Shown here: positions 1-64,000 of the stretch, piece by piece
Position numbering within the stretch: position 1 is the first letter of the stretch
Layout of the letters: each line of letters starts with the position of its first letter
Source: Cyclobacteriaceae bacterium
GTDB lineage: Bacteria; Bacteroidota; Bacteroidia; Cytophagales; Cyclobacteriaceae
Assembly: GCA_016786585.1 (NCBI GenBank)
Contig: JAEUUI010000006.1
Coordinates: 186,001-250,000, forward strand
DNA: 64,000 nt
Reading direction: 5' to 3'
Translations under genes and position numbers: made by a program
The notes under the pieces: model-generated
Databases searched by the model: none
What the model was told of the DNA's origin: nothing
Seen by the model: only the letters and a program-made list of their open reading frames with translations

Positions 1-13
1 ACTGGTAGAATAA

Positions 14-154
14 TCACCCGCAACCGAGATTTTTCTTAAGATTTCGGTCGGGGATTCCACCAAAATCAAAGTCAGGATTTTTTTCAGCCTCCTCTTTGGG
101 AGGCTGTTTTTTTTCTTCGGGTTTCACCTTTTGGGATTTGGATTTCTTTTTCAA
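14..154 (-). CDS. possible small Lys/Glu-rich protein (46 aa)
   Basis: A short minus-strand frame opens with TTG at 152-154 and stops with TGA at 14-16. An in-frame TAG lies four codons upstream of the TTG, so no longer form is possible. The product has a very basic N-terminal half (KKKSKSQKVKPEEKKQPPK) and a less simple tail with the motif NPDFDFGGIPDRNLKKN and a final Cys (LGCG). It diverges from feoAB, separated only by the palindrome at 177-193. I do not recognise the family. Against it: the start is TTG, and the frame lies over a plus-strand terminator hairpin whose A/T tracts encode much of the Lys run. For it: the C-terminal 20 residues look like real protein rather than low-complexity translation. 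Confidence 0.4.
   Translation of the reverse strand: MKKKSKSQKVKPEEKKQPPKEEAEKNPDFDFGGIPDRNLKKNLGCG
85..114 (+). terminator. intrinsic terminator (plus strand)
   Basis: CAGCCTCC at 85-92 pairs with GGAGGCTG at 99-106 across a 6-nt loop and is followed by eight T residues. The minus strand has A tracts on both sides, so only the plus direction gives a terminator. It probably ends a plus-strand gene lying left of the window. It overlaps the possible minus-strand small ORF. Confidence 0.7.
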
Positions 155-176
155 AGCACCAAGCTACTGACCAAAA

Positions 177-193
177 TCATTGGATTCCAATGA
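177..193. promoter_or_regulatory. palindromic operator candidate upstream of feoAB
   Basis: TCATTGGA and TCCAATGA form a perfect 8-1-8 inverted repeat. It covers the -33 element of the feoAB promoter, and its size matches the dimer sites of Fur- or DtxR-type metalloregulators. It does not match the classical Fur box sequence, so the regulator is unassigned. A second, imperfect dyad (TTGAAATTAATCTAAA, 212-227) lies near the predicted transcription start. The regulatory role is inferred from position only. Confidence 0.45.
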
Positions 194-210
194 ATCCGCC
201 CATATCTTTG
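180..210 (+). promoter_or_regulatory. Bacteroidota-type promoter of feoAB
   Basis: TTGG at 180-183 is separated by 19 nt from TATCTTTG at 203-210, an exact match to the Bacteroidota -7 consensus TAnnTTTG with good spacing. The predicted transcription start near 216 leaves a leader of about 15 nt before the GTG at 231. Confidence 0.7.
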
Positions 211-230
211 TTTGAAATTAATCTAAATAA

Positions 231-464
231 GTGAGGGAACCAGCCAAAAACGTTGCGCAAATGAAGCCGGGAGAGGTTGCAATCATCTCCGGATTCAGTG
301 ACGAGCTTTTGTCGGTTAAACTCCTTGAAATGGGTTGTTTGCCAGGTGCACCTGTACGGTTTAATTTCACCGCCCCCCTTGGCGACCCGATCTGCATCAG
401 TGTACTGGGTTATGAACTTTCGTTGCGCCTGGAGGAGGCCGCGACAATTTCAATTCTTAATTAA
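231..464 (+). CDS. feoA: FeoA-family ferrous iron transport protein
   Basis: A 77-residue SH3-like FeoA domain protein. The pattern MKPGEVAIISGF followed by SVKLLEMGCLPGAPV is the usual FeoA core. FeoA is a small cytoplasmic partner of the FeoB iron permease and is needed for full Fe2+ uptake. The chosen start is GTG at 231, which lies just behind a good promoter; ATG at 261 (residue 11) is an alternative that would still keep the domain. The stop codon overlaps the feoB start as TAATG, implying translational coupling. The upstream palindrome suggests metal-dependent control. Confidence 0.93.
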   Translation: MREPAKNVAQMKPGEVAIISGFSDELLSVKLLEMGCLPGAPVRFNFTAPLGDPICISVLGYELSLRLEEAATISILN

Positions 465-2572
465 TGTCAGCAGAGCGCCTGAAGATTGCATTGGTTGGCA
501 ATCCCAATTCGGGGAAGTCATCGGTGTTCAATCATCTTACCGGGCTCAATCAAAAAATCGGAAACTTTCCGGGCGTAACAGTCGAGAAGAAATCAGGAAT
601 GACAATTCTTCCGGATGGAAGCGCAGCAGAGATAATTGACTTGCCGGGTATCTATAGTTTGTACCCGCGTAGTTTAGATGAACGTATCGTATCGGAGATT
701 CTTCTGGATCACGCATCTCCGCTTTGTCCGGATAAAGTTGTTGTCATTGCAGATGCAACAAATCTGAAGCGAAGCCTTTTGCTGCTTACGCAGATTACCG
801 ATCTCGGAATGCCTACGGTACTTGCGCTTAACATGATGGATCTCGTTGCGCGCGCAGGGATCAGTTACGATTTGCACGCCTTGTCGAACGAGTTAGGTAT
901 CCCGGTGGTGCCGATCAACGCCCGAAAAGGCAGCGGCATAGATGAATTGAAAAATGTTATCAGCAAGCCGATTGAAGTTCCCGGAAAAAATGTTTTTAAC
1001 ATTTATCCGGATTTGAAGCTGGCGGTTCAAAGCGTACGCGATCGCTTTCAACTCGATAACGACTACGAGGCGTATCAATTTTTGCAGCAGCCGGCTTCAC
1101 TGAAATTTCTGAATGATGAGGGTCGGGAATTTCTGAGGAACGTAAGCGATACCTATGGATTCTTTCCCGGCAAATTTCAGGGCGCTGAAGCAATTCATCG
1201 TTATACGTTCATCCAGACGTTACTCGATCGGGTCGTTCTAAAAGCAGCCGACTTACCGTGGAAGAAGCACACTTCGGCAATCGACCGTGTACTTACACAT
1301 CGCGTTTGGGGGTATCTGATTTTCTTTGCAATACTGTTTCTCATCTTCCAATCCATTTTCGCGTGGGCTGAAGTGCCGATGGATTTGATTGATAGCGGAT
1401 TCGCAGCAATCAGCGAGTATTTCGGAAAAATTCTGCCGAATACCATGCTAACGCGGTTGCTCACCGAAGGTGTAATTCCCGGTATCGGGGGAATTATAAT
1501 TTTTGTACCGCAGATTGCAATTCTGTTTGCATTTATTGCCTTGCTGGAAGAATCCGGATACATGGCCCGGGTGGTTTTCCTGATGGATAAAATCATGCGC
1601 AAGTTTGGCTTGAACGGCAAGAGTGTAGTGCCGCTGATGTCGGGAGTTGCATGCGCGATTCCGGCCATCATGGCGACACGCACCATTGATAACTGGAAAG
1701 AGCGAACGATTACCATTTTTGTAACTCCGCTGATGAGCTGCTCCGCGCGATTGCCGGTTTTTACGATTCTGGTTGCGCTTGTTGTTCCTGACAAATTTGT
1801 TTTAGGGGTTTTCAGCCTTCAGGGCTTGGCCTTGATGGGATTATATCTTCTGGGATTTGCAGCGGCCATGTTAACGGCCCTGGTTATGAAGTACCTCGTT
1901 CGCGTTAAAGAGCGAAGCTATTTGCTGATGGAACTTCCGGCATATCGTTGGCCAAAATGGTCAAACATCGGGTACACGATCGTTGAGAAAACAAAAACCT
2001 TTGTACTCGAAGCGGGTAAGGTAATTCTCGCCATCTCGATTGTTCTTTGGGTGTTAGCGAGCTATGGTCCGGGCGAAAAATTTGAACATGCACGTGAACA
2101 TGTGTTGAATGAATCAGCTAACCTACGCCTGACCCCGGAAGGACTGGAAAGCCGCGTAGCTGCCTACAAACTTGAACACTCTTATGCAGGGATTATCGGC
2201 AAAGGAATTGAGCCCGTTATCAAACCCCTGGGCTTCGACTGGAAAATTGGAATTGCGCTGGTAACATCGTTTGCCGCGCGCGAAGTGTTTGTCGGGACAA
2301 TGGCAACCATTTACAGCATCGGCAGCGATGACAATCAAACCATTAAAGACCGCATGCGCGAGGAAATAAATCCGGAAACGGGCGGACCGAGGTTTACCCC
2401 GGCTACCGCGTTTTCGTTATTGGTGTTTTACACATTCGCCATGCAGTGCATGAGCACGCTTGCCATTGTTTACCGGGAAACCAAAGGTTGGAAATGGCCA
2501 TTACTGCAGTTAGCCTATATGTCAGCCCTGGCATATATTTCATCATTTGCAGTGTTTCAGCTCCTGTCCTGA
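464..2572 (+). CDS. feoB: ferrous iron transport protein B
   Basis: FeoB is an inner-membrane Fe2+ transporter with an N-terminal GTPase-like domain. The G1 motif GNPNSGKS is at residues 12-19, the G3 motif DLPG follows near residue 60, and NMMD serves as G4. The C-terminal half has many hydrophobic segments with the gate-type stretches around GIIIFVPQIAILFAFIALLE and VPLMSGVACAIPA, and a second gate repeat. At 702 residues it is a normal single-chain FeoB. No FeoC or Cys-rich FeoB-associated protein follows; the next gene is a TerB-fold protein. Confidence 0.97.
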   Translation: MSAERLKIALVGNPNSGKSSVFNHLTGLNQKIGNFPGVTVEKKSGMTILPDGSAAEIIDLPGIYSLYPRSLDERIVSEILLDHASPLCPDKVVVIADATNLKRSLLLLTQITDLGMPTVLALNMMDLVARAGISYDLHALSNELGIPVVPINARKGSGIDELKNVISKPIEVPGKNVFNIYPDLKLAVQSVRDRFQLDNDYEAYQFLQQPASLKFLNDEGREFLRNVSDTYGFFPGKFQGAEAIHRYTFIQTLLDRVVLKAADLPWKKHTSAIDRVLTHRVWGYLIFFAILFLIFQSIFAWAEVPMDLIDSGFAAISEYFGKILPNTMLTRLLTEGVIPGIGGIIIFVPQIAILFAFIALLEESGYMARVVFLMDKIMRKFGLNGKSVVPLMSGVACAIPAIMATRTIDNWKERTITIFVTPLMSCSARLPVFTILVALVVPDKFVLGVFSLQGLALMGLYLLGFAAAMLTALVMKYLVRVKERSYLLMELPAYRWPKWSNIGYTIVEKTKTFVLEAGKVILAISIVLWVLASYGPGEKFEHAREHVLNESANLRLTPEGLESRVAAYKLEHSYAGIIGKGIEPVIKPLGFDWKIGIALVTSFAAREVFVGTMATIYSIGSDDNQTIKDRMREEINPETGGPRFTPATAFSLLVFYTFAMQCMSTLAIVYRETKGWKWPLLQLAYMSALAYISSFAVFQLLS

Positions 2573-2618
2573 ACGATCATACAATCCTTTCTTTATATTT
2601 AGGGACAAAACCCTAACC

Positions 2619-2993
2619 ATGAACAGGAACTATCAGCTTGGCCTACTCTACCTGGTTCATTTGTTGATGAGTGCAGATGGCGTTGTAGATGAAAATGAAA
2701 CCCAGGCGCTTAATACAATCAAAAATAAAGAAGGGATTTCCGAGGATGTTTTTGATGAGTTCAAGCACACAATCACTTCAAAGAAAGGCCGGGAAATCTA
2801 TCAAACCGGGATAGAGTATATGAATCGGTGCACCGATGAAGAAAAACTTCGTGCGTTCGTGATTCTGTACAAAATGTCGGAAGTAGATGGAAGGGTTCAC
2901 GTTAAGGAAGTTCGCCTGTTACTTTATTGCATTAAAGTTTCGGGCATTGAGTTCGATGATGTTGTAGCTAAGGCAGCCATTTCTTCCCTTTAA
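2619..2993 (+). CDS. TerB-fold protein
   Basis: A 124-residue cytoplasmic helical protein with the two metal-type motifs of TerB-like domains: SADGVVDENE near the N-terminus and SEVDGRVHVKE near residue 90. TerB family members are associated with tellurite-type and metal stress responses, but their chemistry is unclear. The start is the ATG at 2619; a longer frame to 2547 would overlap feoB and adds nothing recognisable. A near-consensus -7 box (TATATTTA, 2594-2601) lies just upstream. It ends 4 nt before the next gene, so they are probably co-transcribed. Confidence 0.8.
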   Translation: MNRNYQLGLLYLVHLLMSADGVVDENETQALNTIKNKEGISEDVFDEFKHTITSKKGREIYQTGIEYMNRCTDEEKLRAFVILYKMSEVDGRVHVKEVRLLLYCIKVSGIEFDDVVAKAAISSL

Positions 2994-2997
2994 TTAC

Positions 2998-4908
2998 ATG
3001 AGAGTTACCGCGACACTGGTCGTTATTGCATTCTTTTTTTCCGCGTGCAGCGATAAAGGCGTAAATAAATTTGCAGATCCCACCCTCGTCAAAATTGCAG
3101 AGTTTCAGGATCGAAGAGAAGCCGACAGTCTCACTTCTTTTTTTAAACATCCAAACCCTCAATACCGGAAAGAAGCCGTTTTAGCATTTGCTTCCGTACA
3201 GGATACGCTGACTATTGAGTCGCTTCTTGAGGTACTTAGGTTCGACAAAGAATCCGAAGTGCGGAAAGCCGCAGCAATTTCCTTGGGGCAAATCCAGGTA
3301 AAGCCAGCCGCAGCCGCGTTATGGAAAGCACTTCAGGAAGAAAAAGACCCGGCCGTGTTACGACATATTCTCGAATCATGCGGGAAAACATTCTATGGGT
3401 CGGATGTGGATCACCTGGTGTTGACAGTAAAAGATTCGCTGACGTTTGAAGGGCTTGCGTGGGCATATTACCGTTTGGGGTTACGAAATAAAGCCGATTC
3501 AAGTATGGCCGTTAAGGCGATAGAATTTTTGAACCCGGCATACAACGTATCTACACGACTTGCTGCTGCAAATTTTTTTCAGCGCGGCCCGCGTCAATTT
3601 GACTTTGCCGAAAGCCAGTTGATCAATACAGCAAAAAATGATAAATCCGCATGGATCAGGTCTTGTGCAGCGACAGCGCTTCGCAGAATCAAGACGCCAC
3701 AATCACAAGCAGCCCTGAAACAAATTTTGAAAGACGATTCGGATTATCGCGTACGTATTGGGGTGGTCAGAGCGCTGCAGGAGTTCCCGGTGGCTGAAGT
3801 AAAAGCAGAACTTTACGAAGCGCTTAAGGATAAAAACATTAACGTAGCCATTGCAGCGTCTGAAGCTATTTTGGCAACTGCTACCGCAGAACAAGCCGCA
3901 GAACTCGCCACACTAGCCAAGGCAACCGATCGAAAAAGAGTCCGCGGAAATTTATACCAGGCGTCACTTGCCGGATCAGACAATGGTGATGTGGTAGCCG
4001 AGATTACCCACCTCTACATGACCGAAGCAGACGTGTATGGAAAAGCTGCCTTGCTTTCAGCGCTAGGTAAGTCTACCCTTGCTTCGGTGTTTGTTGATCA
4101 TGAACTTCAAACATCTTCTGCACCGGTTATCAAGTCGACTGCGGCAACAGCGTTGGTATCGATCAACCGCGGTCCTTCTTTTAACCCAGCGAGCAAGAAA
4201 GATTTCGTTAATTTTTACATTAAGGCCATTCAAACCGGTGATCCGGCTGTTATCGGTATCGTTGCAGAGGCATTAACTGATCAGGCACTCGGCTATAAAG
4301 AAGTGATTACTGATTATTCTTTTCTGAAGGATGCAAAGAATAAGTTGTCGCTTCCTAAAGACAATGAAGCACTACAACCGCTTGAGGCTGCCATTGCTTA
4401 TTTTAAGGGATCAAAATCCCTCGCTCCTGTTAAGAACGAATTCAATCATCCGATTGATTGGGCGTTGGTGAAAACAATACCGAAGGATCAACGGGTAGTA
4501 ATCAAAACAAGTAAAGGCGACATCACCTTGCGTTTGTTGGTGGAAGAGGCGCCCGGTTCGGTAGCGAACTTTGTACAGCTTGCGAACAACAAGTACTTCG
4601 ATGGCAAAAACTTTCATCGCGTAGTGCCTAATTTCGTGATTCAGGGCGGATGCAACCGGGGCGATGGCTGGGGAAGCGAGGATTACTCCATACGATCTGA
4701 GTTTACGGAGAGACATTACACGGAAGGATCCGTAGGAATGGCTTCAGCGGGTAAAGACACCGAGGGGACACAATGGTTCATTACGCATTCGCCAACACCA
4801 CACCTGGACGGGCGCTATACGATTTTTGCTGTAACCGAATCCGGAATGGATGTTGTTCACCAGATTGAAGTTGGCGATAAAATTATCAGCGTTAGCCTGA
4901 TCAAATGA
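2998..4908 (+). CDS. HEAT-repeat lipoprotein with C-terminal cyclophilin domain
   Basis: A 636-residue lipoprotein: the signal peptide ends at FFFSAC, giving a lipidated Cys around residue 17. Residues roughly 40-480 are alpha-helical HEAT-like repeats (for example RKEAVLAFASVQD and VRKAAAISLGQI). Residues about 490-636 are a cyclophilin-type peptidyl-prolyl isomerase with NFHRVVPNFVIQGG (the catalytic Arg of FHR is present), GSVGMASAGKDTEGTQWF and LDGRYTIFA. It is probably an envelope folding factor with a protein-binding scaffold. The stop overlaps the next start by ATGA. Confidence 0.88.
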   Translation: MRVTATLVVIAFFFSACSDKGVNKFADPTLVKIAEFQDRREADSLTSFFKHPNPQYRKEAVLAFASVQDTLTIESLLEVLRFDKESEVRKAAAISLGQIQVKPAAAALWKALQEEKDPAVLRHILESCGKTFYGSDVDHLVLTVKDSLTFEGLAWAYYRLGLRNKADSSMAVKAIEFLNPAYNVSTRLAAANFFQRGPRQFDFAESQLINTAKNDKSAWIRSCAATALRRIKTPQSQAALKQILKDDSDYRVRIGVVRALQEFPVAEVKAELYEALKDKNINVAIAASEAILATATAEQAAELATLAKATDRKRVRGNLYQASLAGSDNGDVVAEITHLYMTEADVYGKAALLSALGKSTLASVFVDHELQTSSAPVIKSTAATALVSINRGPSFNPASKKDFVNFYIKAIQTGDPAVIGIVAEALTDQALGYKEVITDYSFLKDAKNKLSLPKDNEALQPLEAAIAYFKGSKSLAPVKNEFNHPIDWALVKTIPKDQRVVIKTSKGDITLRLLVEEAPGSVANFVQLANNKYFDGKNFHRVVPNFVIQGGCNRGDGWGSEDYSIRSEFTERHYTEGSVGMASAGKDTEGTQWFITHSPTPHLDGRYTIFAVTESGMDVVHQIEVGDKIISVSLIK

Positions 4909-5306
4909 TTCTTGAGCATGTTGCCATTTGGACCAGCCGGCTTGAAGAGTTAAAGGAATTTTATGTTCAATTTTTTGATGGTACGTGTTCCGCGAAATAC
5001 GTTAATCCGTCAACAACCTTCGAAAGCTATTTCATTTCTTTCGAGAATGGTGCACGATTGGAGCTCATGCAAAAACCGAATGTTCCAAAAAACCTGAATA
5101 ATCCTTCAGACCAATACCTCGGCATTATTCACATTGCATTTGATGCGGGCAGCATGGCCGAAGTTGACCGCAGATGTGAAAAGATGCGGGAAGCCGGTTT
5201 CAAAATTCTGCGTGGGCCACGAAAAACAGGTGATGGATACTATGAATTTGAAACACTTGATCCTGATAATAATCGCCTTGAAGTCTGCTCGCGCTGGTCT
5301 GAGTAA
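4905..5306 (+). CDS. VOC-superfamily (glyoxalase-like) protein
   Basis: A 133-residue vicinal-oxygen-chelate domain. The N-terminal MILEHVAIWTSRLEELKEFY carries the first His ligand, GARLELM gives a Glu, IIHIAFD a His, and DPDNNRLEVCS a final Glu, so the four-ligand metal site seems intact. The substrate cannot be named; it is close to the lactoylglutathione lyase-like group. ATGA overlap with the HEAT/cyclophilin gene suggests coupled translation. Confidence 0.85.
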   Translation: MILEHVAIWTSRLEELKEFYVQFFDGTCSAKYVNPSTTFESYFISFENGARLELMQKPNVPKNLNNPSDQYLGIIHIAFDAGSMAEVDRRCEKMREAGFKILRGPRKTGDGYYEFETLDPDNNRLEVCSRWSE

Positions 5307-5328
5307 TCTTTAAACCTTAACTTGCAGC

Positions 5329-6465
5329 GTGACGAATACATTTAATCAGGATTTCAAGCTCGGCATCTTGGGCGGAGGCCAGCTCGGCCGCATGCTGATT
5401 CAATCGGGTATCGATTTCAATTTTAACTTCACTATTCTTGATCCCGACAAAAACGCACCCTGCAGTACGTTGGCGGAATTTTCTGAAGGAAAGCTTACCG
5501 ATTTTGATACCGTTATGAAGTTTGGATCGCAATGTGATGTGATCACCATTGAGATCGAGAACGTTAACACTTCCGCACTCCGCGAACTTGCCAGGATGGG
5601 CAAAAGAGTTTTTCCGCAACCGGAAGTAATTGAATTGATTCAGGATAAACGCGTTCAAAAAACATTTTATAAAAACAACGGTATCCCCACAGCTGCATTC
5701 GTATTGACGGAGAACAAGGAGGATGTTGCACGACTCGCAAAGTTTCCCATGGTTAATAAACTGGGAAAAGAGGGGTATGATGGCAGGGGGGTACAGATTC
5801 TTCGTGGAAAAGAAGACCTTGCCAATGCATTTGATAAACCCGGGCTGCTGGAAGAACTTGTGCCGTTCGACAAAGAAATTTCAGTTATTGTCGCCCGAAA
5901 CGAAAATGGGCAGGTAGAAACATTCCCTCCCGTGGAGATGGTTTTTCATCCTGAACAGAATCTCGTGGAATATCTTTTTGCACCAGCACAGATTTCAGCT
6001 GAAATAGCTCAACGGGCTGATCGCATTGCACGGGATATCATCGAAAAGCTGAACATGATTGGCTTGCTGGCAGTTGAGATGTTTGTAACACACTCCGGTG
6101 AGGTATTGGTCAACGAAATTGCGCCCCGCCCGCATAACAGCGGCCATCAAACAATTGAAGCCAACGTAACGTCACAATATGAGCAACACCTCCGGGCTAT
6201 CGCTGGCTTGCCGCTCGGAAAGACAGACCTTATAATGCCCAGCGCGATGGTGAACTTGCTCGGGGAACCCGGCTATTCAGGTACTGCCCGCTATGCAGGC
6301 TTTGAAGATGTTTTGAGCGTGAAGGGTGTTCATGTTCATCTGTACGGTAAAAAGCAGACAAAGCCGTTTCGAAAAATGGGTCACGTAACCATTTTAGACG
6401 AAGATATTGATAGCTTGAAAAAGAAAGCGAACTTTGTAAAGCAAACTCTCAAGGTAATTGCATGA
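5329..6465 (+). CDS. purK: N5-carboxyaminoimidazole ribonucleotide synthase
   Basis: PurK is an ATP-grasp enzyme that makes N5-CAIR from AIR, bicarbonate and ATP in purine synthesis. The N-terminal [12 protein letters not shown] nucleotide-fold motif, the ATP-grasp core ([17 protein letters not shown]) and [18 protein letters not shown] are all clear in 378 residues. The start is GTG at 5329, chosen because the conserved N-terminus begins a few residues later. It overlaps purE by ATGA, consistent with a two-gene unit. Confidence 0.96.
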
Positions 6466-6977
6466 CTAAACCGGTAGTAGGAATTATCATGGGCAGCCAA
6501 TCTGATCTTAAGATCATGAAAGAGGCTGCCGAAGTACTCGAAGAGCTGAATGTTTCCTTCGAGATAACCGTTGTATCGGCCCATCGCACGCCTTTGAGGA
6601 TGGTTGAATACGCCACTGAAGCACGGGCCAAAGGAATAAAAGTTATCGTTGCAGGTGCAGGAGGTGCAGCACATCTTCCCGGCATGGTTGCGTCCATCAC
6701 TTCTTTGCCGGTAATTGGTGTTCCGATCAAATCATCGAACTCAATTGACGGATGGGATTCCGTGCTTTCGATTTTGCAAATGCCTTCCGGTGTTCCCGTG
6801 GCTACGGTAGCGCTGAACGGTGCTCGGAATGCCGGCATACTGGCTGCACAAATCATCGGTTCAACCGATAAAGCAGTTGCTAAAAAGCTTGACCAGTTTA
6901 AAAAAGCAATGAAGGGAAAAGTAGAAGAGTCGGCAAAATCAATGGAGAAGAAGGGTTGGAGAGAAGCGTTAAAGTAA
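6462..6977 (+). CDS. purE: N5-CAIR mutase (class I PurE)
   Basis: PurE converts N5-CAIR to CAIR. Seen are the SDLKIM phosphate site, SAHRTP with the catalytic His, and [12 protein letters not shown], all class I features in agreement with the purK partner just upstream. The 171-residue length is normal. Its start overlaps the purK stop. Confidence 0.97.
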
Positions 6978-7015
6978 TTTTTTATCTAAATTGATCTCGT
7001 CCCCCATCTGACCGC

Positions 7016-8275
7016 ATGAGACCTGACGAAAAAGGTTGGTTACAAGAATACCTCGACTTTAAGAAAGATGCGCTAAAAGATCTTTCTCAGAAGAAACGTG
7101 GCTCGCATCCTGAGCACTCGCTATACCGGATTATTCAACCTACAGGATTAATGTATGGCCAGAACGTTGGTCATCTCGACTATCCGAACGCTGAAAACTG
7201 GAGCGAAAAAGACAAAATGAAAATTCTGCTGGCGGAAAGCCTGATCAGCAGTTCACTACTCTTTTACGACAAGCCGGTTAAAACTCCGGAAGAACTTTCG
7301 CAGGTTTTTCTGAAGACAATCGAAAACATCGGCAATTTCTATAACAACATTTTTCCAGAACTGGCCATACCCGGCAAAAGCTTGTTCGGTAAAAAGCGCT
7401 CACCCCTGGAGCTGGCAGAAAAAATTCTCGACAAGCGCGTTGAACGGACGATTGAATTTCAGGGAAACTTCTGGACGTACTTTTTTCATAACAGTCTCCT
7501 GTTCCTCGATGTATTTATTTTCGGACAGTGGATTCACACCAATGCCGATCGTATTGTAGCCGACTTCTTCCGCTACGAGCGCGATGAGTTACGGTTTTCG
7601 ATTGTGAAAGTAATTGCTGCGGCTGCGCACTCCGACAACACCGTTGATTTTGAAGAGCGAAAAATGCTTGAGCTCTTTATTCAGAGCAGCGACCTGAACA
7701 CAGAAAGGCGAAAAGAAGCACTAACGGTTTTCGACAAAGGGATTGAAGTGGAGGAAATAAACCTGCCATCTGAAAACTCATGGATTCTCAAAAAGTTCTT
7801 CCTCGAGATCGCAATTCTTACCACCTGGGCTGATAAAAAAGTGGAGCAAGCCGAGCATTATTTCATGAAACGGTTTTGCAGCTACCTCGGTCTTTCCGAA
7901 GATGATTTGGATAACAGCCTGATCGCCATCGAAGGATTTGTACTCGAGCACTGGGAACAGCTGGATTATCTGCAAGACAAGCAGGATTATAACCAGGTGA
8001 GTGAAGACTTTATTGGCCGCATTTCAAAAATTGCAGAAAAGAATAAAACACGTTTAGCGAAAGAGATTCAGGAGCGCGAGGTTGTAAGTGCTCTGTTGCG
8101 AAAGGCCCGGACGGAGGAGCTTTCAGCCGAGGAAAATGAACGTATCCGGCACGAACTTATCGATATCCTGAAGACAATTCCCACGTTTGTTATTATTTCG
8201 CTTCCGCAGCGTTTCCTGACTCTGCCGGTATTGATGAAGATTCTTCCGAAGAATCTGTTTACAGAGGAGCGCTAA
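7016..8275 (+). CDS. LETM1-related protein with internal TerB-like domain
   Basis: A 419-residue protein. A central TerB-like region (about residues 190-305) carries AAAHSDNTVDFEERKML and, about 70 residues later, TTWADKKVEQAEHYFMKRF, the same paired motif as the TerB gene at 2619. The C-terminal 50 residues (HELIDILKTIPTFVIISLPQ, then LPVLMKILP) resemble the LETM1 region found in Bacteroidota LETM1-related biofilm-associated proteins. No signal peptide is evident. The function is unknown; by analogy with mitochondrial LETM1 an ion-homeostasis role can be imagined but not shown. It converges on terC with 2 nt between stops. Confidence 0.72.
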   Translation: MRPDEKGWLQEYLDFKKDALKDLSQKKRGSHPEHSLYRIIQPTGLMYGQNVGHLDYPNAENWSEKDKMKILLAESLISSSLLFYDKPVKTPEELSQVFLKTIENIGNFYNNIFPELAIPGKSLFGKKRSPLELAEKILDKRVERTIEFQGNFWTYFFHNSLLFLDVFIFGQWIHTNADRIVADFFRYERDELRFSIVKVIAAAAHSDNTVDFEERKMLELFIQSSDLNTERRKEALTVFDKGIEVEEINLPSENSWILKKFFLEIAILTTWADKKVEQAEHYFMKRFCSYLGLSEDDLDNSLIAIEGFVLEHWEQLDYLQDKQDYNQVSEDFIGRISKIAEKNKTRLAKEIQEREVVSALLRKARTEELSAEENERIRHELIDILKTIPTFVIISLPQRFLTLPVLMKILPKNLFTEER

Positions 8276-8277
8276 GA

Positions 8278-9300
8278 TTATTCAGCTTCTGCGCTTTCCT
8301 TGCGCGGGATTAGCACCGAGAATATAATCGAAAGTGTAAGTGTTGCGATGATGACCGTAAACGAAAGGTACACGTTCAGCTCAATGTGGAATATTTCCAG
8401 AAGCATCTTCGCGCCAATAAAGAACAGAATAATTGAAAGCCCTTTCTGCAACAAGTAGAATTTATCGATGATACCCGCCAGCAGGAAGAACATTGCACGT
8501 AGTCCCATTACTGCGAAAATGTTCGAAGTGTAAATCAGGAACTCGTTTTGTGTAATTGCAAAGGCTGCAGGAATGGAGTCAACTGCAAAAATAAGGTCGG
8601 TGGTTTCAATCAATACAATTACCAGGAATAACGGGGTAAAGAACCATTTCCCGTTTTCTTTAAAAAAGAATTGACCACCCTGATCACCATTTGATATCGG
8701 CAGGTATTTGCGGCAAATTCTTAAGATTGGATTTTTCTCAGGCTCGATTTTCTCATCACCATCTTCGAAATAAATGCGGATACCGGAGTAAATCAGGAAC
8801 ACACCGAAGATGTAAAGAATCCAATGAAACTTATGAATAAGAATCGCTCCTACGAAAATGAATATCGCACGGAAAATGACTGCACCCAAAATTCCCCAGA
8901 ACAGAATCCTGTGGTAGTATGTTTCGTCAACCTTGAAGTATTTCAGGATCAACAGGATTACGAAAATATTATCAACTGAAAGGGCGTATTCAGTTAAGTA
9001 CGTAGAAAAATAAAGTACCGCAGCATCTGAACCTGTCAGGTTGGTGTGGACACCTCCTTCAAGATGAGCGTAAGGCCCTCCGAAATAAATCAGTAAACCA
9101 AAAACGGTGCTGACAGATACCCAAAAAATAGACTGATAAAGTGCCGACTTGGTAGTGATCTTATGAGCTTGTTTATGAAACAAACCAAGATCAACAATCA
9201 TGAAAACAATAATAACGGCAAGGAAAATACCGAAGAGAATAGTCTCTCGCTGATCGCCACTAAAAAGGGAAAAGAGGAGTATATCGAATGTTCTCAGCAA
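8278..9300 (-). CDS. TerC/Alx-family membrane protein, likely metal exporter
   Basis: A 340-residue protein with about nine membrane spans and the TerC signature EYALSVDNIFVILLI and, later, ETTDLIFAVDSIPAAFAIT, each with acidic residues inside a span. Characterised Alx/MntP-linked TerC proteins export manganese. The frame opens with TTG at 9300; there is no ATG before Met34, which would remove the first membrane span, so TTG is preferred. It has its own strong promoter (9375-9404) and a leader of about 70 nt filled by a stem structure (9328-9368). Confidence 0.88.
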   Translation of the reverse strand: MLRTFDILLFSLFSGDQRETILFGIFLAVIIVFMIVDLGLFHKQAHKITTKSALYQSIFWVSVSTVFGLLIYFGGPYAHLEGGVHTNLTGSDAAVLYFSTYLTEYALSVDNIFVILLILKYFKVDETYYHRILFWGILGAVIFRAIFIFVGAILIHKFHWILYIFGVFLIYSGIRIYFEDGDEKIEPEKNPILRICRKYLPISNGDQGGQFFFKENGKWFFTPLFLVIVLIETTDLIFAVDSIPAAFAITQNEFLIYTSNIFAVMGLRAMFFLLAGIIDKFYLLQKGLSIILFFIGAKMLLEIFHIELNVYLSFTVIIATLTLSIIFSVLIPRKESAEAE

Positions 9301-9327
9301 GTGAATCTCAGTTCAGAGTTTAGGGGA

Positions 9328-9368
9328 GTAGGCAACTTGTCAAGTTTTTAGCGGTTTTAGCCGCCTAC
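9328..9368 (-). promoter_or_regulatory. structured 5' leader of terC (candidate cis-regulatory RNA)
   Basis: Read on the minus strand, GTAGGC (9368-9363) pairs with GCCTAC (9333-9328), enclosing two hairpins: GCGG/CCGC around CTAAAA (64-61 with 54-51 of 93xx) and the near-perfect AACTTG/CAAGTT palindrome at 9334-9346. Two bases (9363-9364) are claimed by both the outer stem and the first hairpin, so the two pairings compete. The structure starts at the predicted transcription start. It does not match the manganese (yybP-ykoY) riboswitch in this orientation. Its role as a regulator is inferred. Confidence 0.5.
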
Positions 9369-9374
9369 AGCCTT

Positions 9375-9404
9375 CAAAAGTACTAATTTAATTTAATCCC
9401 AAAA
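9375..9404 (-). promoter_or_regulatory. terC promoter
   Basis: On the minus strand TTTTG (9404-9400) is followed after 17 nt by TACTTTTG (9382-9375), an exact TAnnTTTG box. The transcript should begin near 9370, giving terC a leader of about 70 nt. Confidence 0.75.
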
Positions 9405-9462
9405 ACTTACACGGGTGATTTATAGGGGATTACTGGAAAAGGAAACCTGATTGAACGAAATT

Positions 9463-9873
9463 TTACCCGCAGGTACCACAAACGCCCTGAATAAGCAGAT
9501 TTATTTCCCGGGGCTGATACCCCTTGGGTAGCTTGATTTCGGGGATTTCGACCTGTAAACAGTTGGTTTGACCACACTTCGTGCACTTGAAATGTACATG
9601 GTCATGATGATGGTTTGCGGTGGTACAGGCCTCGTTGCAAAGGGCGTATTTCATACCTCCTTCGCCATCCAGAACCTTGTGAATAAGACCCTTGTCGAGG
9701 AAGGTTTTTAATGTCCGGTAAACCGTTACCCGATCAAAGGTAGCAGGCACTTCTTTTTCAAGATCGCCATGCGAGAGCGCATAGTTGTGGGTAAGAAAAG
9801 CATCTAGAATGGCAGCCCTGCCGGGAGTCGACCGAAGTTTAAAATCTTTCAGTATGCGGAACGAACTGTTCAT
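9463..9873 (-). CDS. Fur-family metal-dependent repressor
   Basis: A 136-residue Fur-superfamily regulator. The winged helix includes the recognition segment FDRVTVYRTLKTFLDKGLI (residues 46-64). The C-terminal half has the metal-site cluster HHHDHVH (88-94) and two structural zinc pairs, CTKC (97-100) and CGTC (132-135). Whether it senses iron (Fur), zinc (Zur) or peroxide (PerR) cannot be read from sequence alone. It is the last gene of the gpmI-lipoprotein-ABC unit, overlapping the ABC gene by ATGA, and a candidate binder of the feoAB operator 9 kb away. Confidence 0.92.
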   Translation of the reverse strand: MNSSFRILKDFKLRSTPGRAAILDAFLTHNYALSHGDLEKEVPATFDRVTVYRTLKTFLDKGLIHKVLDGEGGMKYALCNEACTTANHHHDHVHFKCTKCGQTNCLQVEIPEIKLPKGYQPREINLLIQGVCGTCG

Positions 9874-11663
9874 GCTTCATGGAGCTGCAACTTTAGCAGC
9901 GTACTATATATACCGTTATTTACCTGTGTAAGTTCAGCATGCGAACCCATTTCCGCAAGGCGACCTTCGTTGATCACAAAAATCCGGTCGACTTTCTTGA
10001 TGGTGCTTAACCGGTGCGCGATAACAATGCTCGTTCGGCCCTCCATCAATTTCTCAAGCGCTTCCTGAACAAGTACCTCCGATTGTGCATCAAGTGAGCT
10101 TGTGGCTTCATCCAAAATGAGAATAGCCGGGTCTTTTAATATTGCCCTTGCGATGGCAATTCGCTGACGCTGCCCGCCCGATAATTTTACACCCCGTTCG
10201 CCAACCAACGTGTTGAATCCTTCCGGAAACCGTTCAATGAACTCTAATGCATTTGCTTTGCGGGCTGCTTCTTTAACCTCTTCCGGAGAAGCACCTGGTT
10301 TTCCATAGGCGATATTTTCTTCAATTGTTCCACCGAACAGAATTACCTCCTGCGGAACCACGCCCAGGTTATGCCGGTAGCCGGTTAGGTGATACGACTC
10401 AATGTTTGCCCCATCAACAATTACGCTTCCTTCCGTTACCGGATAGAAACGCATTAACAGATTAATGATGGTTGATTTACCCGAACCACTTTTACCCACC
10501 AGCGCAATCTTCTCTCCTGTCTTGATTTTGAAGTTGAGATCTTTCAATACCGGAAAGTCAGAGCGAGAAGGATATGAAAATGAAACATTATCAAACACGA
10601 TCTCTCCGCTGAGCTGCAGACGCTGATCATCTACAGGCTCGGCTTCATCCTGCAGGGCAAGGATATCCAGTACACGTTCGGATGCACCGATGGCGCGCTG
10701 AAGTTGCGCGTAGATGTCGCCAAGTCCCGCGATTGAAAATCCAATAATTGCAGTATAAAAAACAAATGAGAAAAGCTCTCCGGGTTGCAACTGATTCGCT
10801 TGTACAAGATTAGCGCCATGCCAGCCGATGGCAACAATGCCACCAAACAGAACAAAAATCACAAATGAAACGAACAAGCTTCTGTAAAGCGATGATCGGA
10901 TCGCTACCGAAACCACCTCTTGTAATGCTTTTGTGAATTTGTTGATTTGAAACAACTCATTGGTAAAAGCTTTCACCACAAAGATTGACTGAAATGATTC
11001 CTCTACGATCACATTTACCTCTGCAAGCTTGTCTTGTGTTTTTCGCGATAACTTCCGGATGTATGTCCCGAAGATCAGCGCGGCTACTACAATCACCGGA
11101 AAGGTTAGCAGCATAAACAAGGCAAGAGACGGTGTCAGGTAAAAGATGATGATTGTACCGAAGATCAGCGAGAGCACCTGACGGAAGAATTCGGCAAGCG
11201 TAAAGCTGAATGTATCCTGTAGCGTGGCAACGTCAGATGTAATACGGCTCATCAATTCTCCGGTTCTGCGAGAATCGAAAAATGTCATCGGCAGCCATAG
11301 AATTTTCTGGTAAACAGCTTTACGAACATCAGCAATGCCGCGTTCGCTTACGTTGGAAAATGTATAGACACGTATGAATGAGAAGATGCTTTGGATGAAC
11401 AGTACAATGACAAGCGTAATCACTACCTGTTCAATCGATGAGAAATATTTTGAGTTCCCGGTAGCAACATCTACCAATTCACCCGCAAGCTTTGGGAAAG
11501 CCATGATGGTAAATGTTGATAAACCCAGCGCCATCAGACCCAAAATAAACAGACCCTTATACGGCAGCATAAACCGAAAAATACCGGCAAGTTTTTTCAA
11601 CCCTGCTTTATCCAATTTCCTTTTTTCCTCCTTGCGTAAAGGTTCGTGCGAGCGTTTAGCCAT
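9870..11663 (-). CDS. MsbA-like ABC exporter (fused permease-ATPase)
   Basis: A 597-residue type IV ABC half-transporter. About six transmembrane helices occupy residues 30-320; the ATPase follows with Walker A GKSGSGKST, signature LSGGQRQRIAIARAI, Walker B ILILDEATSSLD and the H-loop in IVIAHRLST. Two subunits would make a lipid or drug exporter in the inner membrane; the substrate is unknown, though lipid A-core flipping is the classical MsbA role. It lies 2 nt downstream of a lipoprotein gene and overlaps the Fur-type gene, so the three should be co-translated. Confidence 0.92.
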   Translation of the reverse strand: MAKRSHEPLRKEEKRKLDKAGLKKLAGIFRFMLPYKGLFILGLMALGLSTFTIMAFPKLAGELVDVATGNSKYFSSIEQVVITLVIVLFIQSIFSFIRVYTFSNVSERGIADVRKAVYQKILWLPMTFFDSRRTGELMSRITSDVATLQDTFSFTLAEFFRQVLSLIFGTIIIFYLTPSLALFMLLTFPVIVVAALIFGTYIRKLSRKTQDKLAEVNVIVEESFQSIFVVKAFTNELFQINKFTKALQEVVSVAIRSSLYRSLFVSFVIFVLFGGIVAIGWHGANLVQANQLQPGELFSFVFYTAIIGFSIAGLGDIYAQLQRAIGASERVLDILALQDEAEPVDDQRLQLSGEIVFDNVSFSYPSRSDFPVLKDLNFKIKTGEKIALVGKSGSGKSTIINLLMRFYPVTEGSVIVDGANIESYHLTGYRHNLGVVPQEVILFGGTIEENIAYGKPGASPEEVKEAARKANALEFIERFPEGFNTLVGERGVKLSGGQRQRIAIARAILKDPAILILDEATSSLDAQSEVLVQEALEKLMEGRTSIVIAHRLSTIKKVDRIFVINEGRLAEMGSHAELTQVNNGIYSTLLKLQLHEA

Positions 11664-11665
11664 AG

Positions 11666-12262
11666 TTAAGGTAATGTGATCATCCCGGTTACGGAGTATT
11701 GAACAGAATCGCCCATCAGCATTTTCTGGCCCCCGGTTACAGAGTAGGATGTAAGCACGATTTTATTGTTAATGTTTTCAAAATTCATCGAAAGCCTCCG
11801 GCTGCTGGTTAACAACGAGTTTTCTTCGCGGTAAAGTCCTTCGATCTTCCGGATGTTTTCCCGGCTGCCCAGATAATAGACTTTGAAAAGCACGACTGGA
11901 ATCGGATGTTCCGGATCATCTTTGGCCTCTAGCGAGTAAACGAGTAGGTTACTGTTCACGTCAGTCAATGCGTTCTCAACATTATACATCGCAGCATTCG
12001 AAGGCCTGTTGATGTCGTCCAGTTGCGCAAACACCGCTAGTTCATGACGCCAGCCCGTCGTGTCTTTTGTGGTAATTGTCTGCTCATGATTTGCCCCGAT
12101 GGTTGCTGTTTTCGTGAGCTTTGCATTTGATTCATACAGATAAAAAACCTGCGCTTCTACGAGACTGTCAACCGCGTAATACCGTGTTGCGTTACTGCGC
12201 TGATTTTCGCATGCGGTGAACAATAAAACAACCGCGACTAAGAAGATCGTAAATCTCACCAA
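11666..12262 (-). CDS. hypothetical lipoprotein
   Basis: A 198-residue protein with a signal peptide ending at LLFTAC, giving a lipidated Cys at about residue 18. The mature part is predicted beta-rich with no Cys-based or catalytic motif that I recognise. It sits between gpmI (8 nt upstream) and the ABC exporter (2 nt downstream), so its expression is tied to them. An envelope accessory role for the exporter is possible but unproven. Confidence 0.78.
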   Translation of the reverse strand: MVRFTIFLVAVVLLFTACENQRSNATRYYAVDSLVEAQVFYLYESNAKLTKTATIGANHEQTITTKDTTGWRHELAVFAQLDDINRPSNAAMYNVENALTDVNSNLLVYSLEAKDDPEHPIPVVLFKVYYLGSRENIRKIEGLYREENSLLTSSRRLSMNFENINNKIVLTSYSVTGGQKMLMGDSVQYSVTGMITLP

Positions 12263-12270
12263 TCGGACAA

Positions 12271-13794
12271 TTATTGAGTAACCAATACTTCTCCCGTCAT
12301 CTCGGCCGGCACCGGGATACCCATCAACGTAAGGATGGTAGGTGCAAGATCACCAAGCTTTCCGTTCTTAATGGTTCCTTTAAAAGTATCATCTACCAGG
12401 ATGCACGGAACAAGACTTGTTGTGTGTGCTGTGTTTGGCGTTCCGTCTTCATTAATCATGAAGTCGGCATTACCGTGATCGGCAATGATGATAACTGTGT
12501 AACCGTTACGTAGCGCTGCTTCCGTTACTTTACTTGCGCAGTAGTCGACCGTTTCGCAAGCCTTCACAACGGCTTCAAAAACACCCGTGTGCCCCACCAT
12601 GTCAGGATTGGCAAAATTCAAACAGATAAAGTCAGCATACTGTTTATCCAGTTCCGGGATCAGCTTGTCTTTCAAATCGTTTGCGCTCATCTCAGGTTTG
12701 AGATCGTACGTAGCAACTTTAGGAGATGGACAAAGAATCCGGGTTTCGCCCTCAAACTCCTGCTCTCTTCCACCCGAGAAGAAAAATGTTACGTGTGGAT
12801 ACTTTTCTGTTTCTGCGATTCGGATTTGCTTCTTACCAGCATTCGCCAACACTTCTCCCAAGGTGTTATTCAGGTTATCTTTATCGAAGATCACCTTAAC
12901 ATTTTTGAAGGTGTCGTCATAGTTGGTGAGCGTGATGTAATCCAGGCTTAGCGCCTTCATGTTTTGTTCCGGAAAATCCTGCTGCGTTAATGCCTGCGTG
13001 ATTTCGCGTCCGCGATCGGTACGGAAATTAAAGCACAATACCACATCACCTTCCTGAATCGTAGCAACAGGCTTACCATTCTCAACAATAACAATCGGTT
13101 TGATAAATTCATCCGTCACATTGTTATCATATGATTTTTGAACTGCAGCAACGGCATCCGTTGCAGCCTCACCGGTGCCGTGAACGAGCAGATCGTAAGC
13201 CAGTTTAACGCGTTCCCAGCGTTTATCGCGATCCATCGCAAAGTATCGCCCCACAACGCTTGCAATTTTTCCTGTTGTAGAGCGCAAGTGTGACTGAAGA
13301 TTTTTCAGGTATTCCGCTCCGCCTTTAGGATCGGTATCGCGGCCATCGGTAAATGCATGAATGAAAAGATTCTTAATTCCATTGTTATGGATGATCGTAC
13401 AAATTCCTTTTAGATGATCGAGATGAGAGTGAACTCCGCCATCGGATACGAGACCGATCAGATGAAAATTCTTGTTATTGTTTTTCGCGTAGCTAATCGC
13501 ATCAAGCAATACCTGATTTTTATCAAGCTCTTTTTCGGTAATGGCTTTGTTGATCTTCACAAGATCCTGGTAAATCACACGCCCGGCACCAATATTCATG
13601 TGACCGACTTCCGAGTTACCCATCTGACCAGCGGGCAAACCTACCGCAAGGCCGGAAGCCTCGAGCTTGCTATTGGCATACTTCGTATAAAGTGAATTAA
13701 CAAACGGGGTACGTGCATGGTCGATAGCGGAAACTTTCTTATTAACCGCAATACCCCAACCATCCAGGATCATCAACAGCACTTTTTTATTCAT
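12271..13794 (-). CDS. gpmI: 2,3-bisphosphoglycerate-independent phosphoglycerate mutase
   Basis: GpmI interconverts 3- and 2-phosphoglycerate in glycolysis using two Mn2+ ions. The first metal site MILDGWG is at residues 8-14, the phosphorylated serine is Ser61 in GNSEVGH, the substrate loop FTDGRDTDP is present, and the second metal cluster shows as IIADHGNAD and NTAHTT. The 507-residue length is normal. It heads an apparent four-gene operon and has an exact -7 box 21 nt upstream. Confidence 0.97.
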   Translation of the reverse strand: MNKKVLLMILDGWGIAVNKKVSAIDHARTPFVNSLYTKYANSKLEASGLAVGLPAGQMGNSEVGHMNIGAGRVIYQDLVKINKAITEKELDKNQVLLDAISYAKNNNKNFHLIGLVSDGGVHSHLDHLKGICTIIHNNGIKNLFIHAFTDGRDTDPKGGAEYLKNLQSHLRSTTGKIASVVGRYFAMDRDKRWERVKLAYDLLVHGTGEAATDAVAAVQKSYDNNVTDEFIKPIVIVENGKPVATIQEGDVVLCFNFRTDRGREITQALTQQDFPEQNMKALSLDYITLTNYDDTFKNVKVIFDKDNLNNTLGEVLANAGKKQIRIAETEKYPHVTFFFSGGREQEFEGETRILCPSPKVATYDLKPEMSANDLKDKLIPELDKQYADFICLNFANPDMVGHTGVFEAVVKACETVDYCASKVTEAALRNGYTVIIIADHGNADFMINEDGTPNTAHTTSLVPCILVDDTFKGTIKNGKLGDLAPTILTLMGIPVPAEMTGEVLVTQ

Positions 13795-13814
13795 AATGCG
13801 AAGGAATTAGGCCG

Positions 13815-13822
13815 CAAATATA
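13815..13822 (-). promoter_or_regulatory. gpmI -7 promoter element
   Basis: CAAATATA on the plus strand is TATATTTG on the minus strand, an exact TAnnTTTG box ending 21 nt before the gpmI ATG. No clear -33 TTTG was seen at the usual distance. Confidence 0.55.
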
Positions 13823-13925
13823 ACTCTATTGAAGGATTAAGAGGTTACTTTAGCCCCTGACAGGCATACATACAGGATTCAAATTAAGTTCGGGAAAACA
13901 GCCCCTAACGACTGTTATAGAGCAA

Positions 13926-13957
13926 TTTCGTAATCACCTTTGTATGGCATACTTTTG
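13926..13957 (+). promoter_or_regulatory. promoter of the DUF4783 gene
   Basis: TTTCG at 13926-13930, then 19 nt, then TACTTTTG at 13950-13957 (exact -7 match). The predicted transcription start near 13963 lies downstream of the possible ATG at 13944, which decides for the ATG at 13974 as the true start. Confidence 0.6.
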
Positions 13958-13973
13958 GGTATATCTCAACGCT

Positions 13974-14378
13974 ATGAGGAGAAAGTGGTTGTTTTTGTCG
14001 ATGGCAATTGGAGTGCTTTTTTTGGCCTCCAATGTTGCGCTGGCACAGAAAAACGAGGTTGTCGAACAGGTAAAGGAAGCTATCAAAGCCGGCAGCGCGA
14101 AAGAACTGTCGAAATACCTGAATCAGACCGTAGACGTAACGATTGAGGGGAAGCTTCAGAACTACAGCAAAGCACAGGCTGAGTTTGTGCTGCGCGACTT
14201 TTTTAAAACGCATGCACCGAACGGTTTTGACATTATCCATCAGGGTTCATCGAAAGGCGGACAGCCTTTTGCCATAGGCGAATACAAGAGCGGCTCTGAC
14301 GTGTACCGCGTTTGGATGAAAATCAAGACGGTCAATAAAGATCAGCTCATCCAGGAGATTTCTTTTGTGAAGCAATAG
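13974..14378 (+). CDS. DUF4783-like secreted protein
   Basis: A 134-residue exported protein with a signal peptide ending around SNVALAQ. The mature domain (QVKEAIKAGSAKELSKYLNQ, then DVTIEG and SKAQAEFVLRDFF) has the NTF2-like DUF4783 pattern common in Bacteroidota. The function is unknown. The ATG at 13974 is chosen over 13944 because the promoter lies between them. A hairpin at 14395-14426 separates it from nadC. Confidence 0.8.
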   Translation: MRRKWLFLSMAIGVLFLASNVALAQKNEVVEQVKEAIKAGSAKELSKYLNQTVDVTIEGKLQNYSKAQAEFVLRDFFKTHAPNGFDIIHQGSSKGGQPFAIGEYKSGSDVYRVWMKIKTVNKDQLIQEISFVKQ

Positions 14379-14394
14379 AGCGGAACGCATAAAT

Positions 14395-14437
14395 AGGATT
14401 CGGTAAGTCGTAAATCCGAAAATCCTGATCATTTTTG
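14395..14437 (+). terminator. weak intrinsic terminator before nadC
   Basis: AGGAT-TCGG (14395-14403) pairs with CCGA-AA-ATCCT (14416-14426) with a two-base bulge, followed shortly by ATTTTTG. The T run also forms part of a near-consensus -7 box (CATTTTTG, 14430-14437) placed 4 nt before the nadC GTG. Confidence 0.4.
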
Positions 14438-14441
14438 TGCC

Positions 14442-15299
14442 GTGAGACCCGCTTACATCACCGATCAGTTTTTGCATCAGTTCATCACTTCGGCATTTGC
14501 GGAAGACGTGGGCGATGGTGATCATTCCACGCTCGCATCAATCCCGGTGTCGGCCACCCGAAAAGCAAGACTTCTTATTAAACAAGATGGAATCATTGCG
14601 GGTGTTGAACTGGCAGAGATTATTTTCCGTCACTTTGATTCAAACCTGAAAATCACAGTTCAACTTCAGGATGGCCAGGCTGTAAAAAAAGGTGATGTAG
14701 GATTTGTTGTTGAAGGGTCCGCACGTTCTATTTTAACCTGCGAACGGCTTGTGCTCAACTGTATGCAACGCATGAGCGCGATTGCTACCTACACCCGATA
14801 TCTTTCCGGATTGATTTCCGGTACACACGCCCGGCTTTTAGATACTCGCAAAACCACGCCCAACTTTCGTCTGTTGGAAAAATGGGCTGTTATTATGGGA
14901 GGCGGGCTGAATCACCGCATCGGGCTGTTCGACATGATCATGCTAAAAGACAATCACGTTGATATGGCCGGAGGGATCGCTCAAGCAATCAATCAAACAA
15001 AAGAGTATCTTCGCGCCACGAAAAAAAATCTGCGGATTGAGGTTGAAACACGCAACCTGAAGGAAGTTCAGGAAGTTATTCAAACCGGTGGGGTTGATGT
15101 GATTATGCTGGATAACATGTCGCCCGCAGATATGAGAAAGGCGGTCGAAATGATTTCCGGAAAATACCAGACTGAAGCTAGTGGTGGAATAACCGAAGAA
15201 ACCATTCGCACCGTGGCGGAAACAGGCGTAGATTTTATTTCGGTAGGGGCATTAACCCATTCTGTTAAAAGTATGGACTTAAGCCTGAAAGCATTTTAA
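14442..15299 (+). CDS. nadC: nicotinate-nucleotide diphosphorylase (carboxylating)
   Basis: NadC (quinolinate phosphoribosyltransferase) turns quinolinate and PRPP into nicotinate mononucleotide in NAD synthesis. The 285-residue sequence shows EDVGDGDHST (21-30), RLLDTRKTTPNFR, GGGLNHRIGLFDMIMLKDNH and ASGGI near the end. The start is GTG at 14442. A -7-like box sits directly upstream, so the mRNA could be leaderless or very short-leadered. nadK lies elsewhere in the window (28115-28990). Confidence 0.96.
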   Translation: MRPAYITDQFLHQFITSAFAEDVGDGDHSTLASIPVSATRKARLLIKQDGIIAGVELAEIIFRHFDSNLKITVQLQDGQAVKKGDVGFVVEGSARSILTCERLVLNCMQRMSAIATYTRYLSGLISGTHARLLDTRKTTPNFRLLEKWAVIMGGGLNHRIGLFDMIMLKDNHVDMAGGIAQAINQTKEYLRATKKNLRIEVETRNLKEVQEVIQTGGVDVIMLDNMSPADMRKAVEMISGKYQTEASGGITEETIRTVAETGVDFISVGALTHSVKSMDLSLKAF

Positions 15300-15321
15300 G
15301 AATTGATTCGTTGAATAGGTT

Positions 15322-15804
15322 ATGATCGTTAAAACAAAAAATTACAAGCTCGAAAAGAAGATTTACATCAAGCTGGCATTGCAGGCCGTATTGAAGAAGC
15401 AGGGATGGATTGCGTTAGCCGTAGCGGTTTTACTTTGTCTGGGTTATATGATTCCCGGTGCAGATACCATCTGGTGGTTTATCGGAGCCTTTGTGGGATT
15501 GGGACTATATATTTTGTTCTGGTGGATTCAGTTTTACGGAGTTACACAGCTTGAACAAGGAAAGATGTTGTTCGAAAAGTTTTCGTACGAGATCAACAGT
15601 CAGCAGATTATAATGAAGATCAGCGCACGCGAAGGCATGCCGATGAAGTGGGATCAGATTAAGAGTGCTGAGATTGGCAAAGACTACTTTGTACTTTTTA
15701 TTAACAAGGCTCAGCTCATCTATTTACCGTTCCGGATTTTTAATACCGACAACGAACGGAAATTTGTTGCGAGTGTTCTCAAGACAAAAAAACTGGTTAA
15801 GTAA
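15322..15804 (+). CDS. YcxB-like membrane protein
   Basis: A 160-residue protein with two membrane helices (about residues 30-50 and 55-75) followed by a cytoplasmic domain with the YcxB pattern: FEKFSYEINSQQIIMK, then MKWDQIKSAEIGKDYFVLFI. The function of the family is unknown. It lies 22 nt after nadC and 3 nt before recX, suggesting co-transcription. Confidence 0.72.
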   Translation: MIVKTKNYKLEKKIYIKLALQAVLKKQGWIALAVAVLLCLGYMIPGADTIWWFIGAFVGLGLYILFWWIQFYGVTQLEQGKMLFEKFSYEINSQQIIMKISAREGMPMKWDQIKSAEIGKDYFVLFINKAQLIYLPFRIFNTDNERKFVASVLKTKKLVK

Positions 15805-15807
15805 TCT

Positions 15808-16287
15808 GTGCAGCAAAACCGTAAGCGATTAACAGTTGAGCAGGCACGTCAAAGAGTGTTGCGCTACTGTGCTTACCAGGAACGCTGTCACCAGGAAGTA
15901 AAGAACAAACTTTATGAGCTCGGGCTTAACGCATCGGATACCGATGAGATGCTCAGTTATCTAATCACCGAGGGGTTTCTCAACGAAGAACGTTTCGCCA
16001 AACTTTTTGCGGGAGGAAAATTCAGGATCAAGCATTGGGGCCGAATAAAGATCGTGCATGCCCTCGAATCCAAAGGCATTTCAAAAAAATGCATTCAGAT
16101 CGGACTGAAAGAAATTGAGGAGGCTGACTATCACCTGACGCTCGAGAACCTGATTACCGAGAGAATTGCACAAGGCGAAACAGAAGACCGGTTTGTACTC
16201 CGAAACAAAGTCGCACAGTCGCTGATTCAAAAAGGTTTTGAACCCGAACTCGTTTGGAAAACCCTGAAAGCAAGGCTTCCGGGCTAA
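15808..16287 (+). CDS. recX: regulatory protein RecX
   Basis: A 159-residue all-helical protein matching RecX, a modulator of RecA filaments. Seen are ARQRVLRYCAYQERCHQEVKN, then YLITEGFLNEERFAKLFAGG and FRIKHWGRIKI, the typical repeat pattern. The start is GTG at 15808, 3 nt after the YcxB-like stop; no ATG is available near the conserved N-terminus. Confidence 0.92.
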   Translation: MQQNRKRLTVEQARQRVLRYCAYQERCHQEVKNKLYELGLNASDTDEMLSYLITEGFLNEERFAKLFAGGKFRIKHWGRIKIVHALESKGISKKCIQIGLKEIEEADYHLTLENLITERIAQGETEDRFVLRNKVAQSLIQKGFEPELVWKTLKARLPG

Positions 16288-16316
16288 TTTGTCGGGAAAT
16301 GTAGCCTTCGCGACAA

Positions 16317-16344
16317 TTTGCCGGGTACCGAAAACCTAACTTTG
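16317..16344 (+). promoter_or_regulatory. promoter of the YHS-domain gene
   Basis: TTTG (16317-16320) and, 16 nt later, TAACTTTG (16337-16344), an exact -7 match. An inverted repeat TTGTCG/CGACAA (16289-16294 and 16311-16316) lies directly against the -33 element and could be an operator or a weak recX terminator. Confidence 0.6.
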
Positions 16345-16363
16345 GCGTTTATTCGTAAGTAGT

Positions 16364-16822
16364 ATGATGCGCGTTAGTATATCCATTCTCCTTTTGCTCG
16401 GTTCAATTGCAACATTCGCTCAAACCGATGCGCTTCGGCAAAAACATTATAATCTTGACGATGGCCTTGCCATCGAAGGCTATGATCCTGTAAGCTATTT
16501 TGACGGCAAGCCTGTGGAAGGTAAAAACAATCTTACCTATTCTTACAAGGGAGTTATTTACCGTTTTTCGAACCAGGGAAACCTTGCAAAGTTCAAGTCG
16601 GCACCCGAAAAATATGAACCCGCCTACGGTGGCTGGTGTGCTTACGCCATGGGAGAGAATGGCGAAAAAGTGAAGGTTGATCCGGAAACATATAAGATCG
16701 TGGATGGCAAACTTTACTTGTTTTATAATTTTTGGGCTAACAATACGCTTGAAAAGTGGAATAAAAACGAGACAAAATTGAAAGAGGCGGGCGACCGCAA
16801 CTGGAGTAAAATTGTTCACTGA
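16364..16822 (+). CDS. periplasmic YHS-domain protein
   Basis: A 152-residue protein with a signal peptide ending at ATFAQ. The YHS domain starts at LAIEGYDPVSYFDGKPVEG, continues with FSNQGNLAKFKSAPEKYEPAYGG and includes WCAYAM with the conserved metal-ligand Cys. YHS domains are linked to metal binding. It has its own promoter and no close partner gene. Confidence 0.86.
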   Translation: MMRVSISILLLLGSIATFAQTDALRQKHYNLDDGLAIEGYDPVSYFDGKPVEGKNNLTYSYKGVIYRFSNQGNLAKFKSAPEKYEPAYGGWCAYAMGENGEKVKVDPETYKIVDGKLYLFYNFWANNTLEKWNKNETKLKEAGDRNWSKIVH

Positions 16823-16885
16823 CCGTTCAAACAGAACTTTTATCGGCACTGTAACTACTTGTTAAGATTATTTTCAGTTTTGCTT

Positions 16886-16893
16886 TATCTTTG
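16886..16893 (+). promoter_or_regulatory. -7 promoter element of the DinB-like gene
   Basis: TATCTTTG, an exact TAnnTTTG match, 14 nt before the ATG at 16908. The nearest -33 candidate (TTG at 16859-16861) is 24 nt upstream, slightly long. Confidence 0.55.
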
Positions 16894-16907
16894 AACAATC
16901 CCTCACT

Positions 16908-17420
16908 ATGAACATAAATCAGGCGTGCTCCAATATTCTCAGCCAGCTAACTGAAATGGTCAGTCAGCTTACGGAGCAGGATTTTATCAAACCCGTTGAC
17001 GCGTTGGGTAATTCAACCCTGGGTCAGCACCTTCGCCACACGCTGGAGTTTTTTATTTGTTTGGAAAATGGTTTTGAAGGCGGGGTTATCAACTACGACA
17101 AACGCGCGCACGACAAGCTCATTGAAACTGATAAATTCATTGCATTATCTGTTATCAGCAAAATTGACGAATTCATAAAAACTCACCGACAGGATAAAGC
17201 GCTCAGGCTGGAGGCAGCCTATGACTTAGACCGTGAAGAATTCGTAACCATCGAGACCAATTACCTGCGTGAGTTAGTGTACAATATTGAGCATGCCGTT
17301 CATCACATGGCCATCATGAAGATCGGTATCCGCGAAGCAGCACCCTATGTTGGGCTTGCCCATAATTTTGGAATAGCTGCGTCTACCATCCGATACCAGG
17401 AAACACTGGCTGCACGCTAG
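16908..17420 (+). CDS. DinB-like four-helix protein
   Basis: A 170-residue protein with the DinB/YfiT-type four-helix fold. The three metal-ligand histidines appear to be those in LGQHLRHTLEF and in VYNIEHAVHHMAIM. Members include thiol-dependent transferases and many of unknown role; no substrate can be named. It has its own promoter and is followed after 5 nt by the ATP-grasp gene, so it may head the 16908-19086 unit. Confidence 0.8.
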   Translation: MNINQACSNILSQLTEMVSQLTEQDFIKPVDALGNSTLGQHLRHTLEFFICLENGFEGGVINYDKRAHDKLIETDKFIALSVISKIDEFIKTHRQDKALRLEAAYDLDREEFVTIETNYLRELVYNIEHAVHHMAIMKIGIREAAPYVGLAHNFGIAASTIRYQETLAAR

Positions 17421-17425
17421 CATTC

Positions 17426-18469
17426 ATGAGCTGGAAGAAATTCCGTAACAGCAATTTTATCATTCGACTAACGGCCTGGGAATACTGGCCGTTTGGCATT
17501 GTTCAGTTCCCGCTTTTCATCTATTGGCTTTGGCTCTCTTTGCGGGCACGGTCGGTGCTCTTCTTTTCTGCTTCCAACCCTACGATCGTGCTGGGCGGAA
17601 TGTTTGGTGAATCGAAGCATGACGTGCTGAACCTTATTCCCGAGCGTTACAAACCGAAGACCGTGTTGGTAAAGGCACCGGCAAAAAAAGACATGGTCTT
17701 GCGAACAATGAATGATCACGGGCTGACCTTTCCCGTAATCTTCAAACCTGATTTAGGCGAGCGCGGGTTTATGGTGAAGAAAATTGTTTCGGAAGAACAG
17801 ATCGACTCGTACTTGCGTGCGCTAAACAAAGATTTTCTTATTCAGGAGTTTCTTGACTTACCGATTGAGCTTGGAGTTTTTTATACACGTTTTCCTGAGG
17901 AGACTGAAGGCCGTGTTACTTCGGTCGTTATCAAAGATATGCTTACCGTTACCGGTGATGGAAGATCAACGCTTGAGCAATTAATCCTGGATAAGCCACG
18001 GGCAAAGCTGCAGTGGCCGAAATTAAAGGTTACCCATTCGCAACTACTGAATTCAATTCTTCCGGCCGGAGAACAATTTGTCTTAAACTCCATTGGAAAC
18101 CATTCGCTTGGTACAACATTCGTAAACGGAGAGCACCTCATCAATGCAAACCTGTCAAAGACATTTGATACAATCAGTAAACAAATTGACGGGTTTTATT
18201 TCGGACGATATGATTTACGGTGTTCATCGATCGAAGATTTGTATGAAGGCAAAATAAAAATCATGGAACTCAACGGATGCGGGGCTGAGCCGGCACATAT
18301 TTATCATCCGGGATTTCCATTATGGAAAGCGCTTGGTATTTTGTTTACACATTGGAAGAACATTTTCCTGATCAGCATGCAAAATCATAAAAAAGGCGTG
18401 CAGTTTACTTCATATAAAGAAGGCAAAGCGATCTATAAGAAATTCAAGGAAGCAACCTTGCCAGGATGA
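17426..18469 (+). CDS. ATP-grasp ligase-like protein
   Basis: A 347-residue protein with ATP-grasp features: FPVIFKPDLGERGFMVKKI (the ATP-binding Lys and loop), the acidic pair in GRYDLR and IMELNGCGAEPAH as the metal-binding end of the fold. It resembles D-Ala-D-Ala ligase-type enzymes, which join a carboxylate to an amine via acyl phosphate. A hydrophobic N-terminal segment (about 25-42) may anchor it to the membrane. The stop overlaps a LysE-type exporter by ATGA, suggesting that product or substrate is a small amino compound. The actual substrate is unknown. Confidence 0.75.
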   Translation: MSWKKFRNSNFIIRLTAWEYWPFGIVQFPLFIYWLWLSLRARSVLFFSASNPTIVLGGMFGESKHDVLNLIPERYKPKTVLVKAPAKKDMVLRTMNDHGLTFPVIFKPDLGERGFMVKKIVSEEQIDSYLRALNKDFLIQEFLDLPIELGVFYTRFPEETEGRVTSVVIKDMLTVTGDGRSTLEQLILDKPRAKLQWPKLKVTHSQLLNSILPAGEQFVLNSIGNHSLGTTFVNGEHLINANLSKTFDTISKQIDGFYFGRYDLRCSSIEDLYEGKIKIMELNGCGAEPAHIYHPGFPLWKALGILFTHWKNIFLISMQNHKKGVQFTSYKEGKAIYKKFKEATLPG

Positions 18470-19086
18470 GCCTGCTGATAACTTTTTCGATTGCATTTGT
18501 TTTTAGCTTTTTGGGATCTATCCCACCGGGCACGCTTAACCTTACGATTTTGCGATTGGGAATGGAACGCAAGATGGACGTTGCTTTCCGGTTCGCGCTC
18601 GCTGCGGCTTTGATCGAATATCCGTATGCCTGGATTGCCCTGCTGTTTGAAGATTGGATAACTTCTTCAACCGTTATCGTTAATAACTTCACGTTGATCA
18701 GCGCGTTAGTCATGATCACGTTAGGCATTATAACGCTACGATCTGCAACCAAAATTACGACAGAAGCTGAGGTTGTGCGTGAAAGTGGTTTCAGAAAAGG
18801 TATTGTATTAAGTATACTGAATCCGTTGGCGATGCCGTTCTGGATCGGAATAACGGCCTATCTGAAAAGCCAGACATGGATTTCACTGGCAACCACAGGC
18901 GAAATTCATAGTTATCTGTTGGGAATATCGTTAGGTGCCTTTGCGTTATTGATGCTGGTCGCTTACCTGGCCAAGCGCGCGAGTGTTGCGTACTCCCCTA
19001 ACCGAAAGATAAAATTCATACCCGGAATTGTGTTAATCGGGTTAGGCGTGTATGCTTTCGTGAAGTATTTGATTTCGTTCGGTTGA
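18466..19086 (+). CDS. LysE/RhtB-family exporter
   Basis: A 206-residue inner-membrane protein of about six helices with the family N-terminus SFLGSIPPGTLNLTILRLGM and the repeat-like GIVLSILNPLAMPFWIGIT. LysE proteins export amino acids and related compounds. Translational overlap with the ATP-grasp gene is strong evidence for a joint task. Confidence 0.83.
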   Translation: MSLLITFSIAFVFSFLGSIPPGTLNLTILRLGMERKMDVAFRFALAAALIEYPYAWIALLFEDWITSSTVIVNNFTLISALVMITLGIITLRSATKITTEAEVVRESGFRKGIVLSILNPLAMPFWIGITAYLKSQTWISLATTGEIHSYLLGISLGAFALLMLVAYLAKRASVAYSPNRKIKFIPGIVLIGLGVYAFVKYLISFG

Positions 19087-19120
19087 TCAAAAAATTGTAG
19101 CTTACCGGAAACTTGTTTGC

Positions 19121-19831
19121 TTGAAATATCTTCACCTTATCTCCGGTCCCCGAAACATTTCAACGGCATTAATGTATTCCTTTGCGCAGCGTTCCGATAC
19201 GCAGGTTGTGGATGAGCCGTTTTATGCCATGTATTTTTCGAAGACGGATGTCGATCATCCGGGAAAGCAAGATGTTCTGAAGGCGCAATCTCCGGACGAA
19301 GAAGAAGTTAAAGCGCAGATTTTTTCAGGACACGCAAAGCCGGTTTTCTTTATTAAGAACATGGCGCATCATATTGAAGTGATGAACAATCACGACTTTC
19401 TTTCAAAATGCGTCAATATCTTTTTGATTAGAAACCCCAAACAGATTATTGCGAGCTATGCGCAGGTAATTGACAAACCGGTAATGCGTGATATCGGCAT
19501 CGAGTATGAATGGAAGTTGTTTGACGAACTTAACGATCCGAAAAGCATTGTGCTGGATTCAGGCTTGCTGCTCGAAAACCCGGAATCGGTACTGAAGCAG
19601 GTTTGTGAAAGAGCGGGAATAGCCTTTCAAAAGGAAATGCTTACCTGGCAAGCAGGCCCTAAACCTTATGACGGCATTTGGGCACCCCACTGGTATGCCA
19701 ACGTTCATAAATCAACCGGCTTCGAAAAACAACCTACCAGCGAACGCGCACTCCCGGATCATCTGAAACCCATGGCCGAGGAAGCTGATGTTTATTACAA
19801 GAAACTTTTAACCCACGCGATACGCCCCTAA
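19121..19831 (+). CDS. sulfotransferase-like P-loop protein
   Basis: A 236-residue protein with the sulfotransferase-type phosphate loop at the very start (LISGPRNISTALMYSFAQR, residues 6-24) and a 3'-phosphate motif FLIRNPKQIIASYAQV near residue 105. The start is TTG at 19121, because the loop needs the first strand MKYLHLISG and no ATG lies near. It is followed after 3 nt by a class IV aminotransferase. Real sulfotransferase activity is unproven. Confidence 0.75.
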   Translation: MKYLHLISGPRNISTALMYSFAQRSDTQVVDEPFYAMYFSKTDVDHPGKQDVLKAQSPDEEEVKAQIFSGHAKPVFFIKNMAHHIEVMNNHDFLSKCVNIFLIRNPKQIIASYAQVIDKPVMRDIGIEYEWKLFDELNDPKSIVLDSGLLLENPESVLKQVCERAGIAFQKEMLTWQAGPKPYDGIWAPHWYANVHKSTGFEKQPTSERALPDHLKPMAEEADVYYKKLLTHAIRP

Positions 19832-19834
19832 TCT

Positions 19835-20740
19835 ATGCTGCAGAAGTACAATCCAAAGAATGAAAACATTATTGTTCATGTAGGCGGAAAGCTGTTGCCC
19901 CGAAACGAAGCGAAAGTTTCTGTTTTCGATAGTTCTGTTCAAGGGGGTGATGCGGTATGGGAAGGTTTACGGGTTTACAATGGCGGCATCTTTTGCCTTG
20001 ATAAGCATCTTGACCGGTTACAAGCCTCTGCCCATGCGCTGGCATTTACGGATATTCCTTTAAAGGAATCCGTGAAGCAAGCGATCTTCGAAACGCTGAA
20101 GGCAAACGGAATGAAGGATGAAACACACATCCGCCTGACGCTCACGCGGGGTGAAAAAGTTACGTCCGGAATGGATCCACGGGTGAATACGAAGGGCTCT
20201 TGTCTGATCGTATTAGCCGAATGGAAACCGCTTGTTTACGACAACAATACGGGCATTCGGGTTATTACATCATCCATGCGCAGAAACAATCCACAATTCC
20301 TCGACTCTAAAATTCATCACAACAACCTGTTGAATAACATCCTGGCAAAGATTCAGGCCAACGTTGCCGGAGTGGATGCTGCGTTAATGCTCGATCATCA
20401 GGGATTTGTTGCTGAACTGAACGACATCAACCTGTTCATGACAAAGAATGGCGTTGTTTACACTCCGCATGCTGATGCTTGCCTGCATGGAATCACCCGC
20501 AGTCTGGTGATTGAGTTATGTAAAGCAAATGGTATCGCCATTGAGGAGCGCAATCTTTCGCTCACGGAATTCTATACAGCCGATGAAGTTTTTGGTACCG
20601 GAACAATGGGCGAGCTTACACCAATTCATGAAATTGACGGAAGAAAAATTGTGAATCGTTCCGGTAAGTCATTGCTCAATGAACTTCAGGAGAAGTTTAA
20701 GACGCTGATTCCGAAATATTCTGAAAAACTTCCGTTCTAG
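19835..20740 (+). CDS. class IV aminotransferase (branched-chain/D-amino acid type)
   Basis: A 301-residue fold-type IV PLP enzyme. Seen are SVQGGDAVWEGLRVYNG, the PLP lysine in LDSKIHHNNLLNN, and FGTGTMGELTPIHEIDGR at the phosphate cup. The length fits IlvE, but the family also includes D-amino acid transaminases and ADC lyase, so the substrate is open. Tight spacing behind the sulfotransferase-like gene suggests a shared pathway. Its end overlaps the convergent LD-carboxypeptidase by 4 nt. Confidence 0.87.
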   Translation: MLQKYNPKNENIIVHVGGKLLPRNEAKVSVFDSSVQGGDAVWEGLRVYNGGIFCLDKHLDRLQASAHALAFTDIPLKESVKQAIFETLKANGMKDETHIRLTLTRGEKVTSGMDPRVNTKGSCLIVLAEWKPLVYDNNTGIRVITSSMRRNNPQFLDSKIHHNNLLNNILAKIQANVAGVDAALMLDHQGFVAELNDINLFMTKNGVVYTPHADACLHGITRSLVIELCKANGIAIEERNLSLTEFYTADEVFGTGTMGELTPIHEIDGRKIVNRSGKSLLNELQEKFKTLIPKYSEKLPF

Positions 20741-21636
20741 AAACTGAGCGCTGAACCGGATTCGGTTACGCTAAGGGTGGCATCGGCACCCTCAATCCAC
20801 GACTGGTTAGGATGATCATGACCGGTTGTGAAATTAAATCCAATCGGGAAACTAAACTCGCGGGTGTGGTAGCGAACCATTTGTTCGACTGTTTCTCCGA
20901 ACGGCAACTCTCCTTCTTTTATATCGGTCATGTGCCCGACAACAAGCCCGGCTAACGTATCAAACTTTCCCGCGCGTTTGAGTTGAACTAACATTCTATC
21001 GAAACGATAGGCGTATTCACCAACCTCCTCGATCACCAGGATTTTGTTGTCGGTTTCAATTTCTGTTGCTGTGCCGAGTGAGTCGTTCAACAATGAAAGA
21101 TTTCCACCGATCAGTCTTCCGGTTGCATTACCTCTCCGGTTGCCGGAAGATGCCGAAGCCTTAAGCGGTTCATATGTTCCCAGTAACGTTTTGATCAGGC
21201 TGTCGGCAGACTGGGTTGAGCCCTTCTTTTGAAACTGAACGGGCATTGAACCGTGGATGCTTTCGATTTCAAGCGATTGAAGCTTCAGATGCAAGGCTGT
21301 AACATCGCTAAACCCGCAAACCCATTTCGGATGTTTTTGAAAGTTGGTGAAGTCAAGCTGATCGAGAATACGGGTTGTGCCATAACCTCCGCGTACACAA
21401 ATGACAGCATTGATAGCGGGATCATCTAAAGCCAACTGGAGGTCAGCAAGACGTTCGTTGTCTGTTCCGGATAAATAGCTGTGCTGTTCGCTAAAAAGAT
21501 TTTTACCCAGCGTCACCGATAACCCATGTGACTGGATGATTTGAGTTGCCGTGTCAACACTTGAACGGTCGAGTTTTCTGCCGGGGGCCACCAGACAAAC
21601 TGTATCACCTTTTCGAAGAAATCTCGGACGGATCAT
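20737..21636 (-). CDS. LD-carboxypeptidase (peptidase family S66)
   Basis: A 299-residue LdcA-like enzyme that trims the terminal D-Ala from murein tetrapeptides during peptidoglycan recycling. The nucleophile is Ser110 in VCGFSDVTALH, the acidic residue is in VIEEVGEYAYRFDRML (about 204-207), and the His is at about 273-275 in TGHDHPN. RGGYGTTRIL (82-91) is the usual oxyanion region. No signal peptide is seen, in keeping with a cytoplasmic enzyme. It starts just beyond the terminator of the ompH operon. Confidence 0.93.
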   Translation of the reverse strand: MIRPRFLRKGDTVCLVAPGRKLDRSSVDTATQIIQSHGLSVTLGKNLFSEQHSYLSGTDNERLADLQLALDDPAINAVICVRGGYGTTRILDQLDFTNFQKHPKWVCGFSDVTALHLKLQSLEIESIHGSMPVQFQKKGSTQSADSLIKTLLGTYEPLKASASSGNRRGNATGRLIGGNLSLLNDSLGTATEIETDNKILVIEEVGEYAYRFDRMLVQLKRAGKFDTLAGLVVGHMTDIKEGELPFGETVEQMVRYHTREFSFPIGFNFTTGHDHPNQSWIEGADATLSVTESGSALSF

Positions 21637-21650
21637 GATTCCAAGTAAAC

Positions 21651-21678
21651 AAAAAACCCCGTCTTTTCAGGACGGGGC
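21651..21678 (-). terminator. terminator of the bamA-ompH operon
   Basis: On the minus strand GCCCCGTC pairs with GACGGGG across a 7-nt loop and is followed by TTTTTTG. It lies 27 nt after the stop of the second ompH gene and 15 nt before the start of the LD-carboxypeptidase gene. Confidence 0.85.
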
Positions 21679-21704
21679 TCTTATCAATTTTCTCCGTTGC
21701 CGGA

Positions 21705-22292
21705 TTAAGGCTGCTTCTTGGGAGTTGTCGTATTGTTTGCAGGGGTTGTTTGCGCTTCTGCAGCAGGGTTCACACCCATTTTCTTCAACACCATATCCGA
21801 AACATCAAGTTTTTCATCACCGAACAGAATCACATCCAATCCACTGATCTGGTTGTTAAGAACCAATGAGAAACCGTTTTCCTTCGCTACGTCTTCAATA
21901 GCCTTTCCAACTTTTTCCTGAACAGGGCCGAGCAATGAAGAATTTCTCTTTTGCAACTCCGCCTGAGAGTCTTCCTGAAGTTTTTGAAGATTCGTATTTA
22001 ATTGTTCAAGCTCACGTGCAGAGTTCTGTTTCACTGCATCAGGAATATTCGGATTGTTAGCGTTATCCTGGTAAGTTTTTAATTTGGTTTGAAACTCGTT
22101 GTACTTGGTGTCGTACTGTTTCTTTAATTGCGCCTGAAGACCTTCCAGATCGGACTGAATTTGTTTTGCCTCAGGCATTTTAGAGAAAATGTATTCTACA
22201 TCAGCATAGCCAATTTTTTGAGCTGCAGGTGTCTGCGCCATGGAAACGGCCGCTATCAAAGAAAATGCGAATACGTAAACTAGTTTTTTCAT
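21705..22292 (-). CDS. OmpH/Skp-family periplasmic chaperone (second copy)
   Basis: A 195-residue exported protein with a signal peptide ending at VSMAQ and the OmpH start KIGYADVEYIFSKMPEAKQIQ. A long coiled coil occupies about residues 45-125 (QLKKQYDTKYNEFQTKLKTY), then LGPVQEKVGKAIEDVAKENG. Skp chaperones hold unfolded outer-membrane proteins. The Pro/Thr/Asn-rich tail after residue 180 is a low-complexity extension. It is the last gene of the bamA unit. Confidence 0.92.
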   Translation of the reverse strand: MKKLVYVFAFSLIAAVSMAQTPAAQKIGYADVEYIFSKMPEAKQIQSDLEGLQAQLKKQYDTKYNEFQTKLKTYQDNANNPNIPDAVKQNSARELEQLNTNLQKLQEDSQAELQKRNSSLLGPVQEKVGKAIEDVAKENGFSLVLNNQISGLDVILFGDEKLDVSDMVLKKMGVNPAAEAQTTPANNTTTPKKQP

Positions 22293-22314
22293 TACGGTTA
22301 AAATTTATGCTCAA

Positions 22315-22851
22315 TTAATTTTTTACTACATCATTTGGATCACCTAATCCGAGTTCGTCCAGTACAAAGTCGGTGTAATCGTATCGCGGATCGGTATAAA
22401 TCATCACCAGCTCACCGGACTTATCAAACATAATCGCCAGACCATTCTTCTTTGCGATTTTATCCACTGCGTCCCAAACTTTATCCTGAATGGGCTTGAT
22501 CAACTCCTGTTTTTTAAGAAAGAATAAACCTTCAAACCCGAAAACTTTTTTCTGATACTCTTTCATATCAGCCTCTTTCTTTTTGATCGCATCCAGACGC
22601 TCTTTTTTCATCGCATCGGTAAGCAATACTTGTTCGGCTTGCAGCGTGTTGTATTGCGCCTCAATACCTTTCGCCATTTCCTGAATTTCTTTTTCCCAAA
22701 GGGCCGACAAACGATTTATTTCTTCCTGGGCTTTGCCGTATTCGGGCATTTTTTTCAGAATGAAATCCGTGTCAATGTATCCGAACCTCTGAGCGTTGAC
22801 AAAATTCAGGCCGAAAATGACAAAAAAAACTGGAATAAGGTAAAACCTCAT
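22315..22851 (-). CDS. OmpH/Skp-family periplasmic chaperone (first copy)
   Basis: A 178-residue OmpH protein with a signal peptide ending at FVNAQ and RFGYIDTDFILKKMPEYGKAQ at the start of the mature domain, then a coiled coil and IQDKVWDAVDKIAKKNG. It lies 3 nt after bamA and 22 nt before the second copy. Two ompH genes behind bamA is a frequent Bacteroidota layout; the copies differ in the tail and may act on different clients. Confidence 0.92.
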   Translation of the reverse strand: MRFYLIPVFFVIFGLNFVNAQRFGYIDTDFILKKMPEYGKAQEEINRLSALWEKEIQEMAKGIEAQYNTLQAEQVLLTDAMKKERLDAIKKKEADMKEYQKKVFGFEGLFFLKKQELIKPIQDKVWDAVDKIAKKNGLAIMFDKSGELVMIYTDPRYDYTDFVLDELGLGDPNDVVKN

Positions 22852-22854
22852 ATT

Positions 22855-25542
22855 TTATCTGATTTGTTGACCAATGGTGAAGTGGAACTGAGCACCGCTT
22901 CGCTTGTTTCCGCTGTCGAGCGGGAACGGATCAAAACCATACGCCCAGTTAACCCCAATCAAACCAAATGCAGGCATGAATATTCTGGCTCCAAAACCCG
23001 CAGATTTGTACATCTCAAACGGATTAAAGTCTTCATAATTATACCAATTGTTCCCGGCTTCTGTAAAGGCGAACCCGTAAATCGTGGCTGCCTGGCTCGT
23101 GGTAATGGGATAACGCAATTCCAGGCCAAATTTGTCGTAAACAATACCACCTCGTACGGTTCCGCTCAGGCTGTTGAAAGGCGGTGTGATCTGATTGTTT
23201 TGATATCCGCGTAAACCAATCACTTCCTGGCCGAGTACGAATGAGCCCACGCCACCGGCCAAACCATCACCACCTAAGTAGAATCGTTCGAACGGCCCGA
23301 GACCGAGTGCTTTTGAATATGAACCGATAAAGCCGAAGTGTGCTTTTGCTTCGAGTACAAGTTTATGCGGGGATTTGCGATCCAACGGGATGTAGAATTT
23401 CGAGTCGAACATCCATTTGTGGTATTCAACAAACTTGTTTTTCTGTTCAGTAGTAGCTGTTTCGTAATTCAGGTTTCTCCACGATGAATACGGAGGTGTT
23501 AGGTCAACGCTAAGTGATATGGTTGATCCGCTCTTCGGATACATCGGATCATCAATGCTGTTACGCGCGATTGTAGTGTTAAGCTTAAAACCATACGATG
23601 AACAGTCTGAACAACCTAATCCGTACGTTGAAGGGTTAACATTTTGTACAGAATAAACTGTGTACGAAACGGTGTTCATCAACGTGAAGAAATCATCCGG
23701 CCATTTCAGCACGCGACCAAAACCAACCGAAATGTTATCGACTTTAAGCGATGAATTAAGATCGGTAAGTGTTCCGTTGTTTGAATAACGTGAGATCGAT
23801 TTGTTGGCGCTGATTGTCAGCGATTGTGGTCTTCTTCCGCCAAGCCATGGTTCGGTAAATGAGATACCGTAGTTCTGGAAGCTCCTTCCGTTTGCCGTAA
23901 TCTTCAGTGATAAACGCTGACCATCCCCTACCGGCAGCGGTCTCCAGTCTTTAATGCGCGGAACGTTACGGAGCGAGAAGTTATTGAACGTCAACCCGAG
24001 TGTTCCCACAAAGCCGAAGTATCCACCCCAGCCACCGGAAAGCTCAATCTGGTCGTTTGATTGTTCTTCAACCTGCCACTCAATGTCGGCCGTGGCGTTA
24101 GCCATGTTAGGAACGATGTTCGGCTTAATGTTTTGTGCATTAAAGTATCCGAGCTGTCCAAGGCGTTGTTGCGTGTAGATAACATCCGATCTTCTGAATT
24201 TCTGGCCTGGTACGGTGCGCAATTCACGTCTGATTACGTGGTCGCTGGTGCGATCATTTCCGGTAATGGTGATTTCGTTCAGGGTTGCCTGCGCCCCTTC
24301 ACGGATACGCATTTCAATGTCGATTGAATCACCTTCTACGGCAACTTCTACCGGTGTTACGTTGAAGAACAGGTAGCCATCATCCATGTATAAACCGCTG
24401 ATATCTGGTCCCTTAGGATTAAACGTAAGCTTGTTATCAATCTGCTCGCGGTTGTAGACATCCCCCTTCTTAACACCTAAAATACTGTTTAGTGTTTTGT
24501 CGCTGTGGAGGTAGTTTCCGACCCAGGTAATGTTCCGGAAATAATATTTCGGCCCTTCGTGGATGTTGATATCGATGTTGATCGAACGATCATCATAATT
24601 ATAAACCGTATCGAACTCAATATCGGCATCGCGGTAGCCTTTCGCATTCATATGCGCGATAAGTTTCTTCTTGTCGTCCTCGTAGTCGGTTTTAATGAAC
24701 TTGGAACCTTTGAAAACATTCAGCTTGATGTTATCGGTGAAGAATTCACCCACCTGCCGCCACGTAACGGGATGATTGGAACCAAAGAACTCTTTAGGCT
24801 TGAGTGAGACAAGCTCGCCCAGAATGGCACGGTGTAGGGTAAACCGGGCATATTCATGCGTGCCCTTCATTTTGCCTTTCAACTTCCGGTCTGTTATGTT
24901 GTCGTTTCCAACGAGGTTAATGCGGTTGATTTTTACTTTCGATTTCGGATTTACCACAATGCGAAGACGGATACCGTCCGTTGAGAACGTATCACGTTCC
25001 TGAATGATTTTTACTTCGGTGTTGAGAAAGCCCTTTTTAACAAAGAATTTTTTTACCGCCAGCTGTGTGTTTCGCAACATGGCATCGGTTACGATCTTAC
25101 CCCGGATAAGCGTAAGATCTTCCTTGAGTGCACTTTCCTGGCCTTTTCGGATTCCAACAAAATAAAAATTCGTTAGTCGCGGACGCTCGGCAAGCTTGAT
25201 AACCAGCCACACATTTTCGCCTTCAATTTTTTGTACATTGATAATCGCATCACCGATCAATCCCTGCTTCCATAATCTGCGGATTGCGGTAGTGATCGCA
25301 TCTCCCGGAATTTTTATCTTATCACCCACCCGTAACCCGGTAAGCGCAATCATGGCATTTTTGTCGAGTACATTCAGGCCGCTAACTTCAATGCCTGCAA
25401 TTACGTATTCGCCCGGGTTGGCGTAGTTCAGATTATTATCCGCACTTGCGTTTGCACGATCGCGGTTTCTCCGGTTGATCTGGCCAACAGAATTGAAAAC
25501 AATAAAAAATAAGAGGGTAACTAGAACTGTAATTCTCATCAA
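22855..25542 (-). CDS. bamA: outer-membrane assembly factor BamA
   Basis: An 895-residue BamA. A signal peptide ends near NSVGQ, POTRA domains fill roughly residues 45-450 (for example YVIAGIEVSGLNVLDKNAM), and a 16-strand barrel follows with GGWGGYFGF and the lid motif LRGYQN (VRGF type). It inserts beta-barrel proteins into the outer membrane. The C-terminus ends FTIGQQIR rather than in an aromatic residue. The start overlaps uppS by ATGA. The mature N-terminus has a basic QINRRN segment also found in the DUF6089 protein at 27019-28068. Confidence 0.96.
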   Translation of the reverse strand: MMRITVLVTLLFFIVFNSVGQINRRNRDRANASADNNLNYANPGEYVIAGIEVSGLNVLDKNAMIALTGLRVGDKIKIPGDAITTAIRRLWKQGLIGDAIINVQKIEGENVWLVIKLAERPRLTNFYFVGIRKGQESALKEDLTLIRGKIVTDAMLRNTQLAVKKFFVKKGFLNTEVKIIQERDTFSTDGIRLRIVVNPKSKVKINRINLVGNDNITDRKLKGKMKGTHEYARFTLHRAILGELVSLKPKEFFGSNHPVTWRQVGEFFTDNIKLNVFKGSKFIKTDYEDDKKKLIAHMNAKGYRDADIEFDTVYNYDDRSINIDINIHEGPKYYFRNITWVGNYLHSDKTLNSILGVKKGDVYNREQIDNKLTFNPKGPDISGLYMDDGYLFFNVTPVEVAVEGDSIDIEMRIREGAQATLNEITITGNDRTSDHVIRRELRTVPGQKFRRSDVIYTQQRLGQLGYFNAQNIKPNIVPNMANATADIEWQVEEQSNDQIELSGGWGGYFGFVGTLGLTFNNFSLRNVPRIKDWRPLPVGDGQRLSLKITANGRSFQNYGISFTEPWLGGRRPQSLTISANKSISRYSNNGTLTDLNSSLKVDNISVGFGRVLKWPDDFFTLMNTVSYTVYSVQNVNPSTYGLGCSDCSSYGFKLNTTIARNSIDDPMYPKSGSTISLSVDLTPPYSSWRNLNYETATTEQKNKFVEYHKWMFDSKFYIPLDRKSPHKLVLEAKAHFGFIGSYSKALGLGPFERFYLGGDGLAGGVGSFVLGQEVIGLRGYQNNQITPPFNSLSGTVRGGIVYDKFGLELRYPITTSQAATIYGFAFTEAGNNWYNYEDFNPFEMYKSAGFGARIFMPAFGLIGVNWAYGFDPFPLDSGNKRSGAQFHFTIGQQIR

Positions 25543-26291
25543 CTAACCGGATTCAATTGTTCACTTGTTTTACCAAATCTGCGTTCACGCTGCTGGTACG
25601 ACCAGATCGCTTCGTATAGATGTTCTTTTCGAAAGTCGGGCCACAACGTTGGAGTGATGTACAGTTCGGAGTACGCGATCTGCCAAAGCAAAAAATTACT
25701 CACGCGCATCTCACCGCTGGTGCGAATGAGAAGTTCGGGATCAGGAACTTCTGCCGTTTGCAAATGCCTGCTGATCATGTCTTCGTTAATATCTTTTTCC
25801 TGTACCGTGCCTGCCTTAACCTCTGCGGCAATTGCTTTCACGGCCTGCGTAATCTCCCACCGGCCGCTGTAGCTCAGCGCCAGCACGAGCTTGAGGCCGC
25901 TGTTATTCCGAGTCTCATTAATAGCCCACTTAAGGTTTTTCTGGCAATCCTCCGGAAGATGAGATGTATCACCAATGGTAATTAGTTTTACCTGGTTGTC
26001 CATCAAAGTCTTTATTTCCTGTTTAAGGGTGTTTACCAGCAGTTCCATTAAGCCCTCGATCTCCTCTTTCGGGCGACCCCAGTTTTCGGTGGAAAACGCG
26101 TAAAGGGTCAGGTACTTGATTCCGATTTCACCGCATCCTTCCGTTACATCACGCACGGCCTGAACGGCATTGCGGTGACCGAAAATCCGCATGGCGCCTT
26201 TCTTTTTTGCCCACCGGCCGTTGCCATCCATAATCACGGCAACATGACGCGGCAAATTATTGAAGTCGATATGTTCTTTAAACGAAGCCAA
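25539..26291 (-). CDS. uppS: undecaprenyl diphosphate synthase
   Basis: UppS adds eight isoprene units to farnesyl diphosphate to make the lipid carrier for cell-wall synthesis. Seen are IMDGNGRWA (catalytic Asp at residue 22), YAFSTENWGRPKEEI, RTSGEMRVSNFLLWQ and LWPDF. I start at TTG 26291 (MASFKEHIDF) rather than TTG 26300, since the latter lies inside an exact -7 box and the shorter form matches the usual family N-terminus. Co-translation with bamA by ATGA overlap is clear. Confidence 0.94.
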   Translation of the reverse strand: MASFKEHIDFNNLPRHVAVIMDGNGRWAKKKGAMRIFGHRNAVQAVRDVTEGCGEIGIKYLTLYAFSTENWGRPKEEIEGLMELLVNTLKQEIKTLMDNQVKLITIGDTSHLPEDCQKNLKWAINETRNNSGLKLVLALSYSGRWEITQAVKAIAAEVKAGTVQEKDINEDMISRHLQTAEVPDPELLIRTSGEMRVSNFLLWQIAYSELYITPTLWPDFRKEHLYEAIWSYQQRERRFGKTSEQLNPVS

Positions 26292-26297
26292 GGGCGG

Positions 26298-26305
26298 CAA
26301 AAATA
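26298..26305 (-). promoter_or_regulatory. possible internal promoter of uppS-bamA
   Basis: CAAAAATA on the plus strand reads TATTTTTG on the minus strand, an exact -7 match. Transcription would begin at about 26292, right at the TTG chosen for uppS, so the mRNA would be leaderless. The 41-nt gap behind the DUF6089 gene makes an internal promoter plausible. Confidence 0.4.
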
Positions 26306-26341
26306 GCGTATTTTCACGTAAAGCCGTTGATCTTAACTGCC

Positions 26342-27019
26342 TTATTTATAAGGATTTGTGGGGCAGGGAATGTCGTAAAACGTACGGGTAAGCGTAATGC
26401 CTAAAAAGTAGTAGGTATCGGTATCGTTGGGGTTGCCATACCGGTAATTTTTTTGCGCCTGATCTTTAAAATCGGATACATTATCGAGGTAATCGAAAAA
26501 GGTTTTTCTAACCCCGAATTCAAGGGCAACATACCACCGCGGGTTAACGATGTATTTGAAACCTCCCCCAAACGGTACCGACATCTGCACGTTGCTGTAT
26601 TCGGCCGGCTTTGTATCGTTTCCGGAAATGCCGAAAAGCGCCAGCCCGCCAAACAAATACGGAGTAAAACGCATCGGAACTTTGCCGTCCTTCCAGTTCA
26701 GGAAATGATATTCGATACCCATCGAGCCTTCCAGCAAAAAAATATCGAATGAAGCATTACGCTGTGCCGCAAAAGCATCAATGGGTTTTTCAGATGCTTC
26801 GACTTTTCCCCCGGTAAGAGCAGCCCGGAAGCTTACTATCTTATTGATGTTCGAGCGATAGATGACAGTCGCAGCCGGACGCGAGTATTTGAAGTTGTAA
26901 TTCTTTACGAGATCACCCGTGTAGTTGAATGTTCCCAGACCAAATCCAAGCTCTGACCGCTGTGCAACTGCCGCTGTGGCAATGCAAAAAAATGCAGCCC
27001 CGATCAGATACTTAAGCAT
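26342..27019 (-). CDS. DUF6089-family outer-membrane beta-barrel protein
   Basis: A 225-residue exported protein (signal ends at ATAAVAQ) with the DUF6089 pattern: SELGFGLGTFNYTGDLVKNYN, FTPYLFGGLALF, VPFGGGFKYIVNPRWYVALE and FGVRKTFFDYLDNVS. It is likely an eight-strand barrel. Its ATG overlaps the stop of the preceding DUF6089 gene by one base, so the two are coupled. The function is unknown; position before uppS and bamA points to envelope assembly. Confidence 0.85.
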   Translation of the reverse strand: MLKYLIGAAFFCIATAAVAQRSELGFGLGTFNYTGDLVKNYNFKYSRPAATVIYRSNINKIVSFRAALTGGKVEASEKPIDAFAAQRNASFDIFLLEGSMGIEYHFLNWKDGKVPMRFTPYLFGGLALFGISGNDTKPAEYSNVQMSVPFGGGFKYIVNPRWYVALEFGVRKTFFDYLDNVSDFKDQAQKNYRYGNPNDTDTYYFLGITLTRTFYDIPCPTNPYK

Positions 27020-28068
27020 TATCTGAATTTGGCCCTGTGATAATTCCGGTTGATGATGTAGGTAACACGAACGGATGTAACCATGTACAGGTCTTTAGCG
27101 CTTGTTCCGCGCAAGTTTTTTGTTTGGTTTTCATCTTCGTTGACATGCCCGAATCCCGCCACGGTTGTGAAACCGAGTTCACTCTGGTATCCGTTGTAAC
27201 GATTCGCGATAATAGCATCTACTTTGTTGCTTGCTCCGGCTTTAACTTCATTGGAGCGATATGACATTGCCTGTGCCAGTTCACCATCGAGTGTGCGTAA
27301 GTCAACGTAGTAGCCACTTACATCATCCAGATAGTCGGTGAATGTATATCGGAATCCAAACTCACCGGCAATATCAATCACTTCCGTGAGCTTAAAACGT
27401 GCGCCAATCCCGAATGGTATAGCGGCCTGTACTAATTTGTAATCTTTTCCTTCGGTTTTAAGAGGCTGCAGGTCTACCCACTCTCCGGCATTTGCAAATG
27501 TATTGCCGGCCAGATCGGTGCTCGGCACCTGGGCCTGCGGGTTGTGATGGAACACTGCTACACCGGCATAAACATACGGAGTCCATTTTGCACGGCTCAG
27601 ATAGGTTGCTGTATTTTCAAATAAGTCTACCTGTGCTACGAGCGATAATTCCTGGATGCGGTTGCGGAACGACAGGTTACGTACATACCGGTATGCTGCG
27701 TCCTGATCATTCGGATCAGCTGATTTACTGTCGGAACCCTTGATTCCGCCGAACATAAAGCTGGCTACGAGTTGATACCGCGGTCCAAAACGGTGAACAA
27801 ATGAGCCACCGACTGCCGGGCGCGTAAAGGATAAATCGGTACTTAATTTTTTTGCGCTGGGCGAAAGATCTCCGTAGTAATTAAAGGCGTTAAGCGATAA
27901 ACCAACCGCGTTATAAACGTTTCTTTTGAAGCTTGTTTTGTTGCCCCTGAAATTACCGATACCCCGGTTGCTTCTTTTAATATTTCTTCGATTGATCTGA
28001 CTATAAGCATCTTGCGCGGATGCTGCCAAAACAGCCATAATCAACAATACGAGGCCAACTTTTTTCAT
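27019..28068 (-). CDS. DUF6089-family outer-membrane protein (larger paralogue)
   Basis: A 349-residue relative of the next gene with signal peptide ending at DAYSQ, a basic Asn/Arg-rich stretch (INRRNIKRSNRG) and the barrel motifs LSLNAFNYYGDLSP, WTPYVYAGVAVF, AIPFGIGARFKL and FGFRYTFTDYLDDVSG. It has a promoter 31 nt upstream. The Arg/Asn-rich mature N-terminus resembles that of BamA. Confidence 0.85.
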   Translation of the reverse strand: MKKVGLVLLIMAVLAASAQDAYSQINRRNIKRSNRGIGNFRGNKTSFKRNVYNAVGLSLNAFNYYGDLSPSAKKLSTDLSFTRPAVGGSFVHRFGPRYQLVASFMFGGIKGSDSKSADPNDQDAAYRYVRNLSFRNRIQELSLVAQVDLFENTATYLSRAKWTPYVYAGVAVFHHNPQAQVPSTDLAGNTFANAGEWVDLQPLKTEGKDYKLVQAAIPFGIGARFKLTEVIDIAGEFGFRYTFTDYLDDVSGYYVDLRTLDGELAQAMSYRSNEVKAGASNKVDAIIANRYNGYQSELGFTTVAGFGHVNEDENQTKNLRGTSAKDLYMVTSVRVTYIINRNYHRAKFR

Positions 28069-28098
28069 CTTGATAAGTGTTTCAAAATCAACGGACTA

Positions 28099-28106
28099 CA
28101 AATTTA
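28099..28106 (-). promoter_or_regulatory. -7 promoter element of the DUF6089-uppS-bamA unit
   Basis: CAAATTTA on the plus strand is TAAATTTG on the minus strand, an exact -7 match, placed 30 nt from the ATG. It lies within the gap after nadK and probably drives the envelope gene block. Confidence 0.55.
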
Positions 28107-28114
28107 ATAAAAAA

Positions 28115-28990
28115 TCAATTTCTTACATCCAACCCCCAATTTAGCTTCTGCCTGAGGGTTTTGAAGTAATGTTGTCCCTCAAGCGCGATCAAGTTGGCTT
28201 TAAAATCCTCTCTTACGACTTTAAGCTTAACGGATTCATCGACAACGGCAATTCTGGAGTCGAGCGAAATCAGGAACTTCTTGATCCGGCCTTCCACTTC
28301 AAATGAAAGCTCGGCATTATCGGAAACAACAATTGGCCTTACAGTAAGGTTGTGGGGGCTAACCGGGGTGAGGATGAAATTGCCGGATCCGGGGAAAACC
28401 AGCGGTCCACCGCAGCTAAGCGAATAACCTGTAGAGCCCGTGGGGGTGGAAACGATCAGGCCGTCTGCCCAATACGAATTCAGAAATTCTCCATCGATGT
28501 AGGTATGAACCGTAATCATCGAAGAGGAGTCTTTTTTAACAATCGTAAAGTCGTTTAAGGCGAAATTAAGCTTACCAAAAAGCTTTTTATTTGATTCCAG
28601 CCTTAAAAGCGTGCGTTTGTCGAGCGTAAATGCTCCTGCCAGCACTTTAGTAAGCGCACTTTCTACATCTTCTTTGCTGATTGTTGCCAGAAAGCCCAGT
28701 CGACCCGTATTAATGCCTAAAATCGGGGTTTGTCGGTCGCGAACATGAGTAATCGACTCAAGGAGGGTCCCATCGCCACCGATACTCAGGAAAATGTCAA
28801 GGCTTTTGAGATCCGACCCTTCTTTGTAGACTTTTCGTTTGAAGGCCTTGAAAACGGGTGCCTTAAGACATTTTTCAAATGTTTCGGAAACATGAACTTC
28901 TGCCTTATGCATGCTGAGAATCTGGAAGATTCGTTCAATCAGCGGATTTAATTGCCGGCTAAATTCTTTTCCGTGAACACCTATTTTCAT
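28115..28990 (-). CDS. nadK: NAD kinase
   Basis: NadK phosphorylates NAD to NADP. The 291-residue sequence has the catalytic GGDGTLLESI, GINTGRLGFLATI, LNDFTI and the conserved TPTGSTGYSLSCGGPLV. It is cytoplasmic. Upstream, TAACTTTA (minus strand, 29038-29031) is a one-mismatch -7 box. Its place before DUF6089, uppS and bamA is the common order in this phylum. Confidence 0.96.
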   Translation of the reverse strand: MKIGVHGKEFSRQLNPLIERIFQILSMHKAEVHVSETFEKCLKAPVFKAFKRKVYKEGSDLKSLDIFLSIGGDGTLLESITHVRDRQTPILGINTGRLGFLATISKEDVESALTKVLAGAFTLDKRTLLRLESNKKLFGKLNFALNDFTIVKKDSSSMITVHTYIDGEFLNSYWADGLIVSTPTGSTGYSLSCGGPLVFPGSGNFILTPVSPHNLTVRPIVVSDNAELSFEVEGRIKKFLISLDSRIAVVDESVKLKVVREDFKANLIALEGQHYFKTLRQKLNWGLDVRN

Positions 28991-29072
28991 TCGCGAGCTT
29001 GATTTAGTCAGGCCAATGAAGGCCTAATCTTAAAGTTAAGCACGTTATACGAAAACCGAAAATATTTGGTGA

Positions 29073-29738
29073 TCAGATGTCCAGGTAGCGGAGCAGCATA
29101 TCAATGCGATCCTTGTCGGAACCATTTGTTTGTATTTCCTGGTACCGGCCGATTACTTTATAATTGAATCGTTCGAGTGTGGCAACGATGCGCGTTAAGT
29201 CCAGTTGATCAAGTTTCAACGTGAGCCTGATCTTACCCGGGTCGAGCGGATCTTCTTTTACCAGGCTGCTCAACACGCGTGCATGATTTTCTTCAACCAG
29301 CCTGCTAATCTCAGCTAATGAATAATCGTTATGATTCATCGCGAGTACAAGAATGCCTCCGGGTGTTTGTACGGCTGCTGTCTGCGCGAACGAACTCAGC
29401 GTATCCTGCATGGTGATTACTCCATTGTAAATTTCTTCATCGGTAAGCACGGCTACCATTTGAAGTTTATTATCGGATGCTACTTTCAGGATGTCGTAAA
29501 AGTGGGAGTTCATGTGAACGTAACATGTACTACCGATAAGATCGAAATCTTTCAACCGTTTCTCAACATCATTTCCTTCCAGGATAATTTCTTCAGAAAT
29601 AAATCCGAGCAGTTTACCATTGTCCACTACCGGCATCTGGTTACACCGGAACTCCTCCATCCACACGATTGCCTTATGCGCATCGTCACTCGCCTTCAGG
29701 GGCGGAATCATGTGGTTTATCAGATCTTCTGCTATCAC
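29073..29738 (-). CDS. CBS-domain protein
   Basis: A 221-residue soluble protein with a CBS pair in the first 130 residues (DDAHKAIVWMEEFRCNQMPVV, then FYDILKVASDNKLQMVAVL) and an ACT-like C-terminal region (GGILVLAMNHNDYSLAEISR). CBS pairs bind adenosyl nucleotides and regulate partner proteins. It sits between a hydrolase and nadK on the same strand; a sensor role is likely but the ligand is unknown. Confidence 0.85.
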   Translation of the reverse strand: MIAEDLINHMIPPLKASDDAHKAIVWMEEFRCNQMPVVDNGKLLGFISEEIILEGNDVEKRLKDFDLIGSTCYVHMNSHFYDILKVASDNKLQMVAVLTDEEIYNGVITMQDTLSSFAQTAAVQTPGGILVLAMNHNDYSLAEISRLVEENHARVLSSLVKEDPLDPGKIRLTLKLDQLDLTRIVATLERFNYKVIGRYQEIQTNGSDKDRIDMLLRYLDI

Positions 29739-29763
29739 GGTTGTTGTTTATCTCTTTAATACA

Positions 29764-30516
29764 CTACGCTGCCAAAAAGTTTTCAACCAGCGCATTAAAT
29801 TTTTCAGGGTGTTCCATCATTGGTGCGTGGCAGCACTTATCCACAAACCGCAGCGTAGAGTTAGGTATCAGCCTGTTAAACTCGTGTGCAACAGCCGGAG
29901 GCGTAATCGTATCATTCAAACCCCATACCAAAAGCGTGGGGGCTTTGATATTCGGAATATCGTTTGCCATGTTGTGGCGCTGCGCAGATTTTGCAATCGC
30001 AACGATGCGCAAACACTTCGGAATGCTGTTGGTTGTTTCAAAAACTTCATCCACCAGTTCCTTGGTTGCTACCGAAGGATCGTAGAAGGTGTATGCAACA
30101 CGTTCTTTAATGTATTCGTAGTTACCGCGTTTCGGGTACGATCCGCCCATGCCGTCTTCAAACAACCCGGAACTTCCGGTCAGAATAAGTTTTTTAACCT
30201 TATCCGGATTTTTTAAGGTGTAAACCAAGGCGATGTGTCCGCCTAGGCTGTTGCCCATGATCATCATGTTGTCGAGCTTCTTCATGGCCACGAACTCTTC
30301 CAGAAACTTCCGCAGGCCCTCCAGCCCGGCTTCTTTAATTGGCATTTCATAAATCGGAAGCATTGGAATAATAACCCGGTAATTTTTGGAGAACCGGTTA
30401 ACAACACCTTCCCAATTGCTTAATGCGCCAAACAAGCCATGCAATAACAGAACAACTTCGCCTTGTCCTTCATCAATGAATTTAAATCCGGCCTCTTCTT
30501 TAACAATCAATGGCAT
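29764..30516 (-). CDS. alpha/beta hydrolase
   Basis: A 250-residue alpha/beta hydrolase. The oxyanion region is LLHGLFGALSNW, the nucleophile elbow is MGNSLGGHIAL (Ser around residue 96), the acid is in WGLNDTITPP and the His in CCHAPMMEHPE. The substrate is unknown. It lies 25 nt before the CBS gene on the same strand. Confidence 0.88.
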   Translation of the reverse strand: MPLIVKEEAGFKFIDEGQGEVVLLLHGLFGALSNWEGVVNRFSKNYRVIIPMLPIYEMPIKEAGLEGLRKFLEEFVAMKKLDNMMIMGNSLGGHIALVYTLKNPDKVKKLILTGSSGLFEDGMGGSYPKRGNYEYIKERVAYTFYDPSVATKELVDEVFETTNSIPKCLRIVAIAKSAQRHNMANDIPNIKAPTLLVWGLNDTITPPAVAHEFNRLIPNSTLRFVDKCCHAPMMEHPEKFNALVENFLAA

Positions 30517-30583
30517 AACGGTAGGATTTGTATCCGATAAGTAAGGAAAAAAAAATCAAACAACGGCCCTTCGAAAAAAGTTT

Positions 30584-31093
30584 TCAGGACCCTTGTCCGA
30601 AAAGATCACTGAAAACCGGAAAAATTTCTCCGATCCATGATGTAACCGCGGGAGCAAACCGTGCGATGGTCGGATAGAGCCACGCATCTTCTGTAAAGGA
30701 AGCCGGTGCAAAAATGTTTAAGGACGTAAATAGCCAGATCAAAACACTTGCCATAAAGGCGGCCTTCACAATGCCGAGCAAGCCACCACATACTTTGTCA
30801 ACACCACCCAAGACAGTTTTTTCAAGCGAAGTTTTGAAGGCTTTACCAAGTAATGTGATGCCCACAACAACAATCAGGAACACTACCGCAAAGGCAACGT
30901 AGGGTAAAACGTTTTCATTGATCTCGTAATGCTCATCAAGCATCAGCATAGCCGTGCCCATAAGTTTGAAGCCAGCCAGTACACCGAGAATGATACCGAG
31001 TAACGTAAACAGTTCGGACAAAAATCCTTTTTTATATCCGGCTACGGCACCGATCACCAGGATAATGATGAGAACAATGTCGATTTTACTCAA
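30584..31093 (-). CDS. CvpA-family membrane protein
   Basis: A 169-residue protein with four hydrophobic helices; the N-terminal MSKIDIVLIIILVIGAVAGY and the following KKGFLSELFTLLG are typical of CvpA. E. coli CvpA is linked to colicin V production and envelope stress, and family function is unsettled. The start is TTG at 31093, overlapping the yqeY stop as TTGA, so the two are coupled. Confidence 0.87.
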   Translation of the reverse strand: MSKIDIVLIIILVIGAVAGYKKGFLSELFTLLGIILGVLAGFKLMGTAMLMLDEHYEINENVLPYVAFAVVFLIVVVGITLLGKAFKTSLEKTVLGGVDKVCGGLLGIVKAAFMASVLIWLFTSLNIFAPASFTEDAWLYPTIARFAPAVTSWIGEIFPVFSDLFGQGS

Positions 31094-31542
31094 GAGGCTA
31101 ACAGTTTTTTAACGGTGTCGGAAATTGCTTTGCCTTCTGCGAGGCCTGCTAATTTTTTCGTGGCCGAACCCATTACTTTGCCCACATCCTGCGGTCCTTT
31201 TGCGCCAACTTCGTCAATGATTTTTTTCAACTCAGCTTCTAATTCTTCTGCAGAAAGTTGCTTGGGCAGGTAGCGACTGATGACGCTCAACTGGAACAGT
31301 TCTTTCTCGGCCAGATCAGCACGGTTTTGTTGCTGGAAAATGTCGGCCGACTCTTTCCGCTGCTTGGCTGCTTTCATCAGCAGTTTGCTTTCAGTATCGG
31401 ATGTGATTTCGGCCGTTACACCTTTTTCAGTTTCTGCCAAAAGAATCATGGATTTAATGCTGCGAAGTGCATCGAGTTCTTCCTTGTTCTTGGCAAGCAT
31501 GGCTGCTTTAATATCGGCATCTATTTTTTGTTTCAGACTCAT
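31090..31542 (-). CDS. GatB/YqeY-domain protein
   Basis: A 150-residue YqeY protein: MSLKQKIDADIKAAMLAKNK, LDALRSIKSMILLAETEKG, then SAEELEAELKKIIDEVGAKG and DVGKVMGSATKKLAG. The domain is shared with the tail of GatB and may bind tRNA; its task in free form is unclear. The start is the ATG at 31542; the longer frame to 31650 would run through the divergent pdxJ promoter and start. Confidence 0.93.
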   Translation of the reverse strand: MSLKQKIDADIKAAMLAKNKEELDALRSIKSMILLAETEKGVTAEITSDTESKLLMKAAKQRKESADIFQQQNRADLAEKELFQLSVISRYLPKQLSAEELEAELKKIIDEVGAKGPQDVGKVMGSATKKLAGLAEGKAISDTVKKLLAS

Positions 31543-31553
31543 GACAAAATGAA

Positions 31554-31582
31554 TTTGTTTGTGCGTGGATTCGTTAAGTTTG
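31554..31582 (+). promoter_or_regulatory. pdxJ promoter
   Basis: TTTG at 31554-31557, 17 nt, then TAAGTTTG at 31575-31582 (exact -7). It lies in the 61-bp gap between divergent yqeY and pdxJ and rules out the plus-strand frame start at 31559. Confidence 0.65.
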
Positions 31583-31603
31583 AACTGCGAAATTAATAAA
31601 ACG

Positions 31604-32320
31604 GTGACACGGCTATCGGTAAATATTAACAAAATTGCTACGCTGCGCAATGCACGTGGAGGAAATAACCCTGACGTGGTTAAGGTAGCGATTGATTGTG
31701 AGCGTTTCGGAGCACAGGGTATAACAGTTCATCCCCGGCCGGATGAACGCCACATCCGCTACCGCGATGTTATCCAGTTGAAAGACGTTGTGACAACCGA
31801 GTTTAACATTGAGGGATATCCTGACGAGCGGTACATGCAACTGATCCGCGAAGCAAAACCAGCCCAGGCAACCCTGGTGCCCGACAAGCCGGATGCGATA
31901 ACATCTAATGCCGGGTGGGATACACTAACACATCGGGATTTTTTAAAAGACATTGTTCAGGAATTAAAACGAGCCAACGTTCGCGTTTCAATTTTTGTTG
32001 ACCCTGTAGAAGCGATGGCTGAAGGTGCGGCTAATATTGGTGCCGATCGGATTGAATTATACACCGAACCCTACGCAAGCAACTACACTATAAATCGTGA
32101 GGCCGCAGTTCAGCCGTATACCAATGCTGCGCGCGCTGCAAAAGCAAACGGACTGGGCATTAATGCCGGACATGATCTTGATCTTCACAATCTTAAATAC
32201 CTGAAGCAGTCTATCCCTGACCTGGATGAAGTTTCGATTGGGCATGCGTTGATTTCGGATGCTCTCTACTATGGACTGGAGAACACCATTCAACTCTATC
32301 TGCGGCAGCTTAAGAGTTAA
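31604..32320 (+). CDS. pdxJ: pyridoxine 5'-phosphate synthase
   Basis: PdxJ condenses 1-deoxyxylulose 5-phosphate with 3-amino-2-oxopropyl phosphate to form PNP. The 238-residue protein has [42 protein letters not shown], and GINAGHDLD before the C-terminal [11 protein letters not shown]. The start is GTG at 31604, right before the first conserved strand and behind a good promoter. Confidence 0.96.
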
Positions 32321-32361
32321 CTAAAAAACTTATCTTTCGTAGTCTAAAAACCCAGCCGATT

Positions 32362-33012
32362 ATGAACCTTCGTTCGAAATTTTCCGAAAGTGATCTGAAT
32401 CGGATCAAGGCAGCCGTTCATGAAGCGGAGAGTAAAATTTCCGGAGAAATTGTTCCTGTTATTGTCGGAAAAAGTGGCCATTACACCATCGCCAATTATA
32501 AAGCGAGTTTGTTTGCCGGCTCGTTCGCGTTTTTGCTGATTATTATTTTCGACCGGTATATTCCTGCCTTTGCAATTTATGACCCGTTGATGATTTTTTT
32601 CGCGGTACTCGTGGCAGGCGGACTTGGCGCCCTGGCTGCACATTTGATCGATCCATTAAAACGTTTGCTGATTGAGCAGAAACATAAAGACCACGCAACC
32701 CGGCAGCGTGCGGAAAATGCCTTTCTGGAAGAAGAAGTTTTCAACACCCGGCAGCGCACGGGGATTATGATCTTTATCTCCTTCTTTGAACATGAAGTAA
32801 TTGTGATGGCCGATACAGGCATCAGCAAAGTAGTGGAGCAAAAAGAATGGGATAAAATTGTTATCAATCTCACCGAACACATCCGCAGGGATAAAATTGT
32901 AGAAGGCCTCGAAGGAGCATTAAAACGTTGCGGAGAAATTTTGCTCGAGAAAGGCTTTCATATAACACCAGACGACATCAATGAACTTCGTGACGACCTC
33001 CGGATTAACTAA
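32362..33012 (+). CDS. TPM-domain membrane protein
   Basis: A 216-residue protein with a TPM (Psb32-like) domain split by two membrane helices (about 50-70 and 75-97). The N-terminal part ESDLNRIKAAVHEAESKISGEIVPVIV and the later RTGIMIFISFFEHEVIVMADTGI and EGLEGALKRCGEIL fit the family. A one-mismatch -7 box (TATCTTTC, 32331-32338) precedes it. It is paired with a second TPM gene; no LemA gene is next to them. Confidence 0.82.
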   Translation: MNLRSKFSESDLNRIKAAVHEAESKISGEIVPVIVGKSGHYTIANYKASLFAGSFAFLLIIIFDRYIPAFAIYDPLMIFFAVLVAGGLGALAAHLIDPLKRLLIEQKHKDHATRQRAENAFLEEEVFNTRQRTGIMIFISFFEHEVIVMADTGISKVVEQKEWDKIVINLTEHIRRDKIVEGLEGALKRCGEILLEKGFHITPDDINELRDDLRIN

Positions 33013-33019
33013 GCTCGCC

Positions 33020-33946
33020 ATGCGTCAGGCCTTGATCAGCAAATCAGTTTTGCTTTTTTCTTTCTGGTTGTTATCGGTTGCGGCCATCGCGCAACTGGAA
33101 GTTCCGCCACTGGCAGGGAAGCGCGTGCATGATCAGGCAGGGGTATTGTCTGGTCAGACTGTTCAGAATCTTGAGTATCAATTGAAACTTCATCAGGATT
33201 CAACCGGAAATCAAATTGCCATACTGATTATTCAGTCGCTTAAGGGTGAATCAATTGAAGAATACTCTCTGCGGGTAGCGCATGACGTCTGGAAACTTGG
33301 TTCCGAAAAAAATGATAATGGAGTTTTGTTGCTGATTGCAATTGATGACCGCAAGATGCGCATCGAAGTTGGTCAGGGGCTGGAAGGTGTATTGACCGAT
33401 GCATTGTGCAGTCAGATTATCCGCAACGAAATGGCGCCCGAATTCAGGCGTGGTGATTACGATGCAGGAGTTTTGCTCGCCACGAATGCAATTGTTCAGG
33501 CAATAGCCGGAGAATACACAGCTGAACAGACGGTGGGCGAGAATTCATCGATGAGTACTTCGGAAAGAATTTTTACAGGCCTTTTCATTTTTGGAATTCT
33601 GGGCGTGTTCACATTAGGCGGTTTGCGAACCAAGGGTGCGGGCAGCTGGGTGCTGTATGCTTTTCTCACTCCGTTCTATGCATTGTTTCCGCACGTGGCG
33701 GTTGGCTACACCGGAGGTGTTGGAATTTTAATTGCGTATTTGATCGGCTACCCAATTCTGCGAACGATTTTCAAACGTAAGGGCTGGCAGGACGAATCGT
33801 CAAACAACCGCGGCAGTGGCGGAGGCTGGTCGTCTGGCTCAGGTTGGTTCAGCTCGGGTGGCGGCAGCAGCTGGGGCGGAGGTGGCGGAGGCTTCTCAGG
33901 AGGTGGCGGAAGCTTTGGCGGAGGCGGCAGCAGCGGAAGCTGGTAA
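33020..33946 (+). CDS. YgcG-type TPM-domain protein with Gly-rich tail
   Basis: A 308-residue exported protein: signal ending at AAIAQ, a TPM domain starting VPPLAGKRVHDQAGVLSG and including NDNGVLLLIAIDDRKMRIEVG, two membrane helices around residues 195-255, and a C-terminal Gly/Ser/Trp-rich tail of about 45 residues. The start is the ATG at 33020, which gives a proper signal peptide. YgcG-like proteins are membrane-anchored and of unclear function. Confidence 0.88.
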   Translation: MRQALISKSVLLFSFWLLSVAAIAQLEVPPLAGKRVHDQAGVLSGQTVQNLEYQLKLHQDSTGNQIAILIIQSLKGESIEEYSLRVAHDVWKLGSEKNDNGVLLLIAIDDRKMRIEVGQGLEGVLTDALCSQIIRNEMAPEFRRGDYDAGVLLATNAIVQAIAGEYTAEQTVGENSSMSTSERIFTGLFIFGILGVFTLGGLRTKGAGSWVLYAFLTPFYALFPHVAVGYTGGVGILIAYLIGYPILRTIFKRKGWQDESSNNRGSGGGWSSGSGWFSSGGGSSWGGGGGGFSGGGGSFGGGGSSGSW

Positions 33947-33955
33947 AGCAAAACA

Positions 33956-34270
33956 ATGAGGGGTGCTATTTTCTGGATTCTGTTTACAGTCCTTTTAAGT
34001 GCCTTACTGACGGGCTTATACACCCGCTTTGAATACGACAATCTCAATATCCAGCTTCATGACACCTACTTTGTATTTGATCCTGCAGTAATTTTTGCGC
34101 TGCAAGTTGCAGCAACTACACTTTCCGCAATTGCGGTATCATCTACACGTATCTTTGAAACGCATCGCATTGCATTCAGGCTTGTTGCAGTTAGTGCATT
34201 TTCCGTGCTGCTGATCATTCCATTAATGATCCTGTATGTTTGTATTGGAATAGCTTTGCTGAGCAAATAG
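33956..34270 (+). CDS. small membrane protein with HDTYF motif
   Basis: A 104-residue protein with three hydrophobic helices (about 5-22, 45-62, 75-100). Between the first two is NIQLHDTYFVFDP, which recalls the HDTYFVV segment of haem-copper oxidase subunit I, but the oxidase HFHYV continuation is missing. Ten nt separate it from the TPM gene, so it is probably co-transcribed. The function is unknown. Confidence 0.7.
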   Translation: MRGAIFWILFTVLLSALLTGLYTRFEYDNLNIQLHDTYFVFDPAVIFALQVAATTLSAIAVSSTRIFETHRIAFRLVAVSAFSVLLIIPLMILYVCIGIALLSK

Positions 34271-34306
34271 TGATTTTCGTTTATTCCTTTATCGCGAAAT
34301 CCTCCT

Positions 34307-34314
34307 TACTTTTG
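34307..34314 (+). promoter_or_regulatory. -7 promoter element of glyA
   Basis: TACTTTTG, an exact TAnnTTTG box, 26 nt before the glyA ATG. A -33 TTTG was not clear; TTTCG at 34276-34280 is 26 nt upstream. Confidence 0.55.
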
Positions 34315-34340
34315 GCCTTCATTTCTAATCTCATCCTTCC

Positions 34341-35612
34341 ATGAAAAAAGATAAAGTCATTTTTGACCTCATCGAAAAGGAAAAGCAGCGCCAGGAACAC
34401 GGCATCGAACTGATTGCTTCCGAGAATTTCACGTCACAGCAAGTAATGAAAGCGCAGGGTACTGTGCTCACGAATAAATATGCTGAAGGTTTGCCAGGCA
34501 AGCGTTACTACGGTGGCTGCGAAGTGGTGGATGAGATTGAGCAACTGGCCATCGACCGGGCGTGCAAACTGTTCGGAGCCGAGTGGGCTAACGTTCAGCC
34601 GCATTCAGGAGCGCAAGCCAATGCCTCGGTTATGCTGGCCGTTTTGAAACCGGGAGATAAAATTCTCGGCTTCGACCTTTCACATGGTGGCCACCTCACG
34701 CACGGATCGCCTGTAAACTTTTCAGGTAAACTGTATCAGCCGACGTTTTATGGCGTAGAGGAGAAAACAGGGACAATTGATTTCGATAAAGTAATTGAAA
34801 CCGCAAAGCGTGAAAAACCCAAGCTGATCATTTGTGGTGCATCGGCTTACAGCCGCGACTGGGACTACAAAAAACTTCGGGAAGCGGCAGACGCTGTTGG
34901 CGCGTTGTTGATGGCAGATATTTCTCACCCTGCCGGACTCATCGCACGCGGTTTACTGAACGATCCGATGGAGCATTGTCATATCGTTACAACCACCACA
35001 CATAAAACATTGCGTGGTCCGCGTGGCGGATTGATTATGGTTGGAAGGAACTTCGATAACCCATGGGGATTAAAAACACCGAAAGGTGAAATCCGGAAAA
35101 TCAGTTCATTGCTTGACTCGGGCGTGTTCCCGGGAACTCAAGGCGGTCCGCTGGAACACGTAATTGCTGCAAAAGCTGTAGCCTTCCAGGAGGCATTGTC
35201 AGACGAGTATCTGGATTACATCGTTCAGGTTGCAAAAAATGCAAAGGCAATGTCGGATGCGTTTACCGCGAAGGGCTATAAAGTTATTTCAGGTGGAACC
35301 GATAATCACCTCATGCTGATTGATCTGCGTTCGAAAAATCTTACCGGCAAAATTGCCGAAGAATCATTAATCAAGGCCGATATAACCATCAACAAAAACA
35401 TGGTACCGTTCGATACGCAGTCACCGTTTGTTACTTCCGGCATGCGCATCGGGTCACCCGCTATCACCACGCGTGGCCTGAAAGAAAAGGATGCTGTGAA
35501 AGTTGTTGACCTGATTGACGAAGTACTGATGGCACCTAATGATGCCGGCAATCTGAAGGCGGTGAAACGCAAGGTGAACAACCTGATGAAAAAATTTCCA
35601 TTGTATTCTTAA
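34341..35612 (+). CDS. glyA: serine hydroxymethyltransferase
   Basis: GlyA interconverts serine and glycine with tetrahydrofolate and is PLP-dependent. The 423-residue protein shows [31 protein letters not shown], the PLP lysine in [15 protein letters not shown], and [14 protein letters not shown]. It has its own promoter; tatC follows 18 nt later on the same strand. Confidence 0.97.
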
Positions 35613-35630
35613 TGTGTTGAGGCGGAGCAG

Positions 35631-36458
35631 ATGAGTGAAGAAAAAGAAATGACGTTTCTCGATCACCTCGAGGAGCTGCGGTGGCACGTAATCCGGGCGG
35701 TTTTAGCGATTGTTGTGGGGATGATCGTAGCATTCATTTACATCACCGAAATTTTTGACTACATCGTATTTGCTCCTGCAAAAGTTGATTTCATCTTCTT
35801 CAAATGGATGTGCAAACTTGGCGATCTGGTAGGTGCGACCGAAACCCTGTGTGTAACCGATCTGCCCTTTAAAGTTCAGAGCCGTAACATGACCGGGCAG
35901 TTCATGATGTCGATCACGGCAGCCGCAGTGATTGGATTGATTGTAGCGTTTCCGTATGTGATCTGGGAATTGTGGTCGTTTATCCGGCCGGGCCTCAGGC
36001 TTACGGAGAAGAAATTTTCGAAAGGCGCTGTTGTGGCGATTTCGGGATTGTTTCTGCTGGGCGTTGCATTCGGGTATTTTGTACTCTCACCCATGACGAT
36101 CTGGTTCCTCTCTACGTATAAAGTGAGCGACATGATCGTAAATGAATTTGATATCACTTCGTATGTATCAACGGTTGCAAGCCTGATTCTTGGTTGCGGC
36201 CTTGTGTTTCAGTTTCCGGTGGTGGTGTATTTCCTTACTAAAATCGGTATGATCACTCCGCAGCTTATGCGCAAATATCGCAGACATGCCGTTGTTGGAA
36301 TTATTGTACTGGGAGCCGTAATCACACCTTCGGCCGATCCGTTCAGCCTTTCCATTATTTCATTGCCGCTGTATTTTCTGTACGAGATCAGTATCTTTAC
36401 TTCTGCAGTAGTGCTTCGCAAAAAGCTGAAGCAGGAAGCACAAGAAAACCAATCATGA
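35631..36458 (+). CDS. tatC: twin-arginine translocase subunit TatC
   Basis: A 275-residue inner-membrane protein of six helices that recognises twin-arginine signal peptides. The N-terminal EMTFLDHLEELRWHVIRAV, the conserved FPYVIWELWSFIRPGL and EKKFSKGA, and the late ITPSADPFS are diagnostic. No tatA or tatB gene lies in the window. It overlaps rpiB by ATGA. Confidence 0.95.
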   Translation: MSEEKEMTFLDHLEELRWHVIRAVLAIVVGMIVAFIYITEIFDYIVFAPAKVDFIFFKWMCKLGDLVGATETLCVTDLPFKVQSRNMTGQFMMSITAAAVIGLIVAFPYVIWELWSFIRPGLRLTEKKFSKGAVVAISGLFLLGVAFGYFVLSPMTIWFLSTYKVSDMIVNEFDITSYVSTVASLILGCGLVFQFPVVVYFLTKIGMITPQLMRKYRRHAVVGIIVLGAVITPSADPFSLSIISLPLYFLYEISIFTSAVVLRKKLKQEAQENQS

Positions 36459-36889
36459 TGCCTACAATCGCTATCGGTGCCGACCACGCGGGTTTCGAGT
36501 ATAAAGAAATCCTAAAAAAGTGGCTCGAAAAAAACGCGTATAAGATAAAAGACTTCGGAGCCTACAGCACGGAATCAGCTGATTATCCGGATTTTGCTCA
36601 TCCGGTGGCTGAAGCGGTTGAGAAAAAGGAATTTGATCTTGGGCTTTTGTTGTGCGGCAGTGCTAACGGTGTTGCAATTACAGCAAACAAACATCAGGGC
36701 ATTCGCGCGGCAATTTGCTGGAACGAAGAACTCGCCGCATTGGCCCGCCAGCATAACAACGCGAACGTTTTATGTATTCCTGCGCGATACGTAAGTGCTG
36801 AAGAAGCAGAAAACATTCTGGACCGGTTCCTCCACTCAAATTTTGAAGGCGGCCGTCACGAAAAACGCGTGAATAAAATCAGCTGTTGA
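36455..36889 (+). CDS. rpiB: ribose-5-phosphate isomerase B
   Basis: RpiB interconverts ribose 5-phosphate and ribulose 5-phosphate. The 144-residue sequence has IAIGADHAGFEYKE, DYPDFAHPVA, and the active-site Cys67 in LLLCGSANGVAI, followed by NKHQGIRAA. The start is ATGATG; either Met is possible. The last 11 nt overlap the convergent DUF6427 gene. Confidence 0.94.
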   Translation: MMPTIAIGADHAGFEYKEILKKWLEKNAYKIKDFGAYSTESADYPDFAHPVAEAVEKKEFDLGLLLCGSANGVAITANKHQGIRAAICWNEELAALARQHNNANVLCIPARYVSAEEAENILDRFLHSNFEGGRHEKRVNKISC

Positions 36890-38279
36890 TTTTCTTCAGC
36901 GTATAGCCGTCTGCTGATTTCCGATACAATGCCGCCAGCTCAGGTAACCGTTTGAAGAAAGGCGCCATCAGGTTTTGCGGATCGATGATTACCTGAGGTT
37001 TTTCTTTTTGAAGCGCCCGATGAACGAGCAACAAATTTTCGTAGTAATCGGGATTGTTAAATACGTCAGCCGCTAAACTCCAATCATAAAAAGGAGATCC
37101 AAGTGAATTCTTTGTGAACAGCGATTGATCATTACTTAACACAAGAATCTTTTTATCCTGCACGGTAACCTTGCGTTCTTTTACAATCAGGTCTGCGAAG
37201 TTAATCTGTGGAATTTTTTGGTACCGCGTAAGATAGGCCAGCACAACAATGCCGACTGTGAGAATCAGCATATTCATCTCGGCAAATTTTCGCCTGCGAA
37301 TCAGCAATAGAAAGTGAGTCAGAAAGAAACTCACGGGAGGCAAAACCGTGATAATGCTTTGCGGCCGGAAGTCCGTTGCGATAAAAAATTGTATAAACGC
37401 CACAACAAACCACACGAACATCATTTGAAAAATCTGTGACTGATATTTTGTTAGTCGTGCATCACGGTTGAGAATAAACAAAGACACAAAGAGATAGAAT
37501 AACGGTACCGTGCAAAGGAGCAGCAGCGACTTCGTAGAAATCAAGTCATTTGCAGGGAAACTCAAATTGTGCAGATAATAATTTTGCCATAACTCGCCTG
37601 CATGACCTTTCAGATTGAAAATGCAAATCAGCAACAAATGAGGCAGCAGGAATCCAAAAACTACGAGGAGGTATTTTCGAATCGAACTACGGGTGAAAAT
37701 TGATAGAATGATGATTGCTCCCGGCAGGTAAATGATGTATGAAAAACTGAACAGCGAAGCCAGGCTGATAAAAATTCCCAAATTAAAAGACGTTTCGTCA
37801 CGCGGTGTTCGGAATTCGATTTCTTTGATCAGGTTGTTTAATGCAAGTAACAGCACACCGAAGGCTAATAAATCGCCTGTAAGCGCAATGGAATCAAAAG
37901 AGATAAACGCCAGCAGCGAAAAGAGCAACGATGGGATGTATGTATTCTCAGTAAAGACTTTCTTGTCGATCAGAATGATTCCCAGAAAAGCACTCTGAAA
38001 AAACAGAATGATGAATGCGAAGATGTGTCGTGCGGTTAATGAACGGCCGAAAACCATATCGAACAAACCATAGAACCAGGCCGTGAGTGGTGGAGTACTG
38101 TCGATCGTGCCGTGATAAAGTCCGAAGCCATCATTCACGCGTTCGCCGAGCACAAAACTCTTCAGTTCGGTAACGGTGATGTCGGGTGTGTCAATAAAAA
38201 GCGGCAGCGACAACAACGTCATGATTACCAGCAGGCCTATCAGCCGGTATGGATCATTAATTCTGAAATACCCTACCAC
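36879..38279 (-). CDS. DUF6427-like polytopic membrane protein
   Basis: A 466-residue protein with about 10-12 hydrophobic helices, beginning MVGYFRINDPYRLIGLLVIM and carrying FVLGERVNDGFGLYHGTIDS and FYGLFDMVFGRS, as in Bacteroidota DUF6427 proteins. A soluble C-terminal segment of about 90 residues follows the last helix. The layout recalls membrane glycosyltransferases, with Asp/Glu in the first loop, but no catalytic role is established. It diverges from rbfA across an AT-rich 63-bp gap. Confidence 0.72.
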   Translation of the reverse strand: MVGYFRINDPYRLIGLLVIMTLLSLPLFIDTPDITVTELKSFVLGERVNDGFGLYHGTIDSTPPLTAWFYGLFDMVFGRSLTARHIFAFIILFFQSAFLGIILIDKKVFTENTYIPSLLFSLLAFISFDSIALTGDLLAFGVLLLALNNLIKEIEFRTPRDETSFNLGIFISLASLFSFSYIIYLPGAIIILSIFTRSSIRKYLLVVFGFLLPHLLLICIFNLKGHAGELWQNYYLHNLSFPANDLISTKSLLLLCTVPLFYLFVSLFILNRDARLTKYQSQIFQMMFVWFVVAFIQFFIATDFRPQSIITVLPPVSFFLTHFLLLIRRRKFAEMNMLILTVGIVVLAYLTRYQKIPQINFADLIVKERKVTVQDKKILVLSNDQSLFTKNSLGSPFYDWSLAADVFNNPDYYENLLLVHRALQKEKPQVIIDPQNLMAPFFKRLPELAALYRKSADGYTLKKINS

Positions 38280-38328
38280 TTCGAAACTTTAAAAGAACGC
38301 ATCAAGTTAATTTTAATATTTTAAATTC

Positions 38329-38336
38329 TAACTTTA
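38329..38336 (+). promoter_or_regulatory. possible -7 element of rbfA
   Basis: TAACTTTA (one mismatch to TAnnTTTG) ends 6 nt before the rbfA ATG and lies in the palindrome AACTTTAAAGTT (38330-38341). The upstream 25 bases are very AT-rich. A transcript from here would be nearly leaderless. Confidence 0.35.
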
Positions 38337-38342
38337 AAGTTC

Positions 38343-38729
38343 ATGGCAGGCTCAACACGACAATTAAAATTCGCCCGGCTGATTCAGAAAGAGATCAGCG
38401 ACATCTTTCAGCGCGACAAGCGCGGAATACTTGACAATACTTTTGTTACCATTGCCGAAGTAAAGGTTAGCCCGGATTTGGGTGTGGCGAAAATTTATGT
38501 GAGCATGATGCTGGCCAAGGATAAACAGGCCGTTCTTGAAAAGATTAACATCCGGAAAGGAGAAATCCGCAAGGCGCTGGGCGATAAAATCCGGAAACAG
38601 GTTCGCGTGATCCCGGAACTTATTTTTTACCTCGATGAGGTTGAAGAGAATGCTCAGCGAATGGATTCACTGATCAAAAATCTTAATATTCCGTCTTCTG
38701 CAAAATCCACCAAAGAAGAGGAAGAATAG
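38343..38729 (+). CDS. rbfA: ribosome-binding factor A
   Basis: RbfA helps mature the 30S subunit. The 128-residue KH-type protein shows RQLKFARLIQKEISDIFQRD, VTIAEVKVSPDLGVAKIYVS and VRVIPELIFYLDEVEENAQRM. An acidic tail ends the protein. The LolC/E-like permease follows after 8 nt, a pairing often seen in this phylum. Confidence 0.95.
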   Translation: MAGSTRQLKFARLIQKEISDIFQRDKRGILDNTFVTIAEVKVSPDLGVAKIYVSMMLAKDKQAVLEKINIRKGEIRKALGDKIRKQVRVIPELIFYLDEVEENAQRMDSLIKNLNIPSSAKSTKEEEE

Positions 38730-38737
38730 CCTTTGTT

Positions 38738-39961
38738 TTGAAACTGCCGTTTTTCATAGCGAAACGATACCTGTTCTCTAAACGCAAGAGAAACTTTATC
38801 AATATTATTTCCGGCCTTACGCTGATTCTCGTTGCCGTATGTACCGCTGCATTGATCATTGTGTTGTCAGTATTCAATGGGCTCGGACACTTGCTGCGGT
38901 CGCTCAACCAGTCGTTTGATCCGCAAATCAAAATAGAAGCAGTTGAGGGAAAAACATTCGAAGTTACCGATGCATGGCTCAACAAAGTAAAAGCAGTGGA
39001 GGGTGTCGCGATCGTTACGGAGGTTATTGAAGACTACGCCTATGCGCGTTATCGCGAAGCCAACCAGGTTGTAACGTTAAAAGGTGTTAGCGCGAACTTT
39101 ATTGACCAGCATCGTATCGACAACGCCATTGCCGAAGGAACGTTGAGACTTGAAAGCGGTGAAACACCCTATGCAATTGTCGGGCGTGGAGTTCAGTATT
39201 CGCTTTCCATCCAGGTGGGAGACGACTTTCATCCGCTGCAGATTTATTATATCAACGACATCAAACCGGGGGTGGTTGATCCGTCTAAAATTTATTCGCA
39301 CAAAAACATTGCAGTGGGCGCTGCCTTTTCAATCGTTCAAAGTTTTGATGAGAATTATGTAATCGTGCCACTGGAGTTTGTCCGGGATGTTATGCAGTAT
39401 GGCAATAAGCGTACGTCACTTGAAATAAAAGTTTCCGATAAAGCCGATGCAGCTGTCGTTCAGGATAATCTTCAACAGGTATTGGGTGCCGGGTTTTCAG
39501 TCCTGTCACTCGAACAACAGCACAAAGATCTTTACCGATTGCTTAAAATAGAAAAGTTGTTTGCGTTCGGAGGCGGAGTTTTATTACTCGGTATCGCATC
39601 CATCAACATCTTCTTTAGTTTGATGATGCTTGTGCTCGACAAAAAGAAAGATATCTCGTTACTCGCTTCTATGGGTGCTGATCAGAATCTGTTGCGCAAA
39701 ATATTCCTGACGGAGGGTGCTCTCATTGCCGTTGGCGGAACATTGATCGGATTGGTATTGGGGGCAACGTTTTGTTTTTTCCAGCAACAATATGGTTTCA
39801 TTTCCATGGGTATGCAGAACTCTGTTACCGAAGGTTACCCGGTGAAGATGATCTTGTCTGATTTCGTATACATCACACTTGCCATGGTGGTGATCACGTT
39901 CCTCGTTTCTTATCGCCCGGCATGGGTTGCTTCCCGCACATTTTCGCCTGCCGATCTGTAA
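38738..39961 (+). CDS. LolC/E-like ABC transporter permease
   Basis: A 407-residue FtsX/MacB-type permease with one N-terminal helix (NIISGLTLILVAVCTAALII), a large periplasmic domain (about 55-270), and three C-terminal helices including LMMLVLDKKKDISLLASMGA. It resembles lipoprotein-releasing LolC/LolE, but no ATPase gene is adjacent. The start is TTG at 38738 (MKLPFFIAKRYLFSKRKRNF), the usual family N-terminus. Confidence 0.87.
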   Translation: MKLPFFIAKRYLFSKRKRNFINIISGLTLILVAVCTAALIIVLSVFNGLGHLLRSLNQSFDPQIKIEAVEGKTFEVTDAWLNKVKAVEGVAIVTEVIEDYAYARYREANQVVTLKGVSANFIDQHRIDNAIAEGTLRLESGETPYAIVGRGVQYSLSIQVGDDFHPLQIYYINDIKPGVVDPSKIYSHKNIAVGAAFSIVQSFDENYVIVPLEFVRDVMQYGNKRTSLEIKVSDKADAAVVQDNLQQVLGAGFSVLSLEQQHKDLYRLLKIEKLFAFGGGVLLLGIASINIFFSLMMLVLDKKKDISLLASMGADQNLLRKIFLTEGALIAVGGTLIGLVLGATFCFFQQQYGFISMGMQNSVTEGYPVKMILSDFVYITLAMVVITFLVSYRPAWVASRTFSPADL

Positions 39962-40061
39962 GGATTGCGTATGAAATTGGACGATTTTCAAGGTTTTTCT
40001 AAGCCAAAATGATTACCTTGGAGGTTCCGTTCTCACAAAATGACGGAAAAAGTAGTCACTC

Positions 40062-43001
40062 ATGAAGGTTTCAGCCTCACAGCCGTTCCAAATCATCTAC
40101 TCGCTCTTCCAGCATGAGTACCTGGGATTATTGATCGAATCGTACATCGTTCACCTGGATGAAAAGGGCAAGCTGACCTTCCAGCATCAGAACATCTCTT
40201 CCAAAAATGCGCGCGAGTTTTCCAAGGGCCTCGATGATCGGGACTATGAACTGATCAAGTTAACCGATGCGATGGAGCAGGAATCGGTGATCAAGAAGTT
40301 TGTAGGCAAACCGATGAAGTCGGATGAATTCTTTTCAAAAGTTTACAGCAAAACGAAGGGCAACGAAGCGCTTCAGGAACAAATTGAAATTCATATAGAA
40401 AATAAACGGGCTGAAGCGCTGGAACTCATGAAAGGCAAAATGCTTTTCGAGATGGGAAGCGATGGTGAGCCTACGTGGAAGAAAATTGAAGTAATGCCGC
40501 ACAAGGCAAGCATCCAGTTTCATTTTATGCGAAGCAGCGATGCCACAAATTACTACCCAACGATCATGTACCAGGGCAAAAGACTGGAACTTCCCAGCGA
40601 AGCTGCTTACCTGGTGTGCAAAGGCCCGGCCTGGATGGTATTGAGCGGTAAGCTTTATGGCTTTGAGAAATATGTGGATGGCAAGAAGCTGCTACCCTTC
40701 TTAAGCAAGAAGTTTGTTGTTATACCGAAGAATCTTGAGGAAACGTATTACAACCGGTTTGTTGCTCCGCTCATTGCATCGTTCGATGATGTGGAAGCGA
40801 AAGGATTTGAAATCAATAAAAATGACTACGATCCGAAACCGATTCTGACACTTTCCGAACTTGTTTCTGTACACAACTCGCAGGCGGCAGATTTGTTTGA
40901 TAATACCCCGGTTGAAGATAAGAGCGATGAGTCGGGGAAAATTGTTTTTGATCTTTCCTTTAAATACGGTAAGCATCGCTTCCAGGGACGTAACCGCGTG
41001 CCGGTAAGTGTAACGGTAGAGCGTCATGACAAAGACTATGTTTTCCATCGCGTAACGCGGAAGTCTGATACGGAAAAGAACTTCCTGCATACGCTGCAGA
41101 AACTCGGTTTACCGATGAAGGACTTCAATGTAGCAGTTCCGAAATCAGAAGCGTTTTCTTGGTTGAATGAAAACCGCGTGAATTTGCTCAACCTTGGCTT
41201 TGAAGTAAGTCAGCCCCAAAGCAATGACAAGAAGTACTTTGTTGGAAAGGCGATCATCGAAGTTGAGGTTAAAGAGAATATCGACTGGTTTGATATCCAT
41301 GCACGCATCAAATTTGGGGAGTTCGAAATCCCGTTCAAGGAACTGCGTAAGCTGATCCTGAAAAAGAAAGTTGAATTCAAGCTGCCAAATGGTGAAATCG
41401 CTATTATCCCGGAAGCCTGGTTAACACGATATGCCGATCTGTTTGCATTAAGTGAAACGCATGGCGATAAAGAACGGCCGGTGTTGAAGAAACATCACCT
41501 CAACCTGGTGAAGGAGCTGGAAGAAGGTAATCTTGCCAAAGTTCACCTCAGCGAACGCCTTCGCACGCTTAATTCATTTAGCGGAATAAAAAGTTATCCG
41601 GTGCCTGCAGGCTTTAAAGGAGAACTTCGTCCGTACCAGCGCGCAGGCTACAACTGGTTACGATTCTTAAACGAATACAAGTTAGGCGGGTGTTTGGCTG
41701 ACGACATGGGTCTTGGAAAAACAGTGCAAACGTTAACAATGTTGCTGGCCGAAAAGGAAGCTAATGCGGGGCCATCGCTGTTGATCATGCCTACTTCGCT
41801 CATTTACAATTGGGAGATGGAGGCCAGCAAGTTTACGCCTGACTTAAAAGTGTTAAACTATACGGGCACGCTTCGCAATAAAGATGTTAAGCGCTTCGAG
41901 AAATATGATGTGGTGCTCACGTCTTACGGAATCACCCGTCTCGACAGTGAATTGTTTCAGAAATTTTATTTCAACTATATCATTCTGGATGAATCACAGG
42001 TAATTAAAAACCCGTCATCCAACATCGCAAAGGCAGTTCGCGAACTCAAATCACGCCATAAGCTGGTACTTACCGGAACACCATTGGAAAACACCACCAT
42101 GGACTTGTGGTCGCAGATGAGTTTCATCAACCCGGGTATTCTCGGATCGCAGTCGTACTTCCGACAGGAATTTCAATTGCCGATCGAAAAGAAGAACGAT
42201 GAGGTTAAGTCAAAGAAACTTCACGCGGTTATCAAGCCTTTCGTATTGCGCAGACATAAATCGCAGGTTGCTACGGAACTGCCTGAAAAAGTAGAGTACG
42301 TGCAATACAGTGAAATGAGTCCGGAACAGGAACGTAAGTACGAGGAAACAAAAGCATACTACCGCGGCAAAATTCTCGACCTGATCGATAAGGAGGGAAT
42401 GGGCAACAGCCGTTTCATGATCCTGGAGGGGTTAACGAAACTGCGACAGCTTGCAAACCATCCGAAAATGATCGAGCCATCATACTCGGGTGATTCAGGG
42501 AAGCTGGAAGATATCACGCACATGCTCGAAAACGCGATGGCGGAAGATCACAAGGTCCTTGTATTTAGCCAGTTTGTGAAGCATCTGAATCTTGTTCAGC
42601 AATACCTGAAATCGAATAAGATCACATATGCTTACCTGGATGGCGGAAGTACTGATCGCAAGGAGCAGGTAGAGAAATTCAACAAGGATCCTAAGACAAA
42701 GGTTTTTTTAATCTCTATCAAAGCCGGTGGTTTGGGATTAAACCTGACCGAAGCAGATTATGTGTTCATTCTCGATCCATGGTGGAATCCGGCAGTTGAA
42801 GCACAAGCAGTCGATCGGGCGCACCGTATCGGACAAAAACGGAAAGTGTTTACCTATAAGTTCATTACCCGAAACACAGTAGAAGAAAAAATCCTTCAGT
42901 TACAGCAGAAGAAGCTCAAGCTTACGAATGAGTTGATTGTAACGGAAGAAAGCATCATGAAGCAGTTGACGCGGGAGGATATTTCGCAGATGCTTGCTTA
43001 A
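40062..43001 (+). CDS. SNF2-family DEAD/DEAH-box helicase
   Basis: A 979-residue helicase. The first 500 residues are the bacterial SNF2-associated region; the motor starts near residue 520 with LRPYQRAGYNWL, motif I DDMGLGKTVQTL (about 546), motif II ILDESQVIKN (DESQ, where DEAQ or DEAH is usual), motif III LTGTPLENTTMD, and C-terminal motifs SIKAGGLGLNLTEADYV and QAVDRAHRIGQ. It probably remodels protein-nucleic acid complexes, maybe RNA polymerase as for RapA. Its last 47 nt overlap the convergent acyltransferase gene. Confidence 0.93.
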   Translation: MKVSASQPFQIIYSLFQHEYLGLLIESYIVHLDEKGKLTFQHQNISSKNAREFSKGLDDRDYELIKLTDAMEQESVIKKFVGKPMKSDEFFSKVYSKTKGNEALQEQIEIHIENKRAEALELMKGKMLFEMGSDGEPTWKKIEVMPHKASIQFHFMRSSDATNYYPTIMYQGKRLELPSEAAYLVCKGPAWMVLSGKLYGFEKYVDGKKLLPFLSKKFVVIPKNLEETYYNRFVAPLIASFDDVEAKGFEINKNDYDPKPILTLSELVSVHNSQAADLFDNTPVEDKSDESGKIVFDLSFKYGKHRFQGRNRVPVSVTVERHDKDYVFHRVTRKSDTEKNFLHTLQKLGLPMKDFNVAVPKSEAFSWLNENRVNLLNLGFEVSQPQSNDKKYFVGKAIIEVEVKENIDWFDIHARIKFGEFEIPFKELRKLILKKKVEFKLPNGEIAIIPEAWLTRYADLFALSETHGDKERPVLKKHHLNLVKELEEGNLAKVHLSERLRTLNSFSGIKSYPVPAGFKGELRPYQRAGYNWLRFLNEYKLGGCLADDMGLGKTVQTLTMLLAEKEANAGPSLLIMPTSLIYNWEMEASKFTPDLKVLNYTGTLRNKDVKRFEKYDVVLTSYGITRLDSELFQKFYFNYIILDESQVIKNPSSNIAKAVRELKSRHKLVLTGTPLENTTMDLWSQMSFINPGILGSQSYFRQEFQLPIEKKNDEVKSKKLHAVIKPFVLRRHKSQVATELPEKVEYVQYSEMSPEQERKYEETKAYYRGKILDLIDKEGMGNSRFMILEGLTKLRQLANHPKMIEPSYSGDSGKLEDITHMLENAMAEDHKVLVFSQFVKHLNLVQQYLKSNKITYAYLDGGSTDRKEQVEKFNKDPKTKVFLISIKAGGLGLNLTEADYVFILDPWWNPAVEAQAVDRAHRIGQKRKVFTYKFITRNTVEEKILQLQQKKLKLTNELIVTEESIMKQLTREDISQMLA

Positions 43002-43836
43002 GGTGCCGTTTTTTCCAGCGTTTATGTGACCACAGCCAACCCTCGGGATTTTCACGGATTACTTTTTCCGCTTCTTCCACATAGCGTTCAATAACATTCT
43101 CTTTGTCTTTTATGTAGGGTGGTTCCGTGAGGGGAACAAAAGTGGCTTCGTAGTAGCCGCGCTTAACCTTGCGAATAGCAGCGAATACAACCGGATATTG
43201 TGTGAGTGAGGCTATCTGATCGGGCGCCTGGAAGAAAGCAGTTTCCTGGTGCAGAAATCGGGTAATGTATTTTTTGTCTTTCTTTTGACCGGGATATTGG
43301 TCGGAAACGATGGCTATCATGCGCCAGAGATTTCTGCGCTTCACCATTTCACGACCAAGTTCGTTTCGTTTGATTCCGTATCCGCCAAAGCGGCTTCTGA
43401 TCTCCCGAAGTAATTTATCGGTAAGGCTGTTGTTGATCGGCTGGTAAACGTAATCCAGCGTAAAGTGAAAGTTACCCGCTACCAGCAACCACTCCCAATT
43501 GAATTGATGCGATGCCAACCCGATGATGGGAAGATTTTTTTGGCGATATGGTTCGATTACTTCGGGGTTAGTGAACAGCACGCGTTTGTTGAGATCGCCC
43601 TTGTCGATGGTAAGAAGTTTAAGCGTTTCAACTGCGTAGTCGCAAAGGTTACGGTAGAACTTCCGCTCTATTTTCTTTATCGCATCGGGTGATTTGTCAG
43701 GAAAAGAATTGAGCAGATTTCTTCTGACCAGCTTTTTCCGGTAAGGAATAATGTAGTAACCCAGTATGAAAAGTACATCGGAGAAGAGGTAGAGAATACC
43801 GAGTGGCAGGCGTGATATCAGTCGGAGAAAAAACAT
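42955..43836 (-). CDS. LpxL/HtrB-type lipid A acyltransferase
   Basis: A 293-residue protein with an N-terminal membrane segment (MFFLRLISRLPLGILYLFSD) and the HX4E acyltransferase motif in GLASHQFNWEWLL, then DQYPGQKK and VFAAIRKVKRGYYEATFVPL. Such enzymes add secondary acyl chains to lipid A. The start is the ATG at 43836; the frame extends to 43914 but that N-terminus is unlike the family. It overlaps the SNF2 gene tail to tail. Confidence 0.88.
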   Translation of the reverse strand: MFFLRLISRLPLGILYLFSDVLFILGYYIIPYRKKLVRRNLLNSFPDKSPDAIKKIERKFYRNLCDYAVETLKLLTIDKGDLNKRVLFTNPEVIEPYRQKNLPIIGLASHQFNWEWLLVAGNFHFTLDYVYQPINNSLTDKLLREIRSRFGGYGIKRNELGREMVKRRNLWRMIAIVSDQYPGQKKDKKYITRFLHQETAFFQAPDQIASLTQYPVVFAAIRKVKRGYYEATFVPLTEPPYIKDKENVIERYVEEAEKVIRENPEGWLWSHKRWKKRHLKQASAKYPPASTAS

Positions 43837-43934
43837 CAATGCTCGTTGCGCGTGCAAGATACGGAAGGAAGCGACAGCACAAAATGAAATGAGCGCTTCA
43901 TGAGCGCTCATCACAGTAAAACGAAGAGTCCTTT

Positions 43935-45845
43935 TTATGTTTTATTCAGAAAAACAAGCTTGGTATTATCTGCACGACTAATGGACTTATAAAAGTCGAC
44001 AAACTCTGAGTAGGTGTTTGCCGGGAAGCGACCTTTATTGATTTTTAACTTTCGCGTATACACAACAAGACCCTGATCAAGCGTATAGGATGATTCGTAT
44101 TCGCCAAAGCGGGAAGATATCTTTACCGGTTGCGGAAGCACTTCCGGATAAATCTCGTCCGGCACATGGTAGCGAATTGTATCGTTATCAACAAAACCAA
44201 AACGCTCCACGATATCGGTTTTTCGTGTCTCCAGTTTTTCAGGAATATAGCTATTGCGATTCATCAGATTGGGAGTAATCATCATCCTCTTACCGCTAAC
44301 GGAAGCTAGTTTTCGAAGGGAAAGATCCAGGGTAACAGTGGCGGAAGGTATTTTTGCTTTGTGATTTTCAAACCTGAATGAACTAACATCGAAACTGGGA
44401 ATGTCGGTGGTGTTCATGACCCATTTTTTCTGCAGATCATATTGGTTGTTCAGAATGGCGTCGAGGTTATCATTTTCATATTGAAGGCCTGAGTAAACAG
44501 TTTTGATTTTTGCCTGTGCATCTCCGGAATTTGTGACGAACACATCTGCTGATCGATTTTGCGTGTTAAGTTCTTCGGGATAAGACGTGGTTTTAACGAC
44601 TTGTGCACCTTTGTCTGTAATAATGAGCGCTTCGCGGTCGCCCGTGAACGTTCCAATGTATCCAAATGGATTTGTTTGACTCGTACATTCAAGCCACAGC
44701 GTATCACTGCCATTAGGAACAGCAGCAACAGCATGGTTAAACTGAGAACTTGGAAATTCTTGTTTCATTTCAGCTGCACCTCTTCCTGCCCGGATTAGCG
44801 CATAGTGAGCTTTAATACCAGCTGCTTCAAGCATTGAAACCATATAGTTGGAAAGGGCTTTGCAGTCGCCATAGCCGGTTTGGTCAACCACCGAAGCTTC
44901 AAAGGGTTGAAATCCGCCTATCCCAAGCTGAATGCTAACATAGCGCGTCTTACTTTGCATGTACTCATAGAGCACCCTTACTTTCTCTTCTGTAGTTTTT
45001 TTGTCTGCAGTAAGCTGAAGAACTTTTCGTTGAGTTTCCTCAGGCAACGCATTTCTTCCCTTGTTTAGCGAACTGATCCAGGTCCCAAATTCATCCCAGG
45101 AGTTCATCGTGCCAAGGTATCCATCGAATTCGAATGTGGTTGGGGCCGCTGAAATACTCGAAACTAAATCTGCGCGCGCCGGACTTTTAGGTTCGAATTT
45201 AATAGGAGGTACGTTTTGAAATTCCCAGCGTGTTGATTCCCTTCCATCCTTAATCGCACTCACCACGGGTGCAGTTTCAACATTTTGATATTTAAACCGC
45301 GGTTTTAATTCTGTTGGATAGATCAATTCATATGACGAATGCTGAACCGCCATTCGTTCGTCCGGGAGCAGAACGTATCCGGGGATCATAAATAGGTATT
45401 TGTATTCAACCTCGTATTCAAATTCAACCGTGTAAGGATAAAGACCTTGCGTGAGAACGGCAACTTTTAAGCGATTATCACTGTATAGGCTGAATCCATC
45501 GAAGGCACTTTGATCATACAGTTCGGAGGGCTTTAGCTTTTTAAGCACGTTACCATTCGCATCATATGCAACGGCCTTTAAACTGGAAATTTTGCTCAGT
45601 TTGTCGTAGCCAACAACCTTAGTGGCATATTCTCTCCCCTTGTCGTTGAAGATTGTAACCACTTCATACACATGAAAAGAAGCTTTGCTTTTCGACTGAA
45701 TTGTAAAGGTCATTTCATTCTTCCTGAAAACAACATCCGCATTCTTTTTTAACGCATCCGGGATATCGCTAACGGGGTACTTTGGATCACCGGCAATAGC
45801 TGTAACGCTCAAACCGATAAGAATAATTAACAAAAGTGTTCGCAT
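43935..45845 (-). CDS. DUF3857/transglutaminase-like exported protein
   Basis: A 636-residue exported protein: signal peptide ending at VTAIAG, a DUF3857 beta domain (about 45-260), a transglutaminase-like domain with Cys in TGYGDCKALSNYM (about 327) and His in SQFNHAVAA (about 370), and a C-terminal beta domain. The third triad position reads LWLECTSQ, with Glu rather than the usual Asp. It may still be an active Cys protease or transglutaminase. It is in tandem with a related gene upstream. Confidence 0.85.
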   Translation of the reverse strand: MRTLLLIILIGLSVTAIAGDPKYPVSDIPDALKKNADVVFRKNEMTFTIQSKSKASFHVYEVVTIFNDKGREYATKVVGYDKLSKISSLKAVAYDANGNVLKKLKPSELYDQSAFDGFSLYSDNRLKVAVLTQGLYPYTVEFEYEVEYKYLFMIPGYVLLPDERMAVQHSSYELIYPTELKPRFKYQNVETAPVVSAIKDGRESTRWEFQNVPPIKFEPKSPARADLVSSISAAPTTFEFDGYLGTMNSWDEFGTWISSLNKGRNALPEETQRKVLQLTADKKTTEEKVRVLYEYMQSKTRYVSIQLGIGGFQPFEASVVDQTGYGDCKALSNYMVSMLEAAGIKAHYALIRAGRGAAEMKQEFPSSQFNHAVAAVPNGSDTLWLECTSQTNPFGYIGTFTGDREALIITDKGAQVVKTTSYPEELNTQNRSADVFVTNSGDAQAKIKTVYSGLQYENDNLDAILNNQYDLQKKWVMNTTDIPSFDVSSFRFENHKAKIPSATVTLDLSLRKLASVSGKRMMITPNLMNRNSYIPEKLETRKTDIVERFGFVDNDTIRYHVPDEIYPEVLPQPVKISSRFGEYESSYTLDQGLVVYTRKLKINKGRFPANTYSEFVDFYKSISRADNTKLVFLNKT

Positions 45846-45910
45846 AACTAACGCAATTCGGCCCGACTAAATCAACACAATTTTAAAGAAGTAACGAATA
45901 TACAAAAGCA

Positions 45911-47845
45911 TTACTTTTTCTTCAATACAATCTGCTCGCCTTGTTTGGCAATGAACTGCGTATAAAACTCGCGCAGAATGGGATACTCGGCCTGCAGAAA
46001 CAGTGCTTTGTTTACAATCAACATGCTGGTGCAGCTAATGGTATTTCCTAACACGTTTATGCTGCACACGTATCTTCCCATACCGTTTGGCAACGCAAAA
46101 ATTTTATTGGCAGGTACTTCTTCCACGGCATAACCTTCTGGAATCGTAATTTTTGTAAGAATCGATCGCTCAAAAGGACTTCCAAAATCAACGGGATATA
46201 ATCGGTTATCGATTTTAAATGGGTTATCGGTTATGTTGAATCCCATCCATGGATTCACGTAAATCAGATCACCGGCAACGGAAGCATGATCGGCTATTGT
46301 TACTTCATGTACCTCCTTAACGGCCGTGTTGATCTGATCCATGGTTTGAAAATCGCTTTTACTGATTTCCCACGATCTGCTTCCCACTAACGATTTGGTA
46401 TAGGCCTCCTGACCTTCGGCAAATTTTTTACGGCTGCGATGTGCATCGTAACCATCGCGTGTAAAACTTACTTTACCCGTTAATTCACCTGAAGCCGACA
46501 ACGCCAGATCACTGTTGACAACTGTCTTTGCTTTGGACATGGCTTCCAGGTTGATCCACTCGAACGTTTTCTCATTTGACAGAATTAAGATTCCCTGGCC
46601 GTTAAGACAACGTTCAGGTAGAATGTTAAGGGGAATGAATGGTTCTGTTGCATCAAGGAAAATCCGCTTCCCATTGAGCATTACCGAGCAAACCACATAG
46701 TTGATCTGACTTTCCATGGGCACCTGCGTGCGGATGAAACCATGCTCACGGGTACTCAGCAAAATGGGATCAACCACAAAGCCGGCTTTATCAAGCATGG
46801 AGGCAAGGGCAATGTTTATGTCACCCGATGATCCGATTTTCTTTTCGAAGACGTCTTTAAGCTGATAGGCTTCTGTGTCGCAGATTTCATTCCACTTGAG
46901 TGTATTTTTAACATAGTCGAAAATGATCTGAAGTTTCTTTTCCGGCTCTGTTACGCCTGCGGTCAGCTCTTCAACCTTCTTTTTCAAAAAGTTGTTACCG
47001 GTAATTGCTTTGCCAAATGCTTCACTGCCCATAAAGGTACCAACGAGGCGTTTCCATGTCCCCATAATCTCGCGCGATGGTTCGCCCGGAAAATTGATGT
47101 ATGCCAGTGCAAAATTGATCTTGGAAACATAATCACTTTCCGAAGTCATGTAAGGTTCGGGTTTAAAGGCAGGCACATTTTCAATCACCCAGCGGTGTCG
47201 TTTATCTTCATAACTGCCTTGCGGAACATTTTTCGTATCGTACTGCGGAGCCAGATAACCCTGCATGTAGCGTTCCATCACAAAAAAGCTTGGAATAAAC
47301 GCCCGATACTCTGTTAACCTTGTTGGAATCTTATGTTGGAATTGCCAGTTTGGAAAATTGGCAAGGAAATCAGAGTTGTGCTTATAGCTGTACTCAATTA
47401 CGGAACCAACTTTAACATTTGGCAGCGTAAATTTTTTGATGTTATAATTCTTATTAAACTTTTCAAGAAATACAGCGTCTTTGCTTATCTCTGTTTTTAC
47501 AATCTTCCCATTTTCAAGATTGTAGGTAACGGCCTTCAAATTGGTAATGTTCTCATCGGCTGAGCCGTTATGGTAGAGCATTACTTCAACATCGGCCCAG
47601 GAGGTTCCTTCGGGTTTTAGAATTTTTATTCGGGTATGGCGTTCAAAAAGCATTTTGCCCTGAAAAGGAGAAATGCGGGCTTCACCAAAGTCTGCCAGGA
47701 TAACAGCAGCAGCAGAAGTGTCGGGCGCGTAAGTGGTCATTTGGAGATCTTCCATCGGAATTTCACCAAACTTGACCGGATCTTTTTGCGAATATGATGA
47801 GAGTATTGCTCCGAAGAGGAGCACAGTAGCCAACAGGTATCTCAT
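45911..47845 (-). CDS. DUF3857/DUF3858-type exported protein, degenerate transglutaminase fold
   Basis: A 644-residue paralogue with signal peptide ending at LSSYSQ and the same three-part layout. In the transglutaminase-like part the Cys position is Ile (KIGSSGDINIALASML, about 341) and the His position is Tyr (SQINYVVCSV, about 385), while Asp is kept in FLDATEP. It is therefore predicted to lack peptidase or transglutaminase activity and to act in binding or assembly. It lies 65 nt before the active-looking copy. Confidence 0.83.
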   Translation of the reverse strand: MRYLLATVLLFGAILSSYSQKDPVKFGEIPMEDLQMTTYAPDTSAAAVILADFGEARISPFQGKMLFERHTRIKILKPEGTSWADVEVMLYHNGSADENITNLKAVTYNLENGKIVKTEISKDAVFLEKFNKNYNIKKFTLPNVKVGSVIEYSYKHNSDFLANFPNWQFQHKIPTRLTEYRAFIPSFFVMERYMQGYLAPQYDTKNVPQGSYEDKRHRWVIENVPAFKPEPYMTSESDYVSKINFALAYINFPGEPSREIMGTWKRLVGTFMGSEAFGKAITGNNFLKKKVEELTAGVTEPEKKLQIIFDYVKNTLKWNEICDTEAYQLKDVFEKKIGSSGDINIALASMLDKAGFVVDPILLSTREHGFIRTQVPMESQINYVVCSVMLNGKRIFLDATEPFIPLNILPERCLNGQGILILSNEKTFEWINLEAMSKAKTVVNSDLALSASGELTGKVSFTRDGYDAHRSRKKFAEGQEAYTKSLVGSRSWEISKSDFQTMDQINTAVKEVHEVTIADHASVAGDLIYVNPWMGFNITDNPFKIDNRLYPVDFGSPFERSILTKITIPEGYAVEEVPANKIFALPNGMGRYVCSINVLGNTISCTSMLIVNKALFLQAEYPILREFYTQFIAKQGEQIVLKKK

Positions 47846-47920
47846 TGGTATAGACGGGGTTTAGAGTAGTTTACAAAATAACGAATTAATCTTCAGACAC
47901 AACTAGTCATCGTCAACGAG

Positions 47921-47928
47921 TATTTTTG
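47921..47928 (+). promoter_or_regulatory. -7 promoter element of radA
   Basis: TATTTTTG, an exact match, 17 nt before the TTG start of radA. No clear -33 TTTG was found at 17-23 nt. Confidence 0.55.
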
Positions 47929-47945
47929 AACCAAAACAGAATCCT

Positions 47946-49319
47946 TTGGCAAAAGCAAAAACCACATTTTTCTGCCAGCAATGCGGCCACGAATCTCCAA
48001 AATGGCTGGGCAAATGTCCGTCATGCGGAACCTGGAATTCCTTTGTGGAAGAGCTGATCCAAAAGGAAGAAATCACGAAGACGGAATGGCGTCAGGAAAC
48101 AAAATCCGAACGTAACAAAGCAAGACCCATTAAAGAAGTCGAGGCAGTCAACGAGATAAGGATAACAACCCACGACCAGGAACTTAACCGGGTTTTGGGT
48201 GGAGGCATTGTTCCGGGATCATTAATTTTAATTGGCGGAGAGCCGGGCATTGGTAAGTCAACACTTATGTTGCAACTCGCGCTTACGCTGAAAGGAGCGA
48301 AGGTGCTTTACGTTTCAGGCGAAGAGAGTGATCAGCAAATCAAGATGCGGGCGGAACGACTTTCATCATCCGGAAATGATTCGTGCTACATTCTTACCGA
48401 AACCAATACCCGGAATATTTTTCTTTCGATCGAATCGCTGCAGCCTGACCTGGTCATTGTCGATTCCATTCAAACACTCAATTCATCGCTGCTTGATTCC
48501 GTTTCCGGAAGTATCGCCCAGGTTCGGCAATGCGCTGCAGAGTTGATGAAGTTTGCCAAGGAAACGAACACGCCTGTCTTCCTGGTGGGGCATATTACAA
48601 AAGACGGAATGCTGGCCGGACCCAAAGTGCTGGAGCACATGGTCGACACCGTATTGCAGTTTGAGGGCGACCGGCATCTGGCGTATCGCATTTTACGAAC
48701 AACCAAGAATCGTTTCGGATCAACATCAGAAATCGGGATCTACGAGATGCTTGGTTCCGGCTTGCGTGAAGTGTCAAACCCTTCCGAGATTTTGATTTCA
48801 CAAAAAGACGGGCAGGTGAGTGGAGCAACGATCGGTGCAACACTCGAAGGCAATCGGCCGTTGCTCATAGAAATTCAATCATTGGTAAGCCCCGCATCAT
48901 ATGGTACACCGCAGCGGACGTCAACCGGATTTGATCCAAAAAGATTGAACATGCTGCTTGCTGTTTTGGAGAAACGCTGCGGTTTCCGGTTGGGAGTTCA
49001 GGATGTTTTTGTGAACATGGCCGGAGGCCTTAAAGTAGAAGACCCTGCTGTTGATCTCGCGGTGTGTGTTTCCATCGTATCCTCTTTCGAAGAGCTCCCG
49101 GTTTCTGAAAAAGTTTGTTTTGCTGCTGAAGTTGGATTGGGAGGAGAGTTACGCGCGGTAAACCGCGTTGATCAGCGTATTTCAGAAGCTGAAAAGTTGG
49201 GGTTTACCGAAATTTATGTTTCGCGTTATAGCCAGCGGTCGCTTGACCTCAATAAAACAAAAATCAAGGTTAAGGCTTTTGGCAAACTCACGGAAGTTTT
49301 TCAGGATTTGTTTGGTTAA
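47946..49319 (+). CDS. radA: DNA repair protein RadA
   Basis: RadA (Sms) is a RecA-like branch-migration helicase. The 457-residue protein has a zinc finger with Cys10, 13, 24 and 27 (CQQC and CPSC), Walker A GGEPGIGKST (97-106), the RadA motif KNRFGS, and a Lon-like C-terminal domain (GGLKVEDPAVDLAV). The start is TTG at 47946, just before the conserved zinc finger. It converges on the next gene with a 4-nt overlap. Confidence 0.96.
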   Translation: MAKAKTTFFCQQCGHESPKWLGKCPSCGTWNSFVEELIQKEEITKTEWRQETKSERNKARPIKEVEAVNEIRITTHDQELNRVLGGGIVPGSLILIGGEPGIGKSTLMLQLALTLKGAKVLYVSGEESDQQIKMRAERLSSSGNDSCYILTETNTRNIFLSIESLQPDLVIVDSIQTLNSSLLDSVSGSIAQVRQCAAELMKFAKETNTPVFLVGHITKDGMLAGPKVLEHMVDTVLQFEGDRHLAYRILRTTKNRFGSTSEIGIYEMLGSGLREVSNPSEILISQKDGQVSGATIGATLEGNRPLLIEIQSLVSPASYGTPQRTSTGFDPKRLNMLLAVLEKRCGFRLGVQDVFVNMAGGLKVEDPAVDLAVCVSIVSSFEELPVSEKVCFAAEVGLGGELRAVNRVDQRISEAEKLGFTEIYVSRYSQRSLDLNKTKIKVKAFGKLTEVFQDLFG

Positions 49320-49957
49320 AGGCAACAGGAGACTGTGCCAGTGGCAGTGATACCGTCAGAAGGTCCCCATGAACTGAACATTGTTTCATCAAAACTTATC
49401 GAAATTTTTCCGCCTTCGTTTATAAGATTTACTTTATCCGGCACACCGAAAAACTCAAAAAACAGATTGCCTTTTCGATCGACAGTAAAAATTGAAACTT
49501 GTAAACTCGGATAACAAATCGAGGTTTGGCAATCAATTTTCAAATAATAACTCCCACTTGGAGGCGAAGAGGAATTAGGCCTGTTTGAAAAATTACTAAT
49601 TAACACTGAAATAAAACCAAATTTCTCACCACCGAAACCATCAATTGAGTTTAATACAAAAAAAGAAGAGGAATTGATGTAGTCCGATGGACTGTAACAC
49701 CCCGTGGTTCTCAGGTTGAGAAGTTCGCTATTAATAATCAACACATTTCTCGAAGGGCACAGGCTATTGTCTAGGAAATTTAATCCTCCTGAAGTATGTG
49801 TAAAACTTAATGAGTTAATCTCTAGGAATTCGTTCGCTGCGTCTATTGAAGCTTTAAAGGGTATAGGTTCGTAGCTAGCGATGAACCGCCCTTCGTCTGT
49901 ACAGGAGAATGCAATGAAAAGCATCAACACTCCAAAAAAGAGTTTTTTCCTCTTCAT
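49316..49957 (-). CDS. Cys-rich hypothetical lipoprotein
   Basis: A 213-residue lipoprotein with signal peptide ending at LFIAFSC. The mature part holds six further Cys residues in SLCPS, TGCYS, DCQTSICYP and the final SCCL, suggesting disulfides. I recognise no domain. I start at ATG 49957, 1 nt after the barrel gene stop; ATG 49969 would overlap it. Codon choice looks more AT-rich than the flanking housekeeping genes, by eye. Confidence 0.68.
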   Translation of the reverse strand: MKRKKLFFGVLMLFIAFSCTDEGRFIASYEPIPFKASIDAANEFLEINSLSFTHTSGGLNFLDNSLCPSRNVLIINSELLNLRTTGCYSPSDYINSSSFFVLNSIDGFGGEKFGFISVLISNFSNRPNSSSPPSGSYYLKIDCQTSICYPSLQVSIFTVDRKGNLFFEFFGVPDKVNLINEGGKISISFDETMFSSWGPSDGITATGTVSCCL

Positions 49958-49958
49958 C

Positions 49959-50603
49959 TTAAAAAACAAAGCCGAGACGAATTGAACTATTAAAATTAGG
50001 CCCCACCTGAAGGTCAGACCCGCCTTTAATTTTTACCTTATCACTGCTATAAGTTGCCTCAATGTTACTAAAATTTGTGCTCTGGAAGCCGAATCCGAAC
50101 TCTGTCCCTATGTACACCCGCTTAGCGACATAGAAATCAGCTCCGATAATAGCGTTCAATCCAAATCGGGTAAATGCTCGTTCAGTACCACTTTCCGACC
50201 AGGCACCTGTAACCTTTTTCAAAAACGCGTCAACATCTTGATCCTCGTATGAGGAGGTCTTAATCGCAAAATCTGCTTCAACACCAAAGAATGGAGACAG
50301 TCTCTCTGTTCCGGCAAGATGCCATTCGTAGCCAGGGCGAATATTGAATTCAAAAGTTTGGCGGGTCAACTCCTGCGAGGGAGTTTGCTTCTGCGCTCCG
50401 ACAGAAAACCCAATACGCACTGCAGATGTTTCTGAGGTGAAGTATCGAAATCGCAGGTAGTTGATATTGATAGGTGATGATGAAAAAGGATTCAGATTGA
50501 CTTCGGCCGTGAAACTTTTTGCTTCCGGTTTCTTGCGATCCTCCTGACTGAACACAGTTAGTGAGGTGACGACAAGCATGACAACTAACAATTGCTTTTT
50601 CAT
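49959..50603 (-). CDS. outer-membrane beta-barrel protein
   Basis: A 214-residue exported protein with signal peptide ending at LTVFSQ. Alternating strands with aromatic ends (YLRFRYFTSETSAVRIGFSV, FEFNIRPGYEWHLAG, RVYIGTEFGFGFQSTNF) and a C-terminal SIRLGFVF point to an 8- or 10-strand barrel. It lies 13 nt after the T9SS cargo gene and next to a Cys-rich lipoprotein, so the three probably form a unit. Confidence 0.78.
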   Translation of the reverse strand: MKKQLLVVMLVVTSLTVFSQEDRKKPEAKSFTAEVNLNPFSSSPININYLRFRYFTSETSAVRIGFSVGAQKQTPSQELTRQTFEFNIRPGYEWHLAGTERLSPFFGVEADFAIKTSSYEDQDVDAFLKKVTGAWSESGTERAFTRFGLNAIIGADFYVAKRVYIGTEFGFGFQSTNFSNIEATYSSDKVKIKGGSDLQVGPNFNSSIRLGFVF

Positions 50604-50616
50604 AAATGGTAAGGGG

Positions 50617-51996
50617 TTATTGAGTTTTTACGAGTTTGATCTTTTTGACAGATCGATTGTTTCTTTTCACATCGCAGATGTAAACGCCTGGTTGAAGATC
50701 AGTAGTATCAAGTATCACATTGTTTTCAAAGCTTTGTTGTTTTAATGTAACTCCTTGCATAGAATAAATTACTACTTGAGAATATCCTGCTTCGTTAATT
50801 TGAATAGACAGATAATCGGCAGCAGGATTAGGAAAGATTTGAATATCGGAAATTTCTTCTTGAGTGCCCGTAATAACTGGGTTTGGAAGAGGAGGAAGCT
50901 CCTCAGCGGTGTATACCAGGAAATTGATGTCGGAAAAATAATTTGAGTTAGAAATATGATTACCGCGAATCGAAAGAAGATATCCGTTTTCACGAACATC
51001 TGATTCTCGTGGCGAAAGAATCACCTTTCCCACCTTGATGTTGTTGCCAGTAGACTCAGATACCGAATCGTACGTAACAAAGGAAACGGCTTCTTCGGGA
51101 AGTTCTGAAAACAACTCCAGTGCCGGGAACGTACCATCAATCTCATAAAAGACTTTTACGATCTTTTCAACATCCATAGGTGCAGCAACCCGATTATATT
51201 CATCCAATTGATTGTCAAACATTATGAAGTCTTCGGGCGTATCCCCACTAAGTATTACTTGAAAATCAATTCGCACATGCTGATTATAATGCCATGTTTC
51301 GCCTTCTTGGCTCCACTGCTTTACAACTACAGCAAAATTATATTCTCCGGGTGAATGAAAGTCTGATACATTCATGTCCCAGTTTAAAAGGCCGGTGAGG
51401 TAATTCAGCGTTAGCCCGGAAGGCATAACAAAACCACCGACCGGAGTTCCGCGGTCGCGAAAAGGTGTTACGAGTTCATAAGTAAGTTGAATATCATCTG
51501 TTGACGATGCACCCAAACTCAAATTAAAATCATGTAACGAAAAACCAGTAGCTACGGGCGGAGCTATAAATTTCGGGGTGGCGCAGAAATCCGTATCAAT
51601 TAATGTTTCTGTATAAAAGGTTGTAAGAAACGAATCTGACATGTTTAGAACCCCACCGTTGCGAGCTTGTTCTGCGTAACTAATCAGATAATGACCGGTG
51701 GCTGCGTAAGTATGGTTGATTGTAAAAGACGCCATGCCAACGTTCGGCCCAAGATCCGGACGCGCAATGTTGTCAACAGCGGGGATAAGCATGTTTGAGC
51801 CATCCCCGAAATCGAGGGTACCATCTTCGCCAAATTTCACCGGAGAAGCTGTATTCGTAAAAACAGTAATGGTGATTGTATAGGTTCTTGAACTGCAATT
51901 TTGCTTGTAGGCAGTGATGTATCCGCAACGGAGATGGGATGCGAACGCAACAGTTGTAACAAACGAAAGAGCTAGTAAGGGGATGAGCTTTTTCAT
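50617..51996 (-). CDS. T9SS type A cargo protein
   Basis: A 459-residue secreted protein. The signal peptide ends at TVAFA; the mature N-terminus (SHLRCGYITAYKQNCSSRTY) resembles the first domain of large Bacteroidota adhesin or gliding-associated proteins, with a PKD-like DFGDGS. The last 80 residues are a type A T9SS sorting domain: ISDIQIFPNPAADYLSIQI, LDTTDLQPGVYICDV and KKIKLVKTQ. It should be exported by T9SS and attached to or released from the surface. The binding target is unknown. Confidence 0.85.
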   Translation of the reverse strand: MKKLIPLLALSFVTTVAFASHLRCGYITAYKQNCSSRTYTITITVFTNTASPVKFGEDGTLDFGDGSNMLIPAVDNIARPDLGPNVGMASFTINHTYAATGHYLISYAEQARNGGVLNMSDSFLTTFYTETLIDTDFCATPKFIAPPVATGFSLHDFNLSLGASSTDDIQLTYELVTPFRDRGTPVGGFVMPSGLTLNYLTGLLNWDMNVSDFHSPGEYNFAVVVKQWSQEGETWHYNQHVRIDFQVILSGDTPEDFIMFDNQLDEYNRVAAPMDVEKIVKVFYEIDGTFPALELFSELPEEAVSFVTYDSVSESTGNNIKVGKVILSPRESDVRENGYLLSIRGNHISNSNYFSDINFLVYTAEELPPLPNPVITGTQEEISDIQIFPNPAADYLSIQINEAGYSQVVIYSMQGVTLKQQSFENNVILDTTDLQPGVYICDVKRNNRSVKKIKLVKTQ

Positions 51997-52013
51997 GTAT
52001 AATATATCTGTTA

Positions 52014-52883
52014 CTAAAATACGCTTTTCCCCTGAAGTCCACCGGTGTGGATTGCCAGGATCGTGTTGCCTTTTACAAAGTGTCGTTTCTGAATCAAATC
52101 AAAAATACCCGCCATCATTTTGCCTGTATAAACCCGGTCCAGGAGAATAGCGTGTTTGGCCTCAAATGTTCTGATGAACTGCTCCAATGCTGAATTAGTC
52201 TTCGCATATCCACCGAAGTGATAATCGGTCATCACACTCCAATTCCCCTTCACGCTTGTTAACGCCTGGATGTCTTCGGTTAGAAATTCACCGCCCTTTA
52301 AAACAGAAAAGCCGATCACTTTTTTTTCGGGAAGCTCTTCAATCAATCCTGCCAGTGTTCCCCCCGTTCCCACCGGACAACATATGTAATCAAAGTCCAT
52401 GTTTAATGTTTGCGCAAATTCTGTTGCGCCTTTTACGGCCAATACGTTTGTGCCTCCTTCCGGAATAAGATAGAAGTCACCAAACAGTTGTTCTAATTCC
52501 TCAATGAATTGTGAGGATGTTTTGCTTCTGTACAATTCGCGTGAAACGTAATGCAGGCTCATCCCCCGCTGTTTGGCAAACGATAATGTTGAATTTAGCG
52601 GAAGCGTTTCTTCGCCACGGATTATTCCGATCGATTTAAACCCCAGCTCTGCCGCGGCTGCAGCGGTAGCATAAATGTGGTTGGAATAAGCTCCGCCAAA
52701 CGTAAGCAGTGTTTTCTTGTTTTGCGTTCTTGCTTCCGCAAGATTGTGTTTCAACTTCCACCATTTGTTACCCGACACCAGCGGATGATTTAAATCTTCA
52801 CGCTTGATCAGCAAACGAACGCCCGCGTGATCCAAAACTGAATCAAAAATTTCCTGTACGGGAGTTGGAGCGTAGCGTAACAT
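52014..52883 (-). CDS. ACC deaminase/D-cysteine desulfhydrase-type PLP enzyme
   Basis: A 289-residue fold-type II PLP enzyme. The N-terminal LLIKREDLNHPLVSGNKWWK includes the PLP lysine; TFGGAYSNHIYATAAAAAEL and CPVGTGGTLAGLIE give the phosphate-binding parts. Whether it deaminates 1-aminocyclopropane-1-carboxylate or desulfhydrates D-cysteine cannot be decided; D-cysteine activity is common in bacteria. It is 17 nt before the T9SS gene on the same strand. A short dyad GACAG/CTGTC (52889-52901) lies just upstream. Confidence 0.85.
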   Translation of the reverse strand: MLRYAPTPVQEIFDSVLDHAGVRLLIKREDLNHPLVSGNKWWKLKHNLAEARTQNKKTLLTFGGAYSNHIYATAAAAAELGFKSIGIIRGEETLPLNSTLSFAKQRGMSLHYVSRELYRSKTSSQFIEELEQLFGDFYLIPEGGTNVLAVKGATEFAQTLNMDFDYICCPVGTGGTLAGLIEELPEKKVIGFSVLKGGEFLTEDIQALTSVKGNWSVMTDYHFGGYAKTNSALEQFIRTFEAKHAILLDRVYTGKMMAGIFDLIQKRHFVKGNTILAIHTGGLQGKSVF

Positions 52884-52953
52884 GTTCTGACAGCTTCTGT
52901 CGTAAGCGGTAAAAGTAATTCTTTGCCATCATATTCCTCCCGTACATTCGTGC

Positions 52954-54024
52954 ATGGAGATGGAAGAGGAGAAACGGGAAGATTATTTCAAAGGCCGCGG
53001 TGCCCAAATCAAAACGGGCAATAAGTTCCTGAAGAATGAATACGTAACGGAGCATGTTGAAGGGCTCGATGAACCGCTGCTCGAAGCACCACAAACGCAG
53101 ATCTTTTTAGAAAACCCCAAAAAGATCATCAACAAAATCGAGAGCCCGGATCTGCATGGCATGTATTCAATGAATCCATACCAGGGATGCGAACACGGCT
53201 GCATTTATTGTTATGCCCGGAACACACATGAGTATTATGGCTTTAGCGCGGGACTTGATTTTGAAAGCAAGATTATTGTAAAGAAGAACGCACCAGAACT
53301 TCTGGAGAAAGCTATTCTTCATCCGAAGTGGCAACCGGTACCAATTATGCTCAGCGGGAACACGGATTGCTATCAACCACAGGAACGAAAATTTCAGATC
53401 ACCCGGAAGATGCTTCAGGTGTTGGCGCGTTATCGGCATCCGGTCGGAATCATTTCCAAAAACAGTCTTATTACAAGGGATATTGATGTATTGCAGGATC
53501 TCGCCAAAGACAACCTCGTTCACGTCATGATATCGATCACTACATTGAACGAAGATTTGCGCAGGGCGATGGAGCCGCGAACGGCAAGCGGATTAAAACG
53601 ATTAAAAGTTGTGGAGGAGTTGTCGAAAGCGAACATCCCCGCAGGCATTATGAATGCTCCGTTAATCCCCGGCCTTAATCACCACGAGATTCCGGCTATC
53701 CTCAAGGCAGCCTCGGAACATGGTGCATTAACAGCGGGGATGACGGTAGTCCGGTTGAACGGTTCGATCGGAAAGATATTTGAAGACTGGCTCCGCAAGA
53801 ATTTTCCTGATCGCTTCGATAAAGTATGGAATCAGATTTGCGCCTTGCATGGCGGAAACGTAAATGATTCACAATTCGGCAGGCGTATGAGTGGTGAAGG
53901 AATGTATGCCGAAATCATCCAGCAACTTTTTACCGCAGCAAAGAAGAAATATTTTTCGGGCCGTCAGATGCCGGAGTATGATCTTACCAGGTTCAGGTAT
54001 AGAGGGAACCTGAGTTTGTTCTAA
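52954..54024 (+). CDS. PA0069-family radical SAM protein
   Basis: A 356-residue radical SAM protein. The Fe-S motif is CEHGCIYC (CxxxCxxC) after SMNPYQG, near residue 80, followed by YARNTHEYYGFSAGLDFESK, the family pattern. Further conserved stretches are LSGNTDCYQPQERKF and GMNAPLIPGLN-like IMNAPLIPGLN. Members are related to spore photoproduct lyase-like proteins, with unknown substrate. The start is the ATG at 52954, or Met3. Confidence 0.88.
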   Translation: MEMEEEKREDYFKGRGAQIKTGNKFLKNEYVTEHVEGLDEPLLEAPQTQIFLENPKKIINKIESPDLHGMYSMNPYQGCEHGCIYCYARNTHEYYGFSAGLDFESKIIVKKNAPELLEKAILHPKWQPVPIMLSGNTDCYQPQERKFQITRKMLQVLARYRHPVGIISKNSLITRDIDVLQDLAKDNLVHVMISITTLNEDLRRAMEPRTASGLKRLKVVEELSKANIPAGIMNAPLIPGLNHHEIPAILKAASEHGALTAGMTVVRLNGSIGKIFEDWLRKNFPDRFDKVWNQICALHGGNVNDSQFGRRMSGEGMYAEIIQQLFTAAKKKYFSGRQMPEYDLTRFRYRGNLSLF

Positions 54025-54036
54025 AGGCCGTACTGT

Positions 54037-55269
54037 CTAAAGATTAATCTCAACCTGGTTCTTCAACAGATCGCCAAGTGTTTCGCGCTCGCGGATAAGT
54101 TTTGCCTCACCATTAATCACCATCACTTCGGCCGGGCGCAGCCGGGAGTTGTAATTGGAAGCCATTGAAAAACCATAAGCCCCCGCATTGCGGATTGCGA
54201 GAATATCTCCTTCTGTTACTTCGTTGATCTTTCGGTCAGCACCGATGGTATCGGTTTCGCAGATATACCCGACAACCGTATACGTTTTTTGCGGGCCTTC
54301 CGGGTTAGATACGTTGATGATACTGTGATATGCATCGTACATCATCGGCCGGATCAAATGGTTAAGGCCTGAGTTAACACCAATAAACGTAACAGAGGGT
54401 GTCGACTTAACCACCGTTGTTTTAACAAGCAGGTTGCCTGCATCACTCACAATATATTTTCCGGGCTCGATCCACAGTTCGAGCTTTCGCCCGTATTGCT
54501 CACAGAACTCCGTAAACGCTTTGGTTAGTTTTAATCCGAGATCGTAAACGTTCGTTACAGCATCGCCATCCTGGTAAGCAACCTTGAAGCCGCTGCCAAA
54601 ATCAATAAACCGCAAATCTTTAAACTCTCGCGCTACGCTGAAGAAGATCTCCGCCATTTTGATAAACACATCAGCCTCGCTGATTTCCGACCCGGTGTGA
54701 ATGTGTAACCCGGTTACGTTGATCTTGTGCTGATCAACAATCTCCATGATCTGCGGAATCTGGTACACCGAGATACCGAATTTCGAATTACTATGCCCCG
54801 TAGAAATTTTCAGATTTCCTCCGGCCATGATATGCGGGTTCAGCCGCAGGCAGCAAGGATATGTGTTACCGAATTGTTCACCGAAGCGTTTCAGATGCGG
54901 CAGGTTATCAATATTGAGCATCAAGCCTGCCTTCGCTCCTTCTACCAGTTCTTCATACTCCGCACAATTCGGGGTGAACATAATCTCCCCCGCTGTGTAA
55001 CCGGCTTTTAAGGCAAGGTGTGCTTCTTGGATAGACACTACATCGATACCCGCACCATGCTTGCGCAGAAGCTTGAGCACCGAAATATTGGTAAGCGCCT
55101 TCGCAGCATATTTGATTTTCAGATCGGCACCTGAAAACGCCATCTTAAGATTGCGCAGCTGATTGACGATCTTTTCGGCATCATATACATAAACAGGCGT
55201 TCCAAACTGCGCGCAGATATCCAGCGCATTTACATTTTGAATGGCATATGATCCATTAACAAGCTCCAT
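54037..55269 (-). CDS. lysA: diaminopimelate decarboxylase
   Basis: LysA decarboxylates meso-diaminopimelate to lysine. The 410-residue fold-type III PLP enzyme shows the PLP lysine in KIKYAAKALTN, GLHIHTGSEI, RFIDFGSGFKV, EPGKYIVSDAGNLL and ICETDTIG with the Cys of the second subunit site. It is convergent with the radical SAM gene (12-nt gap) and divergent from the esterase gene. Confidence 0.95.
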   Translation of the reverse strand: MELVNGSYAIQNVNALDICAQFGTPVYVYDAEKIVNQLRNLKMAFSGADLKIKYAAKALTNISVLKLLRKHGAGIDVVSIQEAHLALKAGYTAGEIMFTPNCAEYEELVEGAKAGLMLNIDNLPHLKRFGEQFGNTYPCCLRLNPHIMAGGNLKISTGHSNSKFGISVYQIPQIMEIVDQHKINVTGLHIHTGSEISEADVFIKMAEIFFSVAREFKDLRFIDFGSGFKVAYQDGDAVTNVYDLGLKLTKAFTEFCEQYGRKLELWIEPGKYIVSDAGNLLVKTTVVKSTPSVTFIGVNSGLNHLIRPMMYDAYHSIINVSNPEGPQKTYTVVGYICETDTIGADRKINEVTEGDILAIRNAGAYGFSMASNYNSRLRPAEVMVINGEAKLIRERETLGDLLKNQVEINL

Positions 55270-55323
55270 GGACAGAAATTAAACATCAAATATACGAGTT
55301 GGAACACTCCGCACTGAATTCTC

Positions 55324-55331
55324 TATTTTTG
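55324..55331 (+). promoter_or_regulatory. -7 element abutting the esterase start
   Basis: TATTTTTG, an exact -7 match, ends 3 nt before the ATG at 55335. Transcription from it would start at about the ATG, so the mRNA is predicted to be leaderless. It also argues against the TTG at 55299 as the start. Confidence 0.5.
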
Positions 55332-55334
55332 AGC

Positions 55335-56105
55335 ATGCAATTATTCTTTCGCGAATCCGGACAAGGAAGGCCAATGATTATTCTTCACGGGCTGATGGGA
55401 TCGTCCGATAACTGGCTGCCTCAGGCAAAAATGCTGTCAGATGAATATCATGTCTACCTGGTCGACCAACGAAATCACGGGCAATCGCCTCATGATGTGA
55501 TCCTCGACTATACAGCACTGGCCAATGATCTTAAAGATTTTATCGAACAGAACAAACTTGAAAAACCGATCGTGCTCGGGCATTCCATGGGCGGGAAAAC
55601 GGCCATGAACTTTGCTGTAGCATACCCGGAGGCAATCAGCGCCCTGATTGTTGCCGACATCGCTCCGAAATACTACCCGGTTCATCACAACACAATCGTG
55701 AACGGATTGAAAGCAATACCGATTGATACGATTACAACGCGTGCCGAGGCCGATCAGGTACTCGCGGACTATGTTCCCGAAGAAGACGTGCGTCAGTTCC
55801 TTTTAAAAAATCTTTCGCGAAAACCAGAGGGCGGGTTTTCCTGGAAAATCAATCTGCCGGTGATTGAAAAAAGCCTCGAGGATGTCGGTCAGGACTTGCA
55901 ATTCGAAGGTACTTACAATGGCCCAACCCTATTTATTCGCGGAGCAAGCTCTCATTATATTAAAGACGAAGACCGGGATCGCATCAAGCAATTATTCCCC
56001 AAGTCGACATTGATTACCATGGATACCGGGCATTGGGTTCAGGCCGAAAAGCCAAAGGAATTTGTTGAAGTGGTTCGAAACTTCCTGCATGCTGTAAAAT
56101 TATGA
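55335..56105 (+). CDS. YbfF-like alpha/beta hydrolase (esterase)
   Basis: A 256-residue hydrolase with IILHGLMGSSDNWLPQ, VDQRNHGQSPH, the nucleophile elbow LGHSMGGKTAMNFA and the final His in MDTGHWVQAEKP. This pattern is that of YbfF acyl esterases. The start is ATG 55335, based on the -7 box and the usual N-terminus MQLFFRE. The stop overlaps the next gene by ATGA. Confidence 0.9.
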   Translation: MQLFFRESGQGRPMIILHGLMGSSDNWLPQAKMLSDEYHVYLVDQRNHGQSPHDVILDYTALANDLKDFIEQNKLEKPIVLGHSMGGKTAMNFAVAYPEAISALIVADIAPKYYPVHHNTIVNGLKAIPIDTITTRAEADQVLADYVPEEDVRQFLLKNLSRKPEGGFSWKINLPVIEKSLEDVGQDLQFEGTYNGPTLFIRGASSHYIKDEDRDRIKQLFPKSTLITMDTGHWVQAEKPKEFVEVVRNFLHAVKL

Positions 56106-56809
56106 GCCACGGTAAGCTCTTTCTGATTCCAACCGTTATTGCCGATGACACACAACAGACGGTGATCCCTGCTTCCGTGACGAATACGCTGAAGGATATT
56201 CAGCATTTTTTAGCGGAAGATGTTCGAACTGCGAGACGCTACCTGAGCAGCCTGAAAATATATCCCTCCATTGAACCCCTGCAGTTTCATGTTCTAAATA
56301 AAGATACCCGCGCTGAAGAACTTCATGAACTGTTCGGTCCCATTCGTGAGGGAAAAGATGTTGGGGTACTTTCCGAATCGGGATGCCCCGGCATTGCCGA
56401 CCCGGGTGCGCTGGCGGCGCGTTATGCCCATCAGCACGGCATCCGGGTTGTCCCGTTAACCGGACCGTCTTCTATCCTTCTTGCATTGATGGCCTCCGGG
56501 TTAACCGGACAGAACTTCGCCTTTCATGGTTATCTGCCGATTGATACAAAAGAGTCTGCTGATGCAATCCGGATTTTTGAGAAGGAATCCCGCACGAAAA
56601 GCCAGACCCAGATATTCATCGAAACACCTTATCGGAATAATACCATTATTACAAACCTGCTTAAAGCATTACATGAAGACACGTTATTGTGTATTGCAAT
56701 CGATATAACCGGAAAGGATGAATCAATTCGCACGAAACCCGTCAAAGCATGGAAGAAAGATAAACCCGACGTTCCGAAGTCGCCCGCAGTTTTTCTTTTT
56801 TTAGCCTAA
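56102..56809 (+). CDS. RsmI-like tetrapyrrole-methylase-fold methyltransferase
   Basis: A 235-residue SAM-dependent methyltransferase of the RsmI type: GKLFLIPTVI, EDVRTARRYLSSLKI, VGVLSESGCPGIADPGALAA and VPLTGPSSILLALMASGL. RsmI methylates the ribose of 16S rRNA C1402; the N-terminus here is slightly divergent and shorter than RsmI of E. coli, so it may be a second-type paralogue with another target. Coupled to the esterase gene. Confidence 0.85.
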   Translation: MSHGKLFLIPTVIADDTQQTVIPASVTNTLKDIQHFLAEDVRTARRYLSSLKIYPSIEPLQFHVLNKDTRAEELHELFGPIREGKDVGVLSESGCPGIADPGALAARYAHQHGIRVVPLTGPSSILLALMASGLTGQNFAFHGYLPIDTKESADAIRIFEKESRTKSQTQIFIETPYRNNTIITNLLKALHEDTLLCIAIDITGKDESIRTKPVKAWKKDKPDVPKSPAVFLFLA

Positions 56810-56844
56810 TCGTGCCGGCCATTTTTCAATTAGGATCATTCCTA

Positions 56845-56852
56845 TAACTTTG
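56845..56852 (+). promoter_or_regulatory. -7 promoter element of metK
   Basis: TAACTTTG, an exact TAnnTTTG match, 38 nt before the metK ATG. The leader is too short for any SAM riboswitch I know. Confidence 0.55.
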
Positions 56853-56890
56853 CGACCGGTTTTACTTTAACCAAACACGTTAACCACTAT

Positions 56891-58144
56891 ATGCCCTACC
56901 TTTTTACGTCCGAGTCAGTCTCGGAAGGTCACCCAGACAAAGTTGCTGACCAGATTTCAGATGCTCTTATCGATTACTTCTTAGCGTACGATCCGTCATC
57001 CAAAGTTGCCTGCGAAACGCTGGTAACAACGGGCCAGGTGGTATTGGCCGGTGAAGTGAAATCGCAGGCGTACCTCGATGTGCAGGAGATTGCCCGTGAG
57101 GTTATCCGTAAGATCGGCTACACCAAGAGCGAATACATGTTCGAGGCGAACAGCTGCGGTATATTCTCGGCGATCCACGAACAATCATCCGATATCAACC
57201 AGGGTGTTGAGCGCAAGAAAAAGGAAGATCAGGGCGCTGGCGACCAGGGTATGATGTTCGGGTACGCAACCAACGAAACAGACAATTACATGCCGCTTCC
57301 GCTGGAACTGGCTCATATGTTATTGCGTGAACTGGCCACTATCCGCAGAGAAGGAAAAGTGATGACTTATCTTCGCCCGGATGCAAAATCTCAGGTAACA
57401 ATCGAGTATGGCGATGACGGAAAGCCACAGCGCATTGATGCGATTGTGATTTCCACGCAGCATGACGACTTTGATAAAGACGCTGTCATGCTTAAGAAGA
57501 TTAAGGACGATGTAATCAACGTGTTGGTGCCGCGCATTCTTAAGAAGTTGCCAAAACGTGTTCAGAAATTATTTGGAAGCGATATTAAATATCATGTTAA
57601 CCCGACCGGAAAATTTGTGATTGGCGGGCCGCATGGCGACACCGGCCTTACAGGCCGTAAAATCATCGTAGATACTTACGGTGGAAAAGGTGCACACGGT
57701 GGTGGTGCCTTCTCGGGAAAAGATCCTTCAAAAGTTGACCGCTCTGCAGCGTATGCAACCCGACACATTGCCAAGAACCTCGTTGCTGCCGGTTTGTGCG
57801 ATGAAGTTCTTGTGCAGGTAGCGTATGCTATTGGTGTTGCTAAGCCTGTGGGTTTGTATGTGAACACCTACGGAACTGCAAAAGTGAACCTCACCGATGG
57901 TGAAATCGCAAGCAAAGTTGAGAAGCTGTTCGATATGCGTCCTTACTTTATTGAAGAACGTTTCAAGCTGAGAACTCCTATTTATTCAGAAACCGCTGCG
58001 TATGGACACATGGGCCGCGAGTCTAAAGTGGTCGAGAAAGTGTTCAACAAAGGCAAACAGAATGAGACAAAAGTAAAAGTTGAGTTGTTCCCGTGGGAGA
58101 AACTTGACTATGTTGATCAGGTGAAGAAGACGTTCAAGATTTAA
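56891..58144 (+). CDS. metK: S-adenosylmethionine synthetase
   Basis: MetK makes SAM from ATP and methionine. The 417-residue protein shows [31 protein letters not shown], the P-loop-like [18 protein letters not shown] and [14 protein letters not shown]. Several Lys-rich insertions give a length slightly above the common 390. It has its own promoter and a strong terminator. Confidence 0.97.
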
Positions 58145-58166
58145 TTCTTCACATTATTACCCAATA

Positions 58167-58198
58167 AAAAAGCCCCGGTATCCGGGGCTTTTGTTTTA
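58167..58198. terminator. bidirectional terminator after metK
   Basis: AGCCCCGG (58171-58178) pairs with CCGGGGCT (58182-58189) over a 3-nt loop, with a T tract on the right and an A tract on the left. It serves metK on the plus strand and can also serve the convergent DUF4097 gene on the minus strand. Confidence 0.92.
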
Positions 58199-58202
58199 AA
58201 GG

Positions 58203-59069
58203 CTATCTGCCGCTGCTTAATCGAACTCTCGCATCATCCGCGCGGATATTGATCTTCGCAGAACTCGTACCCAACTCCAGCTTCGTAAAATGCTCCTCTT
58301 CTTCGCGTGTCTTAAAGTTGCCTTGCGCGCTGATGCTGGCATCGTCATGCCGGATATTAAAAGAACCCCCTCCCGACCGCACGTCAAATGCCACCAATCC
58401 ATCCTGCGAATGAATAATATACACACCGTTTTCCGCGAGTGAACTGTGAATAATCAAATCACCATCGTCTACATCGGCATCCATAGAGGTGAAGTTTGCC
58501 TCTTCAAAAAGAAAGTCGGCATCATTGGCGTTAATGTGAACTGATCCGTTCCCGCCTTTCATTTGCAAGTCGCCATCATCCAGGTCGAACGAAAACTGAT
58601 TGCCATTGCAATTCACCAGTTGCGCATCGCCATCGTCAATGTCCAAACTGATCGAACCATTGATATTTTTTATCTCATAATCGCCATCATCACCTTTAAT
58701 CGTAAGACTCACCCCGGCAGGTGCCTCAATCACGATCTTGTAGTCCTCATGATAATACCCGACAATGCCAACCTGAACATTACTTTGATGTTCCTGGATG
58801 GACAGATTCCCATCACTGGCCTCAACGTCAACGGTAAACTCACCTTTCGAAGTAAACCAGCCTTTTGCCGTTACTGTGCGGTCAATCTTAACGCGCGCAG
58901 TGGCCGACCGGTCGGTTCCGGTGATGAATACTTTTGCATCGGATGACCGGAGATCAATCGTACCATTTTTGGAGATGGCATATTCCTGATCAAGATGAAA
59001 ATCGCGATTTTGAGCAAAGGCGCAAAGCGTAAACGAGCTTAACGCGAGGGCGGCAACGTATTTTGTCAT
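58203..59069 (-). CDS. DUF4097-like exported protein with acidic beta repeats
   Basis: A 288-residue exported protein with signal peptide ending at LCAFAQ. From about residue 125 to 230 it holds repeats of 18-20 residues centred on DDGD (KGDDGDYEI, DIDDGDAQLV, DLDDGDLQMK, NANDADFLFE, DVDDGDLIIH), typical of a right-handed beta-solenoid as in DUF4097 proteins but unusually rich in Asp at the turns. Calcium binding is possible. The function is unknown. Confidence 0.78.
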   Translation of the reverse strand: MTKYVAALALSSFTLCAFAQNRDFHLDQEYAISKNGTIDLRSSDAKVFITGTDRSATARVKIDRTVTAKGWFTSKGEFTVDVEASDGNLSIQEHQSNVQVGIVGYYHEDYKIVIEAPAGVSLTIKGDDGDYEIKNINGSISLDIDDGDAQLVNCNGNQFSFDLDDGDLQMKGGNGSVHINANDADFLFEEANFTSMDADVDDGDLIIHSSLAENGVYIIHSQDGLVAFDVRSGGGSFNIRHDDASISAQGNFKTREEEEHFTKLELGTSSAKINIRADDARVRLSSGR

Positions 59070-59140
59070 GGGGGATGGGTTTCTACGTATGACGCAGAAA
59101 AATCCCGGCAGGTTGCACCGCTGAATTCCTATCCGCTGGC

Positions 59141-59169
59141 TTTTGAAAGAGAGCGCGTGTTACGCTCTC
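59141..59169 (-). terminator. hairpin overlapping the raiA stop codon
   Basis: On the minus strand GAGAGCG (59169-59163) pairs with CGCTCTC (59155-59149) and the raiA stop codon lies in the loop. A short TTTC follows, so it is a modest terminator or 3'-end protecting hairpin. Confidence 0.5.
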
Positions 59170-59462
59170 CCCTGTTTCACCCGTGTTTTAAATTTTTTGA
59201 GCTGATTTCGTAATGCCTCGGTGGCCATATCGGTAGCCGCTTCGAACGACTTTGCCTTTTCCACGGCAAACAATTGCGTGCCGGGCATGTTTAGTTTAAT
59301 CTCTACGGTTTTGTTTTCGACTCCCTCGTTGTTTAATCGTAAAAATACTTCTCCATCGACCATGCGGTCGTAAAAGGTTTGCAGCTTATCTACTTTGCGT
59401 TGGATGAAATTGATGAGCTTGATGTCAGCATCGAAATGAATGGATTGAACTTGTAACTTCAT
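59160..59462 (-). CDS. raiA: ribosome hibernation/association factor (HPF/RaiA, short form)
   Basis: A 100-residue HPF/RaiA-type protein: MKLQVQSIHFDADIKLINFI, then KVDKLQTFYDRMVDGEVFL and KSFEAATDMATEALRNQLKK. It binds the 30S subunit and inactivates ribosomes in stationary phase. This short form lacks the dimerisation tail of long HPF. It lies behind xerC, as is common in this phylum. Confidence 0.93.
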   Translation of the reverse strand: MKLQVQSIHFDADIKLINFIQRKVDKLQTFYDRMVDGEVFLRLNNEGVENKTVEIKLNMPGTQLFAVEKAKSFEAATDMATEALRNQLKKFKTRVKQGRA

Positions 59463-59577
59463 AATGCAAGAATTTAGAAATTAAACATCCGTTACGCGGT
59501 CGTTTAACGACATACCGCAGGTCTTTCGTAGAGTTTATCCGATAGCGTATGGTTTAATAAGGTAAGTCATAGCCTTA

Positions 59578-60477
59578 TCAGGCTTTTGGATGAGCCTGGT
59601 CAAATGCTTTTTTAATTTTTTCCATTGAATTGTGTGTATAGACCTGCGTTGCGGCCAGGCTGCTGTGGCCCAGAAGGTCTTTCACCGCGTTAATCTCCGC
59701 GCCTTTATTTAACAGATGCGTGGCATAGGTATGGCGCAATACGTGTGGACTAGTTTTCTGACTGCCCGAGTCGCGCAAGTGTTGCTTTACAATCCGGTAC
59801 ACCATCATCGGGTAACAAGGCTCCCCGGAATCTGTTACGAGTAATAGCCCATGATCCTTCATATCCACTTCGCGGTTTCTAACGTTGCGATACCCCTCAA
59901 GTATAGAAACGATGCTCGCAGGAAAAGGGATAACCCGTTCCTTATTTCTTTTACCTAAAACTTTTATTGTTCTGTCGCGGAGGTTAACCTGATTCTCCCG
60001 GAGGCCGATCAGCTCCGATAAACGAATGCCCGTTGCATAAAACAACTCAAGGATCAAACGCCTGCGCCAGTCTTCAAGCGAGTCGTTCCAGTCGACCTTT
60101 TCTTTCTTGTATTCTTTGTGATCAAGTACTTCGATAATGTCGTTTTCCTTAACAAAGGATGGCAATCGTTTTTGAGTCTTCAGCACCCGAATCTTTTGCA
60201 TCGGGTTCTTTTCAATCTTCTCTTCCCGCAGCAGAAACTTATAGAAGGCTTTCAGACTGGCAATTTTCCGGTTAACCGAAGTGGTGGAAAGCTTTGCATC
60301 TACGAGCGTAATAATCCACGACCGCACCATACCGTATGTAGCATCCTGGATCGGATGACTATCGTAGGTAACGGTTAGAAATTCCGTGAACTGATCGAGG
60401 TCGTTTTTATACGCGAGAGAGGTATGCGCGCTTACGCGTTTTTCGTATTGGAGATATTTCAGGAATTGTTCAATCAT
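59578..60477 (-). CDS. xerC: XerC-like tyrosine recombinase
   Basis: A 299-residue tyrosine recombinase with an N-terminal SAM-like core-binding domain (MIEQFLKYLQYEKRVSAHTS) and catalytic residues in ATGIRLSELIGL (Arg), HVLRHTYATHLL (His-x-x-Arg), GHSSLAATQVYTH (His and Tyr). It probably resolves chromosome dimers at dif. The start is the ATG at 60477 rather than 60498, from the usual N-terminus. Its place between rpsU and raiA argues for a housekeeping Xer and not a mobile integrase. Confidence 0.9.
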   Translation of the reverse strand: MIEQFLKYLQYEKRVSAHTSLAYKNDLDQFTEFLTVTYDSHPIQDATYGMVRSWIITLVDAKLSTTSVNRKIASLKAFYKFLLREEKIEKNPMQKIRVLKTQKRLPSFVKENDIIEVLDHKEYKKEKVDWNDSLEDWRRRLILELFYATGIRLSELIGLRENQVNLRDRTIKVLGKRNKERVIPFPASIVSILEGYRNVRNREVDMKDHGLLLVTDSGEPCYPMMVYRIVKQHLRDSGSQKTSPHVLRHTYATHLLNKGAEINAVKDLLGHSSLAATQVYTHNSMEKIKKAFDQAHPKA

Positions 60478-60520
60478 GCTAATCTGCCCGCGCCTCACCC
60501 GAATGATTCGGTAGAACCAA

Positions 60521-60560
60521 TGTAAAAAAATAATCCCCTACGGGAAAGCCCATAGGGGAT
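60521..60560 (-). terminator. terminator of rpsU
   Basis: On the minus strand ATCCCCTA (60560-60553) and, inside it, GGG pair with CCC and TAGGGGAT (60540-60533), an 11-bp stem with one mismatch, followed by TTATTTTTTTA. It should end most rpsU transcripts before xerC. Confidence 0.88.
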
Positions 60561-60600
60561 CTGTTGACAGATTGTTTATAAAATCGCCAGCGAAATTCGC

Positions 60601-60795
60601 TTAAGCGTTTTCTTGTCTTCTCAGGTTCTGAACGTAAGCCGCTTTTTTGATCTCCATTCTGCGGCTAACAGATGGCTTTTCAAATGCTGTGCGGGCGCGA
60701 AGCTCCTTCAGAATGCCGGTTTTTTCGAATTTCTTCTTGAAACGCTTCAGGGCCTTGTCAATCGACTCGTTCTCTTTAATGTTGATAATGAGCAT
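60601..60795 (-). CDS. rpsU: 30S ribosomal protein bS21
   Basis: A 64-residue bS21: MLIINIKENESIDKALKRFK, then KFEKTGILKELRARTAFEKP and RRMEIKKAAYVQNLRRQ, the typical basic pattern. It has an upstream promoter and a strong downstream terminator, allowing separate control from xerC and raiA. Confidence 0.96.
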   Translation of the reverse strand: MLIINIKENESIDKALKRFKKKFEKTGILKELRARTAFEKPSVSRRMEIKKAAYVQNLRRQENA

Positions 60796-60816
60796 GTTCT
60801 CTGTTAATTAGGGCTG

Positions 60817-60850
60817 CAAATATACAGCAAAGCTGCTGATAAAAGCAAAA
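60817..60850 (-). promoter_or_regulatory. rpsU promoter
   Basis: On the minus strand TTTTG (60850-60846), 21 nt, then TATATTTG (60824-60817), an exact -7 match. The ATG at 60795 follows about 15 nt after the predicted transcription start. Confidence 0.65.
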
Positions 60851-60851
60851 A

Positions 60852-62021
60852 CTACTTTAAAATAGCCCTGGAAATCACCAATTTCTGGATTTCCGAGGTT
60901 CCTTCGCCAATCGTACACAGTTTTGCGTCACGGTAATATTTTTCAGCCGGGAAATCCTTGGTGTAGCCGTATCCGCCAAAAATCTGAACGCCTTCGTTGG
61001 CTACATCCACCGCAACTTCCGAAGCATAAAGCTTGGCCATAGCCGATTCGCGGTTCACATTGTGCCCCTTCTGTTTCAGATCGGCTGCCCGGTAGGTTAG
61101 TAGTTTGGCGGCTTCAATCTTCGTTGCCATATCGGCAAGCTTGAAAGCAATTCCCTGGAAAGTTGATATTGGTTTATTGAATTGATGCCGCTCATGCGAA
61201 TATTTCAACGCAGCTTCAAACGCACCCTGTGCAATACCCAGGCTAAGCGCAGCAATGGAAATTCTTCCACCGTCCAGCACCTTCATTGCCTGGATGAAGC
61301 CATCGCCTTCTTTACCAATCATTTGAGACTTGTGAACGCGGCAATCGGTAAAAATCAATTCCGCAGTTTCTGACGCACGCATCCCAAGCTTGTTTTCTTT
61401 CTTGCCGGATGAAAAACCTGGCGTTCCTTTTTCAATGATGAAAGCGCTCATTCCGTGTGAGTCACCCACCTCGCCTGTTCGCACAATCACTACGGCTACA
61501 TTGCCCGTACGCGCATGCGTAATAAAGTTTTTCGCTCCGTTAATTACGAAGTAATCGCCATCCTTAACGGCAACGGTTCGCATGTTACCAGCATCCGAGC
61601 CAGTATTGGGCTCTGTCAATCCCCACGCCCCAATCCATTCTGCGGTAGCAAGTTTGGGCAGGTATTTTCTTTTTTGTTCCTCGTTCGCGTGTTGAAGAAT
61701 GTGTCCTGTGCACAACGAATTATGCGCAGCCATCGATAGCCCAATCGATCCGCAAATTTTTGAAAGCTCAGCGATGGCTGTTACGTATTCCGGGTAACCG
61801 AAACCCGCCCCGCCATATTCTTCCGGAACGAGCACACCCATCAGGCCAAGCTCACCCAGTTTTTTGAAAACCTGTACCGGAAATTCCTGTGATTCGTCCC
61901 ACTCCATCATCTTGGGGGTGATTTCCTTTTTGCCGAAGTCGCGTATCATATCGGCAATCATCTTCTGGTTATCGCTTTCAGCAAAGCTGATCCCGGTCAT
62001 ATCGTTTTCTAAAACCTGCAT
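60852..62021 (-). CDS. acyl-CoA dehydrogenase
   Basis: A 389-residue FAD enzyme of short- or medium-chain acyl-CoA dehydrogenase type. Seen are GLTEPNTGSDAGNMRT, DGGRISIAALSLGIAQGAFE, QIFGGYGYTKDFPAEKYYRD and the catalytic base in IGEGTSEIQKLVISR. The first seven residues are optional, since Met8 (62000) fits the family start MTGISFAES. It probably works in fatty acid or branched-chain amino acid breakdown; the chain length specificity is not readable. Confidence 0.93.
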   Translation of the reverse strand: MQVLENDMTGISFAESDNQKMIADMIRDFGKKEITPKMMEWDESQEFPVQVFKKLGELGLMGVLVPEEYGGAGFGYPEYVTAIAELSKICGSIGLSMAAHNSLCTGHILQHANEEQKRKYLPKLATAEWIGAWGLTEPNTGSDAGNMRTVAVKDGDYFVINGAKNFITHARTGNVAVVIVRTGEVGDSHGMSAFIIEKGTPGFSSGKKENKLGMRASETAELIFTDCRVHKSQMIGKEGDGFIQAMKVLDGGRISIAALSLGIAQGAFEAALKYSHERHQFNKPISTFQGIAFKLADMATKIEAAKLLTYRAADLKQKGHNVNRESAMAKLYASEVAVDVANEGVQIFGGYGYTKDFPAEKYYRDAKLCTIGEGTSEIQKLVISRAILK

Positions 62022-62162
62022 CTCGTTTCTTTAAGGGATACGAATGTATGGGTAATAAAACTGACAACCAAACGAATGTTAGGTAGTTGTTGAAATGGTA
62101 ACAGATTCGCAAAAAGGTGTAGCAAGAAAAGCACTACTTTTAGGCTCTTTTTCCAGAATCAA

Positions 62163-63473
62163 ATGAAAATAGCGGTAATCGGTACGGGATACGTAGGATT
62201 GGTGTCGGGCACCTGTTATGCAGAAACGGGTAACACGGTTACTTGTGTCGACATTGACGAGCGAAAGGTAAAACGCCTTCAACAAGGTGAAATCCCGATT
62301 TTCGAACGCGGCCTTGAGGAGATTTTTGAAAGAAACGTGAAGCAGGAACGCCTGTTTTTTACAACCAGCCTGGCGGAAGGAATTAAAGATGCGAAGATCA
62401 TCATGCTCGCGTTGCCAACGCCTCCGGGTGGAGATGGCGCGGCCGACTTAAAATACGTTTTAGGGGTAGCTGAACAAATCGGGCCGCTACTGACTGACTA
62501 CACCGTAATCGTTAATAAAAGCACCGTGCCAGTCGGAACAGCAGAGCTTGTTCGCGAGAAAGTTTTAAAAGGAGCAAAGGTTGAGTTTGATGTTGTTTCA
62601 AACCCCGAGTTCTTACGCGAAGGATTAGCGGTTGAAGATTTCATGAAACCCGAACGCGTTATCATCGGTACACAATCGCAGCGGGCTGCAAAGATCATGG
62701 AAAATCTCTACGCCCCGTTTACACGCCAGGGTAATCCATTGATCTTTATGGACGAGCGCTCTTCGGAACTTACCAAGTATGCAGCGAATGCGTTCCTTGC
62801 CACGAAGATTACCTTCATGAATGAGATTGCAAACCTGTGTGAAAAGCTTGGCGCGGATGTCGACCTGATCCGTAAGGGAATGGGAACCGACAGCAGGATT
62901 GGTAAACGTTTTTTGTTTGCCGGTATCGGGTTTGGCGGAAGTTGTTTTCCGAAAGATGTACAGGCGCTGGTAAAGTCATCGCAGGATGTGCAATACAATT
63001 TTGAAATTTTGAATGCCGTGATGTCGGTAAACGGAAAGCAAAAGACGAAGCTTATCGGCAGCATGAAAAAATACTTCGGTTCGCTGAAAGGAAAGACCAT
63101 TGCCATATGGGGACTTGCTTTTAAACCGGAAACAGATGATATCCGCGAGGCTTCATCGCTTTACAATATCCAGGAGCTCTTAAACGAAGGGGCAAATGTT
63201 CAGGTGCACGACCCTGAAGCATCTGAAAACGTAAAAGCAATTTACGGGGATCGCATTCAATACTTCGATAATCAATACGATGTTATGAGCGGGGCAGATG
63301 GCTTACTCATCGCGACAGAATGGTCTGTTTACAGAAGTCCGGACTTCGACAAGATGAAAAAACTGATGAAAAACCCCGTGATTTTCGATGGCCGGAATCT
63401 CTATGGGCTCGAGAATATTGCTGAACTTGGGTTCACTTATTTTAGTATTGGCCGAAAAATGATTAAAAAGTAA
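62163..63473 (+). CDS. ugd: UDP-glucose 6-dehydrogenase
   Basis: A 436-residue nucleotide-sugar dehydrogenase. The NAD fold starts MKIAVIGTGYVGLVSGTCYA; SNPEFLREGLAVEDFMKPER, the catalytic Cys in GFGGSCFPKD (about 262) and the C-terminal KTIAIWGLAFKPETDDIRE follow. It makes UDP-glucuronate for surface polysaccharides. A one-mismatch -7 box (TACTTTTA, 62135-62142) precedes it. rfbB starts 2 nt after its stop. Confidence 0.93.
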   Translation: MKIAVIGTGYVGLVSGTCYAETGNTVTCVDIDERKVKRLQQGEIPIFERGLEEIFERNVKQERLFFTTSLAEGIKDAKIIMLALPTPPGGDGAADLKYVLGVAEQIGPLLTDYTVIVNKSTVPVGTAELVREKVLKGAKVEFDVVSNPEFLREGLAVEDFMKPERVIIGTQSQRAAKIMENLYAPFTRQGNPLIFMDERSSELTKYAANAFLATKITFMNEIANLCEKLGADVDLIRKGMGTDSRIGKRFLFAGIGFGGSCFPKDVQALVKSSQDVQYNFEILNAVMSVNGKQKTKLIGSMKKYFGSLKGKTIAIWGLAFKPETDDIREASSLYNIQELLNEGANVQVHDPEASENVKAIYGDRIQYFDNQYDVMSGADGLLIATEWSVYRSPDFDKMKKLMKNPVIFDGRNLYGLENIAELGFTYFSIGRKMIKK

Positions 63474-63475
63474 GC

Positions 63476-64000
63476 ATGGGGAAAAATATCTTAATTACCG
63501 GGGGTGCCGGGTTTATCGGCTCGCAAGTGGTTCGGCTTTTTGTGACCAAATATCCGGAATACACCATTGTTAACTACGATAAACTCACGTACGCGGGCAA
63601 CCTGGAGAATCTTCGCGATGTTGAGAAAAAGCCAAACTATCATTTTGTAAAAGGCGACATTCTGGATGTTGAACTCGCGCTGAACACGATAAAAAAATAT
63701 AACATCGATGGCATTATTCACCTGGCTGCTGAATCGCATGTCGACCGTTCAATTCATAACCCCGATGAGTTTGCCGTAACCAACATTATCGGAACCATCC
63801 GTTTGTTAAAAGCAGCTCAAACTGCGTGGACCGACAACTATGCCGGCAAGATGTTCTATCACATCTCAACCGATGAAGTGTATGGTTCAATTGCAACCGG
63901 ATATTTTACAGAAACAACTTCGCTTGATCCGCGTTCGCCCTACTCGGCTTCTAAAGCAAGCAGCGATCATTTTGTGCTGGCGTTCAACAACACGTACGGA
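63476..64000 (+). CDS. rfbB: dTDP-glucose 4,6-dehydratase (N-terminal part, cut by window end)
   Basis: The frame runs from ATG 63476 to the window end, 175 codons with no stop. It has the Rossmann motif ITGGAGFIGSQVVRLF, YDKLTYAGNLENLRD, the family HLAAESHVDRSI and STDEVYGS, and the active-site Tyr in SPYSASKASSDH. RfbB forms dTDP-4-keto-6-deoxyglucose for rhamnose-type sugars. With ugd it begins a polysaccharide precursor cluster that continues beyond the window. Confidence 0.93.
   Translation, partial: MGKNILITGGAGFIGSQVVRLFVTKYPEYTIVNYDKLTYAGNLENLRDVEKKPNYHFVKGDILDVELALNTIKKYNIDGIIHLAAESHVDRSIHNPDEFAVTNIIGTIRLLKAAQTAWTDNYAGKMFYHISTDEVYGSIATGYFTETTSLDPRSPYSASKASSDHFVLAFNNTYG

Follow-up and report, generated by a model that had tools for sequence, protein, structure and literature searches.

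A simple predicted 5'-terminal hairpin in the terC mRNA leader of a Cyclobacteriaceae bacterium

Stem-loops at the very 5' end of an mRNA reportedly stabilize it in the case of the E. coli ompA type, as is said to have been described by Emory in 1992 (a reference of PMC7509114), and a terC RNA motif is among the entries of Rfam. Genes of the TerC family are controlled elsewhere by the yybP-ykoY element (RF00080), as exemplified by the B. subtilis TerC gene meeY, which is under a manganese riboswitch (PMC10550928). A literature search returned nothing on a "terC RNA motif", nor on terC combined with riboswitch and manganese in Bacteroidetes.

The locus considered here lies in a window of 64,000 nucleotides (the whole stretch of DNA analysed) from a Cyclobacteriaceae bacterium. 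A preliminary description had placed a compact structured RNA ahead of terC at 9300-9382 and had set it apart from yybP-ykoY. The sequence is indeed found there on the minus strand, and the distinction holds at every level searched: an Rfam scan of the window at the gathering score gave no match, nor did a scan of 16 terC loci with E values up to 1 (the terminator-like loci L054, L073, L077, L087, and L090 included), and RF00080 was detected in none of 118 genomes of the family (E up to 0.001, stricter filters). As a control, the RF00080 search yielded matches in 3 of 14 control genomes, including those of E. coli and B. subtilis. Given no Rfam match and 0/118 family genomes, identification of the window's leader as yybP-ykoY was rejected.

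The terC product scores well above the TIGR03718 cut-off of 246.4 bits (Table 1), and its TTG start at 9300 was confirmed. The gene convergent with it (7016-8275, plus strand) gives a weak TerB-like match, at 23.9 bits against a cut-off of 24.4, and its LETM1-related matches likewise fall short of the cut-off. Read along the minus strand, the upstream region runs from TTTTTG to TACTTTTG, 17 bases after the TTTG of that run, and on through AAGGCTGTAGGCGGCTAAAACCGCTAAAAACTTGACAAGTTGCCTACTCCCC and 22 further bases to the TTG of terC (9300). The proposed strong promoter with a start near 9370 stands in part: the -33 and -7 boxes are present, but the start is a prediction, made at 9370 because the TAnnTTTG of a flavobacterium spans -12 to -5 (PMC9723704). 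The box is positioned 68-75 nt before the start codon in all 16 terC orthologues of the genus. When 83 box-anchored terC leaders were aligned, the columns just upstream carried 0.9-1.4 bits of information and all those downstream 0.63 bits or less, from which we conclude that the terC promoter is shared and the leader is not.

Table 1. Features of the terC locus, in coordinates of the window
Feature	Position	Strand	Basis or remark
terC, TTG start, TerC/Alx family	8278..9300	minus	PF03741 170.8 bits, TIGR03718 363 bits
Fur-family regulator gene, directly upstream of terC	9463..9873	minus	PF01475 46.6 bits
-33 element TTTG of terC promoter	9400..9403	minus	17 nt upstream of -7 box; T-rich here in 83 anchored leaders
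-7 box TACTTTTG, consensus TAnnTTTG	9375..9382	minus	consensus in 77/103 distinct terC leaders
Predicted transcription start	9370	minus	predicted from -7 box offset (PMC9723704)
Predicted 5'-terminal stem-loop	9328..9368	minus	minimum-energy fold; pairing probabilities 0.911-0.996
Core stem GUAGGC/GCCUAC	9368-9363 with 9333-9328	minus	invariant in 3 species
Upper stem, 4 bp	9362-9359 with 9337-9334	minus	not kept in sister species
Leader tail UCCCCUAAAC... to start codon, largely unpaired	9301..9327	minus	sequence and predicted fold

In its main predicted fold this leader forms one hairpin of 10 bp that closes a 21-nt loop, flanked by two further pairs and accompanied by a small CUC/GAG hairpin. 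With the +1 predicted at 9370, the 5' UTR would be 70 nt long and the hairpin 5'-terminal, preceded by 2 unpaired nucleotides. The outer stem drawn in the preliminary description is present (0.995), with pairing probabilities of 0.995-0.996 in the core stem and 0.911-0.975 in the four upper pairs. The finer anatomy proposed with it did not hold up. Two inner hairpins had been described, of which the first pairs with a probability of 0.004-0.009 and the second with 0.016-0.023, and in each of the two, both sister species carry a mismatch at one pair. A competition between the outer stem and the first hairpin for two bases, as in a switch, is unconfirmed because the inner hairpins are, pair 14-23 of the first being the one mismatched in both sisters; the small CUC/GAG hairpin likewise contains a mismatched pair in both. 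In energetic terms, the 10-bp stem alone is worth -13.2 kcal/mol versus -7.0 to -8.4 kcal/mol for three-part folds, and the three-part fold with competing stems was rejected, its inner hairpins being neither stable nor kept. The terC leader is real and its simple 5'-terminal hairpin is a prediction; a switch anatomy is not supported.

The stretch 9373-9301 has a minimum energy of -18.3 kcal/mol and a z of -2.55, and 4 of 200 shuffles fold equally well. As background from the same genome we used 88 sites in 464 kb that look like promoters and precede open reading frames, folded identically, a looser set that replaced an earlier one of only 9 members; within it the terC leader ranks third by energy and fourth by z. 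Its folding strength is unusual, not extraordinary. The leaders of the two sister species fold more weakly (z of -2.38 and -1.61), and their structure above the core stem is not identical.

Elsewhere in the same genome (L188, contig C9, minus strand, approximately 4160-4073), a strong hairpin with a z of -6.4 directly follows a TAACTTTG box and is itself followed by a T-rich run, upstream of a gene recognized by eye as greA-like. From its sequence, this hairpin resembles a leader attenuator.

The window-type element has a narrow distribution. DNA searches found it in 3 of the 17 genomes of the genus, its own included, and a covariance model returned the same three at 89-91 bits and everything else in the 17 genomes at 23.6 bits or below; all three matches of at least 80 bits lie at terC. 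Over 42 terC loci, the model picked up the five loci belonging to these three species and one further match of 12.7 bits (E 0.72). A family-wide version of the element was rejected on these counts, which for this sequence lend no support to a new class across Bacteroidota. Nor did alignment help the original proposal, for which a lack of covarying pairs in aligned leaders had been named as contrary evidence: across the three species the outer 6 bp are invariant and the upper stem is partly broken without compensatory change, leaving no pair changed on both sides among three aligned sequences, a sample of low power.

The leader stretch is nevertheless constrained, since it differs from the sister species at 11/71 and 8/72 sites, and the terC promoter at 1/40 and 0/40, far less than the 73/135 and 77/140 seen at four-fold sites of terC. 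This constraint is not particular to the leader. The rest of that intergenic region, promoter excluded, is conserved to a similar degree (8/45 and 7/45 sites differing), and the terC upstream region does not stand out among eight comparable ones nearby, where it comes third (8 of the 63 called genes qualified for this comparison).

A close terC orthologue is present in 16 of the 17 genomes of the genus, the exception being G109 (81% complete), where the only terC match has 48% identity. Three of the 16 leaders are of the window type and ten carry a different hairpin with a GAUWAUG loop (GAUUAUU in one of the ten) that resembles the window type in size and place. The other three are L127, with a 10-bp hairpin, and L131 and L132, which have no stable hairpin and were folded as the identical leaders L069 and L053 (z of 0.44 and 0.35). 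A covariance model built from five of the GAUWAUG leaders recovers all ten and none of the window type, and the window-type model in turn misses the GAUWAUG type. Across the 17 genomes the GAUWAUG model gives 11 matches, ten of them at terC; the weakest of the ten (25.8 bits, E 0.0464) has a sequence much like that of stronger ones, and the eleventh, L218, comes from the same genome as this weakest match and scores 26.9 bits at a locus without terC.

Here the pairing shows evidence of covariation, in an alignment that was fitted to the model and so leans towards its structure: pairing holds in 80.8% of cells, both sides have changed in 5 of 12 pairs, and there are 13 compensatory cells compared with 6.4 in shuffles, none of 500 shuffles reaching as high. 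The covariation score is 0.437, versus at most 0.239 for slid versions. By two other counts there is no excess over the shuffles: 243 of 500 reach the observed number of pairs with changes on both sides, and 430 the observed number of pair types. The five-sequence seed alone shows a weaker covariation excess. RNAalifold saw only 3 pairs because MAFFT had placed two congener sub-groups out of register. Folded singly, the hairpins of the ten congeners have z values from -0.71 to -5.74; L124 (1418-1476) provides an example of this covarying type. Because the -7 box lies at a similar distance from the start codon in both types (73-74 nt in the window type, 70-75 nt in the ten congeners), we take the two leaders to be orthologous. 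They share the gene, the approximate promoter-to-start distance and size, and differ in the sequence of stem and loop and in the covarying pairs, which are found in the GAUWAUG type.

A third kind of terC leader occurs outside the genus. In 17 of 80 terC loci (L041, L054 at 1420-1476, L073, L087, L090, L092, and 11 others), a GGUGAUUA...UAAUCACC hairpin or close variant followed by a U-rich run lies just after the predicted start. A model built from these 17 loci matches 23 of 62 genomes in the genus of G209, at least 11 of which are among the model's own sources, and terC is directly downstream in 20 of the 20 loci fetched. Its reach is limited: in the family of G209 it was found in 2 of 148 genomes, one being G209 itself and the other weak, and across the order in 6 of 390 genomes, at 33.9-40.1 bits, so a family- or order-wide hairpin of this type was rejected. 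The pattern also appears in 8 of 196 genomes of the window's family (nine loci, six of them read by eye). Scattering of the palindrome through its genomes was rejected too, the exact palindrome occurring once each at terC in 11 of 12 genomes and at two other places, both of which look by eye like coding sequence.

The terminator-type stem is nearly invariant: both sides have changed in 1 of its 12 pairs, too little for covariation to tell RNA from DNA. An argument for RNA pairing from G-U changes was dropped, as any one-sided change that preserves a standard pair involves G-U. The spacing of the arms varies, with matches of 33 to 36 nt at 11 terC places, and this variable distance, together with the T-run that follows, suits an early terminator. 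Judged from sequence, the terminator-type terC leader is a candidate attenuator. More broadly, 66 of the 103 terC leaders had the -7 pattern and were folded, giving a mean z of -1.30 versus 0.02 in the background and z below -2 in 17/66 versus 4/88, figures whose p-values are not independent evidence because the sequences are related and the background comes from one genome. Most of the low values belong to the terminator type, and beyond the genus many terC leaders show z values close to 0. By eye, L043, L046, L048, L049, L056, and L062 are terC leaders with a short CACA/UGUG-type stem and then a U-rich stretch.

We tentatively favour, at somewhat short of an even chance, the view that the window's hairpin is a fast-evolving 5'-terminal leader hairpin of terC that likely acts on mRNA lifetime or translation. 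In the predicted 5' UTR, 2 unpaired nucleotides would be followed by a single stem-loop. This stem-loop would be the local form of a terC leader hairpin whose position is shared across most of the genus while its sequence turns over quickly. Its effect on terC expression would be in cis and would come once transcription has begun, presumably through the mRNA, where a structured 5' end may slow decay, govern how readily ribosomes reach the unpaired tail and the TTG start, or both. The main rival, a serious one although on the doubtful side, is that the hairpin has no role and is a chance fold in a region constrained as promoter and translation-start sequence. This would account for a z of only -2.55 in a fold picked from 64 kb, for the lack of covariation among three sequences, for a constraint similar to that seen elsewhere in the intergenic region and in other upstream regions, and for the restriction to three species; it sits less comfortably with the third rank among 88 leaders by energy and with the covarying hairpins found at the same place in ten congeners.

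Two further readings assign the locus a sensing or binding function. It is unlikely that terC mRNAs of the family use, in place of yybP-ykoY, new manganese- or pH-sensing leader RNAs of clade-specific shapes, and just as doubtful that the window hairpin, the GAUWAUG-loop hairpin, and the GGUGAUUA...UAAUCACC-U hairpin would be three solutions to the same regulatory task. The precedent of B. subtilis meeY (PMC10550928) and the lack of a yybP-ykoY match in 118 family genomes are consistent with sensing, as is the observation that the terC leader hairpins of related clades are nearly confined to terC and have a loop or a terminator stem that hardly varies. However, the three types have no common core, the window type has neither the loop motif nor a U-run, and for the window's own leader sensing was proposed from the gene family. 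Inverted repeats in the promoter and leader make a DNA operator another candidate, a rather improbable one, in which the conserved stretch would be an operator within and near the part transcribed first, with the adjacent Fur-family protein binding to it. All 16 orthologous loci of the genus have the Fur-family gene directly upstream on the same strand. Counting duplicates, such a gene precedes terC in 79 of 128 terC loci overall; none was found within the fetched flanks of the other 49. An 8-nt inverted repeat, AAGTTTTT upstream of the start (9408-9401) and AAAAACTT in the hairpin loop (9349-9342), is kept in all three window-type species, and AACTTGACAAGTT (9346-9334) forms a 6-1-6 palindrome in the window. 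Yet both sister species break this palindrome, the inverted-repeat arms are short and A/T-rich, and the AAAAACTT arm is absent from the ten GAUWAUG congeners even though they keep the Fur-family gene.

As it stands, the window's element, which we regard as a terC leader hairpin, is a local one with modest support, and the GAUWAUG-loop and terminator-type leaders are better places to test the idea. If the leader does control terC, a family of Bacteroidota would manage metal homeostasis with RNA leaders that differ from the known manganese riboswitch, and the replacement of leader structures would be visible among congeneric species. Unlike yybP-ykoY, the window's leader consists of one predicted 41-nt hairpin that matches no Rfam family. 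In position it would resemble the stabilizing stem-loop of the E. coli ompA type, with 2 unpaired nucleotides ahead of it if transcription starts at 9370 as predicted.
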